Below, piece by piece: positions 1 through 64,000 of a stretch of 64,000 nt of DNA (the stretch's first letter is position 1; each line of letters opens with the position of its first letter). The DNA lies in NCBI GenBank assembly GCA_947494675.1, contig CANLVP010000001.1, positions 372,001-436,000 of the forward strand. The letters are read 5' to 3'. Origin of the DNA: an uncultured Paracoccaceae bacterium. Its GTDB lineage: Bacteria > Pseudomonadota > Alphaproteobacteria > Rhodobacterales > Rhodobacteraceae. Position numbers and translations under genes: made by a program. The notes under the pieces were generated by a model, which was not told where the DNA came from, ran no database searches, and saw only the letters and a list, made by a program, of their open reading frames with translations.

Positions 1-162
1 CAACGCGAGCACTAGGCCGGGGTCGTCTTCGGTGCCGCGATGGTGGATCGAGAGCATGCAAAAGCTGCGGTGGTAGTCGCGCAGCACGGCCCGGCGGGTT
101 TCTGCCGGTGTAAAGCCGGGATTCCACAAAAGTGAGCCGTAGCCGAATACCCACATCGCCAT
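1..162 (-). CDS. Gamma-glutamylcyclotransferase, ChaC type (3' end outside window)
   Basis: The first 54 codons of a minus-strand gene run off the left edge of the window. The N-terminus reads MAMWVFGYGSLLWNPGF and has the glycine-rich FGYGSLLW motif that opens ChaC-type glutathione-specific gamma-glutamylcyclotransferases. These cytosolic enzymes split glutathione into 5-oxoproline and Cys-Gly. An AAAGGA ribosome site lies about nine bases before the chosen ATG; a second ATG two codons in is possible. The catalytic glutamate falls outside the window, so activity cannot be judged. It is divergent from the DUF2125 gene, and the 64-bp gap must hold both promoters. Confidence 0.8.
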   Translation of the reverse strand, partial: MAMWVFGYGSLLWNPGFTPAETRRAVLRDYHRSFCMLSIHHRGTEDDPGLVLAL

Positions 163-226
163 GTTGCTGGTCCTTTCAAGATGGGCCTTATAAACACTGG
201 GCAAGGGCAAAGGGAAAGGACCAATC

Positions 227-1210
227 ATGCGGCGGTTGTTGATCATCGTGGTGGTGCTAGCGACGATCTATGGCGGCTATTGGTTCATCGGGGCGCGGAC
301 AGTCGAGGGCGGCGCGCAGGACGCCTTGGCCGAGATGGCGACCCAAGGCTGGGACGTGACGTTCAGCGATCTGGATACGCGCGGTTTCCCATCGCGGTTT
401 GACACGACAGTCACGGATTTGTCGCTGACTACGCCGGACCGGTCGGTGACCTATGAGGCGCCGTTCTTGCAGGCCTTTGCGCTGAGTTATCAACCCAACA
501 AGGTGATTGCCGCCTTCCCGCCACGCCAGACTCTGCGCATCTTTGGGCAGCCCTTTACCATTGCCAGCGACGGGTTGCGCGCAAGTGCGGCGGTCGAAGC
601 GAATGCGGGGTTGAGCTTTGACGCAGCCACCGTCGAAGCAGAGATGCTGGCGCTGTCGTCCGATGTGGCGGGCGTGCGCACCGGCCCGGTTTTGGCCGCG
701 ATGCGGGGGGCCGCGATGCCCAACGCCTATGACGGGTATCTGAGCGTGGCGCGGATCACCCTGCCCGATGATCTATGGCAGCAGATGTTTCCGCATGGGG
801 CCTTGCCGCTGAGCATTGATGAGCTGCGGTTCAATTCCACCGCGACGCTGGACCGGGCGTTAAACCGCGCGACCTTTACGGATGGGCCGCCGCCCGTGAT
901 GACCGCGCTAAAACTGACGGAATTGGCTCTGATCTGGGGCGATTTGTCGATCTCTGCCACCGGTGCCATCGACATCGATCAGGCCGGGGTGCCGAGCGGC
1001 AAGATCACCGTGACGGCCACCGCGTGGGAGGATTTGTTGACCGGGCTCGAGAATGTCGGCGTGGTGGAACACGGCATCGCGGACACCTATCGCAATATGG
1101 GACGGATGTTGTCGGAAGGGTCTGACACGCTGACAGTGCCGCTGACGTTCCAAAACGGGTTCATGTCGCTCGGGGCGGTGCCGCTGGGCCTTGCGCCGCG
1201 CTTTCGCTAG
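227..1210 (+). CDS. DUF2125 domain protein
   Basis: A 327-residue protein with one hydrophobic N-terminal segment (about residues 3-22, LLIIVVVLATIYGGYWFIGA), which is either a membrane anchor or an uncleaved signal. The rest is soluble and rich in beta-prone stretches, so it is probably periplasmic. The pattern around residues 40-90 (WDVTFSDLDTRGFPSRFDTT, then a series of short amphipathic strands) matches DUF2125, a family common in alphaproteobacteria with no established function. The stop overlaps the stop of the convergent gene through a shared CTAG. The function is unknown; a lipid or envelope role would be a guess. Confidence 0.8.
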   Translation: MRRLLIIVVVLATIYGGYWFIGARTVEGGAQDALAEMATQGWDVTFSDLDTRGFPSRFDTTVTDLSLTTPDRSVTYEAPFLQAFALSYQPNKVIAAFPPRQTLRIFGQPFTIASDGLRASAAVEANAGLSFDAATVEAEMLALSSDVAGVRTGPVLAAMRGAAMPNAYDGYLSVARITLPDDLWQQMFPHGALPLSIDELRFNSTATLDRALNRATFTDGPPPVMTALKLTELALIWGDLSISATGAIDIDQAGVPSGKITVTATAWEDLLTGLENVGVVEHGIADTYRNMGRMLSEGSDTLTVPLTFQNGFMSLGAVPLGLAPRFR

Positions 1211-2193
1211 CTGCGGCCAAAAAGCCCCGCCATCGCGCGCCCGACGAGCGCCGTGACCGACGGCCGTTTGGTCGCGGTAAAGGGGAGCGGGCGACACACC
1301 TCAATCGCGGCGACGCCGACACGGGCGGTGAGTGCGCCGTTGACGACGCCTTCCCCAAAGCGGCGCGAGACCTTGGACAGCACGCCGCCGCCTGCCACCG
1401 ATCCGATCAAATCATCGCCGACGGCCACGGCTCCGGTCGCCACCAGATGGGTGAGGACAGAGCGGGTCAGCCGCCACGATCCCAGCGTGCCGCTGCGCCC
1501 GCCGTAGATTTCGGCGATGCGGCGGATCATCCGCAGGTTTGCAGTCAGGGCGGTGAAGACATCAGCGAGGGCCAGCGGGACAATCGCAGTGACGGTGGCG
1601 ACTTGGCGGGCGGCGGCCTCAACCTCTTTCAGGGCATGGGCGTCGAGGGGTTCGAGCACGGTGGTTTCGGTTAGCCCCAAAAGTGCGTCGGCATCAAGCA
1701 TATCGCCGCGTTGCGCGGCCAGCCTGTCGCGCCCCCATTTGGTGTCATCGCGCCCGGCATAAAGGCGCGTGATCTGGTCGGTCACCTGACGCGCCTGCCC
1801 CAAATCAGCGTCCGCGAGGGCGGTCGCCGCGGCGGTTTGCACCTTATCGATGCGGCGCAGGCGCGAGAAGGCCGCCAATTCCCGGATCGCCACGGCGAGC
1901 AGGACCAGACACAACAGCACCACGAGGACTGTCACGATCAGGCCCAAAAGCGGGTTTCGCGCGATCAGCGCATTCACGTAATCCCATGCCGCCAGCGTCA
2001 CCACAAAGCCCGTCAGCGTAAGCGCCAGCGTCCAGAACCAGCGCCCCAGTACCGACACCCGCCGCGTGGCGATGGCCGCAACCGATTGCATCGCCGCACC
2101 CTGCGGCGCATCGTCGACGACGGCGGGGGCCGTGGCAGGGGTGACGTCCGACGTCTCGCCCTCAAGATCGATCAGGATGGGGCCACGGGTCAT
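1207..2193 (-). CDS. TIGR01620/DUF697 membrane protein, YcjF-like
   Basis: About 328 residues. Two strong membrane segments lie near residues 60-105 (a LALTLTGFVVTLAAW stretch and a long LIVTVLVVLLCLVLLAVAI stretch). They are followed by a charged helical region and a C-terminal DUF697-like part rich in Ala, Gly and Val. An upstream in-frame TTG at 2208 exists, but its bases form the GGAG ribosome site for the ATG at 2193, so I start there. It follows the YcjX-like GTPase gene by about 34 bp, the same ycjX-ycjF order as in enterobacteria, where the pair belongs to the phage-shock regulon. The molecular role is not established. No PspF-type site was recognised. Confidence 0.8.
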   Translation of the reverse strand: MTRGPILIDLEGETSDVTPATAPAVVDDAPQGAAMQSVAAIATRRVSVLGRWFWTLALTLTGFVVTLAAWDYVNALIARNPLLGLIVTVLVVLLCLVLLAVAIRELAAFSRLRRIDKVQTAAATALADADLGQARQVTDQITRLYAGRDDTKWGRDRLAAQRGDMLDADALLGLTETTVLEPLDAHALKEVEAAARQVATVTAIVPLALADVFTALTANLRMIRRIAEIYGGRSGTLGSWRLTRSVLTHLVATGAVAVGDDLIGSVAGGGVLSKVSRRFGEGVVNGALTARVGVAAIEVCRPLPFTATKRPSVTALVGRAMAGLFGRS

Positions 2194-2227
2194 GTGGATG
2201 CGCTCCAACTTTGGGGGGTTCGCCTCA

Positions 2228-3640
2228 TCATAACTTATCCCCGATCAGGATCTCTGCGGCCTTGTCCAGCCGGATATGCGGTGGGCCGTCGCCGGGGTTG
2301 AGCGTCAGCGCCGCTGGGGCAAAGCGCATGACCTGATAGTCCTGGTCCAGCCACTTGGGCGCGCCTGCGCGGGCGGGGCCGAGCAGGTGCTGCGGGTCGG
2401 TGGGCAAAGCGCCGGGGTAGAACGCGGCCTGTTTGTCATTTTCCAGCAAGCGCCCCCGCACGACATCCAAGGGGCCATCGCGGTGATCAACGGTTTCCTC
2501 GACCGTGGTGCGCAGGGCGGCGATGGACATGGCGGCGGTGCTGGCCCCGGCAAAGTCAGCGCGGTCCTTAGCGTCGCGCAGCAAAGCTTGCGTGATCGCG
2601 GTCAGTTGCGGGTGTTGAGTGTGGTGCAGGTGGTCGGCCTTCGTTGCGGCAAAGAGGATCTTTTCCACCCGGCGGCCCGCAAAAATGCGGGTGAGAAAGG
2701 CGTTCCGACCGGGGCGGAATGCGCCCAGGATATCCGCCATGGCTTGGCGCAGATCATCCACCGCAGGGGGCCCTGCGTGGATCGCGCCCAGCACGTCGAC
2801 CAAAACGACTTGCCGGTCGATCCGCGCGAAATGGTCACGAAAGAAGGGGCGGACCACGTTGCGCTTGTAGCTTTCGAACCTGCGTTCAAACTCGCGGCCC
2901 AGCGATTTGCGGGCAAAATTCCCGCCGGGCAGCGGCGCAAAAGTCAAAACCGGCGATCCGGCGAGATCACCGGGCAGCAGGAACCGGCCCGGGGAGCAAT
3001 CGGAAAACCCTTTGGCGCGGGAGGCTTGCAGATGCGCTGTGAACCCTTGGGCGAGCGCTTGGGCAGCGGGTTCGTCCAGCGCGGCGTTCGCATCCGCGCC
3101 TGCGACCTGCGCCAGATAATCATCCCCACCGGGGCGGCCCTTGGCGCGTTCCAGCGCCGCTGCAGACCACGCCGCATAATCGAGATCCAGGAGCGCCAGA
3201 TCCAAAAGCCATTCGCCGGGGTAATCGACGATATCCAGATGCACGGTACGCGGCCCAGACAACCCGGACAGCAAGCCGGATGGTTGCACCTTGAGCGACA
3301 GCCGCAGTTCCGAGATATGGCGCGTGCCATCGGGCCAGCTTGGCTTTTGCGCTGTAAGCTGCGCCAGATGGGATTCGTAGGCGAAACGCGGCAGTGTATC
3401 GTCAGGTTGCGGCTGCAAATAGGCGGTCTGGATCGCGCCGGTGGCCGCCGCGCGCAACCCCGGCATCCGTCCACGGTTCATCAGATTGGCGACCAAAGCG
3501 GTGATAAACACGGTCTTGCCCGCACGGCTAAGCCCGGTGACGCCGAGCCGGATCACCGGGTCGGAAAAGGGTGCGGCGACCGTATCGGCCACGGTTTCCA
3601 CCGACCGCGCGATCCCGTCTGCGATTGCCCCAATGACCAA
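2228..3640 (-). CDS. ycjX: YcjX-like GTPase (DUF463)
   Basis: A 470-residue P-loop protein. The Walker A motif GLSRAGKT is at residues 36-43 and is followed by VFITALVANLMNRGRMPG, the usual opening of the YcjX/DUF463 family. A central DIVDYPGEWLLDL stretch fits the switch II/Walker B region, and FAATKADHL resembles the NKxD guanine-specificity element. YcjX proteins bind GTP and are linked to envelope stress. The gene leads a two-gene operon with the YcjF-like membrane protein, which suggests a membrane-associated GTPase complex. It is divergent from truA with about 100 bp between them. The family call is firm; the physiological role is inference. Confidence 0.88.
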   Translation of the reverse strand: MVIGAIADGIARSVETVADTVAAPFSDPVIRLGVTGLSRAGKTVFITALVANLMNRGRMPGLRAAATGAIQTAYLQPQPDDTLPRFAYESHLAQLTAQKPSWPDGTRHISELRLSLKVQPSGLLSGLSGPRTVHLDIVDYPGEWLLDLALLDLDYAAWSAAALERAKGRPGGDDYLAQVAGADANAALDEPAAQALAQGFTAHLQASRAKGFSDCSPGRFLLPGDLAGSPVLTFAPLPGGNFARKSLGREFERRFESYKRNVVRPFFRDHFARIDRQVVLVDVLGAIHAGPPAVDDLRQAMADILGAFRPGRNAFLTRIFAGRRVEKILFAATKADHLHHTQHPQLTAITQALLRDAKDRADFAGASTAAMSIAALRTTVEETVDHRDGPLDVVRGRLLENDKQAAFYPGALPTDPQHLLGPARAGAPKWLDQDYQVMRFAPAALTLNPGDGPPHIRLDKAAEILIGDKL

Positions 3641-3739
3641 AACTTCACCCTTCGTGACTTTGCTTCTGCCCTAGATAAGGCTGGGCGCACGACTTGGGTA
3701 GGGATTGATTTTGGCGCATCCTCCCCCTAAAGCCGCGTT

Positions 3740-4504
3740 ATGCCTCGTTTTGCCCTCAAAATCGAATACCACGGCGCGCCGTTTGCCGGGTGGCAGCGGC
3801 AAAAGGATCAACCGTCGGTGCAGGGCGCGATTGAGGCGGCTTTGGCCAAGCTGGAACCCGGCCCCCATACGATTGCCGCGGCTGGACGGACGGATGCAGG
3901 CGTGCATGCGACGGGACAGGTGGCGCATTGCGATTTGACGCAGGATTGGGACCCGTTTCGACTGTCAGAGGCGTTGAATTATCACCTGAAGCCCGCGCCG
4001 GTGGCCATCGTCGATTGCGCCCCTGTGGCGGAGGACTGGCACGCCCGATTTTCGGCGGTGGAACGGTGGTACCTGTTCAAACTTGCGGTGCGGCGTGCGC
4101 CTTTGACGCTAGAAAAAGGGTTGATGTGGCAGGTCCGGCATCCGCTGGATGGTGCGGCAATGCAGGCGGGCGCGGATCAGCTTTTGGGGCGGCACGACTT
4201 TACGACGTTCCGATCCTCGATCTGTCAGGCCGATAGCCCGCTGCGGACGCTGGATGAATTGCGAGTTGAAGAACATCCCGCAAGTGACGGACAAATCTTT
4301 CATTTTCACGTTCGGGCACGGTCGTTCCTGCACAATCAGGTGCGCAGCTTTGTGGGCACTTTGGAACGGGTTGGCGCAGGCGCGTGGTCGCCGGACGATG
4401 TGGGCGTTGCTTTGGCGGCCAAGGATCGCGCGGCCTGTGGTCCGGTGTGTCCGCCAGAGGGGCTCTATCTTGCCGGTGTTGGGTATCCCGACGACCCGTT
4501 TTAG
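3740..4504 (+). CDS. truA: tRNA pseudouridine(38-40) synthase TruA
   Basis: A 254-residue cytosolic enzyme that isomerises uridines 38-40 in the anticodon arm of many tRNAs. The start [21 protein letters not shown] is typical of TruA. The catalytic aspartate is D52 in [17 protein letters not shown]. The later [20 protein letters not shown] block is the second conserved TruA region. The length matches the family. The gene is monocistronic here, and its stop overlaps the convergent DUF3726 gene by four bases. Nothing is odd about it. Confidence 0.97.
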
Positions 4505-5025
4505 TCGTTGTCTGTAAGGCCCGCGCCAGCGCCCGCAAGGCGTGAGCTTTCGGTTTCCGGGACATAGGTTTTTTCCGCATGGGATTCCAAGACTTGCCAA
4601 AGGGCGTGTGGCACCATGACGGTTCTGACCGGGATGTCTGGGGTTTGGACCTTTGCGGATCGCGTCAGGTGTCTGTGGTCGTTTTTTACATGCAAATCAT
4701 AATCTTGTGCGGCGTTCTGTAAGTACGCATTGAGCAGCTCGGGCGGGGTGACATTCGCAAGAACCACCTCCGGTTCGCCCGCGCGCAAGGCGTCGATCGC
4801 CATGGGCGCGCACATGATGAGCGGTCCGGTGAGGGTCAGTGGCGCTTCGGATGTGGTGACTTCAAAAGAGCCATCCAAAGCATTGAGAAGGCTGGGTAAA
4901 GCGTCCGGGTTACACATGGCAAGGATACCAACGGCCCGCGCAAAATCCTCTGCGTGGCCAAGGGGCACGCCCGCGCCGCGCGCGGCTTTGAGGGCCATGC
5001 CCTCGACCTCATTCCGGGACCGCAT
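4501..5025 (-). CDS. DUF3726 domain protein
   Basis: 174 residues starting [21 protein letters not shown] start at 5025 because this ATG overlaps the stop of the upstream gene as ATGA, the usual sign of translational coupling; an extended start at 5049 would sit inside that gene. The opening NEVE-AxKAARGAG and the [11 protein letters not shown] stretch fit DUF3726, a family of unknown function seen in Rhodobacteraceae and relatives. There is no signal peptide or membrane segment. It is the last gene of a three-gene operon with an unrecognised 549-aa protein and an M19-like protein. The family assignment comes from memory of the N-terminal signature and is moderately secure. Confidence 0.65.
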
Positions 5026-6674
5026 CACGCTGCGAAGGTGGGCAGCCACCAGTCGTCAGCCTCGGTCAATTCATCCCAAAGCGGGGCACCTTGCGCCAGC
5101 GTGATCCGGGTCCAACGGTCGGATTTCGGGTCAAATTTCGCGGCCCCAAAGAACGCCAGTTTGCAACGGAGCATATCGATAGGCAGACACCCCTCGCCAA
5201 TCAGGTTATCCCGGATTTCGGCGTAGGGATGCAGGGCCAGCGTTTGCACACGGCGGACCGCACAGCGGTGTTGCGGATGGCGACGCAGGAAGGCCGCGAC
5301 AGTGCCGTCCTGCCCCAGATCACGAGCCAAGGCCTGAACCTGGCGTGCGATATCCAGCGGGCTTTCGCGGTCACCGCCGGGTTCGCTGTGACGGTCGCCA
5401 AGGCGGGGTTCCAGCTTGGCCTCTGACACATACCAAAAGCGGGCGCAGTCGTTGGGGGCCGCGTAGTCGATTTCGCAGGCCCAGTCCCAGTCGCGGGTGA
5501 TGAGCGCGGAGAGGTCGGCGCAGGCCATCGCGGGGTCGATTTGCGGGGTAAAGGGCGTGGCCATGCAGTCGGTCAGCCCGTCGATAAGATCGCCAAAGGG
5601 CTCCAGACAGAGGGCGACGATCAGTTCCTGGCAGTCGATGGAATAGCGCTCAGAGGCGCGGATGATCGCATCGATGGGGCTGGCACCCAACATCAGCTCT
5701 GGCGTCAAAGTCTTTGCAAAGGCGGGAAATTCCCGGCGCAGGGTCGCGATGCGATCTGCTGCGATTTCGTCCGGCACGTTCCATTCGGCAAGGTGCTGCG
5801 CGGCGCGGGTAACGAGGGTGTAGAAGCGCGCGATCTGGTCCGGCGACAGCGCTGGCACGGCGCGGACACGAGCAAGCGCGGTTTCGCGGACCTGCATCCA
5901 AGCGTCGAGCAGCAGCGGGTGCGACACCAGAAACGGGGCCATCCCAAGCCCGGTAGAATTGCCGATGCCAAGGTGGCGTTTGAGGTCGCGATCAAGCGGG
6001 GCGCCACCCACATGTTCGACCAGATCATGGGTGAAGCCACGGATCAGCCAGACCGTCAGCATCTCTGCCGCGAAGGGGCCAGACAGGCCGGGGCGGTCGG
6101 CGATACAGGCGCGGTCAGCGATACCGAATTTACCGTTGCCGTAGACGGCGGTGGTGCGCATCAGATACCCGGTTTGCGCGACCAGATCGCGGTCGGGTTG
6201 GTTGCCTGCGCGCAGGGCATCGACCACATGCGCCCAAAGGCGGACGGATTTGTTGGCGCGGCTGAGGACCAGATCACGGGCGGTATAGCGCGATGCCTCT
6301 TGCTTGGGCGCCGCGGCCACGATGCGGGCAATTTCGTCGGCGGACGGCACGCCGTCATAAAGCACATAGGCCGTGTCCCAAGCCGTGGCGATCACGCGGT
6401 CAGTGCGCTGATCAGGCGGCAGATCGGTGGAGACGGCGACCAGCGAATAGGTGAAGCCGCCAAGGTCGAGGCTGTAGACCGCATGGCCGAAGCCATCGGC
6501 GCAAACCTCCCACACCGGGCGGGTGACCTGAACGTTTTCAGACGACAATCGGCGCATCAAACTGCGCAGAAACGACAACCGAGTGGGGAAGGATGCGCCC
6601 ATGCGGCGCAGGCGCATCACTTCGCTTGGTGGGCGCAGGGGAACTTGCGGTGGGGCCTTGAAATCATCCAGCAT
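5025..6674 (-). CDS. Uncharacterised 549-aa protein of the M19-like/DUF3726 operon
   Basis: I do not recognise this family. The chosen start is ATG 6674 (MLDDFKAPPQVPLRPPSEVM), which overlaps the preceding stop by 11 bases; a longer ORF would run 71 bases into the upstream gene. The protein is soluble, without a signal peptide or clear membrane helix. Its first third has a YSLDLGGFTYSLVAVSTD beta-hairpin-like stretch, and a central GIGNSTGLGMAPFLVSHP motif looks ligand-binding. The C-terminal third has several Trp/Cys positions (for example DWDWACEIDY). No nucleotide-binding or hydrolase motif is obvious. Tight coupling to both neighbours says the three products act together. Confidence 0.7.
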   Translation of the reverse strand: MLDDFKAPPQVPLRPPSEVMRLRRMGASFPTRLSFLRSLMRRLSSENVQVTRPVWEVCADGFGHAVYSLDLGGFTYSLVAVSTDLPPDQRTDRVIATAWDTAYVLYDGVPSADEIARIVAAAPKQEASRYTARDLVLSRANKSVRLWAHVVDALRAGNQPDRDLVAQTGYLMRTTAVYGNGKFGIADRACIADRPGLSGPFAAEMLTVWLIRGFTHDLVEHVGGAPLDRDLKRHLGIGNSTGLGMAPFLVSHPLLLDAWMQVRETALARVRAVPALSPDQIARFYTLVTRAAQHLAEWNVPDEIAADRIATLRREFPAFAKTLTPELMLGASPIDAIIRASERYSIDCQELIVALCLEPFGDLIDGLTDCMATPFTPQIDPAMACADLSALITRDWDWACEIDYAAPNDCARFWYVSEAKLEPRLGDRHSEPGGDRESPLDIARQVQALARDLGQDGTVAAFLRRHPQHRCAVRRVQTLALHPYAEIRDNLIGEGCLPIDMLRCKLAFFGAAKFDPKSDRWTRITLAQGAPLWDELTEADDWWLPTFAA

Positions 6675-7650
6675 CGGCAGGCCCAAAGTTGGAGTTATAA
6701 AACCGCAGCCAGTTATCCCCCATGATCCCATCAACCTCTGACGTGCTCATGCCGACAGCTAGCAACCCATTGCGGATATTGCCAAAATCGCGGTTGTCGA
6801 CGAACCACTCCGGCATCGGTGGAAAGCCTGCGTTGTCGGCAGAGCCTTCGCCATAGTCGATGTCCTTGCTCCACCGGCCCACGCGCATCCATTCAACGAC
6901 GCTGTCAGGCTGGTCCTGACACAGGTCAGTGCCGATCCCGAGGTTTTCAGCCCCGTATCGTGACGCGGCCTCTGCGATCATCTGGCAGAAACTGTTTACG
7001 GTGCAGGCCCCGCCACCCGCTAGATGGTGCGGGTAAACCGAAAAGCCCAACATACCGCCACGGGCGGTCAGAGCGCGCAGCACCTCGTCCGATTTGTTGC
7101 GCCGGGCCGGGTGCCACCAGTCAGGATTGGCATGGGTGATGGCGATGGGGCGACTGGAAAAATCAATCGCCTCAAGCGTTGAGCGATCCGCTGAATGGGA
7201 CATATCAACAACAAGACCCACGCGGTTCATCTCGGCCACGGCTTGTTTGCCAAAGCGTGTCAGGCCGGTGTCGTCGTCTTCGTAACAGCCCGTCGCGAGC
7301 AGGGATTGGTTGTTATAGGTCAACTGCATGAACCGCGCACCAAGCTGGTGGCAGATTTCAATCAGGCCGACGTCATCCTCAATCGGGCTGGGATTTTGAA
7401 AGCCAAAGAAGATCGCGGTGCGCCCCGTTTCGCGAGCCAGCCGCACATCGGTACCGGTCAGCCCGCGCATGATCAGATCGGGGAAGCGTTCGAAAAAGCG
7501 GTTCCACTTTTCCAGCTCCAACACCATTTCGCGAAACGTCTCGTGATAGGCGATGGTGACATGCACCGCGTCCACACCCCCTGCCCGCATCTGGCGAAAG
7601 ATCTTTTCAGACCAATTGGCGTATTGCAGGTTGTCGATCAAATATCCCAT
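6664..7650 (-). CDS. M19 (membrane dipeptidase)-like protein with partial metal site
   Basis: 328 residues from the chosen ATG at 7650; starts at 7668 and 7755 are possible. The fold signature is that of peptidase family M19: VVDMSHSADRSTLEAI (H152), IAITHANPDWWHP (H173) and LGIGTDLCQD (D242) match the second histidine pair and the aspartate of renal-type dipeptidases. The N-terminal HxD zinc motif is replaced by LIDNLQYANWS, and the bridging glutamate region reads FGFQNPSPIEDD instead of the usual EGG type. It therefore lacks three usual ligands of the binuclear site. It has no signal peptide, so 'membrane' dipeptidase is a misnomer here. A related HxD-less group occurs near glycine-betaine catabolism genes in Pseudomonas, but I see no such genes nearby. 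Confidence 0.8.
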   Translation of the reverse strand: MGYLIDNLQYANWSEKIFRQMRAGGVDAVHVTIAYHETFREMVLELEKWNRFFERFPDLIMRGLTGTDVRLARETGRTAIFFGFQNPSPIEDDVGLIEICHQLGARFMQLTYNNQSLLATGCYEDDDTGLTRFGKQAVAEMNRVGLVVDMSHSADRSTLEAIDFSSRPIAITHANPDWWHPARRNKSDEVLRALTARGGMLGFSVYPHHLAGGGACTVNSFCQMIAEAASRYGAENLGIGTDLCQDQPDSVVEWMRVGRWSKDIDYGEGSADNAGFPPMPEWFVDNRDFGNIRNGLLAVGMSTSEVDGIMGDNWLRFYNSNFGPADAG

Positions 7651-7813
7651 GGGGCGAGCGTAACGCATTTTGCGCCCGCGCCAATGTCTGAAAACGACCG
7701 CAGAAGCGCGGGAAAAGAACTGAGCGTTTCCCCGCGATGTGAACAGTTCAGCCATTTTCCTTTGCGTCTGTTCAAGCTATGTTTTGGCAAAACGGGGCGG
7801 TGGGGTGCAGTCA

Positions 7814-9604
7814 GTGAAAAATCGGTATGGTTTGGCCTTGTCTTTGGCGTTATGCGGTCCGGCCGCGGCGCAAGAGATTACCCTTATTGCACCCGATACC
7901 GGGCCGCAGATCACGGCCCTTTTGGAAGGCGCATCGCTGGTGATGGCGATTGACCCAGAAGCCGACCCTGCCCCGCAAGATTACGTGGCCGCTGCGCGGG
8001 CCGATTACCGGGCCCTGCTGACCGCGCTTTACAGTGCGGGCTATTTCAGTGGCACCGTGTCGATCAGCGTCAATGGGCGCGAGGCGTCTGGGATTTCACC
8101 GCTCGCGGCCCCCGCACAGATCAACACTGTCACAATTAACATCGACAAAGGCCCCAAGTTCACTTTTGGCCAAGCGCGGGTCGCCCCCCTGCCCGCAGGC
8201 ACCGACCTGCCTGACGGTTTTGCCGCCGGGGAAGAGGCGGGCGCAGACCTGATCCGGCAAGCTGCCGTCACTGGCGTAACTGCATGGCGCGACGCGGGCC
8301 ATGCCAAGGCAGAGGTCGCCGATCAACAGATCGTGGCGCGCCACAGCGCACAGGAACTGGATGCATCCGTCACACTGGCCCCCGGCCCCAAACTGACCTT
8401 TGGCACCGTGACCGTCAGCGGCAATGAGGACGTGCGCGGCATGGCCATCTTGCGCATCGCCGGGTTGCCGCAGGGCGCGGTCTATTCTCCTGATGAGATC
8501 GAAAAGGCCGCACGCCGTCTGCGCGAAACCGGGGCCTTTGACAGCATCAACCTGCGCGAAGCTGACGGCATTGGCCCCGGCGATACGCTGCCGGTTGAAA
8601 TTCAGGTGGTGGAAACCCTGCCGCGCCGCTTTGGCTTTGGGATTGAGCTATCTTCGGTCGAGGGTCTGAAAGTGTCGTCCTATTGGCTGCACCGGAACTT
8701 CTGGGGCGGGGCAGAGCGTTTGCGGGTTGAGGGTGAGATCGCAGGCATCGGCGGCGGCACCGGTGGCGTGGATTACACCATTGCCACCAGCCTCACGATC
8801 CCCGCGATCTATGGCCCGGACACCGATCTGACGGTCAGCGGGAGCCTGAGCCGCGAGGATGAGCCGGATTATCTGTTGGATAAGGCAGAGATTGAGGTGG
8901 CCGCGACCCGCAAGTTGACGGATGCGCTGACCGCCTCTGTTGGTCTGGGTCTGCTGACCGCGAGAGAGGAAACCGCCGCAGGTGTGCGGGAATACACCCT
9001 GCTGACGCTGCCCCTGACTGCCACATACGACAAGCGCGACGATGCGACCAATGCGCAGAACGGGTACTTCATCGATGTTGAGGCGACGCCGTTTATCTCG
9101 CTTGATGGTGGGGCCAATGGCGGGCGCATCTATGCGGATGCGCGGGTTTATCGGACCTTTGGCGAAGGTGACAAATTTGGCGTCGCGGCCCGTGGGCAAG
9201 TGGGGTCGGTTGTGGGGTCCACGATTGACCAGACCCCGGCGGACTTCCTGTTTTATTCCGGTGGCAGCGGGACGGTGCGCGGCCAAAGCTATAAGTCACT
9301 TGGCGTCGATACGATCACAGCCGGAGAGACGACAACAACCGGCGGTCTGTCGTTCCTCGGTGCCCAGCTCGAGGCGCGTTATGCCGTGACCGACAGCATC
9401 GGTGTGGTCGGGTTTTATGACCTTGGCCATGTAGGTGAGACGAATGTGCCGGGCGATGACGGCGATTGGCATGCGGGCGTGGGGCTTGGCGTGCGCTACA
9501 ACACCGGGATCGGGCCGATCCGGCTGGACATTGGCACGCCCGCGAATGGCGATGACGCCTTTGGCTCCGTCGAGGTTTATATCGGGATTGGGCAAGCGTT
9601 TTGA
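7814..9604 (+). CDS. tamA: Omp85-family outer membrane protein TamA
   Basis: About 596 residues from GTG 7814 (GTG 7805 is also possible), chosen because the signal peptide VKNRYGLALSLALCGPAAAQ then begins at the start. POTRA-like regions occupy roughly residues 25-250 (for example KLTFGTVTVSGNEDVRGMAI and LRETGAFDSINLREADG). A 16-stranded barrel fills the rest, with RGQSYKSLGVD matching the VRGY/RGx element of Omp85 strand L6. TamA sits in the outer membrane and works with TamB in envelope assembly and phospholipid transport between membranes. The stop overlaps the TamB start as TTGA, so the two are coupled. It is divergent from the M19-like operon. Confidence 0.92.
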   Translation: MKNRYGLALSLALCGPAAAQEITLIAPDTGPQITALLEGASLVMAIDPEADPAPQDYVAAARADYRALLTALYSAGYFSGTVSISVNGREASGISPLAAPAQINTVTINIDKGPKFTFGQARVAPLPAGTDLPDGFAAGEEAGADLIRQAAVTGVTAWRDAGHAKAEVADQQIVARHSAQELDASVTLAPGPKLTFGTVTVSGNEDVRGMAILRIAGLPQGAVYSPDEIEKAARRLRETGAFDSINLREADGIGPGDTLPVEIQVVETLPRRFGFGIELSSVEGLKVSSYWLHRNFWGGAERLRVEGEIAGIGGGTGGVDYTIATSLTIPAIYGPDTDLTVSGSLSREDEPDYLLDKAEIEVAATRKLTDALTASVGLGLLTAREETAAGVREYTLLTLPLTATYDKRDDATNAQNGYFIDVEATPFISLDGGANGGRIYADARVYRTFGEGDKFGVAARGQVGSVVGSTIDQTPADFLFYSGGSGTVRGQSYKSLGVDTITAGETTTTGGLSFLGAQLEARYAVTDSIGVVGFYDLGHVGETNVPGDDGDWHAGVGLGVRYNTGIGPIRLDIGTPANGDDAFGSVEVYIGIGQAF

Positions 9605-12600
9605 GAAATCTTATCACAGCCACCTGCCTTGCCACCCTGCCCTTCGCTGCCATGGCCCAAGAGGCCTCGGATGAGGACAAGGGCTATCTGACCACCCTGA
9701 TCGAGGAAAACCTGTCGGGCGATGAGCGGGTCGTGAATATTCAGGGTTTCCAAGGCGCGCTCAGCTCTGAGGCGACGATCACGCAGCTCACCGTGGCCGA
9801 TAGCGAAGGCGTCTGGCTGACCCTTGATAACGTCACCCTGATCTGGAGCCGGGCCGCCCTGCTGCGCGGTGCCATCGACGTGGATGAGTTGAGCGCCGAG
9901 CGGATCGTGGTGGCCCGCGCGCCCCTGCCCTCTGGCATTGAGGCACCGGCGGCAGAGGCCACGCCCTTTGCGCTGCCCGAACTGCCGGTGAGCATTCAGC
10001 TTGATCAATTGGCGATAGACCGGATTGAGCTGGGCGAGAGCTTTCTGGGCGAGCCGCTGGCGTTTCAGATCGCGGGTGCTGCCGGTTTGGCGGGTGGTGA
10101 GGGCAATGCCAATATCACAGCGGAACGGCTGGACGGGCAGACCGGACGCTTTGCGATTGCGGGCGATTATGCCAATGCCAGCCGCGAGCTGACGCTTGAT
10201 CTGGACCTGACCGAAGGCCCTGCGGGCATCGTCGCGCAGTTGATCGATCTGCCAGGCCAGCCTGATCTGGGGCTGAAGCTGCAGGGTGCAGGCCCGCTGG
10301 ATGACTTTGCCGCCACGCTGGAACTGGCGACCGAGGGGCAGCCGCGCGTGCAGGGGGATTTCACCCTGACAGCCACCGACGATGGCACCAGCCAGTTTGG
10401 GCTGGATATCGGCGGGAATATCGCGCCGCTTTTAGCCCCGGATTATCAGGAATTCTTTGGCCCTGATGTCACGTTGATTGCGCAAGGCACACAAAGTGAG
10501 GCGGGCGGTTTTGATCTGTCCACGCTGGATTTGCGCGCCGACAAGCTGCGCCTGACAGGCAGTGCCGCGATCAGCCCCGGCGGCTGGCCCGAGCAGCTTT
10601 CGCTTGATGGGGCCATTGCCAGCGCAGACGGCGAAATCGTGCTCTTGCCGCTGACCGGGCCAAAGACATTTGTGGACCGCGTGAACCTGAACATCGGCTA
10701 TGACCGCGCCGTGTCAGACGATTGGACCGCCGCCTTCGACATCGTCGGCTTTGACCGCCCCGGCCTTTATCTGGCGCAGGTCGGCTTGAACGGCGGCGGC
10801 AAGATCATCGCAGGCACGGGCGCTGCGGTAGGCGAAGTCACCGCCGATCTGGCTTATGAGGCGACGGGCGTGGAACTGGACGACGCAGGCGCGTCAGAGG
10901 CGTTTGGCGATGCTGTCACGGGCAACCTGACGCTGGCCTACCTGGAAGGGGAGCCGACGCAGATCAGCCGCCTGACCCTGACCGGGCCGGGCATCGAATT
11001 GCTGGCCGACGCCACCATCGCCACGCCAGAGGATAACTTGCGCACGACCGCCAATGTGATCCTGTCGGCGGATGCGCTGGCCCGCTTTGCCACGCTCGCA
11101 GGCCAGCCGGGCTTGGCGGGTGCGGCGGACCTGACGATCATTCCAACCATCAGCCCGCTTGACGGCCAATACGACGTGTTGATGACCGGCACGACGACGG
11201 ATTTGGCGATTGGCATCGCCCAGCTTGATCCGCTGCTGGCAGGCGACGGCACGCTGTCGCTGCAAGCCGTGCGCGACACCACAGGCACCCGTTTGGAAGG
11301 CCTGCGCATCGCCTCGGATGAGGCGCTGGTGACCGCAAGTGCGGCGCTGACAAGTGAGGAAAGCGCGGCAGAATTTGCCATATCGATCAATGATGTGGCT
11401 CTAGTGCAAGAGGGGTTGGATGGCCCCGCGTCCGTCTCTGGCACCGCGACGCGCGACAATGCCGGGGTGATCCAGTTTGACGTGACAGGCAGCGGGCCTG
11501 CCGCCGAATTGGCGGCCTTTGGCTCCGTCAATCCGGCTGAAACAGGCCAGACCGTGAATGCCGCTTTGACCGCCGCCGTGAGCGATCTGAGCCGCTATCG
11601 CGCAGTCACAGGCCAAGACATCGGCGGCGCGGCAGAGATCACGGCCAGCGGTGTCTTGCTCGCCGACGGGCTGCGCTTTGACACCGACATCGCGGCGGCC
11701 ACGCAGAATTTGCAGACCGGGGTCGCGCAGCTTGATCCGCTGTTGGACGGGGCAGGCAGATTGTCGGCGAGCGTCGCCCGCACCGGCGCGGACCTCTTTC
11801 GGTTGACCGATCTGGTGGTCACGACCCCCGCGCTTGACCTGCGCGCAGATGCAAACGGCGGCGTGGAAGGCCCGGCAGAGGCGATGCTGGACCTGACGAT
11901 CAACGACGCGGGTCGCTTGGCCCAAGGGCTGACCGGGCCACTTGATCTGGACCTGACCGCCACGCGCGATGATGCAGGTGTGATCGCGGCGGATGTGGTG
12001 GCCCTGGGCACTGGCACGGATGTGCGGGTCGATGGCACGGCGACGCCGGCAGGCGATCTGTATCAATTGGCGGGCACGCTTGACGCGGATGTGGCGGACC
12101 TGTCGCCCTTTGCCCAGTTGGCAGGCCGCGCGATTGATGGCCGGGTGTCGGCGGATATCAGCGGCACGGCGCTGTCCGACCTGAGCAGCTTGGACGCCGA
12201 TCTGACGATTGGCACGCAGGATTTGGCGATTGGGGACGCGAAAATCGACCCCATCCTGGCGGGCAACGGTGTGGTGCAAGGCACGGCGAGCCGCGCGGCG
12301 GGTGGTGACGCCACGGCCGATCTGCGCGCTGTTTTGGGCGACACCTCTGCCACGCTCGACGCAGTGGCGACACCGGTGGGTGAGGCGTTTGACGTCACCG
12401 GCACACTGGATGCACGCGTGGGATCACTGACGCGCTATGCGACGATTGCGGGCCTGCCGCTGTCGGGCGGGGTCTCGGCAAACCTGACGGGACGCGTGAT
12501 CACGGACCTGAGCGGGATCGACGCGCAGATCGCCATCGACACCAGCAGCCCCGCCATTGGCAACGCGACCGTGGACCAGCTTTTGCGCGGGGCCGGGTCC

Positions 12601-14199
12601 CTGCGGGCAGAGGTGCAGCGCACCGACGGCGGCTATGCGGTGCGGAACTTCAGCGCGCAAACCCCCGCGCTCAGCGCCAGTGGGACGGTCGATGCCCGCG
12701 ACGACGGCACCGGCAGTGCCACGTTTGACGCGCGTCTCAACGACATTGGCCCCCTGACTGGCGGCAGCCTGAGCGGGCCTGCGACTGCGACGGGCAGCGC
12801 CAACCGCCTTGGCGCAGGTTGGGGCGTTGACGTGGACGCCACCGGCCCCGGCGGCATCGGCGCTGTGGTTAGTGGAGAGGTCGCAGACAGCGGCACCCTG
12901 AACCTGAATGTGAACGGCAGTGCGCCGCTTGGCCTTGCCAATAGCTTTATCGAGCCGCGCCGCATTGATGGTGACGTGACCTTTGACATCGCGGTGGATG
13001 GCCCCCCTGCCCTGTCCTCTGTCACGGGCCGGATCAGCACGGCTGGCACGCGTGCGACAGCACCGACATTAGGTCTGGCGCTGGATAACATTGCGGGCGG
13101 CGTGACGCTGAACGGAGCCAATGCGCTGGTCGATCTGGGCGGCAGCGTTAGCAGCGGTGGCCGGATCGCGATCAATGGGCCGGTGGGTCTAAGCGCGCCG
13201 TTCAACGGTGATCTGGCGATTGATCTGCTGGGTGTCGTGCTTGAGGACCCGAACCTCTATCGCACCACGATTGACGGCACGGTCGGCCTGAACGGTGCCT
13301 TGACCGGCGGCGCGCGCATCGCGGGCACGCTGAACATCGGGCAGACGGATGTGCAGGTGCCGTCCTCGGGGATCGGCGCGTTGGGGGACTTGCCGGACGT
13401 CACCCATATCGGCGCGAATGGTGCCGTGCGCACCACGTTGGAACGCGCCGGTGCCACAACGACAGGCAATACGCAGGCGGCGGAGACGACAAGCGGTCCG
13501 GGCTTTCCGCTGGATATCACCGTGAACGCGCCAAACCGCATTTTCATCCGTGGGCGAGGTCTTGATGCCGAGTTGGGTGGCACCTTGCAGATTGGCGGCA
13601 CCAGCAACGCAGTGGTGCCGATTGGACAGTTTGAACTGGTGCGCGGGCGGCTGAATATCCTGCAACAACGCTTTGATCTGACCGAAGGCTCGGCGACGCT
13701 GCAGGGGGATTTCATCCCCTACCTGCGCCTTGTCGCGGCGACCGAGACACGCACCGGCACGCAGGTGCAGATTGTCGTCGAAGGGCCCGCAAACGCCCCC
13801 GATGTGACGTTTCAATCTACGCCAGAGCTGCCGCAGGATGAGGTGCTGTCGCAACTGATCTTTGGCCGCAACATCAGCGAGATCAGCCCCCTCCAGGCCG
13901 TGCAACTGGCCGCAGCCGTGGGCACGCTGGCGGGCAAGGGTGGCGGTGGGATCATTGATAACTTCCGCGCCAATATCGGGCTGGATGATTTTGACGTGAC
14001 AACTGATGCCGACGGCAATGCCGCCGTGCGGGCTGGTAAGTATCTGACCGAAAACGTCTATACCGATGTGACGATCAATTCCGAAGGCGATACGGAGATC
14101 AACTTGAATCTCGACATCACGTCAGAGATCACCGCCAAGGGCACAGTGGATGCGGATGGTGAGACCAGCATCGGGGTGTTCTTTGAACGCGACTATTGA
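9601..14199 (+). CDS. tamB: Translocation and assembly module protein TamB (DUF490)
   Basis: A 1532-residue AsmA-like protein that pairs with TamA to bridge the periplasm. The TTG start overlaps the tamA stop (TTGA). The N-terminus MRNLITATCLATLPFAAMAQ looks like a cleavable signal peptide, whereas enterobacterial TamB keeps an N-terminal anchor. The body is a long run of beta-strand repeats in which LDPLLAGDGTLSLQAVRDT and LDPLLDGAGRLSASVARTG recur, as expected for a hydrophobic beta-taco groove. The C-terminal DUF490 region includes IFIRGRGLDAELGGTLQIGG, FELVRGRLNILQQRFDLTEG and the terminal INLNLDITSEITAKGTVDAD. Length and partner leave little doubt. Confidence 0.93.
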   Translation: MRNLITATCLATLPFAAMAQEASDEDKGYLTTLIEENLSGDERVVNIQGFQGALSSEATITQLTVADSEGVWLTLDNVTLIWSRAALLRGAIDVDELSAERIVVARAPLPSGIEAPAAEATPFALPELPVSIQLDQLAIDRIELGESFLGEPLAFQIAGAAGLAGGEGNANITAERLDGQTGRFAIAGDYANASRELTLDLDLTEGPAGIVAQLIDLPGQPDLGLKLQGAGPLDDFAATLELATEGQPRVQGDFTLTATDDGTSQFGLDIGGNIAPLLAPDYQEFFGPDVTLIAQGTQSEAGGFDLSTLDLRADKLRLTGSAAISPGGWPEQLSLDGAIASADGEIVLLPLTGPKTFVDRVNLNIGYDRAVSDDWTAAFDIVGFDRPGLYLAQVGLNGGGKIIAGTGAAVGEVTADLAYEATGVELDDAGASEAFGDAVTGNLTLAYLEGEPTQISRLTLTGPGIELLADATIATPEDNLRTTANVILSADALARFATLAGQPGLAGAADLTIIPTISPLDGQYDVLMTGTTTDLAIGIAQLDPLLAGDGTLSLQAVRDTTGTRLEGLRIASDEALVTASAALTSEESAAEFAISINDVALVQEGLDGPASVSGTATRDNAGVIQFDVTGSGPAAELAAFGSVNPAETGQTVNAALTAAVSDLSRYRAVTGQDIGGAAEITASGVLLADGLRFDTDIAAATQNLQTGVAQLDPLLDGAGRLSASVARTGADLFRLTDLVVTTPALDLRADANGGVEGPAEAMLDLTINDAGRLAQGLTGPLDLDLTATRDDAGVIAADVVALGTGTDVRVDGTATPAGDLYQLAGTLDADVADLSPFAQLAGRAIDGRVSADISGTALSDLSSLDADLTIGTQDLAIGDAKIDPILAGNGVVQGTASRAAGGDATADLRAVLGDTSATLDAVATPVGEAFDVTGTLDARVGSLTRYATIAGLPLSGGVSANLTGRVITDLSGIDAQIAIDTSSPAIGNATVDQLLRGAGSLRAEVQRTDGGYAVRNFSAQTPALSASGTVDARDDGTGSATFDARLNDIGPLTGGSLSGPATATGSANRLGAGWGVDVDATGPGGIGAVVSGEVADSGTLNLNVNGSAPLGLANSFIEPRRIDGDVTFDIAVDGPPALSSVTGRISTAGTRATAPTLGLALDNIAGGVTLNGANALVDLGGSVSSGGRIAINGPVGLSAPFNGDLAIDLLGVVLEDPNLYRTTIDGTVGLNGALTGGARIAGTLNIGQTDVQVPSSGIGALGDLPDVTHIGANGAVRTTLERAGATTTGNTQAAETTSGPGFPLDITVNAPNRIFIRGRGLDAELGGTLQIGGTSNAVVPIGQFELVRGRLNILQQRFDLTEGSATLQGDFIPYLRLVAATETRTGTQVQIVVEGPANAPDVTFQSTPELPQDEVLSQLIFGRNISEISPLQAVQLAAAVGTLAGKGGGGIIDNFRANIGLDDFDVTTDADGNAAVRAGKYLTENVYTDVTINSEGDTEINLNLDITSEITAKGTVDADGETSIGVFFERDY

Positions 14200-14875
14200 T
14201 CCCCGCGCGGTTATGGCCGCGCATAACAATGCGGATTGGTATGCGATGATGGCGGACCTGCACGGGCTGCGATATCGCCGCGATGATCTGTGCTTTGAGA
14301 TGCTGGATCAACCGCCGCCGTTTCATAGCTGGATGACGACGCTTGATCCGACCAACCCCGACGCCGTGATGGCCCGCGTGGCCGCCCATCCGACGCAAAA
14401 GGGGTTTGGGATCAAGGACGGGTTTGATGCCCTGCCCCTAGACGATCCGCGTATGAAACCGGGTTTTTCCGCCTCTTGGATATGGGCGGCAACAGCCCAG
14501 CCTGCCGACACAAGCGGCTGGGAAGAGATCACGACACCAGCGGCTTTGGACGCGTGGGAGGCAGCGTGGCACGCGCCGAACCCGCCCAAATGGCAGCAGT
14601 TTCCGCCTGCGATCCTGGACCGTGCGGATGTGACCATCTGGGGCCGCAAGGCCGGTGATGGATATGACGCAGGCGGGATCGCCAACCGCTCCTCCGATTG
14701 CATTGGCCTGTCCAATGTCTTTGGCGAAGGTGCCTTTGCCCCCGTCGCGGCCCTCGCGGGCGAGATCGGCGGGCCGTTGGTAGGCTATGAGCGCGGCGAT
14801 GATCTGGTGGCGGCGCAAGAGGCGGGTTTTGAGATCACCGGGCCGTTACACGTCTGGTTTAGCACCGTTCACTGA
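14183..14875 (+). CDS. Hypothetical protein downstream of tamB
   Basis: About 230 residues. I favour TTG 14183, which overlaps tamB by 17 bases and has a GGGG stretch in front; ATG 14213 would give a 220-residue version. The product is soluble, with aromatic-rich stretches such as DQPPPFHSWMTTLDP and FSASWIWAATAQ. A C-terminal block, GGIANRSSDCIGLSNVF then GGPLVGYERGDDLVAAQEAGFEITG, recalls the last strands of GNAT acyltransferases, although no acetyl-CoA binding loop (Q/RxxGxG/A) is clear. It overlaps the convergent small membrane gene by seven bases. A tamB-linked role is possible because it sits in the same transcript; the function is unknown. Confidence 0.72.
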   Translation: MNATIDPRAVMAAHNNADWYAMMADLHGLRYRRDDLCFEMLDQPPPFHSWMTTLDPTNPDAVMARVAAHPTQKGFGIKDGFDALPLDDPRMKPGFSASWIWAATAQPADTSGWEEITTPAALDAWEAAWHAPNPPKWQQFPPAILDRADVTIWGRKAGDGYDAGGIANRSSDCIGLSNVFGEGAFAPVAALAGEIGGPLVGYERGDDLVAAQEAGFEITGPLHVWFSTVH

Positions 14876-15168
14876 CTGTTCAGCACAAACCGCTGGCCGT
14901 TCCAGAACGTCGCCACAAGGCTGATGGCCCAGGGTAGATAGAACAGGATCGACGCAATGGTCAGCGCCCAGAATTGGATGTCGGGGCCTTCGACTGGGGC
15001 AGGCCCCACGCCAAAGCGCGCCAAGATCAAGTTCAAGCCGATCATCACCAACACGATCACGACCGAGAGTGCCAGACAGACCCCTAACGCCCGAAAGAAC
15101 GCGCGGCCCGATGTACCGTCGGTCAAGAACGTCCAGAACCTGACAAATAGGTGCAACAGGCGACGCAT
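14869..15168 (-). CDS. Small two-helix membrane protein
   Basis: 99 residues with two predicted membrane helices, about 28-50 (ALGVCLALSVVIVLVMIGL) and 68-88 (LTIASILFYLPWAISLVATF), after a basic amphipathic N-terminus (MRRLLHLFVRFWTFL). The ATG lies two bases after the oppF stop, so it is the last gene of the opp operon in transcription order. I recognise no family. It could be a small accessory of the peptide importer, or simply an unrelated gene in the same mRNA. Confidence 0.65.
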   Translation of the reverse strand: MRRLLHLFVRFWTFLTDGTSGRAFFRALGVCLALSVVIVLVMIGLNLILARFGVGPAPVEGPDIQFWALTIASILFYLPWAISLVATFWNGQRFVLNSQ

Positions 15169-15170
15169 CC

Positions 15171-16178
15171 CTAGGCCGTAACCGCCAGCACATCCTGTGC
15201 GGCATGGAAGGGGCAGGCCACGAAATGGCCTTGGCCAAGGTCTTTGAACACGGGCAGATCGCCCGCGCAGGACGCCTGCGCCTTAGGGCACCGGGTGCGG
15301 AACACGCAGCCTGATGGTGGCGCGAGGGGTGACGGCAATTCACCTTCAAGGATCGGACGCTCGCGGGCCTTTTCCAGTGCGGGATCAGGGATCGGCACGG
15401 ATGAGATCAGCGCTTGGGAATAGGGATGTTCGGGCCGCGTCGTGAGCGTCACAGCATCGGCCATTTCCATCTGGCGACCCAGATACATCACGATGATCTG
15501 GTCACTGATGTGTTTCACAACGCTCAGGTCATGGGCGATAAAGATCATCGACAGCCCCATGTCGCGCTGCAATTCCATCAACAGGTTCACCACCTGCGCC
15601 TGCACCGAGACATCCAGCGCCGAGACCGGTTCATCACAGATCAAGAGCTTGGGCTTCATGATCAGCGCCCGGGCGATGCCGATGCGTTGGCACTGGCCGC
15701 CGGAGAATTCATGCGGGTAGCGATTGATCAGATTGGGCAGCAGACCGACGCGTTCCATCAGTTCCTGCACGCGTTTCTTGCGCTCGGTTCGGCTGGTGCC
15801 GGGCTCATGGGTCACCAGCGGTTCGGCGATAATCTCCCCCACGGTCATGCGCGGGTTCAGCGCGGCCAACGGGTCTTGAAAGATCATCTGCACATCACGG
15901 CGATGCACGCGCCGTTGGGCAGGCGACATGGCCGCGAGGTCATGCCCTTCAAAGTCGATCACACCCCCGGCGGATGGCACAGTGCCCACAATCGCGCGGG
16001 CCAAAGTGGACTTGCCAGAGCCGGATTCCCCCACAACGCCAAGGCATTGCCCGGCTTGCAGATCAAAGCTCATCTGGCTGACGGCGTGCAGCTTGTTGGG
16101 CGGGGTCCAGGGCCATGACCCTGGGCGACGGACGTCAAAGGTGACGGACAGATCGCGGACAGACAGGATGGTGGACAT
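15171..16178 (-). CDS. oppF: Oligopeptide/dipeptide ABC transporter ATPase, OppF/DppF type
   Basis: 335 residues, one of the two cytoplasmic ATPases that drive the importer. Walker A is GESGSGKST, the signature motif is FSGGQCQRIGIARAL, and Walker B is LLICDEPVSALDVS with a following H-loop (IFIAHDLSVV). The C-terminus has the OppF/DppF extension with four cysteines around GCVFRTRCPKAQASCAG, typical of the iron-sulfur-like or zinc C-terminal motif of peptide importer ATPases. The ATG shares a base with the oppD stop (TAATG). Substrate choice is set by the binding protein, so 'oligopeptide' is a family-level label. Confidence 0.93.
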   Translation of the reverse strand: MSTILSVRDLSVTFDVRRPGSWPWTPPNKLHAVSQMSFDLQAGQCLGVVGESGSGKSTLARAIVGTVPSAGGVIDFEGHDLAAMSPAQRRVHRRDVQMIFQDPLAALNPRMTVGEIIAEPLVTHEPGTSRTERKKRVQELMERVGLLPNLINRYPHEFSGGQCQRIGIARALIMKPKLLICDEPVSALDVSVQAQVVNLLMELQRDMGLSMIFIAHDLSVVKHISDQIIVMYLGRQMEMADAVTLTTRPEHPYSQALISSVPIPDPALEKARERPILEGELPSPLAPPSGCVFRTRCPKAQASCAGDLPVFKDLGQGHFVACPFHAAQDVLAVTA

Positions 16179-17146
16179 TATGCGACCTCCTCAACCGGCA
16201 AGAGACAGGCGCGGCGACGATCCGCGCCAAATCCCTGCAATTCCGGGCGCAGGCTGGCGCAGGTATTCTGGACCTGTGCGCAGCGGGGTGAGAACGGACA
16301 GCCCTGCGGCAGGCGCGACATATCGGGGGGTTCACCCGCGATGGTCAGCAGTTCCGCATCGGCGCGATCAAGGCGCGGCACCGCTTTCAGCAGGCCGCGC
16401 GTATAGGGATGGCTGGGGTTGTCAAAGACCGTCTGCGTTGGCCCGTCTTCCATGATCTGCCCACCATAAAGCACCAGCGTCCGATCACAGAAACCTGCCA
16501 CGACGCCAAGGTCATGGGTGATCAGGATGATGGCGGTGCCGAACTCATCCCGGATTTCGCCCAAAAGCTGCATGATCTGCGCCTGCACGGTCACATCCAG
16601 CGCCGTCGTCGGCTCATCCGCGATCAGCAGGCGCGGCTGACACAAGAGCGACATAGCGATCATGATCCGTTGCCGCATCCCGCCGGAAAATTCGTGTGGG
16701 AAGCTGCGGATACGGTTGCGGGCATCGGGGATTTTCACCGCGTCCAGCATCTTGACGCTGTCGGCGATGGCGTCGGACTTGGACATGCCCTTGTGCAGCA
16801 TCAACACCTCGGCCATCTGTTCCGAGATGCGGATATAGGGGTTGAGCGATGTCATCGGGTCCTGAAAGATCATCGCGATCTCTTTGCTGCGGATCTTGTT
16901 GATCTCGGGCAGCGACATTTTCAGCAGGTCCTTGCCGTCAAAACGCGCCTCGCCGGTGGCGCGCCCGTTCTTGGCCAAAAGCCCCATGGCGGCAAAGGCG
17001 GTCTGGCTTTTGCCTGATCCGCTTTCGCCCACAACCGCCAGTGTCTCGCCCGCGTCGATGCCAAAGCTGACGCCGTTGACCGCGTTCACATCGCCATCGG
17101 CGGTGGTGAAGGTCACGCGCATGTTGTCGATTTCCAGCAGGCTCAT
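16178..17146 (-). CDS. oppD: Oligopeptide/dipeptide ABC transporter ATPase, OppD/DppD type
   Basis: 322 residues from ATG 17146, which follows the oppC stop by a single base. Walker A is GESGSGKSQ, the signature is [15 protein letters not shown], and Walker B is [16 protein letters not shown]. The C-terminal [19 protein letters not shown] cysteine motif is the counterpart of the one in oppF. It pairs with OppF to form the ATPase heterodimer below the OppB/OppC membrane channel. An upstream ATG at 17206 lies inside oppC and is unlikely to be used. Confidence 0.93.
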
Positions 17147-17147
17147 A

Positions 17148-18074
17148 TCAGCGGTCCTTTGGATCGAGCGCATCCCGCAGGCCGTCGCCCACAAAGAAGA
17201 ATGCAAAGATGGTGACGACGAAGAAGGCCAGCGGAAAGGCCAGTTGCCACGGCGTGCCGTTGCCGACGTTTTTGTTGCCCTCGGAAATCAATGCCCCAAG
17301 CGAGGTGTTGGGTTCCTGCACGCCAAGGCCCAGGAAACTGATGAAGCTTTCAAAGATGATCATCGACGGTACCAGCAACGTGGCGTAGACGATCACAATA
17401 CCCAGCAGATTCGGCACGATGTGGCGCAGGATGATTTTCAGCGGGTGAACGCCGGTGGCAAAGGCGACTTCGACGAATTCCTTGTTCTTGATCGACAGGG
17501 TCTGGCCGCGCGCGATGCGGGCCATGTCGAGCCATGAAATCAGGCCGATGCCCAGAAACAGCATAAAGAGCGAGCGGCCAAAGATCACCAGCATCAGGAT
17601 CAGCACGAACATGAAGGGGATCGACATCAGCACGTCCACCGTGCGCATCATGATCCCGTCGATCCGGCCCCCGAAATAGCCCGCCGTGGCCCCATAAAGC
17701 GTGCCAACGATCACTGCGACCATGGCGCCGACGATGCCAACCATCAGCGAAATCCGCGTCCCCTGCACCACCCGCGCAAAGAGGTCGCGGCCAGAGGCAT
17801 CGGTGCCAAAGTAGTGACCGGTTTCAAAGGACGGCACCCCTTGGGTGGCATTGGCCCCCATAAGGGAAAAGTCCACGAAATCCCGTTCCCACTGGGCGAC
17901 GAGTTCGCCCAGAAACCCAAAGGCTGCGATGCAGATCAGAACGATCAGCGAGACCACGGCGGCGCGGTTGCGAAAGAACCGTTCGCGAGCATCGCCCCAA
18001 AGAGAGCGACCTTGCACCTCGGCCATATGGGCCGCGTCCTCAAGACTTTCGACGGTGGCTTTGTTGGGAAACAT
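17148..18074 (-). CDS. oppC: Oligopeptide ABC transporter permease, OppC type
   Basis: 308 residues from ATG 18074, selected because AAGGGAGG lies at proper distance before it; a longer ORF from 18110 overlaps oppB. A cytoplasmic N-terminus with the OppC_N pattern (SLWGDARERFFRNRAAVVSL) leads into six membrane helices. HYFGTDASGRDLFARVVQGTR is the conserved OppC/DppC block after the first helix, and EVAFATGVHPLKIILRHIVP is the EAA loop that docks on the ATPase. It is the second permease of the opp operon. Confidence 0.94.
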   Translation of the reverse strand: MFPNKATVESLEDAAHMAEVQGRSLWGDARERFFRNRAAVVSLIVLICIAAFGFLGELVAQWERDFVDFSLMGANATQGVPSFETGHYFGTDASGRDLFARVVQGTRISLMVGIVGAMVAVIVGTLYGATAGYFGGRIDGIMMRTVDVLMSIPFMFVLILMLVIFGRSLFMLFLGIGLISWLDMARIARGQTLSIKNKEFVEVAFATGVHPLKIILRHIVPNLLGIVIVYATLLVPSMIIFESFISFLGLGVQEPNTSLGALISEGNKNVGNGTPWQLAFPLAFFVVTIFAFFFVGDGLRDALDPKDR

Positions 18075-18087
18075 GCGCAGCCCTCCC

Positions 18088-19011
18088 TTAATACCGGATC
18101 TTGGGGTCAATCCACGCGTAAAGGATATCGACCACGAGGTTGAACAGGATGGTGAGCGAGCCCACGAGGATGGTGATCCCCATGATCACCGAATAATCGC
18201 GGCTGAAGGCAGAGTTCACAAAGAACTGCCCGATCCCGCCGGTGGAGAAGATCAGATCAACCACCACAGAGCCGGTGATCATGCCGACAAACGCAGGCCC
18301 CAGATAGGATATCACCGGCAGCATCGTCGGCTTCAGCGCGTGCTTCCAGATCACGCGGGTGGGCGACAGCCCCTTGGCCCGCGCGGTGCGGATGAAGTTG
18401 GTGTTGAGCACCTCCAGCATCGAAGACCGGGTGATCCGGGCGATGGACGCCATATAGGACGTGGAGAGGGCGATGACCGGCATCACCAGATATTGCCACT
18501 GCCCGCCGTTCCAGCCCCCGCCGGGCAAGACCCCCAGCCAAAGCGTAAAGACGATGATCAGGATTGGACCCAGCACAAAGTTTGGCAGCACCTGCGCACC
18601 GACCGAGATGCCGACGGCCAGATAGTCGAGCCATGTGTTCTGGCGGATCGCGGCAGCAGCGCCAAGCGAGACACCGACCACAACGGCCACGATAAAGGAC
18701 CAAAACCCATAGGTCAGCGTGACAGGGAAGCCCTGGGAGATGATGTCATTGACCGACCGGTCCTTGAATTTGAACGAGGGGCCAAAGTCGAATTGCGTCG
18801 TCACGCTCCACACATAGGTGGTGATGCGTTTCCAGAATGGCTGATCCAGCCCGTATTTCGCCTCGAGGTTGGCGAGCACCTGGGGCGGCAGCGGGCGATC
18901 AGAGTTGAAGGGCCCGCCGGGGGCCGCATACATCAGGATGAACGACAGGATCACGAGGATCAAAAGCGTTGGAATGGCCACGGCAAGGCGGCGGATAATA
19001 TAGGCGGTCAT
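18088..19011 (-). CDS. oppB: Oligopeptide ABC transporter permease, OppB type
   Basis: 307 residues opening with MTAYIIRRLAVAIPTLLILV, the first membrane helix of OppB/DppB. The segment AAPGGPFNSDRPLPPQVLANLEAKYGLD is the usual periplasmic loop. RTARAKGLSPTRVIWKHALK is the EAA ATPase-docking loop. Six helices are visible. It pairs with OppC. Its start lies 87 bp downstream of the oppA stop, and that gap contains a strong hairpin. Confidence 0.94.
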   Translation of the reverse strand: MTAYIIRRLAVAIPTLLILVILSFILMYAAPGGPFNSDRPLPPQVLANLEAKYGLDQPFWKRITTYVWSVTTQFDFGPSFKFKDRSVNDIISQGFPVTLTYGFWSFIVAVVVGVSLGAAAAIRQNTWLDYLAVGISVGAQVLPNFVLGPILIIVFTLWLGVLPGGGWNGGQWQYLVMPVIALSTSYMASIARITRSSMLEVLNTNFIRTARAKGLSPTRVIWKHALKPTMLPVISYLGPAFVGMITGSVVVDLIFSTGGIGQFFVNSAFSRDYSVIMGITILVGSLTILFNLVVDILYAWIDPKIRY

Positions 19012-19049
19012 ATGTCAGGGGTCCGCATCTGGGAAAACGCCAATAGCAA

Positions 19050-19081
19050 CCGCGCCCCCGGTCGATGAACGGGGGGCGCGG
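19050..19081 (-). terminator. Hairpin between oppA and oppB
   Basis: A perfect 10-bp GC-rich stem (arms at 19050-19059 and 19072-19081, CCGCGCCCCC on the plus strand) closes a 12-nt loop. There is no T-tract, so it is more likely a partial terminator or an mRNA 3'-end stabiliser than a full stop. Such elements commonly keep the binding-protein message more abundant than the permease and ATPase messages. Confidence 0.6.
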
Positions 19082-19098
19082 CCAATGGTCAGGCTTGT

Positions 19099-20733
19099 TT
19101 ACTCAGCCGACTTGTAGAAGTCTTTTGAGTACCAGTTTTGCTGGAAGTTGTTGACGGGCCAACCTTCGAGGTTGTCGTTCAACATGTTCACAGATGCGTA
19201 GTGGTAGATCGGAATGATCGGCGTATCGATCGCGATGATCTCTTCCACGCGGTCATAGTTGGCCTGCGGATTGTCGGCCGTCTTGGCCTCTGCAAGCAAC
19301 TCATCCACTTCTGTGTTTGTATATTTGGCGTCGTTGTAACCAGAATTGGAATCCATCAAATCCAAGAACGTGGACGCTTCGTTGTAGTCAGCACACCAAC
19401 CGGCGCGGGCGATCTGATAGTCCTGATTGCCGCGGGTTTGGAGAAAGGTCTGCCATTCCTGATTGTCCAACGTGGCTTCGACACCCAGTGTCTGCTTCCA
19501 CATCTGGCTGATCGCGATAGCAACGGACTTGTGGCCTTCGGAGGTGTTGTAGATCAGGTCAACCGCAAGCGGGTTGTCGGCGTCATAGCCTGCCGCTGAC
19601 ATCAGCTCTGCCGCCATTGCGTTCCGATCAGCCTGCGTCATGGAGGCCATTGGAATGTCAGGCGTCTCAAAGCCAGCCGTCGCCCAGTGGGTGAAGGTGT
19701 AGGCAGGCTTTTGACCACCGGCCAGCACGTTTTCCACGATCACGTCACGGTCCACCGCAAGGCTGAGCGCTTTGCGGACGTTCGGGTCCATCAACGCAGG
19801 GTTGCCGGTGTCGGTCAGGTTGATGGTGTAGTAGTAGGAACAGGCCGTTGGCACGGACAGCGCCTCATCTGGGTATTCCTCGCTCAGGCGCGGGAATTGG
19901 CCGGTTGGCACGGCTGTGCGGTCAAGCTCACCCGCCAGATAACGGGTCAGGGCCACGTTCTCATCCGGGATCACCAACCGTGTGACGGTATCGATATAGG
20001 TGTTTTCGTTGTCCCAATACATTTCGTTCCGCTCGCGCACCATGCGCTCCTGCGGCACGAATTCGGTCAGCTTATAGGCGCCGTTCGACACCATGTTGCC
20101 AGCCTGTGTCCACTCGGACCCATGGGCGTCCACGGTGGCCTTGTGCACGGGGAAGGTCGTGAAATGCGTGGTCATCTGCGCGAAATACGGCAGCGGCTGG
20201 GTCAGCCGGACCTCAAGCGTCATATCATCAATGGCGGTGACACCCAGTTCGGATGGCTCCACGTCGCCGGCGATGACTTCTGATGCGTTCTCAAGGCTCA
20301 TCAGCTCGATGAACCAGCTATAGGGGGATGCGAGTTCGGGCGACGCCGCACGCTTCCACGCATATTCAAAGTCGCCCGCCACAACTGGGTCACCGTTGGA
20401 CCACTTGGCGTTGTCGCGCAGCGTGAAAGTGTAGACGAGGTTGTCGTCGCTGACCTCATAACCGGTGGCAACACCGGGGATCAGATTACCGTCGGCGTCC
20501 TGGTTCATCAGACCTTCAAAGAGGTCACGCAGGATATCGCCACCAGCGCTGTCTTCGGCAACGCCGGGATCAATCGACGGGCTTTCGTCGAGATCGCGAT
20601 AGGTAAATGTCTGCTCAGAGGCGAGCACGTCGCCGGTTTCGGGATGGGTGGCGTGGCCGTCTGCCCATGCGGCACCGCTGGACGCAATCAACATTGCGGC
20701 GGTGGATGCCATTAGCTTTGTTTTGAATGTCAT
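19099..20733 (-). CDS. oppA: Oligopeptide-binding protein, OppA type (SBP family 5)
   Basis: 544 residues from ATG 20733, which has GGGAGA before it; the 71 extra residues of the open frame have no coding character. A signal peptide (MTFKTKLMASTAAMLIASSG, cleaved near AWA-DG) sends it to the periplasm. Family 5 features include FTYRDLDESPSIDPGVAEDS, LRDLFEGLMNQDADGNLIPG, YTFTLRDNAKWSNGDPV and VRKALSLAVDRDVIVENVL. It resembles E. coli OppA/MppA in length and layout. It captures peptides and delivers them to OppBC. It is the first gene of the operon. Confidence 0.92.
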   Translation of the reverse strand: MTFKTKLMASTAAMLIASSGAAWADGHATHPETGDVLASEQTFTYRDLDESPSIDPGVAEDSAGGDILRDLFEGLMNQDADGNLIPGVATGYEVSDDNLVYTFTLRDNAKWSNGDPVVAGDFEYAWKRAASPELASPYSWFIELMSLENASEVIAGDVEPSELGVTAIDDMTLEVRLTQPLPYFAQMTTHFTTFPVHKATVDAHGSEWTQAGNMVSNGAYKLTEFVPQERMVRERNEMYWDNENTYIDTVTRLVIPDENVALTRYLAGELDRTAVPTGQFPRLSEEYPDEALSVPTACSYYYTINLTDTGNPALMDPNVRKALSLAVDRDVIVENVLAGGQKPAYTFTHWATAGFETPDIPMASMTQADRNAMAAELMSAAGYDADNPLAVDLIYNTSEGHKSVAIAISQMWKQTLGVEATLDNQEWQTFLQTRGNQDYQIARAGWCADYNEASTFLDLMDSNSGYNDAKYTNTEVDELLAEAKTADNPQANYDRVEEIIAIDTPIIPIYHYASVNMLNDNLEGWPVNNFQQNWYSKDFYKSAE

Positions 20734-20850
20734 AGAATTCTCCCAAATATGCGCGCCGTTTTTCCAGCGCGACGTTTTGATCAACTCATGCGCGCAGAAC
20801 GCGCTGATGACGGGTATCCTTTGAGAGGTTTGTTCAAATGGCAAGGCCTG

Positions 20851-20885
20851 TGTGTGATTGACCCCGCGGCAAACAGTATCACACA
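20851..20885. promoter_or_regulatory. Inverted repeat upstream of oppA
   Basis: TGTGTGAT at 20851-20858 is mirrored by ATCACACA at 20878-20885, 19 bases apart, inside the 279-bp region between oppA and the divergent hemerythrin gene. It could be an operator or part of the oppA leader. The spacing is too wide for a CRP/FNR half-site pair. I saw no other clear element in this gap and no convincing -35/-10 pair. Confidence 0.35.
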
Positions 20886-21012
20886 AGATCATCTGGTCCG
20901 TTGCGCAAGATATAGACAAATTTTGGGTTCTCACGCACATATTCATTTCAACGCGAATGTGGGCCGCTGTCGGACCTTGCCACCACGCGACCCATTATAA
21001 GTGATTCGCGAC

Positions 21013-21579
21013 ATGTCAGACGATCTGAGCCTTGAAAACCGCCCCGGTCTGCCCGATCCGCTGCGTGTGCTGTTGGCCGCCTATCCACGCGACGGCTGGA
21101 CCAGCGACCCCGGATTTGACGGATTGATCCGGTTTTGGCTGGACCGCCACCTGATGTTTCGGCGGATATTAGCCGAAATGACCACGACGTCAGAGGCGCT
21201 GATCGATCGCCAGATGGATCCGCAACGGTTCGGTGCGGTCATATCACGCTATGGCGGCATGTTTGTGAACGGGCTGCACGAGCATCACACGATTGAGGAT
21301 ACCCACTACTTTCCGGTGCTGGTGCAAAAGGACGACCGCATCGCCAAGGGCTTTGACATTCTGGACGCCGATCACCACGCGATTGACCGACATCTCGCGG
21401 ATTTTGTCGATCTGGCGAACGGCGCACTGAAAAAGCTGGATGACCGCGACCCTTTGCAGACGGCAACCGGTGCCCTGCATGAACATTTGGGTTTGCTACA
21501 CCGTCTTTTGGACCGCCATCTGACGGATGAGGAAGAGCTGATCGTCCCCGTCATCCTGCGCTACGGGGTCGAGATTTAG
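21013..21579 (+). CDS. Hemerythrin-domain protein
   Basis: 188 residues from ATG 21013; GTG 21001 is possible but lacks a ribosome site. The protein is an all-helical hemerythrin HHE cation-binding domain: RHLMFRR, then HEHHTIEDTHYFP, DADHHAIDRHLADF and HLGLLHRLLDRHLTDEEELI supply the spaced His/Glu/Asp ligands for a di-iron centre. Such proteins bind oxygen or sense/repair iron and nitric-oxide stress; which applies here cannot be told. It is divergent from oppA and convergent with the next gene, sharing a 4-bp stop overlap. Confidence 0.82.
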   Translation: MSDDLSLENRPGLPDPLRVLLAAYPRDGWTSDPGFDGLIRFWLDRHLMFRRILAEMTTTSEALIDRQMDPQRFGAVISRYGGMFVNGLHEHHTIEDTHYFPVLVQKDDRIAKGFDILDADHHAIDRHLADFVDLANGALKKLDDRDPLQTATGALHEHLGLLHRLLDRHLTDEEELIVPVILRYGVEI

Positions 21580-22028
21580 TTGACCTCGTAAGGGTTGCGG
21601 CGGGCCACGGCAAAGTCCTGCGCCATCACAGCCTCTACAATGGATTGCGCGCGCGACATGATCCGCGCCCGTTCGGCTGCGGCTTGTTGTGCAGCCATGT
21701 CAGCCTCTGGCGGGTAGACCTGTGGTTCCTTGTCGGATGCGATGGCCATGACAACGGACCGGGCATCGGCCCGCACCGGCAGGCTAAGAACGTCGCGGCC
21801 GGGGCGTGGTGGCGGGCTGGTATCCGTGCGCGCTGTCGCCTCTGGCGCGGGCACCGCGGCACTGCGCGCGATCTCTACCGTGCCGGGGGCGCTGGCCTGC
21901 GCGACCGCATCGGCCCCTTGCGAATTGCTGGTATTCTGCGGGTTTTGGCGTTGGGCCTGCTGATCCTCTGCCGCCGCGTGCTGTGTCTTTGGTGTGACCG
22001 GAGTCACCGCATTGATTTGATAAATCAC
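21576..22028 (-). CDS. Hypothetical low-complexity protein
   Basis: 150 residues if started at GTG 22028, which has AAGGGA seven bases upstream; the open frame extends 24 codons further. The N-terminal half is rich in Gln, Asn, Ala, Pro and Thr (HAAAEDQQAQRQNPQNTSNS) and looks disordered. The C-terminal 50 residues (AAQQAAAERARIMSRAQSIV and on) form a probable helix. There is no signal peptide and I recognise no family. It lies downstream of acs on the same strand, separated by about 100 bp with a hairpin. Confidence 0.55.
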   Translation of the reverse strand: MIYQINAVTPVTPKTQHAAAEDQQAQRQNPQNTSNSQGADAVAQASAPGTVEIARSAAVPAPEATARTDTSPPPRPGRDVLSLPVRADARSVVMAIASDKEPQVYPPEADMAAQQAAAERARIMSRAQSIVEAVMAQDFAVARRNPYEVN

Positions 22029-22046
22029 GCGCCCTTCCCTTTGTGC

Positions 22047-22064
22047 AAAAGGCCCCCACCTTTT
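22047..22064 (-). terminator. Possible terminator after acs
   Basis: On the minus strand, AAAAGG, a six-base loop and CCTTTT form a short hairpin about 65 bases after the acs stop and just before the next minus-strand gene. A second small palindrome (22119-22134, GGTTAA / TTAACC) overlaps the acs stop codon. The stems are short, so termination strength is doubtful. Confidence 0.35.
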
Positions 22065-22128
22065 CAGGAAAGAGCCTATCACACAGTGCCCCAAATCCAT
22101 GGGACAATCCGAGCAGGTGGTTAATAGG

Positions 22129-24078
22129 TTAACCCTTGTTCATCCTGTTTGCGATAAGGTCATCCACCACCTCTGGCTCGGCCAGGGTCGAGGTATCGCC
22201 CAGCGCGCCAAAGTCATCCTCGGCGATCTTGCGCAGGATGCGGCGCATGATCTTGCCAGAGCGTGTCTTGGGCAGACCGGGCGCCCATTGGATCAGGTCA
22301 GGCTTGGCAATCGGCCCAATCTCGGACCGGACCCAAGTTTCCAGCTCTTTGCGCAGCTCATCCGACGGCTCTTGCCCGCCCATCAGCGTCACATAGGCGT
22401 AGATGCCCTGCCCCTTTACGGGATGCGGATAGCCGACAACGGCGGCCTCTGACACGGTGGCGTGAGCGACCAGCGCGCTTTCAACCTCTGCGGTGCCCAT
22501 CCGGTGGCCGCTGACGTTGATCACATCATCGACGCGACCCGTGATCCAGTAATAGCCATCGCTGTCACGGCGGCAGCCATCACCGGTGAAGTAGTAGTTC
22601 TTGTAGTCCGCGAAATAGGTCTTCTCAAACCGCTCATGATCGCCCCAGACGGTGCGCATCTGCGCAGGCCAGCTGTCTTTGATACACAGCACACCTTCGG
22701 CGGCGGTGTCGGTGATTTCTTCGCCCGATGTGGGTTCAAGGATCACAGGCTGAATGCCAAAGAACGGCGTTGTGGCCGAGCCGGGCTTCGTCGCCGTGGC
22801 ACCTGGCAGCGGCGTCAGCAGGTGGCCACCGGTTTCGGTCTGCCACCATGTGTCGACGATGGGCACATTCCCTTTGCCGACCACGTCGTTGTACCAATTC
22901 CAGGCCTCTGGGTTGATCGGCTCACCCACGGTGCCCAGTACCTTGAGGTCGGACAGATCGTATTTCTCGACCCATTCCGGGCCCTTACCCATCAAGGCAC
23001 GGATGGCCGTAGGTGCGGTATAGAATTGGTTCACCTTGTGCTTTTCGCACACAGCCCAGAACCGCCCCGCATCGGGGTAGGTCGGCACGCCCTCGAACAT
23101 CACCGTGGTCGCACCGTTAGCCAGAGGCCCATAGACAATATAGCTGTGCCCCGTGACCCAGCCCACATCCGCCGTGCACCAGAAGATATCGCCATCGTGA
23201 TAATCAAATGTGTATTGGTGCGTCATGCTGGCATAGACCAGATAGCCGCCGCTGGCATGGACTACGCCCTTGGGCATCCCGGTGGAACCTGAGGTGTAAA
23301 GTATGAACAGCGGGTCTTCGGCGTTCATCTCTTCGGGCGGGCAATCGGCGTCGGCTTTTTCCATCGCCTCATGCAGCCAGACGTCGCCCTCGGGCCGCCA
23401 CGCGACCTGCTGTCCGGTGCGCTGCACGCAAAGGCACTGGCAGTCGTGCATCACGTTGATCAGCGCCTGATTGACGCTGTCCTTAAGGTTCGTCACCCGC
23501 CCGCCGCGCGGTGCACCGTCTGCGGTGATCACAACCTTGGCCTGCGACCCGCTGATCCGTGCAGCAAGCGCATCGGCAGAAAACCCTGCAAAAACAATAG
23601 AGTGGATCGCGCCGATCCGAGCAGAGGCGAGCATGGCATAAGCCGCCTCCGGGATCATCGGCAGGTAGATCACCACCCGGTCGCCTTTGCCCACACCCAT
23701 GTCTTTGAGGACATTGGCGAACTTGCTGACCTGCGCGTGCAGCTCTTTGTAAGTAATGTGCTGGGCTTCTTCATCGGGGCTGTCGGGTTCCCAGATGATC
23801 GCGGTTTGATCGCCACGGGTCGCCAGATGCCGGTCGATGCAATTGGCCGCGACGTTCATGGTGCCGTCTTCATACCACTTGATGTCCACCTTGCCGGGGG
23901 CAAAGCTGGTGTTCTTGACCTTGGTATAGGGCTTGATCCAGTCGATCCGCTTGCCATGCTCGCCCCAGAACGCCTCTGGGTCGGCAATCGATGCGGCATA
24001 CATTGCGTCATAGGTGGCCTTGTCGGCATGTGCGCCTGCGGCCATCGCAGCGCTTGGCGGATAAAGCGTATCGGTCAT
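22129..24078 (-). CDS. acs: Acetyl-CoA synthetase
   Basis: 649 residues from ATG 24078, with GGGGG before it. The enzyme activates acetate to acetyl-CoA through acetyl-AMP. The adenylation core motif [20 protein letters not shown] is present, as are the WWQTETGG and [20 protein letters not shown] blocks. The C-terminal [11 protein letters not shown] places the catalytic lysine at K609, the residue that protein acetyltransferases modify to switch Acs off. Length and motifs match the enterobacterial enzyme closely. It is probably monocistronic or co-transcribed with the following small gene; no regulatory site was recognised. Confidence 0.97.
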
Positions 24079-24302
24079 GGTGGATCCCCCCAAACTTGAT
24101 CTGTGTTGCACAAAATGTGCGACGCGCGGGCCGTGACCTGCGCATCCTCCTCAGGCTGCACTATGCGGGTTTGTGGCGGATTGCCAAGTTTCGGGAGGCC
24201 TCGGGCATGCAAGGGAGTCAATTTTATGACACTTGCCTTACCCATCTGAAAATTCGTTGACGGCCCCTTGCGCGCCTCGCCCGACGTGACGACGTTGTTA
24301 CG

Positions 24303-24776
24303 ATGGACGCAATCCTGATCCTTGGTGCCGCCGTTTGGGAAAACGGCCCCTCGCCCACGCTGCTGCGGCGCACCCGTCACGCCGCCAAGGCTTGGCACGC
24401 GGGCGCGGCCCCATATGTGATCCCGTGCGGCGGAATGGGGCAACATCCGCCATCAGAGGCCGCGATGATGGCGCAGATATTGCAGGACGCAGGCGTGCCG
24501 CCAGAGGCAATAATGCCAGAGGCCACATCAACCACCACGCTTGAGAATATCCGCAACGCGCTGCCAATCCTTGCGGATCTGAATGCGCAATCGGTCCTGA
24601 TCGTGACCGACCGCTATCATGCCCGACGCGCGGCCATGGTGGCGCGCCACTTTCGCTTGACGGCTAAGGTCGATTGCCCGGCACCTGAACGCCCTCAGAT
24701 CAAAGCCCATCTGCGTGAATGGGCCGCCCTGCCCTTTTATGCCGCCAAGCTGCGCAAAACCCCGCGCGACGGTTAA
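24303..24776 (+). CDS. YdcF family protein (DUF218)
   Basis: 157 residues. The start MDAILILGAAVWENGPSPTL, then VIPCGGMGQHPPSEAAMMAQ, EATSTTTLENIRNAL and VLIVTDRYHARRAAMV, follow the DUF218 pattern of an alpha/beta protein with conserved Gly-Gly, Ser-Glu and His residues. E. coli YdcF binds S-adenosylmethionine and SanA-type members affect envelope barrier function. This copy has no membrane helix and is at the short end of the family. It is divergent from acs. Confidence 0.85.
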   Translation: MDAILILGAAVWENGPSPTLLRRTRHAAKAWHAGAAPYVIPCGGMGQHPPSEAAMMAQILQDAGVPPEAIMPEATSTTTLENIRNALPILADLNAQSVLIVTDRYHARRAAMVARHFRLTAKVDCPAPERPQIKAHLREWAALPFYAAKLRKTPRDG

Positions 24777-24816
24777 ATTAACCCCGCGTTAATCAAAATA
24801 AACCACGCTGGCGGCC

Positions 24817-25482
24817 ATGAAGGCTGCCCTTTTGACCTGTTTGATGTTGTGTCACGCCACCTCCGCCCAAGCGGGCGCATGGGCGCGCGAAAAGGGTGAG
24901 CTTTTCATTGCGGCGGGCGGCAATTTTTTGCTGTCCGAAGGCGCGCAACTGCCCGTGCATTATGACCCGACACTTTATGCCGAATGGGGCATGACCGACC
25001 GCATCACTTTGGGCATCGACATTCATACCGCCGACCGGGGCGAGATTGGCACCGCCTTTGCCTTTGCCAATGTCCCCATCGGCGATCTGACCGCGCAGAA
25101 CCGCTGGGCCATCAATCTGGCCTACGGCGTGCGCGCACGCAATCGTGAGCCGACAGAGACGCTGTTGCGGGGCGGCTTTTCGTGGGGGCGTGGGCTGGAA
25201 AACGGCTGGCTGGCCGTCGATGCCAGCACCACGTTCGGCACCATCGACACCACATGGCGGCCCAAGATGGACGCCACATGGGGCCGCAACTGGAATGACA
25301 CCTGGACCACGACGTTCCAGCTGCAAACCGGGCAAGGCTGGACCAATGACTTTTACGCCAAGGTCAGCCCGACAGTCATTTGGACGTGGAAGCCGAATAT
25401 GAAGGTCGCATTGGGTGCCGTTCAGGGCCTCACAGGTGATCGCGGCGCGGCCCTGAAACTTGAGACTTGGCTGACGTTCTAG
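24817..25482 (+). CDS. Secreted outer-membrane beta-barrel-like protein
   Basis: 221 residues with a signal peptide (MKAALLTCLMLCHATSAQAG). The mature part alternates amphipathic strands with a high density of Trp, Gly and Thr (RITLGIDIHTADRGEIG, FSWGRGLENGWLAVDASTTF, WNDTWTTTFQLQTGQGWTND) and ends in ALKLETWLTF. A terminal phenylalanine is the usual last residue of outer-membrane barrels. By strand count it is a small barrel. The substrate is unknown and I name no family. It is tandem behind the YdcF gene with a 40-bp gap and may share its promoter. Confidence 0.7.
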   Translation: MKAALLTCLMLCHATSAQAGAWAREKGELFIAAGGNFLLSEGAQLPVHYDPTLYAEWGMTDRITLGIDIHTADRGEIGTAFAFANVPIGDLTAQNRWAINLAYGVRARNREPTETLLRGGFSWGRGLENGWLAVDASTTFGTIDTTWRPKMDATWGRNWNDTWTTTFQLQTGQGWTNDFYAKVSPTVIWTWKPNMKVALGAVQGLTGDRGAALKLETWLTF

Positions 25483-25486
25483 GCGA

Positions 25487-27778
25487 TTAAACCGGGTTAT
25501 CCATCCGCACCGTATAACGCAGCTTGCCCTTCACGGACGTGTTCCAGACAAACCGCACCTGCCGCTGATCATTGCCGTAATTGTTGTCGGCCCAGGGCTG
25601 CTCAAAGATCTGATTGCCGCTGCCATTGGTGATCGCGCCTGATGGCACCGCCGCATCAATGAAACGCGCACGGCCCTTGAACGGCAGCATCGGTTCGGTA
25701 TCCGCCACCCAGTTTTTGGACGTCGTATTTTGCGTATGTTCAAGATGCGCCGGGTTGAACACAGGCTGATTGATCCCGTGAAATGAATTGCCCGAAAAGG
25801 TGATCGTCCGCATCCGGTCGAAATTCAGATCCGAATAGGTCGTGTCGATCTTATCGACCCGGTTGATATTACCGTTAAAGACGCGGAACGCATTCCCGAT
25901 GACCGCAAGGCCATGGATGAAATGGTCAGGCCCAAAGGGTTTGACGACCAGAAACGAAAAGCCAGAGGCGACATTGGTGGCAATAAAGATATTGCCCGTC
26001 ATCGTCAGCCCACCGAATGAGAATTGATTGGCAAACTCCGGCTCAGATTCGTGTTCGTTGGTCCATTCCAGAAAGTTGTTGTCGATGTAATTGCTGGTCA
26101 CCAACGTGGCGCAATTGGGCGAGGTCAGGATCAACCCGCCGCGCCGCACACCGTCAGTTTCGTTGTCACCGTGGAAATAATGGTTTCCGCTGATGATATT
26201 GCCGGTCCCCGCCAGCACGCAAAAGTGCTTGAACTTGGACACGCGGTTGTCGCGCAGCTTCACGTCGTTGGCATTGGCGTTCAGCCCGATGGACGTCCGG
26301 CTTTGCACTGGGATCGGCTCTTCACTGGAAATCAGCTGGCAGCGGTCGATCAGCATCCCCTGACACCCCCGCCCCGGTGACGTCAGCCCACGATCCTTGG
26401 GGTTGTTGATAAAGCAATCACGCACATGGAACGTCAGCCCATCGGGCGCCAACATGATGCCGCTGCAAATGTCGGAGCACTGGAATTCAATGTCGTCCAG
26501 AATGAACTGACTGAGGCTGTCATAGCCTGAAAAATCCAACAGATAGGCAAAACGCTTGAAAGTGAAATTCTGCGTGCCCGCTGCATCGAACAGCGGCTGG
26601 CTGATGGTGACCGTGCCTGCGCCGACGTTGACGGAGGTCACATAAACCTCGCGCCCCACACCCGACCCAACCAAGAGCGCGCCAACCTCAACATTGGCGA
26701 CATTCACCACATTGGTCAGCCGCTTTTCGTTGGTGCTGGGGTTGTAAGTGGCCTGACTGGTCACCGTGCGTTCGTCCCAGGCGTTTCCCGCCACCGGTTC
26801 AAACTGGCCATTGCGGATCACCCGGCGCGTGGCAAAGGAGGTGCGATCAGGGTCGCAGGCCTGCATATCCAGCGGCTCTGTCAGCGACACACGCCGCCCA
26901 CACAGATCAAGCGATTCATGATCGGTAAAGTTGATCAGCGCCTGATAGGCCTTTTTGAACGCCTCTTCCTCATCCCCGAAAGCATCGACATAGGCCTGAT
27001 AATTGTAGTCCTTTTGCAGGACAAACCGCTTGCCTCTGGTCTGAGATATCGTACCCTCAAACCGGATGCGGTTCTCGATGGTGACGTTCTTGGTCAGCCG
27101 AAAGACGCCAGCAGGCACAAGGATTTCGCGCCCATCGGCGGCGGCATCTGCGGCCTCAAACGCGTCGGAATCGTCCGTTGTGCCATCACCCAGCGCCCCG
27201 TAGTCGCGCACATCGACCATCGCCATCATGTCGCGCTGGAATGCACTGGTGATATCCACGATCTGGATGTCATCGACACGCACCAAACCACCGCTGTTGC
27301 CGGTCAGATCGATGCCAAAATGGCCGTAAGCCGCGGTGGGCCAGATCAAATCAACCCCATTGCGGTCACCGGTGCCGACAATCGCGCTGATCTCAACAAC
27401 CTCGCCATAGGTGCTAAGCGCAGTCGCTGGCCCGACGGAGGTCGCTACGGTGGCAGCCCCGCCCCCTGCCGCGCCCGCCCATCCGGCGATCCGCACATTC
27501 GGCAACGGCCCGGCGATGGCTTTGACCCGTGCAGTGATCTGCAAATAGCACCCCGGCAGGATCGGCGTTTCCGCCATATAGCGGACCTTTTGGGTGTTGT
27601 CGGTCTTTTGCACTTCAAGGCAGCCGCCAAAATCCTGATCGGCGCTGACGAAAACACCCGTGCCACTGCCCGCGTAGGTGTCGGACCCCGGCGTCCCATT
27701 GCCGCTTGACCAGACGCTCAGACCTGCCGCAAAGGGCAGCGGCATCAGCACAATCCCGTCCGTAATCGCCTTGTTCAT
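25487..27778 (-). CDS. Large right-handed beta-helix protein (pectate-lyase-like)
   Basis: 763 residues from ATG 27778 (GAGG upstream); an in-frame GTG at 27874 would add 32 residues. Residues 1-180 form a jelly-roll-like, carbohydrate-binding-type part (GGCLEVQKTDNTQKVRYM, CYLQITARVKAI). VDVRDYGALGDGTTDDSDAF near residues 188-207 is the signature that opens Pectate_lyase_3/GH28-related beta-helices, and parallel coils follow (GNIISGNHYFHGDNE, LVTSNYIDNNFLEW, GLTMTGNIFIATN). There is no signal peptide. Similar proteins in Rhodobacterales are annotated as GH28-related; some serve as head spikes of gene transfer agents. Enzymatic activity is not shown by the sequence. Confidence 0.75.
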   Translation of the reverse strand: MNKAITDGIVLMPLPFAAGLSVWSSGNGTPGSDTYAGSGTGVFVSADQDFGGCLEVQKTDNTQKVRYMAETPILPGCYLQITARVKAIAGPLPNVRIAGWAGAAGGGAATVATSVGPATALSTYGEVVEISAIVGTGDRNGVDLIWPTAAYGHFGIDLTGNSGGLVRVDDIQIVDITSAFQRDMMAMVDVRDYGALGDGTTDDSDAFEAADAAADGREILVPAGVFRLTKNVTIENRIRFEGTISQTRGKRFVLQKDYNYQAYVDAFGDEEEAFKKAYQALINFTDHESLDLCGRRVSLTEPLDMQACDPDRTSFATRRVIRNGQFEPVAGNAWDERTVTSQATYNPSTNEKRLTNVVNVANVEVGALLVGSGVGREVYVTSVNVGAGTVTISQPLFDAAGTQNFTFKRFAYLLDFSGYDSLSQFILDDIEFQCSDICSGIMLAPDGLTFHVRDCFINNPKDRGLTSPGRGCQGMLIDRCQLISSEEPIPVQSRTSIGLNANANDVKLRDNRVSKFKHFCVLAGTGNIISGNHYFHGDNETDGVRRGGLILTSPNCATLVTSNYIDNNFLEWTNEHESEPEFANQFSFGGLTMTGNIFIATNVASGFSFLVVKPFGPDHFIHGLAVIGNAFRVFNGNINRVDKIDTTYSDLNFDRMRTITFSGNSFHGINQPVFNPAHLEHTQNTTSKNWVADTEPMLPFKGRARFIDAAVPSGAITNGSGNQIFEQPWADNNYGNDQRQVRFVWNTSVKGKLRYTVRMDNPV

Positions 27779-27942
27779 GAATAAACCCTCACCCGGGCGC
27801 AGGTCGCCATCGGGCAGGCCCGATGCATTCCACGCAATGTCAGAAAAGACCGCGCCACCCATGGGGCCGGTCACCGGGGGATAGGAATAATCAGGCGCGG
27901 TAAAGAACCGCTAAGGCCACCGTGACGGTGGCTGTGGTCAGG

Positions 27943-28344
27943 TCAGGCCGAAAGCTCTGGCGCGGGCACAACGCTGACACCATTGATCTTCCACCCCGCA
28001 TCCGTTTGCAGCATGGCGTAGGACAGGACCCAACCCGCCCCTTCGGCGTCGCGGATAAACACCTTTTGCAGCAGCAATTGTCCGGACCCTTCCAACTCCA
28101 TAAAGGCCGCATCGCGGTTGTCCCAGACCATCGGATAGCCCTGTTCAACCATCTGGCCAAAGCGCACCGGATTGCCAAACATCCCTTGGATCATCGGGCT
28201 GGCATGCTCCCACGCAGCTGCCACATCGCGGTCGGTAAAGGCCTGTAATTGCTGGCCAATCACATCCTCAATCGCGTCATTCCCCTGGGCTGCCGCACCA
28301 AAGGCCCAGACCCACATCGTCAAGACTATCGCAAAAATCCGCAT
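27943..28344 (-). CDS. DUF4864 domain protein, secreted
   Basis: 133 residues from ATG 28344, which has an excellent GGGAGGAA site. A signal peptide (MRIFAIVLTMWVWAFGAAAQ) is followed by an NTF2-like alpha+beta domain: IEDVIGQQLQAFTDRDVAAAWEHAS and FGQMVEQGYPMVWDNRDAAF match DUF4864. The function is unknown; the fold commonly forms a small hydrophobic pocket. It lies 50 bp downstream of the TfoX-like gene on the same strand. Confidence 0.8.
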   Translation of the reverse strand: MRIFAIVLTMWVWAFGAAAQGNDAIEDVIGQQLQAFTDRDVAAAWEHASPMIQGMFGNPVRFGQMVEQGYPMVWDNRDAAFMELEGSGQLLLQKVFIRDAEGAGWVLSYAMLQTDAGWKINGVSVVPAPELSA

Positions 28345-28394
28345 CAGGTTCCTCCCATATCTGATGTAGATACGAGCCGAACCGCGATCAGGTT

Positions 28395-28745
28395 TCATTT
28401 CTTTTTGGTCGTGGGCTTGGGTTTCAGCGTTTGGGCAAAGGCGACAGAGCGGGCAAACCACCCCGCAAGCACCTCCTCTTGTCCTAACAATTCATCCCCA
28501 ACCGCGACGTAGCCGTTCATGACGCTGTTGTAGCGGATCACCGGCGACGCATCCCAATCACGCCCATAGGCGGCGATGTCATCCTTGGACAGGCGCAGGC
28601 ACATCTCGGCATCGGGGCCAACGAAACTGAACATATTGCCGTTCATCGCCGTATAGGCCGATGCTTTGCCCTTGCGCGCAAGGTCCGGGTGACCAGCGAT
28701 CAGGCGGTCGTAAATGGCAATCACGTCTGGGCGTGCAAGTGGCAT
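28395..28745 (-). CDS. TfoX/Sxy N-terminal-domain protein
   Basis: 116 residues from ATG 28745. RPDVIAIYDRLIAGHPDLARKGKASAY, NGNMFSFVG and the RLSKDDIAAYGRD stretch fit the TfoX N-terminal domain family, a small alpha+beta fold. The protein ends in a basic tail (LKPKPTTKKK). The full-length TfoX regulator of competence has a second domain that is absent here, and single-domain members such as this one have no proven role in DNA uptake. The ribosome site is weak. Confidence 0.7.
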   Translation of the reverse strand: MPLARPDVIAIYDRLIAGHPDLARKGKASAYTAMNGNMFSFVGPDAEMCLRLSKDDIAAYGRDWDASPVIRYNSVMNGYVAVGDELLGQEEVLAGWFARSVAFAQTLKPKPTTKKK

Positions 28746-28828
28746 GGGAAAAAGCCTATCACAGTTCCCCTTTCTCATCATGCCCTTTTGTGGTGCTCTC
28801 GGCGGACGCAAATACGCAGGAGAATACG

Positions 28829-29386
28829 ATGTCCATTTTGAAACGCGGAATGAAGGGCGCACCGGTCAAACGGTTGCAGGAAAAGCTGGGCATCGATGCC
28901 GACGGCGATTTTGGCCCCGGCACGGAACGCGCGCTCAAGGCCTACCAGAAAGAGAACGGCTTGGCTGTCGATGGTATCGCCGGCCCTGACACCTTTACGG
29001 TGATTGGCCTGCCAGAGCTTATCTTGCTGCGCGTCGGCTCTCGCGGTGAAGCAGTCAAACTGTTGCAGTCTGACCTTGGCATCGACGCCGACGGGAAATT
29101 CGGACCCGGTACCAAGAAGGCCGTGCAAGCCTTTCAGACCGCCAAAGGCCTGCCCGCCGATGGCATCGCTGGCCCCAACACCTTGTCGCAAATGCTGATG
29201 TTTGCAGGAATGATGACACCGCAGACGGTAAAACTGGCTGAGGTCCAACCCGAAGAAGAACACTTCGAAAGCGAGCCCCTGCCAGAAGTCAAAGGTGTTG
29301 AGCCGGTCAAAGGCGAAACCATCGAAGTCGCTGAAACCTCAGAAGAAAAATCAGTCTGGGGCAAAGTCAAAGGCTGGTTCGGCTGA
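28829..29386 (+). CDS. Protein with two tandem peptidoglycan-binding domains, no signal peptide
   Basis: 185 residues from ATG 28829, with AGGAGA in front. Two PG_binding_1 modules lie at about residues 5-60 and 68-122; each contains the GIDADG(D/K)FGPGT(E/K)(R/K)A core and an LxxDGIAGPxT loop. The remaining 60 residues are acidic (EVQPEEEHFESEPLPEV) and end in the amphipathic VWGKVKGWFG. There is no export signal, no transmembrane helix and no catalytic domain, which is unusual for a cell-wall-binding module. It may be a structural partner, be exported in an unusual way, or bind another glycan. Confidence 0.8.
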   Translation: MSILKRGMKGAPVKRLQEKLGIDADGDFGPGTERALKAYQKENGLAVDGIAGPDTFTVIGLPELILLRVGSRGEAVKLLQSDLGIDADGKFGPGTKKAVQAFQTAKGLPADGIAGPNTLSQMLMFAGMMTPQTVKLAEVQPEEEHFESEPLPEVKGVEPVKGETIEVAETSEEKSVWGKVKGWFG

Positions 29387-29399
29387 CCCACCGGGCAGC

Positions 29400-29420
29400 C
29401 AAATCCTCACAGAGGATTTG
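29400..29420. terminator. First of two tandem perfect hairpins between convergent genes
   Basis: Arms CAAATCCTC and GAGGATTTG form a perfect 9-bp stem around the three-base loop ACA, 13 bases after the stop of the peptidoglycan-binding-domain gene. It can act on either strand. It has no T-tract but is AT-rich at its base. Confidence 0.5.
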
Positions 29421-29423
29421 TGG

Positions 29424-29446
29424 CCAGACTTTCCGCGAAAGTCTGG
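29424..29446. terminator. Second of two tandem perfect hairpins
   Basis: Arms CCAGACTTTC and GAAAGTCTGG form a perfect 10-bp stem around the loop CGC, three bases beyond the first hairpin and six bases before the lysS stop. The pair probably forms a bidirectional terminator or a repeat-type palindromic unit. Confidence 0.5.
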
Positions 29447-29452
29447 TCGCGC

Positions 29453-31036
29453 TCAGCTCTCTGCCAAGCGCCCTTCGATCAGCGCGATGGTCTCGTCCAC
29501 ACCGTAAAGCGCGATAAACCCGCCAAAACGCGGACCCTGCGACGCGCCCAAGAGCACCTCGTAGAGTGCGGTGAACCAACCGCGCAACGGGTCAAAATCA
29601 TGCGCCTTGCCCACGGCAAAGACCTCTGATTGCAGGGCTTCGGCGTCCAGACCGCCATCCCAGGCCTTGAGCCGCGCGACCAAGTCCTCCATCGCGGCAC
29701 GTTCCTTGGCATCGGGCGCGCGGTAAACCTTGGTGGGCTTCACAAAGTCATTGTAGTAGCGCACTGCAAACCCAGCCGCTTGATCCATCTGCGGGTTCTT
29801 GTCCGCCGAAGCCTCTGGCGCATATCGCTGAATGAACCCCCAAAGGGTATCCTTGTCCTCTGCCCCGGACACCGACGCCAGGTTCAGCAACATCGCAAAC
29901 GGCACCACCATATCGCTGGCAGGCACATTGTGGCCGTGAATGTGGAACACCGGGTTATTCATCCGCGCCGCTGCATCCTGATCGGCATAGGCCCGCAATT
30001 GCTGGTGATATTCGTCCACTGCTTTGGGGATCACGTCAAAATGCATCCGCTTAGCGGTCTTGGGCTTGAGATACATGAAATAGCTCAGGCTCTCGGTGCT
30101 GGCATAGGTCAGCCACTCATCGATTGATATCCCATTGCCCGAGGACTTTGAAATCTTCTGGCCATTCTCGTCCAGAAACAGCTCATAGCTGAAATGCTCC
30201 GGCTTCTTACCGCCCAAAATCTCGCAAATCCGGTCATAGATCGCGGTATTGGTGGCGTGTTCTTTGCCGTACATCTCAAAATCAACGTCCAGCGCCGCCC
30301 AGCGCGCGCCGAAATCGGGCTTCCACTGCAGTTTGACGTTGCCGCCTGTCACGGGCAGCGTCCATTCCTTGCCGTCTTCGTCATCGAAGGTGACGGTGTG
30401 GTTCACCCCATCCACGTTCTTCATCGGCACATAAAGCACCCGGCCCGTCTCTGGATGGATCGGCAGGAAAATCGAATAGGTCGCGGCACGTTCTTCGCGC
30501 AGCGACTTCAGCATCACTTTCATCACATCGTCGTAGCGCTCTGCCGCACGTTTCAGTACCGCATCAAACTGACCAGAGCGATAAAACTCACGGGCCGAAT
30601 AAAACTCATACTGGAACCCAAAGGTGTCCAGAAACCGCCGCAACATGGCGTTGTTATGGTGACCAAAGCTCTCGAACTCGCCAAAAGGATCGGGCACGCT
30701 GGTCAACGGCTTGTGCATATGATCGGCCAGCATGTCCTGCTTGGGCACATTGCCCGGCACCTTGCGCATGCCGTCCAGATCGTCCGAGAAACAGATCAAC
30801 TTGGTGGGGATGTCGGAAATCACCTCAAACGCGCGGCGGATCATCGTTGTGCGCAGCACCTCACCAAAGGTGCCGATATGCGGCAGGCCCGACGGCCCAT
30901 AGCCGGTTTCAAACAGCACATGATCCTTGCCAGAGGCTTCCACCCGTTTGAGCAGGCGGCGTGCTTCTTCAAAGGGCCACGCCTTGGAATTCATCGCTGC
31001 ATCACGCAAACTGCTCATCGGAAAATCTCGCTTCAT
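29453..31036 (-). CDS. lysS: Lysyl-tRNA synthetase, class I
   Basis: 527 residues. This is the class I (LysK) type of lysyl-tRNA synthetase found in archaea, alphaproteobacteria and some others. The HIGH-like HIGT is at residues 53-56 in [15 protein letters not shown], and the KMSKS-like KISKS is at 294-298. The enzyme charges tRNA-Lys in the cytosol. The ATG at 31036 is preceded by GGGG; a second ATG six codons in is also possible. It is divergent from the terB-like gene. No class II LysRS is seen in the window. Confidence 0.95.
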
Positions 31037-31129
31037 CTGTGATCCCCATGATCACATCCGCGCACTCCCTATTGCGGCAGCCCGCCCTCGTCAATAAATG
31101 GGATGTATTGGCGACAAAAGGACAGCCCC

Positions 31130-31549
31130 ATGACCAGTGAACACCCCATGTCAGCGCAGGATGCCCTTGCCGCCCTGATGATCGCCGTCTCAGCGTCTGA
31201 CGCGGACATCCGTACGGCAGAGCTGATCAAGATCAACAACATGATCAACAACCTGCCGGTTTTTGCTGATTACGACACCGATCACCTGTCGCGTTTGACC
31301 CAGATGGTCTTTGACCTCTTTGAACAGGAAGACGGGCTCGAGGCGCTTTTTGGCCTGCTGCGCGAGTGCTTGCCCGAGAAACTGAACGAAACAGCCTATG
31401 CGATGGCCTGCGACGTGGCCGCCGCCGATGGTGCCATTCGCGACAACGAAGCGCGGATGCTCGAAGAAATTCGATATGAGCTGAATATCGACCGCCTGCA
31501 CGCCGCCGCCATCGAACGCGGCTCGCGCGCCCGGCACATGACGCTCTAG
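31130..31549 (+). CDS. TerB-family tellurite resistance-like protein
   Basis: 139 residues from ATG 31130, which has AAAGGA upstream. The all-helical protein has the TerB pattern: ALAALMIAVSASDADIRTAE and later MACDVAAADGAIRDNEARML, two acidic helix-loop elements that in TerB bind metal ions. Despite the family name, single TerB proteins outside a ter operon have no shown tellurite role. It is convergent with dacB, with only four bases between the stops. Confidence 0.85.
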   Translation: MTSEHPMSAQDALAALMIAVSASDADIRTAELIKINNMINNLPVFADYDTDHLSRLTQMVFDLFEQEDGLEALFGLLRECLPEKLNETAYAMACDVAAADGAIRDNEARMLEEIRYELNIDRLHAAAIERGSRARHMTL

Positions 31550-31553
31550 GCCG

Positions 31554-33080
31554 CTAGTCCGCCGCCACTTCCGCCGTTTCAAGCGCCTGCACATCACCCA
31601 TACGCATCCAGCGTTGTAGGATCACTTGCTGCAACCGCTTGGCTTTGGTGTTGAACGTGATCGACCCGTTGGGCCGCTCATCACCCGCTGCTTTGCCCCG
31701 CTCGCGGGCTTCCAGATCAGCGGCAAAGAACGCGAACGTCAGTGTCCGCCCCCCCGCCGTCGTCAGATAGCCCGCCAGGGTCGAGACAAAGTTCAGCGTC
31801 CCCGTCTTGGCGCGTACCTCACCCGGTGGCGAAGACAGCGGCCGCCCTTCGGCATCGCGCATCACAATGTCCTTGAGGATCGGCGCAAGTGTGCTTTGCA
31901 CCCCATCCGCGTTCAGCAAGCTCACCATATCACCCGCACTGATCCGGGACGCATCGCCCAGGCCCGAATGGTCGACGAATTCCGGCAAAATGCCCGCGCG
32001 GTCCTTGGTCCACCGCGTCATACCCAGTGCAGAGGTGCGCAATCCGCGCTGCGCGCCACTGATCTTTGTGCTGGCCGTCATGCCCGCAGCCTCGGCCGTC
32101 AGATTGGTGGAAAACCGCAGCATATCGCGCATCACACGGGTCAGTTCCGGGCTTTGATGGCTGGCGATCACCTGTGCCGCAGGCAAATCCGTGACACGCT
32201 CCGCCGCAGGCAAGACAACGCCATGCTCCTTCATGAACGTCCGAAACACATCGCCCGCATAAAGCGCGGGATACCGCACCGGCAGCCACCGCGACCCCGA
32301 ACCACCCAGCGCACCGCGCGCCACGCTCCATTCATCCACGCCGCCGCCGTCGCGATAGGCGTAAACGGGCGTGGTCCGATCCGCCAACCGCATCTTGGCC
32401 ATATTCACCACAGGCCGAAGCGTTTCACTGCGCGCATCCATCGCAACGGTGTAGGTGCTGCCCTCGCGCTTCCACTCAAAATGGACCCGGTTAAAGTTCA
32501 GGTTCAGTCCTGAGACCGCCGGATTATATCCCAGATGATCTAACTGGGCTTCGTCAATCTCCTCAACCCCCCGCAGCGCTGCCCCCCAGACCAGGAACCG
32601 CCCTGTCACCTCTATGATGCCCGTCGCCTTCAAGGTCTCTGACAAGGCGTATAGGTCATCGGTCAACAGGTTTGGATCGCCGCCACCTGCCAGAATCAGA
32701 TCACCGTCCAACCGGCCATCAATCACAGGCGACGTCGCATAAACATCTGTCTTGAAACGATAATCCCCGCCCAAGGCCTCGATCGCGTAGAGCGCAGTTA
32801 CAGCCTTGGTCACACTCGCAGGCGGGCGCGGATTGGCGCCATCAATGGCCTCCAGCACTTCGCCCGTCGTGGCATCCGCGATCACAAATCCAACCTGCCC
32901 GGCAAGCCCGGACGCCGCGATCATCTCGCCTATATCCGCGCGCGCACGCGGCCGCACTCGGGGCAAATCGCTCTGCCGTGCCTGCGGACGCACAGAGGTC
33001 AGCGGCGCATTTGCCAGTGCCGTGGTGCCATATAGGCCAAGCCCCGCGATCACCGCGCGCCGTGTCAAATGGTGTGTCAT
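31554..33080 (-). CDS. dacB: D-Ala-D-Ala carboxypeptidase/endopeptidase, PBP4 type (S13)
   Basis: 508 residues. The catalytic SxxK is S89-x-x-K92 in PPASVTKAVTALYA, the second motif is SxN in RFSTNLTAEA, and the third is KTG in RAKTGTLNFVS. This is the S13 family, low-molecular-weight PBP class C, which trims or cuts peptide cross-links in the periplasm. The N-terminus LTRRAVIAGLGLYGTTALAN has a twin-arginine-like pair and a signal peptide; Tat or Sec export cannot be settled by eye. Domain insertion length is normal for dacB. Confidence 0.93.
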   Translation of the reverse strand: MTHHLTRRAVIAGLGLYGTTALANAPLTSVRPQARQSDLPRVRPRARADIGEMIAASGLAGQVGFVIADATTGEVLEAIDGANPRPPASVTKAVTALYAIEALGGDYRFKTDVYATSPVIDGRLDGDLILAGGGDPNLLTDDLYALSETLKATGIIEVTGRFLVWGAALRGVEEIDEAQLDHLGYNPAVSGLNLNFNRVHFEWKREGSTYTVAMDARSETLRPVVNMAKMRLADRTTPVYAYRDGGGVDEWSVARGALGGSGSRWLPVRYPALYAGDVFRTFMKEHGVVLPAAERVTDLPAAQVIASHQSPELTRVMRDMLRFSTNLTAEAAGMTASTKISGAQRGLRTSALGMTRWTKDRAGILPEFVDHSGLGDASRISAGDMVSLLNADGVQSTLAPILKDIVMRDAEGRPLSSPPGEVRAKTGTLNFVSTLAGYLTTAGGRTLTFAFFAADLEARERGKAAGDERPNGSITFNTKAKRLQQVILQRWMRMGDVQALETAEVAAD

Positions 33081-33133
33081 AGGACGACCCTAGCCATGGG
33101 ATTGTCAGACATTCAACCGACCTTTCATCACAG

Positions 33134-33736
33134 TCACGAAACCCAGCCGCCGCCTTGGCGGATGGCCGTCGATGACGCGCTGTCCATCGGCAAATTGACG
33201 AAACACCAAGCAGGCGTCGCAGCCCGTGGCAAGAGATGCGCCGCACGCGATGGAATCTTGGCGGACCGGTAAACCCGTGCGGCCTTGGAAAGTCGCGCCG
33301 CAACCCTGTCACCGGGCCGCGCGAGCACGCCAATCGGCACCTGCTCCATGATTCCCCGCCAATTTTGCCAGTGATGAAACTGAACCAAATTATCTGCCCC
33401 CATAAGCCATACAAACTGCACATGAGGATAGCATTTCTGCAACGCGGCAAGCGTCTGTGCGGTGTAGCGTGTGCCCAATTCCGCTTCGATCCCCGTAACC
33501 GTGACAGCAGGGTGCCGCATCAGGTTTTTTGCAACTTCAATCCTCGTCGCCAGTGGCGCAGGTCCCTGCGATTTCAACGGATTACCGGGGGTCACCAGCC
33601 ACCACACCTGATCCAATCCGAACCGTGTTAGGGCCGCTTTTGTGATGTGTACATGCCCGCTGTGCGGGGGGTCAAACGACCCTCCAAGCAGCCCTATGGT
33701 TTGGCCGTGACCAGCTATTGGAAACCCCTGTTTCAT
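33134..33736 (-). CDS. nadD: Nicotinate-nucleotide adenylyltransferase
   Basis: 200 residues from ATG 33736. [22 protein letters not shown] holds the GSFDPxHxGH nucleotidyltransferase motif, and TPGNPLKSQ and [12 protein letters not shown] are the usual NadD blocks. SSTAIR near the C-terminus is the ISSTxIR signature. It adenylates nicotinate mononucleotide, the step just before the NAD synthetase encoded at 48.2 kb. It is divergent from the GGDEF gene with a 71-bp gap. Confidence 0.95.
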
Positions 33737-33807
33737 TGGGCGTCTAAAGCAGGCCCAAAGGCAGTCTGTAAAGTGCAAAGTGGTGCAAAATCGGGCGGAT
33801 TAACGCT

Positions 33808-35769
33808 GTGGAAAGGGATTGGTGGTTACAGGTGGTGGCTCATAACATCGGACCCGCCATGCTCGTATTGTATTCGATTATTGCCGTTCTGTTGATCGGT
33901 TGTGCGACACTTTTTTTCATGCAGCGTGCCGCGCTCACCCGTGCGCGCCTGAGTGAGGCCAACCTGTCAGCTCTGAAAAAATCGGCCGCCGCCGAACGCA
34001 AGGATGCGGCCTTCTATCGGATTGCCTGTTCGGATACGGACGATGGCTTGGTCATTCAGGGGCTGAATGGCCGCATTCTGTGGGTGAACCCCGCCTATTG
34101 CGACATCATGGGCTACCCGGCGGAAGAGGTTTTGGGCCGCAATCCAATGGAATTTGCCATGCGTCCCGAAGACAAGCCCAGCGATGATTTTATCAAGAAT
34201 TTTCAATACAAACGCGACGACCCAAATTGGGGCCGCCTTTCGCTTTACAGGTCGGTGCGCAAAGATGGTGAAGAGTTCTGGAACCAGATCAGGGTGTCTT
34301 ATCATCAAGACGTGGATGGCGGCGAATATGTGATCCTCGTTTGCCGCGATGTCACTGAAGAGGTCGACCGCGAATCCCAATTGCGCGAAAAATCCGACGC
34401 CCTCGCCCATGTTGCTGCCCATGACGATCTGACGGGTGCCGCAAACCGGGCCAATATGATGCAGTTCACCCAAGCCGCACTGGAGAACGCAAAACAAAAC
34501 GGGTCGATGATCGGCCTGCTTCAGATCGACCTCGACAAGTTCAAGGACGTCAATGACACCTATGGTCATTCCGCGGGCGATGCCGTTTTGCGTCACATCA
34601 CCGACCACATTTCCCGGACGTTGCGCAAAACCGATTTGTTGGCACGCATGGGCGGGGACGAATTTGTCGCCGTTTGCACCCAATTCAGCAGCGTGGAAGA
34701 GCTCAAACGATTGGGGGTGGCACTTGTCGATAGCGTGAAAGAACCCTTGATCTTTGAGGGGCACAAGATTGTGCCTTCGATCAGCATAGGTGCTGCCATT
34801 TCTGAACGCGGTGGCACAGATGTGGATGATCTGCTCAAGCGGGCGGACTATGCGCTATATAAGGTGAAACGCGCGGGTCGCGGTCATGTGGCCGTTTACG
34901 ACAAGGCCCTGCACAAATCCGTCCAACGCAAGTCGCGCCGCTCGGATGAGTTGCAGCGCGCCATCCTGAACGATCAAATCACATTCCAGTTCCAACCAAC
35001 CATTGAGATTGCGACAGGCCGTATCTGCTCACTCGAGGCATTGGCGCGCTGGACGGACGCCGATGGCGTGACCCACGATGCCGAGGACTTCCTCGATATG
35101 GCACGCGATCTTGGCAATCTCGCCCACATCGACACCGCCGCCATGAAAGCGGCTGTCGCGCTTCAAGCCCAGGTAAATGAGGCGGGGATCAAGAAATTGA
35201 TCACCGGATTCAACGCCTCAGAGGACTTCTTTGCCCATACCGACTACCTGTCCTCACTTCAGTCATCGACACGCAAACATCGCGTCGATGCAACAGACCT
35301 GCGGATTGAGCTGCCCCAATCTCTGGTCTTTGGCGCCCAGGCAGGTGACACGAAAAAGTCTGAGGTGATCTCTGACCTGCACGCTGCAGGTTTTGGGACG
35401 ATCCTTGATAGTTTTGATGCTGGCTTTGCAGGGCTTCTCCAGATGGGCGCGCTCAATATGTCAGGCTTTAAGACGGCCCCGCAATTTTCGCAGGCCCTTG
35501 CCGAAAGCACGACGACCCAAAAGGCAATGCGCATGATTAATGAGCTTGCCGCCGATATGTCACTGGTCGGCATCGTCTTGGGTATCGAAAGCCAAGATGC
35601 TTATGATGCGCTCACGGCGGCTGGCGCGCTTTATGCGCAAGGGAACTGGATCGCAGCACCTATCCCGGCTGAAGACGTCATTGATTGGCTCAAGACCCAT
35701 CAATCCACCGACGGGTCAGCGAACATTCTGCATCGGCAATTGCCCCCGGACCAACGCATCGCTATCTAG
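33808..35769 (+). CDS. PAS-GGDEF-EAL protein; EAL domain degenerate
   Basis: 653 residues from GTG 33808 (ATG 33859 would lose part of the N-terminus). One membrane helix (about 18-38) leads to a PAS domain (about 70-185), then GGDEF (about 195-365) and EAL (about 380-630). The GGDEF motif (282-286) and the RxxD inhibitory site (RKTD, 273-276) are intact, so cyclic di-GMP synthesis is likely. In the EAL part, EAL (410-412) is kept, but DDFG is D534-S-F-D, KID is K555-T-A, and AEGVE is V590-L-G-I-E. Metal and catalytic residues are therefore missing, and this half is probably a non-catalytic sensor or binder. Confidence 0.88.
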   Translation: MERDWWLQVVAHNIGPAMLVLYSIIAVLLIGCATLFFMQRAALTRARLSEANLSALKKSAAAERKDAAFYRIACSDTDDGLVIQGLNGRILWVNPAYCDIMGYPAEEVLGRNPMEFAMRPEDKPSDDFIKNFQYKRDDPNWGRLSLYRSVRKDGEEFWNQIRVSYHQDVDGGEYVILVCRDVTEEVDRESQLREKSDALAHVAAHDDLTGAANRANMMQFTQAALENAKQNGSMIGLLQIDLDKFKDVNDTYGHSAGDAVLRHITDHISRTLRKTDLLARMGGDEFVAVCTQFSSVEELKRLGVALVDSVKEPLIFEGHKIVPSISIGAAISERGGTDVDDLLKRADYALYKVKRAGRGHVAVYDKALHKSVQRKSRRSDELQRAILNDQITFQFQPTIEIATGRICSLEALARWTDADGVTHDAEDFLDMARDLGNLAHIDTAAMKAAVALQAQVNEAGIKKLITGFNASEDFFAHTDYLSSLQSSTRKHRVDATDLRIELPQSLVFGAQAGDTKKSEVISDLHAAGFGTILDSFDAGFAGLLQMGALNMSGFKTAPQFSQALAESTTTQKAMRMINELAADMSLVGIVLGIESQDAYDALTAAGALYAQGNWIAAPIPAEDVIDWLKTHQSTDGSANILHRQLPPDQRIAI

Positions 35770-35802
35770 ACGCAAATATCCTTTGCAAGGTGAGCGTCGC
35801 AC

Positions 35803-37458
35803 ATGGCCAGCTATCAATTCGTCTACTTTATGGATGGCGTCTCAAAGACCTATCCCGGTGGCAAGAAAGTCTTTGAAAATATCCGCCTGAACTTCCTCCC
35901 CGGTGTCAAAATCGGCGTTGTCGGCGTCAACGGCACGGGTAAGTCGACGCTCATGCGGATCATGGCCGGCCAAGACAAGGACTTCGCCGGAGAAGCCTGG
36001 GCCGCCGAGGGCGCGCGTGTCGGCTATCTTCCGCAAGAGCCTGAACTGGATTCGAACCTCTCCGTTCGTGAAAACGTTATGCTTGGCGTTGCCGAAAAGA
36101 AGGCCGTGTTGGATCGCTACAACGAACTTGCCATGAACTATTCGGAAGAAACCGCCGAAGAGATGGCAAAGCTGCAAGACGAGATCGACGCGCAAAACCT
36201 CTGGGATCTCGACGCCCAGATCGACGTCAGCATGGAAGCGCTGCGCTGTCCGCCCGATGACGCCTCTGTTGAGACACTCTCGGGCGGTGAAAAACGCCGG
36301 GTCGCCCTGTGCAAACTCCTGCTTGAAGCGCCTGACATGTTGCTGTTGGACGAACCGACCAACCACCTTGACGCCGAAACCATCGCTTGGCTGCAACAAC
36401 ATTTGATTGATTACAAAGGCACAATCCTGATCGTCACCCACGACCGCTACTTTCTGGACGCCATCACTGGCTGGATCCTCGAACTCGACCGCGGGTCGGG
36501 TATCCCGCACGAAGGCAACTATTCCAGCTGGCTGGAAGCCAAGGCAAAGCGCCTTGAAAAAGAAGCCAAGGAAGACAAATCCAAACAGCGCACCCTCGAA
36601 CGCGAATTGGAATGGATGCGCCAAGGCGCAAAAGCCCGGCAAGCCAAATCCAAAGCTCGGATTCAGGCCTACAACGAACTCGCCAGCCAGTCCGAGCGTG
36701 ACAAAGTCGGCCGCGCGCAGATCATCATTCCCAACGGTCCGCGTCTTGGTGCCAAGGTGATCGAGGTTGCCAACATCAAGAAAGCCATGGGCGACAAGCT
36801 CTTGATCGAGGATTTGTCTTTTGACCTGCCCCCTGGCGGCATCGTCGGCGTCATCGGCCCCAACGGCGCAGGTAAATCAACCTTGTTCAGCATGCTCACC
36901 GGTCAAAACGAACCCGATGCCGGGACAGTGGAATACGGTGACACCGTGAAACTCGCTTACGTCGACCAATCCCGGGATGCGCTCAACCCAGACGCCACCG
37001 TCTGGGAAGAGGTCACAGGCGGCGCTGAAATCATCGAACTTGGCGACGCCTCCATGAACAGCCGCGCCTATTGCTCCGCCTTCAACTTTAAGGGCGGCGA
37101 TCAGCAGAAAAAAGTCGGGCTTTTGTCGGGTGGTGAGCGCAACCGCGTGCATATGGCCAAGCTCTTGAAATCAGGCGGCAATGTCTTGCTGCTTGACGAA
37201 CCGACCAACGATCTGGACGTCGAAACGCTCCGCGCCCTCGAAGACGCTCTCTCCAGCTTTGCGGGCTGTGCTGTTGTCATCAGCCACGACCGCTTCTTCC
37301 TTGACCGGATTTGCACGCATATCCTCGCGTTTGAGGGGGATGCCCATGTCGAATGGTTCCAAGGCAATTTTGAAGACTACGAAGAAGACAAAAAACGCCG
37401 CCTCGGTGCCGACGCGATGGAACCCAAGCGCATGAAACACAAAAAGTTCGTGCGATGA
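35803..37458 (+). CDS. ettA: Energy-dependent translational throttle protein EttA (ABC-F)
   Basis: 551 residues with two ABC ATPase cassettes and no membrane domain. Walker A sites are GVNGTGKST and GPNGAGKST, with signatures LSGGEKRRVAL and LSGGERNRVHM. Walker B motifs LLLDEPTNHLDAET and LLLDEPTNDLDVET are typical of ABC-F. The linker with a basic coiled coil (residues 245-300) is EttA-like. The protein binds the ribosomal E site and gates translation by ATP/ADP ratio. The stop overlaps the next gene as ATGA. Confidence 0.95.
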   Translation: MASYQFVYFMDGVSKTYPGGKKVFENIRLNFLPGVKIGVVGVNGTGKSTLMRIMAGQDKDFAGEAWAAEGARVGYLPQEPELDSNLSVRENVMLGVAEKKAVLDRYNELAMNYSEETAEEMAKLQDEIDAQNLWDLDAQIDVSMEALRCPPDDASVETLSGGEKRRVALCKLLLEAPDMLLLDEPTNHLDAETIAWLQQHLIDYKGTILIVTHDRYFLDAITGWILELDRGSGIPHEGNYSSWLEAKAKRLEKEAKEDKSKQRTLERELEWMRQGAKARQAKSKARIQAYNELASQSERDKVGRAQIIIPNGPRLGAKVIEVANIKKAMGDKLLIEDLSFDLPPGGIVGVIGPNGAGKSTLFSMLTGQNEPDAGTVEYGDTVKLAYVDQSRDALNPDATVWEEVTGGAEIIELGDASMNSRAYCSAFNFKGGDQQKKVGLLSGGERNRVHMAKLLKSGGNVLLLDEPTNDLDVETLRALEDALSSFAGCAVVISHDRFFLDRICTHILAFEGDAHVEWFQGNFEDYEEDKKRRLGADAMEPKRMKHKKFVR

Positions 37459-37811
37459 TCCAAGGCGTTCTTGCCGGCATCATATTTGCGCTCTTGATCT
37501 GGTGGTTTGGCCTGCCCTTGTCGGCGGGCGCTCATCCGTTTTGGGCGGAAAAGGTAATCTGGATCGGTGCGCCGATTGGAATGGTGGCCTTTTTTGTGAC
37601 CAAAGTCCTCGCCCCTATGCGCCAAGCCATTGTCGCCGCGATCATTCTGACCTTGGCAGGTGTGGCAGCATTCCAAGGTAAGGCCATTTTTGCCGCATCG
37701 TACGGCGAAAATGGGCTTGCCGGTCAGGCCTGGTTCATCGGCTGGATCACAACCTGCGCAGCGCTGACGCTCCTGATCGCTGCAATCGCGCGATGGTTTA
37801 GCACGCGTTAA
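37455..37811 (+). CDS. Small four-helix membrane protein
   Basis: 118 residues with four probable membrane helices (MIQGVLAGIIFALLIWWFGL; VIWIGAPIGMVAFFVTKVL; IVAAIILTLAGVAAF; WITTCAALTLLIAAIARWF). I recognise no family. The ATG overlaps the ettA stop as ATGA, so the two are coupled. An inner-membrane location is clear; the role is unknown. Confidence 0.7.
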   Translation: MIQGVLAGIIFALLIWWFGLPLSAGAHPFWAEKVIWIGAPIGMVAFFVTKVLAPMRQAIVAAIILTLAGVAAFQGKAIFAASYGENGLAGQAWFIGWITTCAALTLLIAAIARWFSTR

Positions 37812-37931
37812 CCATTCTTCAACTTTTGGCGCGGATTTACGAAATCCTCACCCTTCCCTGCCAACATCGCCTCATGACATCAGGGGTTCGCCTGCAGAAT
37901 GCTGGCCAACACCGCATGACACGGATGACAG

Positions 37932-38102
37932 ATGGGATTGATTCTTTTTGGCAGTGCTTTTGGCCTTTTCAGCGCTTTGGTCTGCGCGATCTTCGGCAAC
38001 ATCACCCTGGGTGAGGCTGCGCTGATTTACTGGATCGCGGGCACTACGGCCCCTGTTTTGCACGCCACGATCAGCGCGACCGCACCGGCGGTCTCTCGCT
38101 AA
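37932..38102 (+). CDS. Small hydrophobic ORF (56 aa)
   Basis: An open frame of 56 codons from ATG 37932 to TAA 38100-38102 encodes MGLILFGSAFGLFSALVCAI followed by a second hydrophobic stretch (AALIYWIAGTTAPVLHATIS). It has two membrane-segment candidates and lies alone in the 458-bp gap between the previous gene and the first cold-shock gene. The rest of that gap holds the cold-shock leader and no other gene. The ribosome site is weak. It is a plausible small membrane protein, but nothing beyond frame and hydrophobicity supports it. Confidence 0.45.
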   Translation: MGLILFGSAFGLFSALVCAIFGNITLGEAALIYWIAGTTAPVLHATISATAPAVSR

Positions 38103-38113
38103 CGACCTCTTTT

Positions 38114-38269
38114 TTCCTTGCTTTCTGGCACTTGGACCCCCATGTGGACCATGCAGACGTTATCCATCTCGACTCTACGTTTTCCTAAACAGGCGACGGC
38201 GCTCGATTATGCACTGACGACGCCAAGCCGCCGCAATCGTGCGGGCGGTCCCAAAAAAGGAAATACACG
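38114..38269 (+). promoter_or_regulatory. Promoter and leader of the first cold-shock gene
   Basis: TTCCTTGCTT at 38114-38123 holds the probable -35 (CTTGCT at 38117) and is shared almost exactly with the second cold-shock gene's upstream region. The leader also shares CTACGTT (38175) and GCACTGACGA (38211, 59 bases before the ATG). Long structured leaders are typical of CspA-type mRNAs, whose folding changes with temperature. AAAAAAGGAAA precedes the start codon. Confidence 0.45.
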
Positions 38270-38476
38270 ATGGCTAATGGCACCGTGAAATGGTTCAACT
38301 CTACCAAAGGCTTCGGCTTTATCGCTCCTGAAGGCGGCTCCAAGGACGTATTCGTCCACATCTCCGCTGTTGAGCGTTCCGGCCTGACCGGCCTGGCCGA
38401 CAACCAGAAAGTCACTTTCGACATCGAAGCAGGCCGTGACGGCCGCGAGTCGGCTGTGAACCTTGCTCTCGCCTAA
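38270..38476 (+). CDS. Cold-shock protein, CspA family (first copy)
   Basis: 68 residues forming a single cold-shock domain. RNP1-like [10 protein letters not shown] and RNP2-like [14 protein letters not shown] are the two single-stranded nucleic-acid-binding strands. These small cytosolic proteins melt RNA structure and bind mRNA. It is one of two tandem paralogs that differ at only a few positions. A GC-rich hairpin follows the stop. Confidence 0.96.
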
Positions 38477-38484
38477 GCAGATTC

Positions 38485-38509
38485 GGGGTGCGCGGCCAAC
38501 GCGCACCCC
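38485..38509 (+). terminator. Hairpin after the first cold-shock gene
   Basis: A perfect 10-bp stem (GGGGTGCGCG / CGCGCACCCC) closes the five-base loop GCCAA, starting nine bases after the stop. No T-run follows, so it may slow or partially terminate transcription or protect the mRNA 3' end. Confidence 0.55.
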
Positions 38510-38555
38510 AACCCCACCGGGCATCAACCCGCTGAAAACCCCCAAAAATTGCGAT

Positions 38556-38704
38556 TTCCTTGCTTTTGGCGCGTATCGGGCCATACTTGCGACGCTACGT
38601 TAACTTAATCGACCACTGCACCTGAGAACGGCCCAGTCCTTCGATCCAGCACTGACGAGCCGTCCCGCTGCACTTCCGCGAGCGGAAAATCAGGAGGAAC
38701 TGGC
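38556..38704 (+). promoter_or_regulatory. Promoter and leader of the second cold-shock gene
   Basis: A -35-like CTTGCT (38560-38565) stands 16 bases before the -10-like CATACT (38582-38587). CTACGTT at 38595 and GCACTGACGA at 38649 (56 bases before the ATG) repeat the elements of the first gene's leader. AGGAGG at 38691 is a very strong ribosome site. The leader is about 110 nt if transcription starts just after the -10. Confidence 0.5.
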
Positions 38705-38914
38705 ATGGCCTCAGGCACTGTCAAATGGTTCAACACCACCAAAGGTTACGGGTTTATTGCCCCAGACGGTGGTACCAAGGACGTCTTCGTCCACATTTCA
38801 GCCGTCGAACGGTCCGGGCTCACCGGGTTGAAGGACGATCAGAAAGTCAATTTCGACATCGAAGCCGGACGTGATGGCCGCGAAAGCGCCGTCAATCTGA
38901 CGCTCGCTGACTAG
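38705..38914 (+). CDS. Cold-shock protein, CspA family (second copy)
   Basis: 69 residues, nearly identical to the first copy (KGYGFIAPDG and [14 protein letters not shown]), with RNP1 and RNP2 intact. Its ribosome site (AGGAGG) is stronger than that of the first copy. Tandem csp genes with separate promoters suggest different temperature or growth-phase expression. It ends in a strong terminator shared with the convergent dodecin gene. Confidence 0.96.
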   Translation: MASGTVKWFNTTKGYGFIAPDGGTKDVFVHISAVERSGLTGLKDDQKVNFDIEAGRDGRESAVNLTLAD

Positions 38915-38923
38915 ATCACACGC

Positions 38924-38951
38924 AAAAGGGCGCCCCGACGGGCGCCCTTTT
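38924..38951. terminator. Bidirectional rho-independent terminator
   Basis: A perfect 12-bp stem, with AAAAGGGCGCCC and GGGCGCCCTTTT around the loop CGAC, gives T-runs on both strands. It serves the second cold-shock gene from the left and the dodecin gene from the right. Confidence 0.9.
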
Positions 38952-38955
38952 CACA

Positions 38956-39159
38956 TTAGTCCGCAAGAACGAATGTGACTTTCAACACGACGCGGTAGCT
39001 GGTGATTTTACCGTCGTCCACGGTGACCTTCTGGTCCGCGACCTAGGCGCCTTTGATCCCTTTGAGGGTTTTAGACGCCCGTTTGATCCCATTCTCGACG
39101 GCATCATCAAATGACTTAGACGACTCGCTGATAATTTCAGTGACTTTTGCGACAGACAT
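38956..39159 (-). pseudogene. Dodecin gene interrupted by an in-frame amber codon
   Basis: The frame from ATG 39159 (AAGGGAAC upstream) to TAA 38956 encodes a 67-residue dodecin, a small flavin-binding protein that assembles as a dodecamer. The first half reads MSVAKVTEIISESSKSFDDA and continues RASKTLKGIKGA. Codon 39 (39045-39043) is TAG. The rest, VADQKVTVDDGKITSYRVVL and KVTFVLAD, matches the dodecin C-terminus. The common family sequence here is GAW, so TGG to TAG at the flavin-stacking tryptophan explains the lesion. Both halves keep sensible codons, so the change is recent, a read error, or suppressed. No internal restart is evident. Confidence 0.88.
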
Positions 39160-39198
39160 GGCTGTTCCCTTCTTCTTGTGTCCCGGCCAAAGCCTACC

Positions 39199-39783
39199 CT
39201 AAGGGCCCGTCCAATCCACGTCTTTCGCCGCGTCAACCACAAGCCCGCCATCCCGAAATGGCACCATCAGGGCGCGCGCCGCCGCCTCATCCGTGCCTAA
39301 CCACGTTGAAATTGCGTCCTTTTCCAGGATCACGCCCATGCGGTGATGAATGTCGCGAACATCCGCCGATGGTGCGCATGTCACCGTCGCCACCTGCGCG
39401 ACCTCGGTCCCACCGGGCGCACGCCAGACGTCAAAGATCGCCGCGAACCAGATCAACGCGCCATCCGCACGGGCAATACGCCACGCAGTTTTGCGTCGTT
39501 TCTCGCCGGTCCATTCGTACCATCCGTCCACCGGCACCGCCGCGCGGCGGACCCCGGCATAGGCCGATTTGTCAAAAACCGTCTCAGACCGGGCATTGAT
39601 GATCGTCTCCATCACCGGTCGGCCACGGGCATTGACCCGGCCAACAGGGATCATCCCCCAGCGCATCCGCTGGGCACCCTCTGCCGACAGCACCTGCAAT
39701 TCCTGCCCCGGCGCCATGTTGAACCGCGGCGGATCGTCCAGCCCCAGTCCCGGATCGGACGTCAGGAAAAGCCGCCCGGGCAT
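39199..39783 (-). CDS. SRAP-domain protein (YedK/HMCES-like) with Pro in place of Cys2
   Basis: 194 residues of the SOS response-associated peptidase family. Conserved blocks are present: MRWGMIPVG, TIINARSETVF (N63), VPVDGWYEWTG (E90) and DIHHRMGVIL (H146). These match the active-site Asn, Glu and His of YedK and HMCES. The family starts MCGR, and after Met removal Cys2 links to abasic sites in single-stranded DNA. Here the start is MPGRLFL. The ATG directly follows the tesA-like stop (TAA-ATG), and no MCGR start exists upstream. Met removal would expose an N-terminal proline. Confidence 0.88.
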   Translation of the reverse strand: MPGRLFLTSDPGLGLDDPPRFNMAPGQELQVLSAEGAQRMRWGMIPVGRVNARGRPVMETIINARSETVFDKSAYAGVRRAAVPVDGWYEWTGEKRRKTAWRIARADGALIWFAAIFDVWRAPGGTEVAQVATVTCAPSADVRDIHHRMGVILEKDAISTWLGTDEAAARALMVPFRDGGLVVDAAKDVDWTGP

Positions 39784-40461
39784 TTAGTCGATGCCCTCAA
39801 CAAAAGCCAAAACCTCTGGCCCAAGTGCCGCGACGATCACCGCTACACCCTCTGCCGTAGGATGCAAACCATCGCCTTGCAGATACCCCAATAGCCCCTC
39901 TTGGCCCGCATCATCAATCAGCGCGGCAAAGAACGACGGCACCAATGGCGCGTCGTAAGTTGCGGCTAATTCTGGATAGATCGCATCAAATTCCGCTTTG
40001 TAATCAGCACCATAATTGGCACCCACGTCCAGCCCGACGATCATCGTATCCACGTCTTTTGCAGCCGCCGCCGCCATGATCCCGTCCAGATTGTCGCGCG
40101 CCAGCCCCGGCGGCAGCCCCCGCAAATAGTCGTTCGCGCCCAAGGCCACGATCAACCCATCCACGTCCTCCGTCAGCGTCCAATCGACCCGCGCCAACCC
40201 GCCTGCCGTGGTGTCCCCGGACAGCCCCGCGTTGATCACGGTCACATCCGCGCCCGCCGCGTCGAGCCATGCCTGCAACTGCGGCACAAAGCCCTCTGCC
40301 GTCTCTAGCCCGTAGCCCGCGACCAGACTGTCACCCAATGCGGCGATGGTGACGGTCTCGGCCTGTGCCGCACTTGCTGCAATTGTCATGAAACTGATGT
40401 TGAGAACTGCGCATTTCGCCCCATATGCCAAAGGTGCACACCGATCAAAGGCCCACCTCAT
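39784..40461 (-). CDS. tesA: Arylesterase/lysophospholipase, TesA-type SGNH hydrolase
   Basis: About 225 residues. The SGNH blocks are ALGDSLVAGYG (nucleophile Ser), NAGLSGDTTAGG, VALGANDYLRG and DGLHPTAEG (Asp-His). An N-terminal export signal is expected, with FMTIAASAAQAETV as the cleavage region. The best start is unclear: ATG 40461 gives a basic n-region, while TTG 40431 or ATG 40389 are alternatives. The 40461 start overlaps the divergent ybbA start. The tesA/ybbA-ybbP arrangement matches enterobacteria. The enzyme cleaves acyl esters or thioesters in the periplasm. Confidence 0.85.
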   Translation of the reverse strand: MRWAFDRCAPLAYGAKCAVLNISFMTIAASAAQAETVTIAALGDSLVAGYGLETAEGFVPQLQAWLDAAGADVTVINAGLSGDTTAGGLARVDWTLTEDVDGLIVALGANDYLRGLPPGLARDNLDGIMAAAAAKDVDTMIVGLDVGANYGADYKAEFDAIYPELAATYDAPLVPSFFAALIDDAGQEGLLGYLQGDGLHPTAEGVAVIVAALGPEVLAFVEGID

Positions 40462-41146
40462 GACTGACCCCGTTCTTTCGCTTTCTGATGCCGCCCTTTC
40501 CCTGATGGGCAATGCGGGCCGCGTCGACATCCTGCACGACATTTCGCTGGATGTGCCAAAGGGCGAAACGCTGGGGTTGATCGGGCCAAGTGGGTCGGGC
40601 AAATCGTCTCTCCTGATGCTGATGGGCGGGCTGGAAACCGCAACCTCGGGGTCAGTGACGGCCTTGGGCCAAGACCTGACGACCATGAACGAAGACCAGC
40701 TTGCCCGCTTTCGCAGGGATAATATGGGGGTGGTGTTTCAGTCTTTCCACCTCATTCCCACCATGACCGCTTTGGAAAATGTGGCAACCCCGCTTGAATT
40801 GGCAGGCCACCGCGATGCCTTTGATCGGGCCGCGGCAGAGCTTGACGCCGTCGGCCTGTCCGACCGCGCCGATCACTACCCCAGCCAGATGTCGGGCGGT
40901 GAACAGCAACGCGTGGCCCTTGCCCGCGCATCTGCCCCGCGCCCCAAAATCCTGCTGGCGGATGAGCCCACCGGCAACCTCGATGAAACCAACGGCCAGG
41001 CCATCATGCAGCTCTTGTTTGATCTGCGCGACCGCCATGGCGCGACGCTCATCATGGTGACCCATAGCCGCGAACTCGCCAGCCGCTGCAACCGCGTGGT
41101 CCGCCTGCGCGATGGCCGCATCGACACTGCAAAGGCCGCCGCATGA
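40460..41146 (+). CDS. ybbA: ABC transporter ATPase, YbbA/LolD type
   Basis: 228 residues with Walker A GPSGSGKSS, signature MSGGEQQRVALARA, Walker B ILLADEPTGNLDETN and an H-loop in MVTHSRELA. The LFDLRDRHG and FQSFHLIPTMTALENV segments are typical of the MacB/LolD/YbbA group. ATG 40460 is preceded by AAAGG at eight bases. It pairs with the FtsX-like permease downstream (4-bp overlap). The complex is a type VII ABC system (mechanotransmission) whose physiological role is poorly defined. Confidence 0.93.
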   Translation: MTDPVLSLSDAALSLMGNAGRVDILHDISLDVPKGETLGLIGPSGSGKSSLLMLMGGLETATSGSVTALGQDLTTMNEDQLARFRRDNMGVVFQSFHLIPTMTALENVATPLELAGHRDAFDRAAAELDAVGLSDRADHYPSQMSGGEQQRVALARASAPRPKILLADEPTGNLDETNGQAIMQLLFDLRDRHGATLIMVTHSRELASRCNRVVRLRDGRIDTAKAAA

Positions 41147-43659
41147 GCCTGCGCCTCGCCACGACATTCGCACGCCGCGAATTGCGCGGGGGCCTGCGCG
41201 GCTTTCGCGTGTTCCTCGCCTGTCTCGCCCTTGGGGTCGCCGCCATCGCCGCCGTTGGCACCGTGCGCGCTGGCATCACCGCAGGTCTTACCGAAAAAGG
41301 GGCCGAACTTTTGGGCGGCGACGCCGAGGCGCGCTTCACCTACCGCTTTGCCACGCCGCGAGAACGCGCATTCTTTGAAGACATCTCTGACGATCTGGCC
41401 GAAGTCGTTGATTTTCGATCGATGGCCGTCGTGGGCAGCGGCGACACGGCGGAACGTGGCCTCACGCAGGTCATGGCCGTCGACAGCAATTACCCCCTGA
41501 TCGGGCAGGTCACGCTTGACCCCGACATACCGCTGCACAACGCCTTCGCCGACAACGGCGGCGTGATGGAACGGGTGCTGGCCGACCGCCTTGGCCTGAC
41601 CCCCGGCGACACGTTCAGCCTTGGCTCAACCGAATTCACGCTCCGCGCCATCCTGCTGCGCTACCCTGACAATGCCTCTGGCGGGTTCGGCCTTGGGCCC
41701 CGCACCATCGTGCGCACGGCGGACCTTGAAAACTCCGGTCTGATTGTCGAAGGCACGTTGTTTGAAACTCAATACCGCCTTGATTTGCCCGATGAAACTG
41801 ACCTCGATGCGACAGAGACTTTGGCAAAATCCACCCTGCCCGACGCAGGCTTACGCTGGCGCGACAGCCGCCGGGGCGCTGGCGGGACAGAGCGGTTTAT
41901 CGACCGCATCGGGTCCTTCCTGATCCTTGTCGGCCTATCCGGTTTGGCCGTGGGCGGCGTCGGTGTCAGCGCCGCAGTGCGGGCATATCTGGCAGGCAAG
42001 ACGGGCACCATCGCCACGCTCAAGACGCTGGGCGCCACCCGCCGCACGATCTTTCTGACCTATTTCATCCAAATTGGCGCGCTGACGCTTTTGGGGATCA
42101 CCATCGGCCTGATCCTTGGCGGCGGCATCCCCATGTTGCTGGCCCCGATGATCGAGGCGTCCCTGCCCGTGCCCGCCAACTTTGCCTTTAACCCCGCGCC
42201 GCTTGCAGAGGCTGCGATCTATGGCCTGCTGGCCGCGCTGATCTTTACCCTCTGGCCCCTCGCCCGCACCGACGACATCCGCGCCGCCACCCTGTTTCGC
42301 GACGCCATGGCCAGCGGCAACACCCTGCCGCGCTGGCCCTATATCGCCATGACGCTCTTGTTGGTTGCGACCCTTCTGGGCCTCGCCGCATGGTTTTCCG
42401 GCACGCTTTGGCTGACCCTGTGGACTGCAGGCGGGATCATCGGCGCGCTCACAATCCTGATCCTCGCCGCCCTCGCCGTGCGCTGGATCGCCCGCCGCAG
42501 CCGCAAGACCGCACGCGGTCGCCCTGCCCTGCGCCTTGCCCTTGGGGCCATCGGTGCCCGCGGGGGTGAGGCGACGAGCGTTGTCCTCTCGCTTGGCCTT
42601 GGCCTGTCGGTTCTTGCTGCCGTCGGCCAAATCGATGGCAATCTGCGCAACGCCTTCAACGACGAATTGCCGGACGTCGCCCCCAGCTACTTCTTCGTGG
42701 ATATACAGCCCGACCAGATCGACGGCTTCCGCGAAAGGCTCGACAATGATCCCGCCGTCAGTCGCGTGGATGCGGCCCCCATGCTGCGCGGCATCATCAC
42801 CGCCATCAACGGCATCCCGGCAGAAGAATTCGCCGAGAGCCACTGGGTCGTGCGCGGCGACCGCGGTGTGACCTACGACAACACCTTGCCCGACAACACC
42901 CGCGTCACCGAAGGTGAATGGTGGCCCGAAGACTACACCGGCCCGCCCCTCATCAGCTTTTCCGCCGAAGAGGCCGCAGAGATAGGCCTGCAAATCGGCG
43001 ATGAAATGACCGTCAACATCCTGGGTCGCAATATCACCGGCACCGTTGCGTCCTTCAGAGAAGTGACATGGGAAGACGCCGGCATAGGCTTTGTCCTGTC
43101 CATGAACGAGGCCGCACTCGCTGGTGCCCCCCATAGCTGGATCAGCACTGTCTACGCCGAAGAAGAGGCCGAGGCGCAGATCCTCCGCGATCTTGCAACC
43201 GCCTATCCCAACATCACAGCCATCCGCATCCGCGACGCCATCGCGCAGGTGGCAACGCTGGTTGAGGGCATCTCTGCCGCCACCCGCTACGGCGCGCTCG
43301 CCACGCTTGTCACCGGTTTTCTGGTGCTGATCGGGGCCGCCGCCGCCGGTGAACGCGCCCGCACGTTCGAGGCGGCCGTGCTCAAAACCATCGGTGCCAC
43401 CCGTGGCCGTATCGTCAGCAGCTTTGCGATGCGCGCCGCCCTCTTGGGCCTCGCCGCGGGTGTCGTCGCCCTCGCCGCTGGCATTTTGGGCGGTTGGGCG
43501 GTACAAACGTTTATTATGGAAAATGATTACACGGTGATCTGGGGCAATGCGCTGGGGATCGTCGGGGGCGGCATTATCGTCTCACTCCTTGCAGGTCTTG
43601 CCTTTGCAGCCCGCCCATTGGCGGCGAAACCCGCACAAGTTTTGCGGGCCCGCGAATGA
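41143..43659 (+). CDS. ybbP: ABC transporter permease with two FtsX domains, YbbP type
   Basis: 838 residues, starting four bases before the ybbA stop. It has an N-terminal membrane helix, a large periplasmic domain (about 55-235), helices with FtsX motif KTGTIATLKTLGATRRTIFL, a second periplasmic domain and the second FtsX repeat (FEAAVLKTIGATRGRIVSSF). About ten helices are visible, as in YbbP. It forms the membrane part of the YbbAP complex and may present periplasmic TesA with substrate. The last codons overlap the next gene as ATGA. Confidence 0.92.
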   Translation: MSLRLATTFARRELRGGLRGFRVFLACLALGVAAIAAVGTVRAGITAGLTEKGAELLGGDAEARFTYRFATPRERAFFEDISDDLAEVVDFRSMAVVGSGDTAERGLTQVMAVDSNYPLIGQVTLDPDIPLHNAFADNGGVMERVLADRLGLTPGDTFSLGSTEFTLRAILLRYPDNASGGFGLGPRTIVRTADLENSGLIVEGTLFETQYRLDLPDETDLDATETLAKSTLPDAGLRWRDSRRGAGGTERFIDRIGSFLILVGLSGLAVGGVGVSAAVRAYLAGKTGTIATLKTLGATRRTIFLTYFIQIGALTLLGITIGLILGGGIPMLLAPMIEASLPVPANFAFNPAPLAEAAIYGLLAALIFTLWPLARTDDIRAATLFRDAMASGNTLPRWPYIAMTLLLVATLLGLAAWFSGTLWLTLWTAGGIIGALTILILAALAVRWIARRSRKTARGRPALRLALGAIGARGGEATSVVLSLGLGLSVLAAVGQIDGNLRNAFNDELPDVAPSYFFVDIQPDQIDGFRERLDNDPAVSRVDAAPMLRGIITAINGIPAEEFAESHWVVRGDRGVTYDNTLPDNTRVTEGEWWPEDYTGPPLISFSAEEAAEIGLQIGDEMTVNILGRNITGTVASFREVTWEDAGIGFVLSMNEAALAGAPHSWISTVYAEEEAEAQILRDLATAYPNITAIRIRDAIAQVATLVEGISAATRYGALATLVTGFLVLIGAAAAGERARTFEAAVLKTIGATRGRIVSSFAMRAALLGLAAGVVALAAGILGGWAVQTFIMENDYTVIWGNALGIVGGGIIVSLLAGLAFAARPLAAKPAQVLRARE

Positions 43660-44204
43660 TGGACCCCGCCTTCTTTGGCTACGGCAGCCTGGTAAACACC
43701 GCCACCCACGACTACGTCAGCCCGCGCCCCGCAACGCTCAAAGGCTGGCGACGCGTCTGGAAATCAACCACCATTCGTGACACGGCGTTTCTGTCTGTCG
43801 AACGCAGCGACCGGCATGAAATCGACGGTCTCATCGCCCATGTCGCCGCCGACAAATGGGCGGACCTCGACGCGCGCGAGGCGGCGTATACTCGGGTCGA
43901 TGTGACCCGCGCCCTTGGCGCGGACCATCCCACAGCGATCTACCGGGTAAACGCCAACCTCGCCGCGGATACCGCCAGCAACACGCCCATTCTGCTCAGC
44001 TATCTTGATGTCGTGGTGCAAGGCTACTTGCGCGAATTTGGCCCGCAAGGCGTCGCACGCTTCTTTGCCAGCACCCATGGTTGGGACGCCCCGATCCTCA
44101 ACGACCGCGACAACCCGCGCTATCCGCGCAGGCAAATCCTCACGGATCAGGAAACCGCCCTTGTGGATGCCTGCCTAGCGACGCGTATGGAAATGCCGGA
44201 ATAG
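43656..44204 (+). CDS. Gamma-glutamylcyclotransferase-like (AIG2/GGCT fold)
   Basis: 182 residues starting MMDPAFFGYGSLVNTATHDY, the FGYGSLxN motif of the GGCT/AIG2 fold. The catalytic glutamate is probably in DAREAAYTRVDV. It belongs to the same superfamily as the cut-off ChaC gene at the left edge. The ATG overlaps the ybbP stop. The substrate could be gamma-glutamyl amino acids or another amine adduct. It overlaps the convergent MATE gene by 30 bases. Confidence 0.82.
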   Translation: MMDPAFFGYGSLVNTATHDYVSPRPATLKGWRRVWKSTTIRDTAFLSVERSDRHEIDGLIAHVAADKWADLDAREAAYTRVDVTRALGADHPTAIYRVNANLAADTASNTPILLSYLDVVVQGYLREFGPQGVARFFASTHGWDAPILNDRDNPRYPRRQILTDQETALVDACLATRMEMPE

Positions 44205-45560
44205 CGTCAGCTGCCGCTCAAACGGTCCACGCTCGTCGTCCTTGCCCATCGCAATCACCCGGTTGGCCATCAGCCCGGCGATCACGCCAAAGACCACGCC
44301 GCCTAGTGCCTGTCCGATCAACACGCCCGGCGCACCGAGCCACCATGCAAACAGCATTACAAACGGGATCGTGCCCAGCGTGTGGCGACCCCAGTTCACC
44401 CATGTCGAATAAAACGGATGCCCCAGATTGTTGCAGGCCGCGTTGCTGACAAAGATCATCCCATTGAAAAACCACAGGAGCGACAGCGGCCCGGCGAACA
44501 GAAACACAAGCTCCATCGCGACGCCATCCAGTTGGAACAGCCACGCCAATGGCCCGCGCAGCAAGAACAGGATAGCCGAGACGACGACCACCACCGCACC
44601 CGTGAACAGTAGCCCATCGCGGTAAGCCTCGCGCACACGGTCCTGCTTTCCCGCCCCCGCGTTCTGCCCGATGATCGGCCCCACGGCCCCCGACAGCGCA
44701 AAGATCACGCCAAAGGCCACCGGCGTCAGACGCCCGATAATCGCCATGCCCGCCACCGCCTCTTCGCCGAATTCCGACATCGCGCGGGTCACATAGGCTT
44801 GCCCCACCGGCGTGGCGAGTTGCGTCAGAACCGCAGGTCCCGCGATGGCCATGATCGGTTTCATATCATGCCAAACGCTGCCCACCGTCGGCGCACCGAA
44901 CCCGCCATAATGCTTGTGAATGGCCCAAAGCGCGGACCCTGCAATGGTAAACCGCGCGGCGATACTGGCCAGTGCCGCGCCTGTCAGCTCAAGGTCCAGC
45001 CCAAAGATCAGAATCGGATCGAGCACCGCATTGACGATACCGCCATAAATCAGCACCCACATCGACCGCCGCGCGTCCCCGTGGGCGCGTAGAATCGCGC
45101 CGCCCACAATCCCGATCAACAGCACCGGAAGGCTCGGCAAAATAATCCGCATAAAGCTGACCGCGAGGACCTGCGTATCCCCCTGCGCACCCAGTAATGC
45201 CACCAACTCCGGCGTAAACGCCCAAACGACCGCCGCAAAAACGGCACCGCCCAAGGACCCGATAATCAAGGCATTTGTCGCCCTTTGCCGCGCAAGGTCC
45301 GTGTCGCCTGCCCCCAAAGCCCGCGCCACCAATGCCCCGCAGGCAATCGCGATGCCGATCCCGAATGAGCCCGTGAAAAACAGGATCGCACCCGCATAGC
45401 CGATGGCCGCCGCAAGCTCTGCCTTGCCCAGCATTCCGATGAAAATCATGTCGATGAAATCGACCAGAAACACCGCCATCAGCCCCACCGTGCTGCTCAG
45501 CGCCATGACGGTCACATGCCGCATCGTGCTGCCGGTCAGGAACTTTGCCTCTTCCGCCAT
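44175..45560 (-). CDS. MATE family efflux transporter
   Basis: 461 residues with twelve predicted helices in two six-helix halves. SFGIGIAIACGALVARALGAGDTD and GVIFALSGAVGPIIGQNAGAGKQD are the two matching MATE motifs near the first helix of each half. Such pumps expel cationic drugs or metabolites using Na+ or H+. AAAGGA lies before the ATG. It stands 33 bp behind a MerR-family gene on the same strand, so the two are probably co-transcribed. Confidence 0.92.
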   Translation of the reverse strand: MAEEAKFLTGSTMRHVTVMALSSTVGLMAVFLVDFIDMIFIGMLGKAELAAAIGYAGAILFFTGSFGIGIAIACGALVARALGAGDTDLARQRATNALIIGSLGGAVFAAVVWAFTPELVALLGAQGDTQVLAVSFMRIILPSLPVLLIGIVGGAILRAHGDARRSMWVLIYGGIVNAVLDPILIFGLDLELTGAALASIAARFTIAGSALWAIHKHYGGFGAPTVGSVWHDMKPIMAIAGPAVLTQLATPVGQAYVTRAMSEFGEEAVAGMAIIGRLTPVAFGVIFALSGAVGPIIGQNAGAGKQDRVREAYRDGLLFTGAVVVVVSAILFLLRGPLAWLFQLDGVAMELVFLFAGPLSLLWFFNGMIFVSNAACNNLGHPFYSTWVNWGRHTLGTIPFVMLFAWWLGAPGVLIGQALGGVVFGVIAGLMANRVIAMGKDDERGPFERQLTLFRHFHTRR

Positions 45561-45593
45561 CGGGGGTCCTTTCGCAACGGTTGCCCCTCAGAC

Positions 45594-45959
45594 CTAATCG
45601 GAATGCGGCGCCCGCACCAGTGCCGCGCGGGTCTGGCGTAGAGTGGCGACAAATTTCCGGGACTGCGCGATGCGGGCCTCAACTTCTGCGATCTTGGCAT
45701 CCAGAAAGGCGAATCCATCAAAATCCTCGCCGCCATCCGCCTCAAGCTGGCTCAACAGAATGGTCAAATCGGCCAGCGTCATGCCCGCCGACTGCGCCTC
45801 TGCGATCCAGTCCAGCGTGATCAGCGTCTCGTCGCTGTAGTCGCGATAGCTGTTGCTGGCCCCCGGTTCCGGGGTCGAGGCGATCAACCCCTGCCGTTCG
45901 TAAAACCGCAGCGTATCGCGGGACAGACCCGACCGCTTGGATAATTCACCGATGCGCAT
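45594..45959 (-). CDS. MerR-family transcriptional regulator
   Basis: 121 residues. The N-terminus MRIGELSKRSGLSRDTLRFYERQGL is the MerR winged helix-turn-helix, followed by NSYRDYSDETLITLDWIAEA and a long dimerisation helix (residues 75-110). The protein contains no cysteine, so it is unlikely to sense thiol-reactive metals. Its operon with a MATE pump suggests a drug or metabolite sensor. A near-perfect palindrome lies ten bases upstream of its start and is the likely operator. Confidence 0.9.
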   Translation of the reverse strand: MRIGELSKRSGLSRDTLRFYERQGLIASTPEPGASNSYRDYSDETLITLDWIAEAQSAGMTLADLTILLSQLEADGGEDFDGFAFLDAKIAEVEARIAQSRKFVATLRQTRAALVRAPHSD

Positions 45960-45968
45960 GCTGCCCTC

Positions 45969-45996
45969 AAAACCGTGGACTCGACTCCATGGTTTT
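45969..45996. promoter_or_regulatory. Probable MerR-type operator palindrome
   Basis: A 28-bp dyad with 12 of 14 matched pairs has outer arms AAAACC / GGTTTT and core GGACTCGACTCC. It lies between the divergent MerR and zinc-ribbon genes. The core resembles operators of the ZntR/CueR class (GGAnTCnACTCC pattern). I could not fit a -35/-10 pair with the expected 19-20 bp spacer on either strand, so the exact promoter is open. Confidence 0.55.
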
Positions 45997-46034
45997 TAGC
46001 ACCTAAGATCACCCCTGACCAGACGGAGAATCAA

Positions 46035-46298
46035 ATGGCCAATCGATGCGAAAGCTGCGGCATGCCGCTGAAAAACGACCCCAAAGGCGGGGGGAGCGAG
46101 GCGGACGGCTCCCGCTCAAGCACTTATTGTTCGATCTGCTACGCGGATGGGGCCTTTGTCCATCAGGGCGTGGATGCGGCCACGTTTCAGGCGAATTGCC
46201 TGACCGCATTGCACGACAAAGGCATGCCAAAAGTCATGGCATGGGCCTTTACCCGTGGCATTCCGAAATTGCCCCGCTGGGCTGAAAACCGCGGCTAA
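46035..46298 (+). CDS. Putative zinc-ribbon protein
   Basis: 87 residues from ATG 46035 (GGAGAA upstream). RCESCGMPLKNDPKGG and YCSICYADGAF give a CxxC...CxxC zinc-ribbon pair, and the C-terminus ends FTRGIPKLPRWAENRG. It looks like the PF12674-type 'putative zinc ribbon' family. It is divergent from the MerR gene and may be under the same palindrome. Its function is unknown. Confidence 0.78.
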   Translation: MANRCESCGMPLKNDPKGGGSEADGSRSSTYCSICYADGAFVHQGVDAATFQANCLTALHDKGMPKVMAWAFTRGIPKLPRWAENRG

Positions 46299-47617
46299 AC
46301 CGTTGGTTTGACTTGCAACAATGGCATGACGTCGGCCATCTCCGGCCCGCGTTGCCGCCCGGTGACCGCCTGACGCAAAGGCATAAACAGCCCCTTGCCT
46401 TTGCGGCCTGTCGCATCTTTCACCGCGCTGGTCCACTCACCCCAGGTCGCTTGCGTATAGGGTGGCTCACCCAACATCTCAAAGGCCTGCGCCACAAACT
46501 CACGGTCTTCATCGGCCACCAACGGCGTCGCCCCATCGCGGAACTGCGCCCACCAGCCAGCCACATCCGCCAGAGTCTCAATGTTCTCGCGCACAGCCGC
46601 CCAGAATGGCGGGCGCAATCCCTCTGGCACGCCTGCGTCGTCCAGGGTCTCGGCCACATCAGCGGCCTCCAATGTCCCCAGATACCTTGCGGTCAATGGC
46701 TTCAGGTCTTCCACATCGAACTTTGTCGGCGCGGACCCAAACTTGGACAAATCGAACCCGGCGACGACTTCTGCGATATTCGCGCGCAGCTCAACAGGGT
46801 CGCTCGACCCCAGCCGCGCCATGTGACTCATGATCGCCTGCGGTGCGATCCCCTGATCGCGCAGGTCTTTCAGCGCCAGCGTGCCAAGACGCTTGGAAAG
46901 CCCTTCGCCCTGTGGCCCGGTCAGCAAGGAATGATGCGCAAAGCGCGGCACCTCCCCGCCCAGCGCCTGAATGATCTGGATCTGTGTCGCCGTGTTGGTC
47001 ACATGGTCCGACCCACGCACAACGTCCGTCATCCCCATCTCAACGTCGTCCACGACGCTCGCCAAAGTATACAAAATCTGACCATCGCCCCGGAACAGCA
47101 CCGGATCGGAAACCGAAGCCGCATCGATGGAAATGTCGCCCAATATCCCGTCGGTCCAATTGATCCGCTCTTGATCCAGCTTGAACCGCCAATGGCCCGA
47201 ACGCCCCTCAGCGCGGTACGCCTCTTTCTGCGCCTCGGTCAGCTCCAGCGCAGCCCGGTCATAAACTGGCGGCTTGCCCATATTGAGCTGCTTCTTGCGT
47301 TTCAGGTCCAGTTCAACCGGCGTCTCAAAACACTCATAAAGCCGCCCCATCGCGACCAGCTTGTCCTTGGCCGCCATGTAGCGATCCAGCCGTGCCGACT
47401 GCCGCTCAACCCGGTCCCAATCAAAGCCCAGCCAGCCCAGCACATCGGTGATGCCGTTCACGTATTCTTCCTTGGACCGCTCCGCATCAGTGTCGTCAAT
47501 TCGCAGCACAAAGGTGCCGCCCGCCTGCCGCGCAATCGCATAGTTGAACAGGGCTGCCCGCAGGTTGCCGATATGTAGCCAGCCGGTGGGCGATGGGGCG
47601 AAACGAGTCGTGGTCAT
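46295..47617 (-). CDS. gltX: Glutamyl-tRNA synthetase
   Basis: 440 residues from ATG 47617 (GGAG upstream). RFAPSPTGWLHIGNLRAALF has the HIGH-like motif (H15-I-G-N), and GLSKRLG has the KMSKS-like KLSKR-type loop. The length is typical of a bacterial GluRS with an alpha-helical anticodon domain. Alphaproteobacteria often keep two GluRS genes, and a second copy cannot be seen in this window. It overlaps the zinc-ribbon stop by four bases. Confidence 0.94.
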   Translation of the reverse strand: MTTTRFAPSPTGWLHIGNLRAALFNYAIARQAGGTFVLRIDDTDAERSKEEYVNGITDVLGWLGFDWDRVERQSARLDRYMAAKDKLVAMGRLYECFETPVELDLKRKKQLNMGKPPVYDRAALELTEAQKEAYRAEGRSGHWRFKLDQERINWTDGILGDISIDAASVSDPVLFRGDGQILYTLASVVDDVEMGMTDVVRGSDHVTNTATQIQIIQALGGEVPRFAHHSLLTGPQGEGLSKRLGTLALKDLRDQGIAPQAIMSHMARLGSSDPVELRANIAEVVAGFDLSKFGSAPTKFDVEDLKPLTARYLGTLEAADVAETLDDAGVPEGLRPPFWAAVRENIETLADVAGWWAQFRDGATPLVADEDREFVAQAFEMLGEPPYTQATWGEWTSAVKDATGRKGKGLFMPLRQAVTGRQRGPEMADVMPLLQVKPTV

Positions 47618-47666
47618 GGGGTCACTCCGAAAGTTGACCCCATGTGTCACGCAGGTCAGCGAATGT

Positions 47667-48095
47667 CTAGCTTGGGTGGACCGGCCAGCGCGTGCCTAGA
47701 TCGTCCAGACCGGCGCGTATAATCTCTTCGATCACGTCCAAATCATTGTTCTTGAGCGGCCCCAGATACAGACAAGCCTTACCGATCTTGTGTTTGCCCA
47801 CACGAGCCAGCATCTCGCCCAATTCCTGATACCCCGGCATGATATACAGCACCATATTTGCCTTGCGCGGGCTGAACCCCGTCGCCAAGGACGTGCCCGT
47901 GCGCCCGCTTTCATAGGTATAGTCGTAAGACCCATAGCCGATGATCGTGGGTCCCCACATCCGCGGTGTCCAGCCGGTCACGCGCCGGAACAATTCGTCC
48001 AGCACGATGGCGTCTTCCCGCCGCGTGTTGTGTTCGACTTGTGCGATAAATTCTTCGACCGCAACTTCGGTCTCTTTGGTCTTGTTCTCAGCCAT
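47667..48095 (-). CDS. DUF1801 domain protein
   Basis: 142 residues. The opening TKETEVAVEEFIAQVEHNTR, then MWGPTIIGYGSYDYTYESGR, NMVLYIMPGYQELGEMLARV and KHKIGKACLYLGPLKN, follow the DUF1801/YdhG-like pattern. It is a small alpha+beta cytosolic protein of unknown function. The conserved Trp-Gly-Pro and Tyr-Gly residues suggest a binding pocket. No close operon partner is evident. Confidence 0.82.
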   Translation of the reverse strand: MAENKTKETEVAVEEFIAQVEHNTRREDAIVLDELFRRVTGWTPRMWGPTIIGYGSYDYTYESGRTGTSLATGFSPRKANMVLYIMPGYQELGEMLARVGKHKIGKACLYLGPLKNNDLDVIEEIIRAGLDDLGTRWPVHPS

Positions 48096-48170
48096 CAGAA
48101 TCCCCCGTTTTTGGGATCATAGCACAAGGCATCGGGCGGGTGGGGCGCTTTTAAGACCGCAAATTCGGGC

Positions 48171-49841
48171 TTAAACAGGTCCACCCGACCGATCACGCCA
48201 GCGGTTCACAATCGGATAACGGCGATCCAGCCAAAACGCCCGCTTGCTCAGACGAGGCCCGGGTGCTGACTGGAACCGCTTGTATTCACTGATGAAAATC
48301 AGATGCTCCACCCGGCTCACGGTCTCACGATCATATCCCGCCGCGACGCAATCAGCCACCGACGCCTCATCATCCACCAGCATCTCAAGGATGCCATCCA
48401 GCACATCATAGGGCGGCAGGCTATCCTCGTCCTTCTGGTCAGGCCGCAACTCGGCTGAGGGCGGCTTGTCGATAATCGCCACCGGGATCACCTCGCCCGC
48501 AGGCGCCTTCATCCACGGTCGGTGGTTTTCATTGCGCCAACGACAGGCCGCAAAAACCCGCGTCTTATACATGTCCTTGATCGGGTTATAGCCGCCCGCC
48601 ATATCGCCATAAATCGTGGCATAACCCACCGCGACCTCTGACTTATTGCCCGTGGTCAGCAGCATCTCACCGAACTTGTTGGACTGCGCCATCAGCAACA
48701 GCCCCCTGATCCGGCTCTGGATGTTTTCCTCGGTCAGATCCTCATCCATGCCTGCGAACAAATCCGCCAGCGTGTCCGTGACCGCATCCCGCGTCGCCTT
48801 GATCGGCACGATGTCATAGTGGCAGCCCAGCGCATCCGCGCAGGCCGCCGCATCATCCAGCGACCCTTGGCTGGTGTATTCAGACGGTAGCATCACACAG
48901 CGCACGTTCTCTGGCCCCAAGGCATCCGCCGCAATCGTCGCCACAATGGCAGAATCAATCCCCCCCGACAGGCCCAGCAGCACCTTCTTGAACCCTGTCT
49001 TTGCCATGTAGTCACGCAGACTGCCGACCATCACATGGTAGTCGCGCTCAATCTCTTCGGGCAGATCGGCTTTGACGCCCTCCACAGCCTCCCAACCGTG
49101 ATCGCCGCGTGTAAAATCAACGTGAACAACGGTCTCTTCCATGAACGGCAACATCACCGCCAGCTTGCCACCGGGGTTCAGCACAAAGGACCGCCCGTCG
49201 AACATCTGATCGTCCTGCCCGCCCACCATGTTCAGGTAAACCACCGGCACGTCGTTCTCGACCACCCGGCTCACCATTTCATTCATGCGGATCGGAAACT
49301 TGCCCCGGAAATAGGGGGACCCATTGGGCACCACCAAAATCTCAGCGCCGCTTTCGACCATCGCCTCGCAGACATCCGGATACCACGCATCCTCGCAAAT
49401 CGGCGATCCAATGCGCGGACCACTGGTCGAAAACGGCCCCTTGATCTCACCACGATTAAACAGCCGCACTTCGTCGAAGACATTGAAATTCGGCAGAAAA
49501 TGCTTGTCGAACCGCGTCCTCACCGCGCCGTTTTCCAAGATGAAATAGCAATTGTGCAGCCGCTCCCCATCCAAATAGGGCGCACCAATTGCCAACATCG
49601 GCCCATCGGCGCAATCCGCAGCCAAGGCCTGCACATGGGTCCAGACATCCGCCAAGAACGCCCGCCGCCGCACAAGGTCTTGTGTCTGATACCCGGTCAC
49701 AAACATCTCGGGCAGCGCCACCATATCGGCACCCGCCGCCTTCCCTTCAGCCCAGGCCTCCCGCGCCTTGGCGCAGTTCGCGGCAAGGTCACCCACCGTC
49801 GGGTTCAGCTGCGCCATCGTCAGGCGAAAACGGTCACTCAT
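48171..49841 (-). CDS. nadE: Glutamine-dependent NAD(+) synthetase
   Basis: 556 residues with two domains. The N-terminal nitrilase domain has the triad E45 (ALPEMF), K113 (FDKHFLPN) and C149 (SPICEDAW) that releases ammonia from glutamine. The C-terminal synthetase domain has the P-loop GLSGGIDSA and the TTGNKSEVAVGYAT loop. It amidates nicotinate adenine dinucleotide to NAD(+), the step after NadD (33.1 kb). The length matches the glutamine-dependent class. It is divergent from the MORN gene. Confidence 0.96.
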   Translation of the reverse strand: MSDRFRLTMAQLNPTVGDLAANCAKAREAWAEGKAAGADMVALPEMFVTGYQTQDLVRRRAFLADVWTHVQALAADCADGPMLAIGAPYLDGERLHNCYFILENGAVRTRFDKHFLPNFNVFDEVRLFNRGEIKGPFSTSGPRIGSPICEDAWYPDVCEAMVESGAEILVVPNGSPYFRGKFPIRMNEMVSRVVENDVPVVYLNMVGGQDDQMFDGRSFVLNPGGKLAVMLPFMEETVVHVDFTRGDHGWEAVEGVKADLPEEIERDYHVMVGSLRDYMAKTGFKKVLLGLSGGIDSAIVATIAADALGPENVRCVMLPSEYTSQGSLDDAAACADALGCHYDIVPIKATRDAVTDTLADLFAGMDEDLTEENIQSRIRGLLLMAQSNKFGEMLLTTGNKSEVAVGYATIYGDMAGGYNPIKDMYKTRVFAACRWRNENHRPWMKAPAGEVIPVAIIDKPPSAELRPDQKDEDSLPPYDVLDGILEMLVDDEASVADCVAAGYDRETVSRVEHLIFISEYKRFQSAPGPRLSKRAFWLDRRYPIVNRWRDRSGGPV

Positions 49842-49976
49842 GGCTCAATCCTTTGCGTCGTGCCCATGATCTATCAGATCGACCGGCAAGGGAAAGCCAA
49901 TTGCCCCCATCGCCCCGTTGTCACGCCCTGCGAACCCCACTAGGCTGACGCCCGAGCGGAACGGGAGACACGCAAA

Positions 49977-51389
49977 ATGCGGCTTGCACTGGCACTGGCC
50001 CTGACACTGGCGACACCCGCCATCGGGCAGACCATCGAAACCAAGCAATATGACGACGGCGGCGTCTATGAGGGCGCGTTCCTGAACGGCAAGCAACACG
50101 GACAGGGCACCTACCGCCTGCCCAATGGCTACGAATACACCGGCGAATGGGTCGCGGGCGAGATCAAGGGCATGGGCACCGCCACTTTCCCCAATGGCTC
50201 CGTTTACGAAGGTTCCTTTGACGCGGGCAAACCCGACGGCATCGGCAAAATCACCTTCGCCGACGGCGGCACCTATGAGGGCGACTGGTCCGCAGGCCAG
50301 ATCACCGGACGCGGCATCGCTAACTACGCCAATGGCGTCACCTATGAGGGCGAGTTCCGCAACGCCATGCACCACGGCACCGGCACCATGCGCAGCCCCG
50401 GCGGCTACAGCTACCAAGGCCCCTGGATCAACGGCGTCAAAGAAGGCTCCGGCAAAATCACCTATCCCGACGGCTCTGTCTACGAGGGCGAGCTTGTCGC
50501 AGGCGAACGCAGCGGCACCGGCACGCTGACCATGAAAGACGGGCTGATCTACACCGGCAATTGGGTCGCGGGCCAGATTGAGGGGCGCGGCCGCCTCGAA
50601 CAGCCTAACGGCGATATCTACGACGGCGATCTCGTCGCGGGCCGCCGCGAAGGCACAGGAGCTGTTACCTACGCCAACGGCGACACATATCAGGGCGGCT
50701 TCAAGGACGACAAACGCCACGGCCAGGGCACCTTTATGGGCACCGACGGTTACCGCTACGTCGGTTCCTGGGCCAACGGCCAAATCGATGGCCGGGGGGA
50801 GGTCACCTACCCCGACGGCTCTGTCTACGTGGGCCAGTTCACCGCCGACCTTGCCGATGGTGAGGGCAAGATCACCTACACTGACGGCTCATCCTACGAA
50901 GGCATGTGGGAGGCCGGCGTCATCAACGGCAAAGGCGTCGCCACCTATGCCAATGGTCTGGTGTACGAGGGCGAATTCCTCAACGCCAAGAACCACGGCA
51001 TGGGCACCATGACCTATGCCGACGGCTACACCTATGTGGGCGCCTGGGCTGACGGCCAGCGTCATGGCGAAGGCGTCGCCACCTACGCCGATGGCACTGT
51101 CTACAACGGCGAATTTGCTGCGGGTCAACGCCACGGCACCGGCACGATCACCCTACCCGACGGCTTTGTCTACGCAGGCCAATGGTCCGAAGGTGAAATG
51201 TCAGGCGTCGGCGTGGCCACCTATGCCAATGGCGATGTCTACGAAGGGTCCTTTGTGCGCGGTCGTCGCCAGGGCCCCGGCACGATGCGCTACGCCAGTG
51301 GCGAAGTGGAAGAGGGCGAATGGGCCGACGGCGCGATCCTGTCCAGCAACCTGCCCGCCACCACAGAAGACAGCACGGCGAACCCGTAG
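49977..51389 (+). CDS. Secreted MORN-repeat protein with 18 repeats
   Basis: 470 residues. A signal peptide (MRLALALALTLATPAIGQ) is followed by 18 consecutive repeats of exactly 23 residues from Y31 to residue 444, each beginning YxGxF/W and containing GxGxxxxxxG, then a partial unit. The consensus is YEGEW-AGQ--GxGTxTYADG-V. MORN repeats form an elongated beta-hairpin sheet and often bind lipids or proteins. In this organism it should be periplasmic or outer-surface. GGGAGA precedes the ATG. The repeats share codon bias with flanking genes, so recent import is unlikely. Confidence 0.93.
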   Translation: MRLALALALTLATPAIGQTIETKQYDDGGVYEGAFLNGKQHGQGTYRLPNGYEYTGEWVAGEIKGMGTATFPNGSVYEGSFDAGKPDGIGKITFADGGTYEGDWSAGQITGRGIANYANGVTYEGEFRNAMHHGTGTMRSPGGYSYQGPWINGVKEGSGKITYPDGSVYEGELVAGERSGTGTLTMKDGLIYTGNWVAGQIEGRGRLEQPNGDIYDGDLVAGRREGTGAVTYANGDTYQGGFKDDKRHGQGTFMGTDGYRYVGSWANGQIDGRGEVTYPDGSVYVGQFTADLADGEGKITYTDGSSYEGMWEAGVINGKGVATYANGLVYEGEFLNAKNHGMGTMTYADGYTYVGAWADGQRHGEGVATYADGTVYNGEFAAGQRHGTGTITLPDGFVYAGQWSEGEMSGVGVATYANGDVYEGSFVRGRRQGPGTMRYASGEVEEGEWADGAILSSNLPATTEDSTANP

Positions 51390-51413
51390 GGTGGGCAATC
51401 TGCCCACCACCAC

Positions 51414-51872
51414 ATGACCCCCGGCCTGCCCACAGGGCTGTCACCCGATGACCTCCCGCCCCACCCGCGCGGCGCATGGGTGCAGGACTTTCACGCCCCC
51501 TCCCCGGATGGCAGGCACGTCCTGATCCTCTATGGGTTTGACGAATACCGCATGGGCCACTTTCATGGCCACGCGCTTTGGGCCGCAACCAAAACCCCAT
51601 GGGCCGCGAAAGGCGCAATCACCCGCCTACCCCTTGCCAACTTCGCCCATTGGATCAGCGACACCCGCGTCGCCTTGAAACTCAACGCCTTTCACGGTGC
51701 ACCGATCCGCCCGATGATCGTGGTCGACCTTGATGGCTCCTTCGCCGTCCTGCCCAACAGCAGCGGCGACACCCCTGATATGGACCTCTTGCAGCGCCCT
51801 ATTACGACCCCCTTCGTGCCCTTCTCGGAACAGGCCCTTGCCGTCGCAACCGACCTTATTCACCTGTCGTGA
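51414..51872 (+). CDS. Hypothetical protein after the MORN gene
   Basis: 152 residues. It opens MTPGLPTGLSPDDLPPHPRG and continues AWVQDFHAPSPDGRHVLILY, with GFDEYRMGHFHGHALWA containing three histidines. The protein is soluble, beta-rich and without a signal peptide. I recognise no family. It lies 25 bp behind the MORN gene on the same strand, and co-transcription is likely, which is the only hint about its role. Confidence 0.6.
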   Translation: MTPGLPTGLSPDDLPPHPRGAWVQDFHAPSPDGRHVLILYGFDEYRMGHFHGHALWAATKTPWAAKGAITRLPLANFAHWISDTRVALKLNAFHGAPIRPMIVVDLDGSFAVLPNSSGDTPDMDLLQRPITTPFVPFSEQALAVATDLIHLS

Positions 51873-51927
51873 TTAACCTTTGTGAACTTAACATTCGTTA
51901 AGCCGCGTTCAGACTTTGATGCATATG

Positions 51928-51971
51928 GGTTGTGCACAGTCTGTGCATCGGTCGTGCATAGGTTCTGCATC
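51928..51971. repeat. Four tandem 11-bp TGCAT-type repeats
   Basis: Four consecutive 11-bp units, each centred on TGCA (at 51933, 51944, 51955 and 51966), follow the consensus GGTTGTGCATC. A fifth, offset TGCAT lies at 51920. The period equals one helical turn, so the motif faces one side of DNA. It occupies the gap between the 152-aa gene stop and the photolyase stop. Confidence 0.7.
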
Positions 51972-51972
51972 C

Positions 51973-53499
51973 TCAAATAACACCGCCCGCATCCATCTTA
52001 ACAAGCAGCGCTTCCGCCTCGCGCAGCACGGTGTCCTTGCGGTCCTCCGCCATCCGGTCCCAGGTACGATACATATTCCCCATCCGCGCATTCTTGCTGA
52101 AGCGGTCGCGATGTCGGACTAAGAAATCCCAGTATAACAGATTGAAAGGACAGGCCTTTTCCCCGGTCTTCTCGGTCACAGCATAATGGCACGACTTGCA
52201 ATAATCGCTCATCTTGTTGATGTAATTTCCGCTCGACACATAGGGCTTGCTGGCGATGATCCCGCCATCAGCAAACTGGCTCATCCCAATGGTGTTGGGT
52301 GCCTCAACCCACTCATAGGCATCCGCATAAACTGCCAAATACCACGCATGCACCTCTTGCGGCGAAATGCCTGATAACAAAGCGAAATTACCCGTCACCA
52401 TCAACCGTTGGATGTGGTGCGCATAGGCCTCATCCCGCGTCTGTCCCACCGCCTTTTCCATGCAAAGCATCTTGGTCTCACCGCCCCAATAGACGGCAGG
52501 CAAGGCCCGTTTGTGATCCAGCGCATTGCGATCCGTATAGCCCGGCCCTTCCAGAAAATAGATGCCCCGCACATATTCGCGCCAGCCGATGATTTGTCGG
52601 ATGAAACCCTCTGCCGCATTGATCGGCACATCTCCGTCTTTCCATGCCTTTTCAACGGCTTGGCAAACCTCCAACGGATCCAACAGCCCCGCATTCAGAT
52701 AAAGCCCCACAAGCCCGTGATACATAAACGGCTCATCCCGCAGCATCGCATCTTGATAGTCACCAAAGTGCGGGGCGGCATATTTGATCCAATGCGCCAG
52801 ATGCTGGCGGGCTTGGCCGGTATCCATGGCAAACCAGAAGTCATCCAAGCTGCCGAAATTACGCGGGAAATGCGTGCCAACAAGGTCCAGAACCTCTTGC
52901 ACGGTCTCATCAGGTGTAAACCGCATCGGCCCGGCATAATGCACCGCATCAGGGGCCGCTTTGCGGTTGTCATGGTCAAAATTCCACTGCCCGCCCGCTG
53001 GCTCATCCCCCTCCATCATCAGGCCCGTCTTGCGGCGCATCTCGCGGTAGAAATATTCCATCCGCAGCGCCTTGCGCCCCTCAGCCCAGCCCTCAAATTC
53101 CCCGTGGGAGGCGATGAACCGGTCATCTTGCAGAATATTTACCTTCACCGGGCATGATTGCAGCGCCTCAATCACCCGCCACTCGCCCGGCTCTGTCGCC
53201 AGTATCTCATCTGCCGAAAATTCTTCAACATAGCGCAGCAGCTCTCCACATATTGTGTCGGACCGCTCTGGATCATCAAATTTAGTATAGGAAACCCGCC
53301 AGCCGTTAACCTTCAAAGCCGCCGCAAACTTGCGCATCGCCGCAAAGATGAACGCGATTTTCTTGGGGTGATGCGGCACATAAGACGCCTCATCCGCGAC
53401 CTCTGCCATGACCACGATATCTTCGGATTTGTCCGCCGCTTTCAATGCCGCAATATCCTTCGACAATTGATCGCCCAGCACCAAGATCAGCTTCACCAA
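51973..53499 (-). CDS. Iron-sulfur photolyase/cryptochrome (PhrB/CryB class)
   Basis: 508 residues. The N-terminus VKLILVLGDQLSKDIAALKA is the DUF523-like alpha/beta domain of the FeS-BCP group. The C-terminal FAD domain has NFGSLDDFWFAMDTGQARQH, WREYVRGIYFLEGPGY and MVTGNFALLSGISPQEVHAW. Cysteines near CMEKA, DYCKSCHY and KACPFN can supply the [4Fe-4S] ligands. Members repair (6-4) photoproducts or act as light sensors (CryB). The two roles cannot be told apart here. It overlaps the SDR gene by seven bases. Confidence 0.93.
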   Translation of the reverse strand: MVKLILVLGDQLSKDIAALKAADKSEDIVVMAEVADEASYVPHHPKKIAFIFAAMRKFAAALKVNGWRVSYTKFDDPERSDTICGELLRYVEEFSADEILATEPGEWRVIEALQSCPVKVNILQDDRFIASHGEFEGWAEGRKALRMEYFYREMRRKTGLMMEGDEPAGGQWNFDHDNRKAAPDAVHYAGPMRFTPDETVQEVLDLVGTHFPRNFGSLDDFWFAMDTGQARQHLAHWIKYAAPHFGDYQDAMLRDEPFMYHGLVGLYLNAGLLDPLEVCQAVEKAWKDGDVPINAAEGFIRQIIGWREYVRGIYFLEGPGYTDRNALDHKRALPAVYWGGETKMLCMEKAVGQTRDEAYAHHIQRLMVTGNFALLSGISPQEVHAWYLAVYADAYEWVEAPNTIGMSQFADGGIIASKPYVSSGNYINKMSDYCKSCHYAVTEKTGEKACPFNLLYWDFLVRHRDRFSKNARMGNMYRTWDRMAEDRKDTVLREAEALLVKMDAGGVI

Positions 53500-54137
53500 A
53501 CGATCTCCTCACCGGCATAATCATAAAACCCGCCCGACTGCGCAGGTGTGATTTTCTCCAAGACATTCAACAAATTATCTGCCGCCTCATCTGCCGAAAC
53601 TGTCTTATGTCGGGCCGCATATTTGGCGGTAAATTCCGTGGCCACGGTGCCCGGATGCAATGCCACAACAGCCGCCGCGCGGTGACTGCGTCCCATCTCG
53701 ATCGCAGCGCCACGAATGATCTGGTTCAACGCCGATTTACTGGCCCGGTAGCTATGCCAGCCGCCAATCTGGTTGTCCCCAATCGACCCAACCCGTGCTG
53801 ACAGCACCGCGCAACGCCCTGTTTTCGCTAATAATTTCGGCACCTGACGCAGCAGTAAAGCGACCCCAAAGGTGTTCACCGCAAAAACTTCCCGCATCTC
53901 TTCAACGGTGATCGCGGCGAGTGATTTCTCTGGCGTCCCCAAGACCCCGACCGCGATGAAAATCACGTCAAACGGCCCTTCGACCGCGCCCAAGACGCGC
54001 TCAACTGCTTCAGGGTCCGTAACGTCCAGCCCATCGCTGCGAGATAATCCAGTCACAGCAAAACCCTTTGCCACCAGCGCCTTACACACCGCTGACCCGA
54101 TCCCGCCGGTGGCACCTATGACCAATGCTTGCTTCAT
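53493..54137 (-). CDS. Short-chain dehydrogenase/reductase, CsgA-like
   Basis: 214 residues from ATG 54137. The Rossmann motif is GATGGIGSA (residues 8-16), and the catalytic YxxxK is YRASKSAL, with the preceding serine in LSARVGSIGDN. The GxxxGxG pattern and length are those of small classical SDRs such as the CsgA-like group. The substrate is unknown. Its end overlaps the photolyase start, so the two form an operon, with the SDR first, and are perhaps co-regulated in a light or stress response. Confidence 0.88.
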   Translation of the reverse strand: MKQALVIGATGGIGSAVCKALVAKGFAVTGLSRSDGLDVTDPEAVERVLGAVEGPFDVIFIAVGVLGTPEKSLAAITVEEMREVFAVNTFGVALLLRQVPKLLAKTGRCAVLSARVGSIGDNQIGGWHSYRASKSALNQIIRGAAIEMGRSHRAAAVVALHPGTVATEFTAKYAARHKTVSADEAADNLLNVLEKITPAQSGGFYDYAGEEIVW

Positions 54138-54200
54138 CCTTGGCGACCTAGACCGCGATAAAGGGTTTTCAAACGATTTTGCGTCAGTATAGTGCGCATC

Positions 54201-54275
54201 ATGATGAAGCGCGCACATATCACCATTTCCGGGTCCATTGACCTGCGCGCTCTGCTGCTCCTAAGCCGCCTCTGA
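54201..54275 (+). CDS. leuL: leuA leader peptide (leucine-rich)
   Basis: A 24-codon open frame, MMKRAHITISG then SIDLRALLLLSRL, lies 66 bp upstream of leuA. Four consecutive leucine codons (CTG CTG CTC CTA) sit near the end, and six of the last ten residues are Leu. This is the expected layout of a leader peptide for transcription attenuation by charged tRNA-Leu. The stop lies in the left arm of a strong hairpin. The ribosome site is weak. Confidence 0.72.
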   Translation: MMKRAHITISGSIDLRALLLLSRL

Positions 54276-54316
54276 GCGTGCCATCCGGCGCGACCGCTCA
54301 GAGGGGATGCCGCGCC
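54269..54316 (+). promoter_or_regulatory. leuA attenuator-like RNA structure
   Basis: Stem A pairs CCTCTGAGCG (54269-54278) with CGCTCAGAGG (54295-54304), a perfect 10-bp helix that starts on the leader stop codon. An alternative stem pairs GGCGCG (54287-54292) with CGCGCC (54311-54316) and excludes the first. This choice is the usual logic of attenuation. No T-run follows, so termination or start-site masking could be the output. Confidence 0.55.
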
Positions 54317-54341
54317 AGGACACATCATCAGGATAGCAGAC

Positions 54342-55901
54342 ATGACCAATCACGTATTAATCTTTGACACCACCTTGCGCGATGGTGAGCAATCGCCGGG
54401 CGCCACCATGACCCATGCCGAAAAGCTCGAAATCGCGGCGCTGTTGGACGAAATGGGCGTCGATATCATCGAAGCCGGCTTCCCCATCGCGTCAGAAGGT
54501 GACTTTAACGCGGTCTCAGAGATCGCCAAAAACACGGTCAATTCCACGATCTGCGGGCTGAGCCGCGCGAACTTCAAGGACATTGATCGTTGCTGGGAAG
54601 CCGTCAAACACGCCCGCTCCCCTCGTATCCACACCTTTATCGGCACCTCGCCGCTGCACCGGGCGATCCCGAACCTCACACAAGACGAAATGGCCGAACG
54701 CATCCACGACTGCGTGACCCATGCCCGCAATCTGTGTGACAACGTGCAATGGTCGTCGATGGATGCGACCCGCACGGAAGAAGACTACCTCTGCCGCACA
54801 GTGGAAATCGCGATCAAGGCCGGTGCCACCACGATCAACATCCCCGACACGGTGGGCTACACCGCGCCGCGCGAATCTGCGGATCTGATCAAGATGCTGA
54901 TCGAAAAGGTCCCCGGTGCGGATGAGGTGATCTTTGCCACCCACTGCCACAACGACCTTGGCATGGCGACTGCGAATTCTTTGGCCGCTGTTGAAGGTGG
55001 CGCGCGCCAGATCGAATGCACGATCAACGGCCTTGGCGAACGCGCGGGTAACACCGCCTTGGAAGAAGTCGTGATGGCCATGAAGGTGCGCAACGACATT
55101 ATGCCTTACAACACCAAAATCGACACCACTAAGATCATGAACATCTCGCGCCGTGTCGCGACGGTGTCCGGCTTTGCGGTGCAGTTCAACAAGGCCATCG
55201 TCGGCAAGAACGCCTTTGCCCACGAAAGCGGGATCCACCAGGACGGCATGCTCAAGAACGCCGAGACGTTCGAGATCATGCGCCCCTCTGACGTGGGCTT
55301 GGCCGAGACTTCGCTGGTCATGGGCAAACACTCTGGCCGGGCGGCTTTGCGGTCAAAATTGGAAGAGCTGGGGTTCACCCTTGGCGACAACGAATTAATG
55401 GACGTCTTCGTGCGGTTCAAAGAATTGGCCGACCGCAAGAAGGAAGTGTTCGAGGATGACTTGATCGCTTTGATGCGCACAAATGACGCCGAAGACGACC
55501 ACCTGCGCCTGAAGTCTTTGCAAGTTGTCTGCGGCACCGAAGGCCCGCAAACGGCTGAGATGACGATGTCCGTCGGGGGAGAGAACGTCTCGGTCAAAAC
55601 CACGGGCGATGGACCTGTTGATGCGGCCTTTAGTGCGGTCAAACAGATCTACCCTCACGGTGCGCGTCTGCAGCTTTATCAGGTGCACGCCGTGACCGAA
55701 GGCACGGATGCACAAGCCACCGTCAGCGTCCGGATGGAGGAAGAGGGCCGCATCGCAACGGGCCAATCCGCCGACACCGATACGGTCGTGGCGAGCGCCA
55801 AGGCCTATATCAACGCGCTGAACCGGCTGATCGTCCGGCGCGCGCAGACAGATGTCGGTTACGACGAAAAAGCCGTTTCCTATAAGGATGCTGGCGAATA
55901 G
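54342..55901 (+). CDS. leuA: 2-isopropylmalate synthase
   Basis: 519 residues. It condenses acetyl-CoA with 2-ketoisovalerate in the first step of leucine synthesis. The catalytic TIM-barrel start is [13 protein letters not shown] (R13, D14), and the metal-binding H201-x-H203-N-D sits in [13 protein letters not shown]. The C-terminal regulatory domain after residue 380 should bind leucine for feedback inhibition. The preceding leader peptide suggests attenuation control. It is followed by a good terminator. Confidence 0.97.
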
Positions 55902-55911
55902 TCGCAGGTTT

Positions 55912-55941
55912 CGGGCGGTTTGACACAGGTCAGGCCGCCCG
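55912..55941 (+). terminator. Terminator after leuA
   Basis: Arms CGGGCGG and CCGCCCG at 55912-55918 and 55935-55941 extend through TGAC/GTCA (plus two T-G wobble pairs) into a 13-bp stem with loop ACAG, ten bases beyond the leuA stop. CTTGTT follows, a weak T-run. Intrinsic termination is plausible. Confidence 0.65.
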
Positions 55942-56029
55942 CTTGTTCGATCAGGGCAAGAACGGCCCGTGTATCAACGCTAAGTCCCACAAAAATGTTC
56001 GATTTGTGCAAGCGGCAAAATTGCGCTGA

Positions 56030-57181
<1,152 letters not shown>

Positions 57182-57206
57182 ACGTTACTGAAAGGGCGGC
57201 AAACCC

Positions 57207-58124
57207 TTGGCAAGGAACCGAGAAAGCGAAGATTTCGTCGGCCCGATCCGCAGATTGCTGATCGGGCTCTGCGTGTTTTTGCTGTTAGGCACGTTTCTTG
57301 TCTGGCGTATTGATAGCCCCCGCGTTGAACGGTTTCGCCTTGCCGTGATCGACCGTGTCGTGCCCTCATTTGACTGGGCCATGGCCCCGGTGACCGGCAT
57401 CGCCAATCTGTTCAGCGACTTCCGCAGCTATCAGGCGCTGGCCGCGCAAAACGGTGACCTGCGGCGTGAGCTGCAACAGATGAAGGGCTGGAAGGAAGCC
57501 GCGCTTCAACTGGAACAGGAAAACGCGCGGCTGCTGGACCTGAATAACGTGCGGCTTGACCCGAAGCTCACCTATGTGACCGGCGTTGTGATCACCGACA
57601 GCGGGTCGCCGTTCCGGCAATCCGTGCTGCTGAACGTCGGGGCGCGTGATGGCATTGTGGATGGCTGGCCCACCATGGATGGCATTGGGCTGGTCGGGCG
57701 GATCAGCGGTGTGGGGCAGGAAACCAGCCGCGTAATCTTACTCACCGATACCTCCAGCCGCATCCCTGTAACGATCCAACCTTCGGGGCAAAAGGCGATC
57801 CTGGCAGGCGACAACACTTTGAATCCGCCGATTGAATTTCTTGAAGACGCCGATCAGGTGCGCCCCGGTGACCGCGTTGAAACCTCTGGCGATGGCGGCG
57901 TGTTCCCGGCGGATCTGCTGGTGGGGCAAGTAGCGCTGGGGTCGGATCGGCGGCTGCGCGTCCGGCTGTCAGCCGACTACGGGCGGCTGGAATTCCTGCG
58001 CGTACTGCGCGCCCGCCCACACGAAGACATCACTGATCCCGGCAGCCTGCTGACCCCTGCCCCTGCGCTGGAACCCCCTGTTTCAGAGCCCGAAGAAATC
58101 GCGGCGGAGGGGACCGATGGCTGA
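57207..58124 (+). CDS. mreC: Rod shape-determining protein MreC
   Basis: 305 residues from TTG 57207 (AAAGGG upstream). One membrane helix (residues 17-38) is followed by a coiled coil (LAAQNGDLRRELQQMKGWKE, 72-110) and a beta-rich periplasmic domain (VILLTDTSSRIPVTIQ, GLVGRISGVG). This is the MreC layout; it scaffolds PBP2 and MreD. The acidic Pro-rich tail overlaps the mreD start by eight bases. Confidence 0.94.
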   Translation: MARNRESEDFVGPIRRLLIGLCVFLLLGTFLVWRIDSPRVERFRLAVIDRVVPSFDWAMAPVTGIANLFSDFRSYQALAAQNGDLRRELQQMKGWKEAALQLEQENARLLDLNNVRLDPKLTYVTGVVITDSGSPFRQSVLLNVGARDGIVDGWPTMDGIGLVGRISGVGQETSRVILLTDTSSRIPVTIQPSGQKAILAGDNTLNPPIEFLEDADQVRPGDRVETSGDGGVFPADLLVGQVALGSDRRLRVRLSADYGRLEFLRVLRARPHEDITDPGSLLTPAPALEPPVSEPEEIAAEGTDG

Positions 58125-58656
58125 AACCCCGACCACCACGCTCTGGCTGGGCCGCGCCATATTCCTCGGCCTGTCCCTGCTGATCATCTTTATGCAGCTG
58201 GTCCCGCTGAACCTTGAACCCGGCGGTTGGACGGCCCCTGATCTGTTGCTGGCGCTCACCGTCGCATGGATCGCCCGCCGCCCCGATTACGCACCTTTCT
58301 ATGTGATCGCCGCACTTTATCTGCTCACCGATCTGCTGTTCCAGCGCCCCCCCGGCCTTTGGGCGGCATTGGTGCTGATCATGACCGAGGTCCTGCGCGG
58401 CCGTGCAAAACGCATCCGTGACATGCCGATCCTGCTGGAATGGGGCAGCGTCGCCGTGGGGATTGTCGCGATCACCGTGGCCAACCGCGTCGTGCTCGCG
58501 ATTGTGATGATGCCGCAGGCCCCCTTGGGCTTGACCCTGATCCAAATGCTGACGACGATTGCGGTGTACCCGCTGGTCGTGCTCGTGGCGCATTTCATCT
58601 TTGGCGTCTCACGCACTGCACCGGGGGCTGTGGACAGCTTGGGGCACCGACTATGA
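58117..58656 (+). CDS. mreD: Rod shape-determining membrane protein MreD
   Basis: 179 residues with about five membrane helices, opening LGRAIFLGLSLLIIFMQLVP. The sequence is less conserved than its partners, as is usual for MreD, so the identity rests mainly on topology and its position between mreC and mrdA. It helps hold the elongasome in the inner membrane. The stop overlaps mrdA as ATGA. Confidence 0.88.
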   Translation: MAETPTTTLWLGRAIFLGLSLLIIFMQLVPLNLEPGGWTAPDLLLALTVAWIARRPDYAPFYVIAALYLLTDLLFQRPPGLWAALVLIMTEVLRGRAKRIRDMPILLEWGSVAVGIVAITVANRVVLAIVMMPQAPLGLTLIQMLTTIAVYPLVVLVAHFIFGVSRTAPGAVDSLGHRL

Positions 58657-60593
58657 AGAAACCGCAACGCGATGGAGGGGAAAGCGCGCGCCGATTGTCG
58701 CGGCGGGCGCTCTTGCTTGGCTCTGTCCAGCTGGGCGTTGTTGGTGTGCTGGGCTGGCGGATGCAATCGATGCAGGTGGAACAGGCCGATCAGTTTCGTC
58801 TGCTGGCCGAGGAAAACCGCATCAACATCCGGCTGATCCCGCCCGCACGCGGCTTGATCTTTGACCGCAATGGCAGGCCACTGGCGGATAACGAACAAAA
58901 CTACCGCGTCGTGATGGTCCGCGAAGACGCGGGCGACGTCGAAGACACGCTGAAACGCCTGACGCAACTGGTTGATATCCCGCAAGAAACGCTCGACCGC
59001 GCGCTTGAGGAGATGTATCGCCGCTCGCCTTTTGTGCCGGTGACGATCACCGACCGCCTGACATGGGATGACGTCGCCAAGATCAACATCAACGCCCCCG
59101 CCCTGCCCGGCATCACCGCCGAGGTCGGTCTGTCGCGTCACTACGGGCTGGGTGAGGATATCGCCCATGTCGTGGGCTATGTTGGTCCTGTCAGCGATTA
59201 TGACCTCAGCCGGATCGATGATCAGGACCCGCTTTTGCAGATCCCGAAATTCCAAATCGGCAAAACCGGGGTCGAGAACAAGCTGGAACATATGCTGCGC
59301 GGTTCGGCGGGCACAAAACGGATTGAGGTCAATGCCTTGGGCCGTGTGATGCGCGAGTTGGACCGGCAAGAAGGCACACCGGGCAAGGACGTGCAACTAA
59401 CCCTTGATGCGCGCCTTCAGGCCTATGCGCAGGCCCGCATGGACGGCGAGAGTGCAGGTGCCGTTGTGATCGATCTTGAGGATGGCGACCTGCGCGCCAT
59501 CGCCTCTGCGCCTGCGTTCAACCCCAACCTTTTCGTGCGCGGCATCTCGGTCAAGGACTGGACGGACCTGAACGAGAACAAATACCGCCCACTGGCCGCG
59601 AAAGCCGCTCAAGGCACCTATCCGCCCGGTTCGACCTTTAAGATGGTGACCGCCCTTGCGGCGCTCGAGGCGGGGGTGATCAGCCCCGAAGAAACCGTTT
59701 ATTGCCCCGGTCACACCGATGTGGCCGACATCCGTTTCCACTGCTGGAAGCGCGCGGGCCACGGCAACATCAACTTCCACGAGAGCCTCAAGCAATCCTG
59801 CGACTGCTATTATTACGAGATTTGTCAAAGGGTTGGCATCGACAAAATGGCAGAGATGGCCCGCAAACTGGGTCTGGGCATCCGGCATGATCTGCCGATC
59901 TCTGCGGTGGCACGCGGGCTGGCCCCCGACAAGGCGTGGAAGGCCGACGTGCGCGGTGAAGACTGGCGCATCGGTGATACGGTCAACGCCTCGATTGGGC
60001 AGGGTTATGTCCTCGCCTCGCCCTTGCAGCTTGCTGTCATGACCGCGCGGATTGCGACCGGGCGCAGCGTGACACCCCGCTTGGTGAAATCCGTGGATGG
60101 CGTGGAAGAACCGTCGGGGCGCGGCGAAAGCCTTGGGCTGAACGAGAACATCCTTCGGCGCATGCGGCAATCGATGAACGACGTCAGCAATCACCGGCGC
60201 GGCACGGCCTATCGGTCGCGGATCATCGCTGATGGTATGCGGATGGCGGGTAAAACCGGCACCTCGCAGGTGCGCCGGATCACGGCAGAGGAACGCGCGC
60301 GCGGCGTCACCCGCAACGCTGATCTGCCGTGGGAACGCCGCGATCACGCGCTTTTTGTCAGCTTTGCACCTGTTGAAAACCCCCGCTTTGCTGTGGCCGT
60401 GATTGTCGAACACGGCGGCGGTGGCTCTACCGCTGCGGCCCCCATTGCCCGCGACATCATGCTGCAGGCGCTTTATGACGGCGATCCCCCACTTGAGGCT
60501 TACCCAAGCGCCGACCGCGCCCGCATTGCCGATCAACAAGAACGCATCCGCGCCCGTCTTGCCGCGACCGATCAAACGCAGGACCGCGCATGA
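58653..60593 (+). CDS. mrdA: Penicillin-binding protein 2 (elongation transpeptidase)
   Basis: 646 residues from ATG 58653. A membrane helix (18-35) and the dimerisation region precede the transpeptidase domain. Active-site motifs are S327-T-F-K330, S382-C-D384 and K534-T-G. It cross-links new lateral-wall peptidoglycan under MreC control. Cys351, Cys364, His370 and Cys383 cluster near the SxN motif and could form a metal site like that reported for some PBP2 proteins; this is inference. It overlaps rodA by four bases. Confidence 0.95.
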   Translation: MKKPQRDGGESARRLSRRALLLGSVQLGVVGVLGWRMQSMQVEQADQFRLLAEENRINIRLIPPARGLIFDRNGRPLADNEQNYRVVMVREDAGDVEDTLKRLTQLVDIPQETLDRALEEMYRRSPFVPVTITDRLTWDDVAKININAPALPGITAEVGLSRHYGLGEDIAHVVGYVGPVSDYDLSRIDDQDPLLQIPKFQIGKTGVENKLEHMLRGSAGTKRIEVNALGRVMRELDRQEGTPGKDVQLTLDARLQAYAQARMDGESAGAVVIDLEDGDLRAIASAPAFNPNLFVRGISVKDWTDLNENKYRPLAAKAAQGTYPPGSTFKMVTALAALEAGVISPEETVYCPGHTDVADIRFHCWKRAGHGNINFHESLKQSCDCYYYEICQRVGIDKMAEMARKLGLGIRHDLPISAVARGLAPDKAWKADVRGEDWRIGDTVNASIGQGYVLASPLQLAVMTARIATGRSVTPRLVKSVDGVEEPSGRGESLGLNENILRRMRQSMNDVSNHRRGTAYRSRIIADGMRMAGKTGTSQVRRITAEERARGVTRNADLPWERRDHALFVSFAPVENPRFAVAVIVEHGGGGSTAAAPIARDIMLQALYDGDPPLEAYPSADRARIADQQERIRARLAATDQTQDRA

Positions 60594-61729
60594 GCTATCT
60601 TGAGCATAATGCCAAATATGTCCCCACCGGCTTTCGCAAGCTGGTCTACCTGAATTGGCCGGTGATCCTGCTGCTGAGCGCTGTCGCGAGCTTTGGCTTC
60701 TTGATGCTTTATTCCGTCGCCGGTGGCTCTGTGACCCCGTGGATGGAACCGCAGGTCAAACGCTTTGGCCTTGGCATGACCCTGATGCTGATCGTCGCCA
60801 TGGTGCCGATCTGGTTTTGGCGCAATGTTGCGGGGCTGGCCTTTGTTGTGTCGCTGATGCTGCTGCTTGCGGTCGAGTTCTTTGGCTCTGTCGGCATGGG
60901 CGCCCAGCGCTGGATCGACCTTGGATTTATGCGTTTGCAACCGTCAGAGCTGACCAAGATTACGCTCGTGATGTTTCTGGCCGCCTATTATGACTGGCTG
61001 CCATCGGGCAAAACATCGCGTCCGTTCTGGGTGCTGCTGCCGGTGCTGTTCATCCTGATCCCCACCTACATGGTGCTGCGCCAGCCCGACCTTGGGACGG
61101 CGATCCTGCTGCTCTTGGGTGGGTCCACCGTGATGTTCCTCGCAGGCGTTCACTGGGCCTATTTCGCCACCGTGATCGCCGCTGGGGTCGGCGGGATTGT
61201 CGCCGTGTTCGAAAGCCGCGGCACCACCTGGCAACTGCTCAAAGACTACCAATTCCGCCGGATCGACACCTTTATCGACCCCTCAAACGACCCACTTGGG
61301 GCGGGCTACCACATCACGCAGGCCAAGATCGCGCTGGGGTCCGGCGGGCTGACGGGACGCGGCTTTATGCAGGGCACGCAAAGCCGGCTGAACTTTCTAC
61401 CCGAAAAGCACACCGACTTTATCTTTACCACGCTGGCAGAGGAGTTCGGCTTTGTCGGTGCTGCCGCGCTTCTGACGCTTTATCTGCTGATCATCCTCTT
61501 TTGCGTGGTCACCGCCATCACGAACCGTGACCGGTTCTCTTCCCTGCTGACGCTTGGCATTGCGATGACCTTCTTTTTGTTCTTCGCCGTGAACATGGCG
61601 ATGGTCACCGGCCTTGCCCCCGTTGTCGGCGTGCCGCTGCCGTTGGTCAGCTATGGGGGCTCTGCCATGCTGGTGCTGCTGGTCGCATTTGGGCTTGTGC
61701 AATCGGCCCATGTCCATAAACCACGCTAA
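60590..61729 (+). CDS. mrdB: Peptidoglycan glycosyltransferase RodA
   Basis: 379 residues of the SEDS family with ten membrane helices. GAQRWIDLGFMRLQPSELTKI, LRQPDLGTAILLL and the catalytic-loop segment LNFLPEKHTDFIFTTLAEEFG match RodA, and PLPLVSYGGSAML is the C-terminal SEDS motif. It polymerises glycan strands with PBP2. The ATG overlaps mrdA, and its stop overlaps the next start as TAATG. Confidence 0.95.
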   Translation: MSYLEHNAKYVPTGFRKLVYLNWPVILLLSAVASFGFLMLYSVAGGSVTPWMEPQVKRFGLGMTLMLIVAMVPIWFWRNVAGLAFVVSLMLLLAVEFFGSVGMGAQRWIDLGFMRLQPSELTKITLVMFLAAYYDWLPSGKTSRPFWVLLPVLFILIPTYMVLRQPDLGTAILLLLGGSTVMFLAGVHWAYFATVIAAGVGGIVAVFESRGTTWQLLKDYQFRRIDTFIDPSNDPLGAGYHITQAKIALGSGGLTGRGFMQGTQSRLNFLPEKHTDFIFTTLAEEFGFVGAAALLTLYLLIILFCVVTAITNRDRFSSLLTLGIAMTFFLFFAVNMAMVTGLAPVVGVPLPLVSYGGSAMLVLLVAFGLVQSAHVHKPR

Positions 61730-62658
61730 TGATCAACGTTCTCTTTTCCGCACCTGACGATGATTGGGCCAACTATCAAACCGCGCTTGAGGCGGCGTTC
61801 GCGGCATCGGGTCTGAACGTCGCCCTCAGCCGTGATCACGCGCCCGAAGACACCGATTACATCATCTTTACCCCAACCGGCCCGGTCACGGACTTCACCC
61901 CCTTCACGCGGTGCAAACTGGTCATGGGGCTTTGGGCCGGGGTCGAGAGCATCGTGGACAACGCGACGCTGACCCAACCGCTGGCACGCATGGTGGACGA
62001 CAGCCTGACCCAAGGCATGGTCGAATGGGTGGTGGGCCACACGATGCGCCATCATTTGAACCTTGATCGCCATATCCTGGCACCAGACGCCGAATGGGAC
62101 CCCGTGTTCCCGCCCCTGTCCAAGGACCGCCCCGTAACCATTCTGGGCCTTGGTGCACTTGGTGCCGCCTGCGGTCAGGCGCTCGCAAAGCTTGGGTTTC
62201 CGGTAACTGGCTGGTCCCGCACACCCAAGACCATCGACGGGATCACCTGCCTGTCTGGGCCAGAGGTCTTGCTGGGCGCGCTTAGCACCGCGCAGATTGT
62301 CGTGCTGCTGCTGCCGCTGACGGATGAAACCGAAAACGTGCTGAATGCGCAAAGCCTCGCCGCCCTGCCCGAAGGTGCGGTGATCCTGAACCCCGGACGC
62401 GGCGCGCTGATCGATGATGATGCCCTGCTGGCCGCCCTTGATACCGGACAAATCGGCCACGCCACGCTGGATGTCTTCCGGACGGAACCGCTGCCTGTCG
62501 ACAACCCCTATTGGCACGACCCAAAGGTCACCGTGACGCCGCATATCGCATCTGTCACGCGCCCCGCGTCGGCGGCAGAAGTGATTGCCGACAACATCAG
62601 CCGGGGTGAGACGGACGAGCCGTTCCTGCACCTCGTGGACCGTCAGGCGGGCTACTAA
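61729..62658 (+). CDS. ghrA: Glyoxylate/hydroxypyruvate reductase A-like 2-hydroxyacid dehydrogenase
   Basis: 309 residues. The NAD(P)-binding Rossmann segment is TILGLGALGAACGQAL (GxGxxG), and the catalytic region has NPGRGALIDDDALLAAL (Arg), TLDVFRTEPLP (Glu) and VTPHIAS (His). This is the GhrA-type family that reduces glyoxylate and hydroxypyruvate. The ATG overlaps the rodA stop as TAATG, so it is co-translated with the elongasome genes although the chemistry is unrelated. Confidence 0.9.
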   Translation: MINVLFSAPDDDWANYQTALEAAFAASGLNVALSRDHAPEDTDYIIFTPTGPVTDFTPFTRCKLVMGLWAGVESIVDNATLTQPLARMVDDSLTQGMVEWVVGHTMRHHLNLDRHILAPDAEWDPVFPPLSKDRPVTILGLGALGAACGQALAKLGFPVTGWSRTPKTIDGITCLSGPEVLLGALSTAQIVVLLLPLTDETENVLNAQSLAALPEGAVILNPGRGALIDDDALLAALDTGQIGHATLDVFRTEPLPVDNPYWHDPKVTVTPHIASVTRPASAAEVIADNISRGETDEPFLHLVDRQAGY

Positions 62659-63437
62659 CGCAGCTTCGGCGGCTTTGCCGGATCGCTCCCCGGTGCCGCA
62701 GGGGCCAAGCGTTCTGCGGGCATCGGCAGGTCAAACCGCAGGCCCACCCGGCCCAAACGCGTCGCCATCTCATCGCTGCCAGCCACAAACATCACGTCCA
62801 TCACGCCCGCTTCGATCCCAGAGAAGCGCAGTGCCTCACCCGCCGCATTGGCGAGCGCTTGTTCCGCCCCCGGCTTGGCGTCCACAAAAGCCAGCACATG
62901 GCCGGTGCCGCCGTCCTCATAGGTCGCTGCGGCCAGAAACGCATGGCTCGCCATGCCTGCCGCGATCGCAAGCTTGCGGTCCAGCCCGGTCACCACCTCT
63001 TCCGGCAGGCCGCGTGGCACGTCGATGGCGGTCAATCGCGCCTCTTCCTCTTCCGGTGCATGGCCCAAGGTGTCCACCAACCAATCCACCGCCTCGGCTG
63101 AGATCAGCATCGCCGAAGGGGCCACCTGCACATTCAGCGCCAGCCCAATTCCCTGCCCCGCCAGCATCCCCGCAAGCGCCCGTCCCGGCAGTCCGGCATA
63201 GGGCACGACACGGCCAGTGAAATCCGACAACCGCTCCTCCCGGTCAAAAACCAGCGCATAGGATTTACCTTCAATCTCAAAGAGTTCCGGTTCGATCTGG
63301 TCACCCTCAGGATCACCCGCCAGCAGCATAAACAGCTCGGTATCCGCCAACCGCTCGTGAAACCGCAACCGCGCGGCGTCATCATCAGGGGCGGCCTGCA
63401 TGGCGGCATGGGCCTGATCCAGATCGGTCATTGTCAT
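62655..63437 (-). CDS. SseB-family protein
   Basis: 260 residues from ATG 63437, which overlaps the preceding stop as ATGA; longer frames run through the glycosylase gene. The N-terminal MTMTDLDQAHAAMQAAPDDD and LFMLLAGDP regions and the repeated alpha+beta segments (VPYAGLPGRALAGMLAGQGI, VMDVMFVAGSDEMATRLGRV) fit SseB, a family originally named for serine sensitivity enhancement. The C-terminal SseB_C region includes DVMFVAGSD. There is no export signal. Its function is unclear. Confidence 0.8.
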   Translation of the reverse strand: MTMTDLDQAHAAMQAAPDDDAARLRFHERLADTELFMLLAGDPEGDQIEPELFEIEGKSYALVFDREERLSDFTGRVVPYAGLPGRALAGMLAGQGIGLALNVQVAPSAMLISAEAVDWLVDTLGHAPEEEEARLTAIDVPRGLPEEVVTGLDRKLAIAAGMASHAFLAAATYEDGGTGHVLAFVDAKPGAEQALANAAGEALRFSGIEAGVMDVMFVAGSDEMATRLGRVGLRFDLPMPAERLAPAAPGSDPAKPPKLR

Positions 63438-64000
63438 TTCATCACCTCTTTCACCCGCGCGCGCAGCGCAGGCAGCAAGTCCTGTGCAAACCAAGGGTTG
63501 CGTTTGATCCACCCGGTATTGCGCCACGACGGATGAGGCAAGGGAAAGACGCGTGGCGCGTGGTCGCGCCAGCCCTGCACGCGGGCCGTGACCGCCATCC
63601 GATTGCCGAAATGCCAGTTCTGCGCGTAGCCGCCGATCAGGAGGGTCAAACCCGGCGTCCCGATCTGCGCCATCGCGCGGTCCCGCCAAGTCTCAGCACA
63701 GACCTTCGGCGGCGGGAGGTCAGCGCCCTTGGCGTCATACCCCGGAAAGCAAAACGCCATCGGCAAAATAGCGATGCGGCTGCGGTCATAGAACGCGTCA
63801 CTGTCTAGCCCCAGCCAGTCGCGCAGTCTATCGCCGGATGGATCATGGAATGGTATGCCCGCCTCGTGCACCCGCGCGCCGGGCGCTTGTCCGGCGATCA
63901 AAATCCGCGCGGCGCCCTCGAACCAAACCACAGGACGCGGGTCATGTGCCGTCGCTGTGCTGGCGAAACGCTCTGCGCAAAGCCTGCAGGCTGCAATCTC
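63434..64000 (-). CDS. Uracil-DNA glycosylase family protein (5' end outside window)
   Basis: The C-terminal 188 codons are present; the start lies beyond the right edge (GTG 63931 is internal). EIAACRLCAERF shows two cysteines of an N-terminal iron-sulfur-type motif, and AGQAPGARVHEAGIPFHDPSG is the uracil-binding GQAPG loop of the family 4/5-like glycosylases. The late HPSWRNTGW is the second catalytic/binding block. It removes uracil or related bases from DNA. It is coupled to the SseB-like gene. Confidence 0.87.
   Translation of the reverse strand, partial: EIAACRLCAERFASTATAHDPRPVVWFEGAARILIAGQAPGARVHEAGIPFHDPSGDRLRDWLGLDSDAFYDRSRIAILPMAFCFPGYDAKGADLPPPKVCAETWRDRAMAQIGTPGLTLLIGGYAQNWHFGNRMAVTARVQGWRDHAPRVFPLPHPSWRNTGWIKRNPWFAQDLLPALRARVKEVMK

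Follow-up and report, generated by a model that had tools for sequence, protein, structure and literature searches.

The window, a stretch of 64,000 nucleotides from an uncultured Paracoccaceae bacterium, contains on its reverse strand at positions 39199–39783 an open reading frame for a protein of 194 amino acids with the N-terminal sequence MPGRLFLTSDPG. A search against Pfam gave SRAP (PF02586) as the sole match, scoring 134.4 bits where the cut-off is 27.1, and the AlphaFold2 model, made from a 60-row alignment (pLDDT 93.9, pTM 0.90), gave 21 matches with E ≤0.001 when run against the PDB with Foldseek, all of them SRAP structures (TM-scores to the query 0.66–0.76). These include DNA-bound HMCES, 6NUA, which shows the crosslink of YedK, and 8D2M, the Schiff-base complex of YedK C2A. 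Profile match and predicted fold together place the protein in the SRAP superfamily, and no match to Fpg or Nei appeared in either the Pfam search or the significant fold matches.

The second codon of the gene (39778–39780, reverse strand) encodes proline at the place where YedK and HMCES have cysteine, a residue described in the founding paper on SRAP as absolutely conserved and always second (PMC3765255) and called invariant in a paper on YedK (PMC9436759). The start codon is fixed, since the TAA of the preceding gene directly abuts the ATG, and with TAA as the codon before it there is no upstream MCGR start. In 74 of 95 loci of the clade described below, the stretch from the preceding in-frame stop to the xPGR start holds no alternative start codon. 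A mis-annotated start or a sequencing error is ruled out by the abutting stop and by the presence of Pro2 in all 97 distinct members, and the reading of the initial annotation, MPGR in place of MCGR and thereby Cys2 changed to proline, is borne out by the open reading frame, the fixed start and the clade-wide proline.

Genes surrounding the Pro2-SRAP gene

Directly upstream, on the same strand at 39784–40686, lies an open reading frame of 300 amino acids for a TesA-like GDSL esterase (Pfam Lipase_GDSL_2, domain at residues 116–281), the true start of which is probably internal. Divergently oriented on the forward strand are genes for an ABC transporter ATPase (40346–41146, Pfam ABC_tran), which we take to be YbbA-like, and an FtsX-type permease (41143–43659, Pfam FtsX), presumably YbbP-like. 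When 79 related loci were compared, a tesA-like gene was found upstream and on the same strand in 67, and for 62 of these the spacing is -1 to +9 bases; matches to the ABC ATPase were found in 75 loci (71 on the strand opposite SRAP) and to the FtsX-type permease in 67. In the 12 loci where no tesA was found the neighbours vary, as judged by Pfam on five neighbour proteins: L063 and L098 have a RidA-type (Ribonuc_L-PSP) gene upstream, L063 and L099 a gene for a ParA/MipZ-type ATPase downstream, and L054 a dicarboxylate symporter upstream. No recurring repair gene was recognised among the neighbours. SOS control was considered and rejected; the exact motif GTTC-N7-GTTC occurs three times in the window, no more frequently than expected by chance, and its nearest copy is about 3 kb off. 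A role in anti-phage defence was likewise rejected, PADLOC giving no match for either the SRAP protein or the esterase.

Two further features were observed beside the locus. A dodecin-like gene (38960–39160, reverse strand) carries an in-frame TAG in the window, and in the relatives L033–L036, L039 and L040 its frame is intact with Trp at the place of the TAG. Two similar cold-shock protein genes stand in tandem on the forward strand (38270–38476 and 38705–38914), and matches to cold-shock protein genes were found in 60 of the 79 related loci.

The Pro2 clade and its pocket

The window's family was sampled with 198 genomes, 25 of which contain a close relative of the protein (58–100% identity, 210–435 bits), all 25 beginning M/V-PGR, while the best other SRAP match among those listed in these genomes scored 107 bits. 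A scan of named genomes, from which the best 80 of 225 relatives were analysed, placed them in Ruegeria, Sulfitobacter, Shimia, Yoonia, Tateyamaria, Roseobacter, Loktanella and others, with Pro2 in 79 of the 80 loci (one as PGQ), the N-terminus of L058 being lost at a contig edge. A spread beyond the family is unsupported, since only four genomes in a class-wide sample of 385 gave a match above 137 bits (each at least 330 bits) and all four belong to the family. In a tree of 88 SRAP rows, computed without the first four residues, the 26 clade rows are monophyletic with a branch support of 100/100 and a branch length of 1.52. No natural Pro2 SRAP clade was reported in the literature searched, a search whose scope left out most subscription papers and all preprints.

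The alignment of 97 distinct clade proteins, which excludes L050, whose frame is disrupted by masked bases, and L058, truncated at a contig edge, revealed Pro2 and Gly3 in all 97 and Arg4 in 96. Asn63 (codon 39595–39597), Arg65, Glu67, Glu90 (39514–39516), Trp91, Thr135, His146 (39346–39348) and Arg148 are each present in 97 of 97, the codons all being on the reverse strand. We take Asn63, Glu90 and His146 to be Asn75, Glu105 and His160 of YedK, from an alignment to the YedK sequence, the YedK chains of the PDB giving the same register. That these three residues are retained had been claimed by the initial annotation with the same numbering, and it holds for the whole clade; the MPGR homologues do form a clade with conserved Asn, Glu and His, and neither a true MCGR start nor loss of the pocket in an MPGR homologue was found.

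The clade also carries an Arg-rich loop of its own at residues 48–55 (GRVNARGR; 39619–39642, reverse strand), with R49, R53 and R55 in all 97 proteins and G48 in 96, at a place where position 48 is Trp in 119 of 125 Cys2 SRAPs. The C-terminus is shorter, the clade proteins being 193–213 amino acids long compared to 229 for the Cys2 paralogue. DNA binding may therefore differ between the two types.

All four proline codons are used for Pro2 (CCG 71, CCC 16, CCA 6 and CCT 2 in 95 distinct genes), and dN/dS was about 0.06–0.15 in eight hand-chosen pairs of clade genes, so that the clade looks to be under purifying selection. Random decay is ruled out by the invariant pocket together with these dN/dS values from eight chosen pairs, and the Ala2 and Ser/Thr2 clades described below stand in contrast. 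Candidate origins from mobile elements were also rejected: all 46 matching phage records and all 1563 matching plasmid records were below 60% identity, thus giving no close relative, and on viral contigs, where 80 of 100 relatives were retained, the best identity was 36%.

The window's genome gives a single further SRAP match, to a protein of 229 amino acids with the canonical MCGR start. At least two SRAP Pfam matches were found in 26 of the 28 genomes carrying a clade member, and in 23 of the 28 a second SRAP begins MCGR or LCGR. As for the others, the second SRAP of G448 is divergent with the start MCNLY, that of G171 is divergent without a clear start, G063 has Pro2 forms only, and in G078 and G146, drafts about 83% complete, no second SRAP was found by the Pfam search.

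Residue 150 and other variants of position 2

For comparison with the clade a set of 125 Cys2 SRAPs was chosen by their CGR start, so that Cys2 is uniform by construction while Pro150 is not. Fourteen columns are at least 97% uniform across this set, and the Pro2 clade departs from them at two exactly, by C2P and by P150G (YedK Pro164; codon 39334–39336, reverse strand). Position 150 is Pro in 125 of 125 Cys2 SRAPs and in the clade Gly in 94 and Ala in three of the 97 proteins. Among 63 distinct viral Cys2 SRAPs, a motif search likewise gave proline after H-x-R-x in 62. Standing four residues past the catalytic His, position 150 may lie near residue 2 in space.

A second MPGR-starting SRAP, L155 in the genome G063, was found in place of the Cys2 paralogue. 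In the tree it groups with three Cys2 rows (99/90), inside the family's Cys2 clade, on an end branch of 0.74, and the 29 nearest relatives that were extracted (at most 62% identity) all begin MCGR. With L155 nested among Cys2 proteins, Pro2 has arisen at least twice, the independent recurrence being that of one genome and one long branch. Against the 14 near-invariant columns L155 shows C to P at position 2 and P to G at position 150 and keeps the other 12. It is not generally clade-like, since of the 31 columns separating the clade from 48 Cys2 SRAPs of the family it shares three only (2, 123 and 150), the same number as is shared by two Cys2 sequences. That Pro2 comes with Gly or Ala at position 150 is the strongest single result. 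In G063 both SRAPs are of the Pro2 type, with independent origins (L155 / L161 / L359), and no Cys2 SRAP was found there.

A survey of position 2 covered 88 loci (L191–L279 without L270; Cys starts other than CGR were read by eye) and revealed 78 with Cys2 (53 as CGR), three with Ala/Thr2 (L220–L222), five with Ser/Thr2, one with Pro2 and one with no clear start (L223). The sole Pro2 protein, L239, is a member of the clade. The 80 viral loci reduced to 64 distinct ones, 63 of which have a nearby start followed by Cys, with L443 cut by a contig edge.

The loci L220–L222 together with L310–L339 form, in another family (f197), a conserved Ala2 (or Thr2) SRAP clade that has lost Glu and His of the catalytic pocket and appears to be a pseudo-SRAP in wide retention; a query from it matches 98 of 101 genomes, some of which matches may be non-members. 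In the 30 best of these 98 genomes Glu is absent in 30 of 30, His is absent in 30 of 30 and Pro150 is kept in 30 of 30. In a second group, L280–L292 of family f189, proteins with Ser/Thr2 (starts such as MSTHYE) have a pocket that is eroded in part and stand beside relatives with Cys2 (MCSHY). Here Glu is absent in four of 13 proteins, Asn is kept in 11 and Pro150 in 12 (13 of 30 loci, full length and at least 52% identity, one or more having Ile2), and the His column holds other residues in all 13, the alignment being uncertain at that place and some proteins having a His nearby. In both groups the pocket is eroded where Cys2 has been lost, and Pro150 is nearly always kept, which ties P150G to Pro2 and not to the loss of Cys2 in general.

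Possible chemistry of the Pro2 proteins

Removal of Met1 before Pro-Gly is expected from the specificity of methionine aminopeptidase, which would leave Pro2 as the N-terminal residue. In YedK the N-terminal amine attacks the opened sugar of the abasic site, with Glu105 driving formation of the Schiff base and His160 assisting ring opening, after which the Cys2 thiol closes a thiazolidine (PMC9436759). The same source describes the C2A mutant of YedK as cleaving abasic DNA in a Glu105-dependent manner, by way of a Schiff base formed at the N-terminal amine; cleavage becomes 25-fold slower when Glu105 to Gln is added, and the values for C2A are 0.05 for the lyase and 1.7 for the Schiff-base step, in the units of the figure legend. 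For Nei2 an N-terminal proline is given as a competent nucleophile at abasic sites, with P2C abolishing the lyase activity (PMC11323726), in agreement with the initial annotation, which had stated that Fpg and Nei use such a proline to attack abasic sites through a Schiff base.

Compared to the Cys2-type SRAPs (E. coli YedK, human HMCES; PF02586), the window protein is homologous with the same predicted fold and keeps the Asn/Glu/His pocket and two arginines. It differs by Pro2 in place of the crosslinking Cys2, by Gly/Ala150 in place of Pro, by the Arg-rich loop in place of Trp and by the shorter C-terminus, and it is without the thiol required for the thiazolidine crosslink. The YedK C2A mutant (8D2M) is likewise without the thiol and has the same acid-base residues, and a free N-terminal amine is expected in the window protein as well; the mutant, however, has an engineered primary amine, while the window protein would have a natural secondary amine paired with a change at position 150. 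With Fpg and Nei (e.g. Nei2) it has in common an encoded Met1-Pro2, Pro2 being their proposed Schiff-base nucleophile, but their fold is unrelated to SRAP and is not that of the window protein.

We favour, with slightly more than even confidence, a neofunctionalised SRAP that would act as a natural Schiff-base abasic-site enzyme, probably a single-strand lyase with turnover, alongside the Cys2 SRAP. Methionine aminopeptidase would remove Met1 and expose Pro2, whose secondary amine would be the nucleophile in a SRAP pocket that is intact in other respects. His146 and Glu90 would open the sugar of the abasic site, and attack of Pro2 on C1' would give an iminium (Schiff base). Since a thiol for closing a stable thiazolidine is absent, this intermediate would be resolved by beta-elimination, with a strand cut, or by hydrolysis, and the enzyme would act beside the Cys2 SRAP, maker of the long-lived protective crosslink. 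An abasic-site enzyme with turnover is favoured because the residues required for the steps leading to the Schiff base are kept and the locking thiol is absent, and a natural Schiff-base enzyme because YedK C2A is a published, Glu105-dependent N-terminal Schiff-base lyase.

Two results argue for function, the shared C2P and P150G of the two origins and the erosion of the pocket in other SRAPs without Cys2. Further support may be taken from the predicted fold with its matches to 6NUA and 8D2M, from the Cys2 paralogue in 23 of 28 carriers and from the apparent purifying selection in the eight pairs. The switch to Schiff-base or lyase chemistry proposed by the initial annotation is thus partly supported, and well supported as a hypothesis, by the evolutionary pattern and the published mutant chemistry. 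Counting against a lyase are the genomic context, where it is a tesA-like gene and not a repair gene that recurs (67 of 79 loci) and no LexA-type motif is near, the altered loop and shorter C-terminus, by which DNA binding may differ, the recurrence of Pro2 in one genome on a long branch, and the Nei2 precedent for Pro2, which lies in an unrelated fold.

Cutting need not be the outcome either, since the cutting by YedK C2A is slow compared to its Schiff-base step. Next after the lyase we rank a reversible guard, in which the Schiff base of Pro2 would mostly hydrolyse and the protein would shield single-strand abasic sites with neither a stable crosslink nor a cut. This reading, which we hold to be unlikely, draws on the same conservation of the pocket and on a formation of the Schiff base in YedK C2A much faster than the strand cleavage (PMC9436759), and P150G might have evolved to alter how the intermediate is resolved. 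However, the thiol-less YedK does cleave DNA (PMC9436759) and the N-terminal proline of Nei2 supports cleavage (PMC11323726).

The coupling to the tesA-like gene is not predicted by the Schiff-base hypothesis. Together with the lack of a recognised repair gene among the neighbours and of a LexA-type motif nearby it keeps alive a substrate other than DNA, namely another aldehyde or carbonyl, the pathway of which would be connected with the TesA-like esterase and with the divergent ABC system, with Pro2 working as in other enzymes with an N-terminal proline. The directly upstream position of the tesA-like gene and its close spacing in 62 of 67 loci, the RidA-type genes in two of the loci without tesA and the loss of Trp at position 48 would all fit. 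We nevertheless consider it quite unlikely, as the arginines aligned to R77 and R162 of YedK are present in 97 of 97 clade proteins and such arginines are predicted to contact DNA in a homologue (PMC3765255, numbered for that protein; the match is by our own alignment), the new loop brings three invariant arginines, and neighbours in an operon are not required to share a pathway. Least likely of all is a pseudoenzyme with a structural or binding role and no covalent chemistry, which is what other SRAPs without Cys2 look like (the Ala2 clade lacks Glu and His in 30 of 30), but Asn, Glu and His are kept in 97 of 97 with Pro2 invariant in the clade, and the second origin repeats the same two changes.

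Returning to the lyase, we propose tentatively, with rather less than even confidence, that C2P with P150G (YedK Pro164) has in at least two natural origins turned a suicide crosslinker of abasic sites into a Schiff-base lyase with turnover, and that roseobacters may run both chemistries, one to lock the site and one to release or cut it. The change of Cys2 to Pro with the pocket preserved, carried by some marine bacteria in a second SRAP that mostly accompanies the ordinary one, suggests a shift from a protein that sticks to damage to an enzyme that reacts and lets go. The SRAP family occurs across life and its cysteine has been called absolutely conserved; one whole clade and one further, independent protein have replaced this cysteine and preserved the pocket. 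For annotators this is a warning that a match to the SRAP model need not indicate a crosslinker. Should the protein be a lyase, nature would already have made the conversion hinted at by the laboratory C2A mutant, and the paired position 150 would show structural biologists where the control of crosslink versus release may lie, a matter of current interest for how HMCES crosslinks are resolved.
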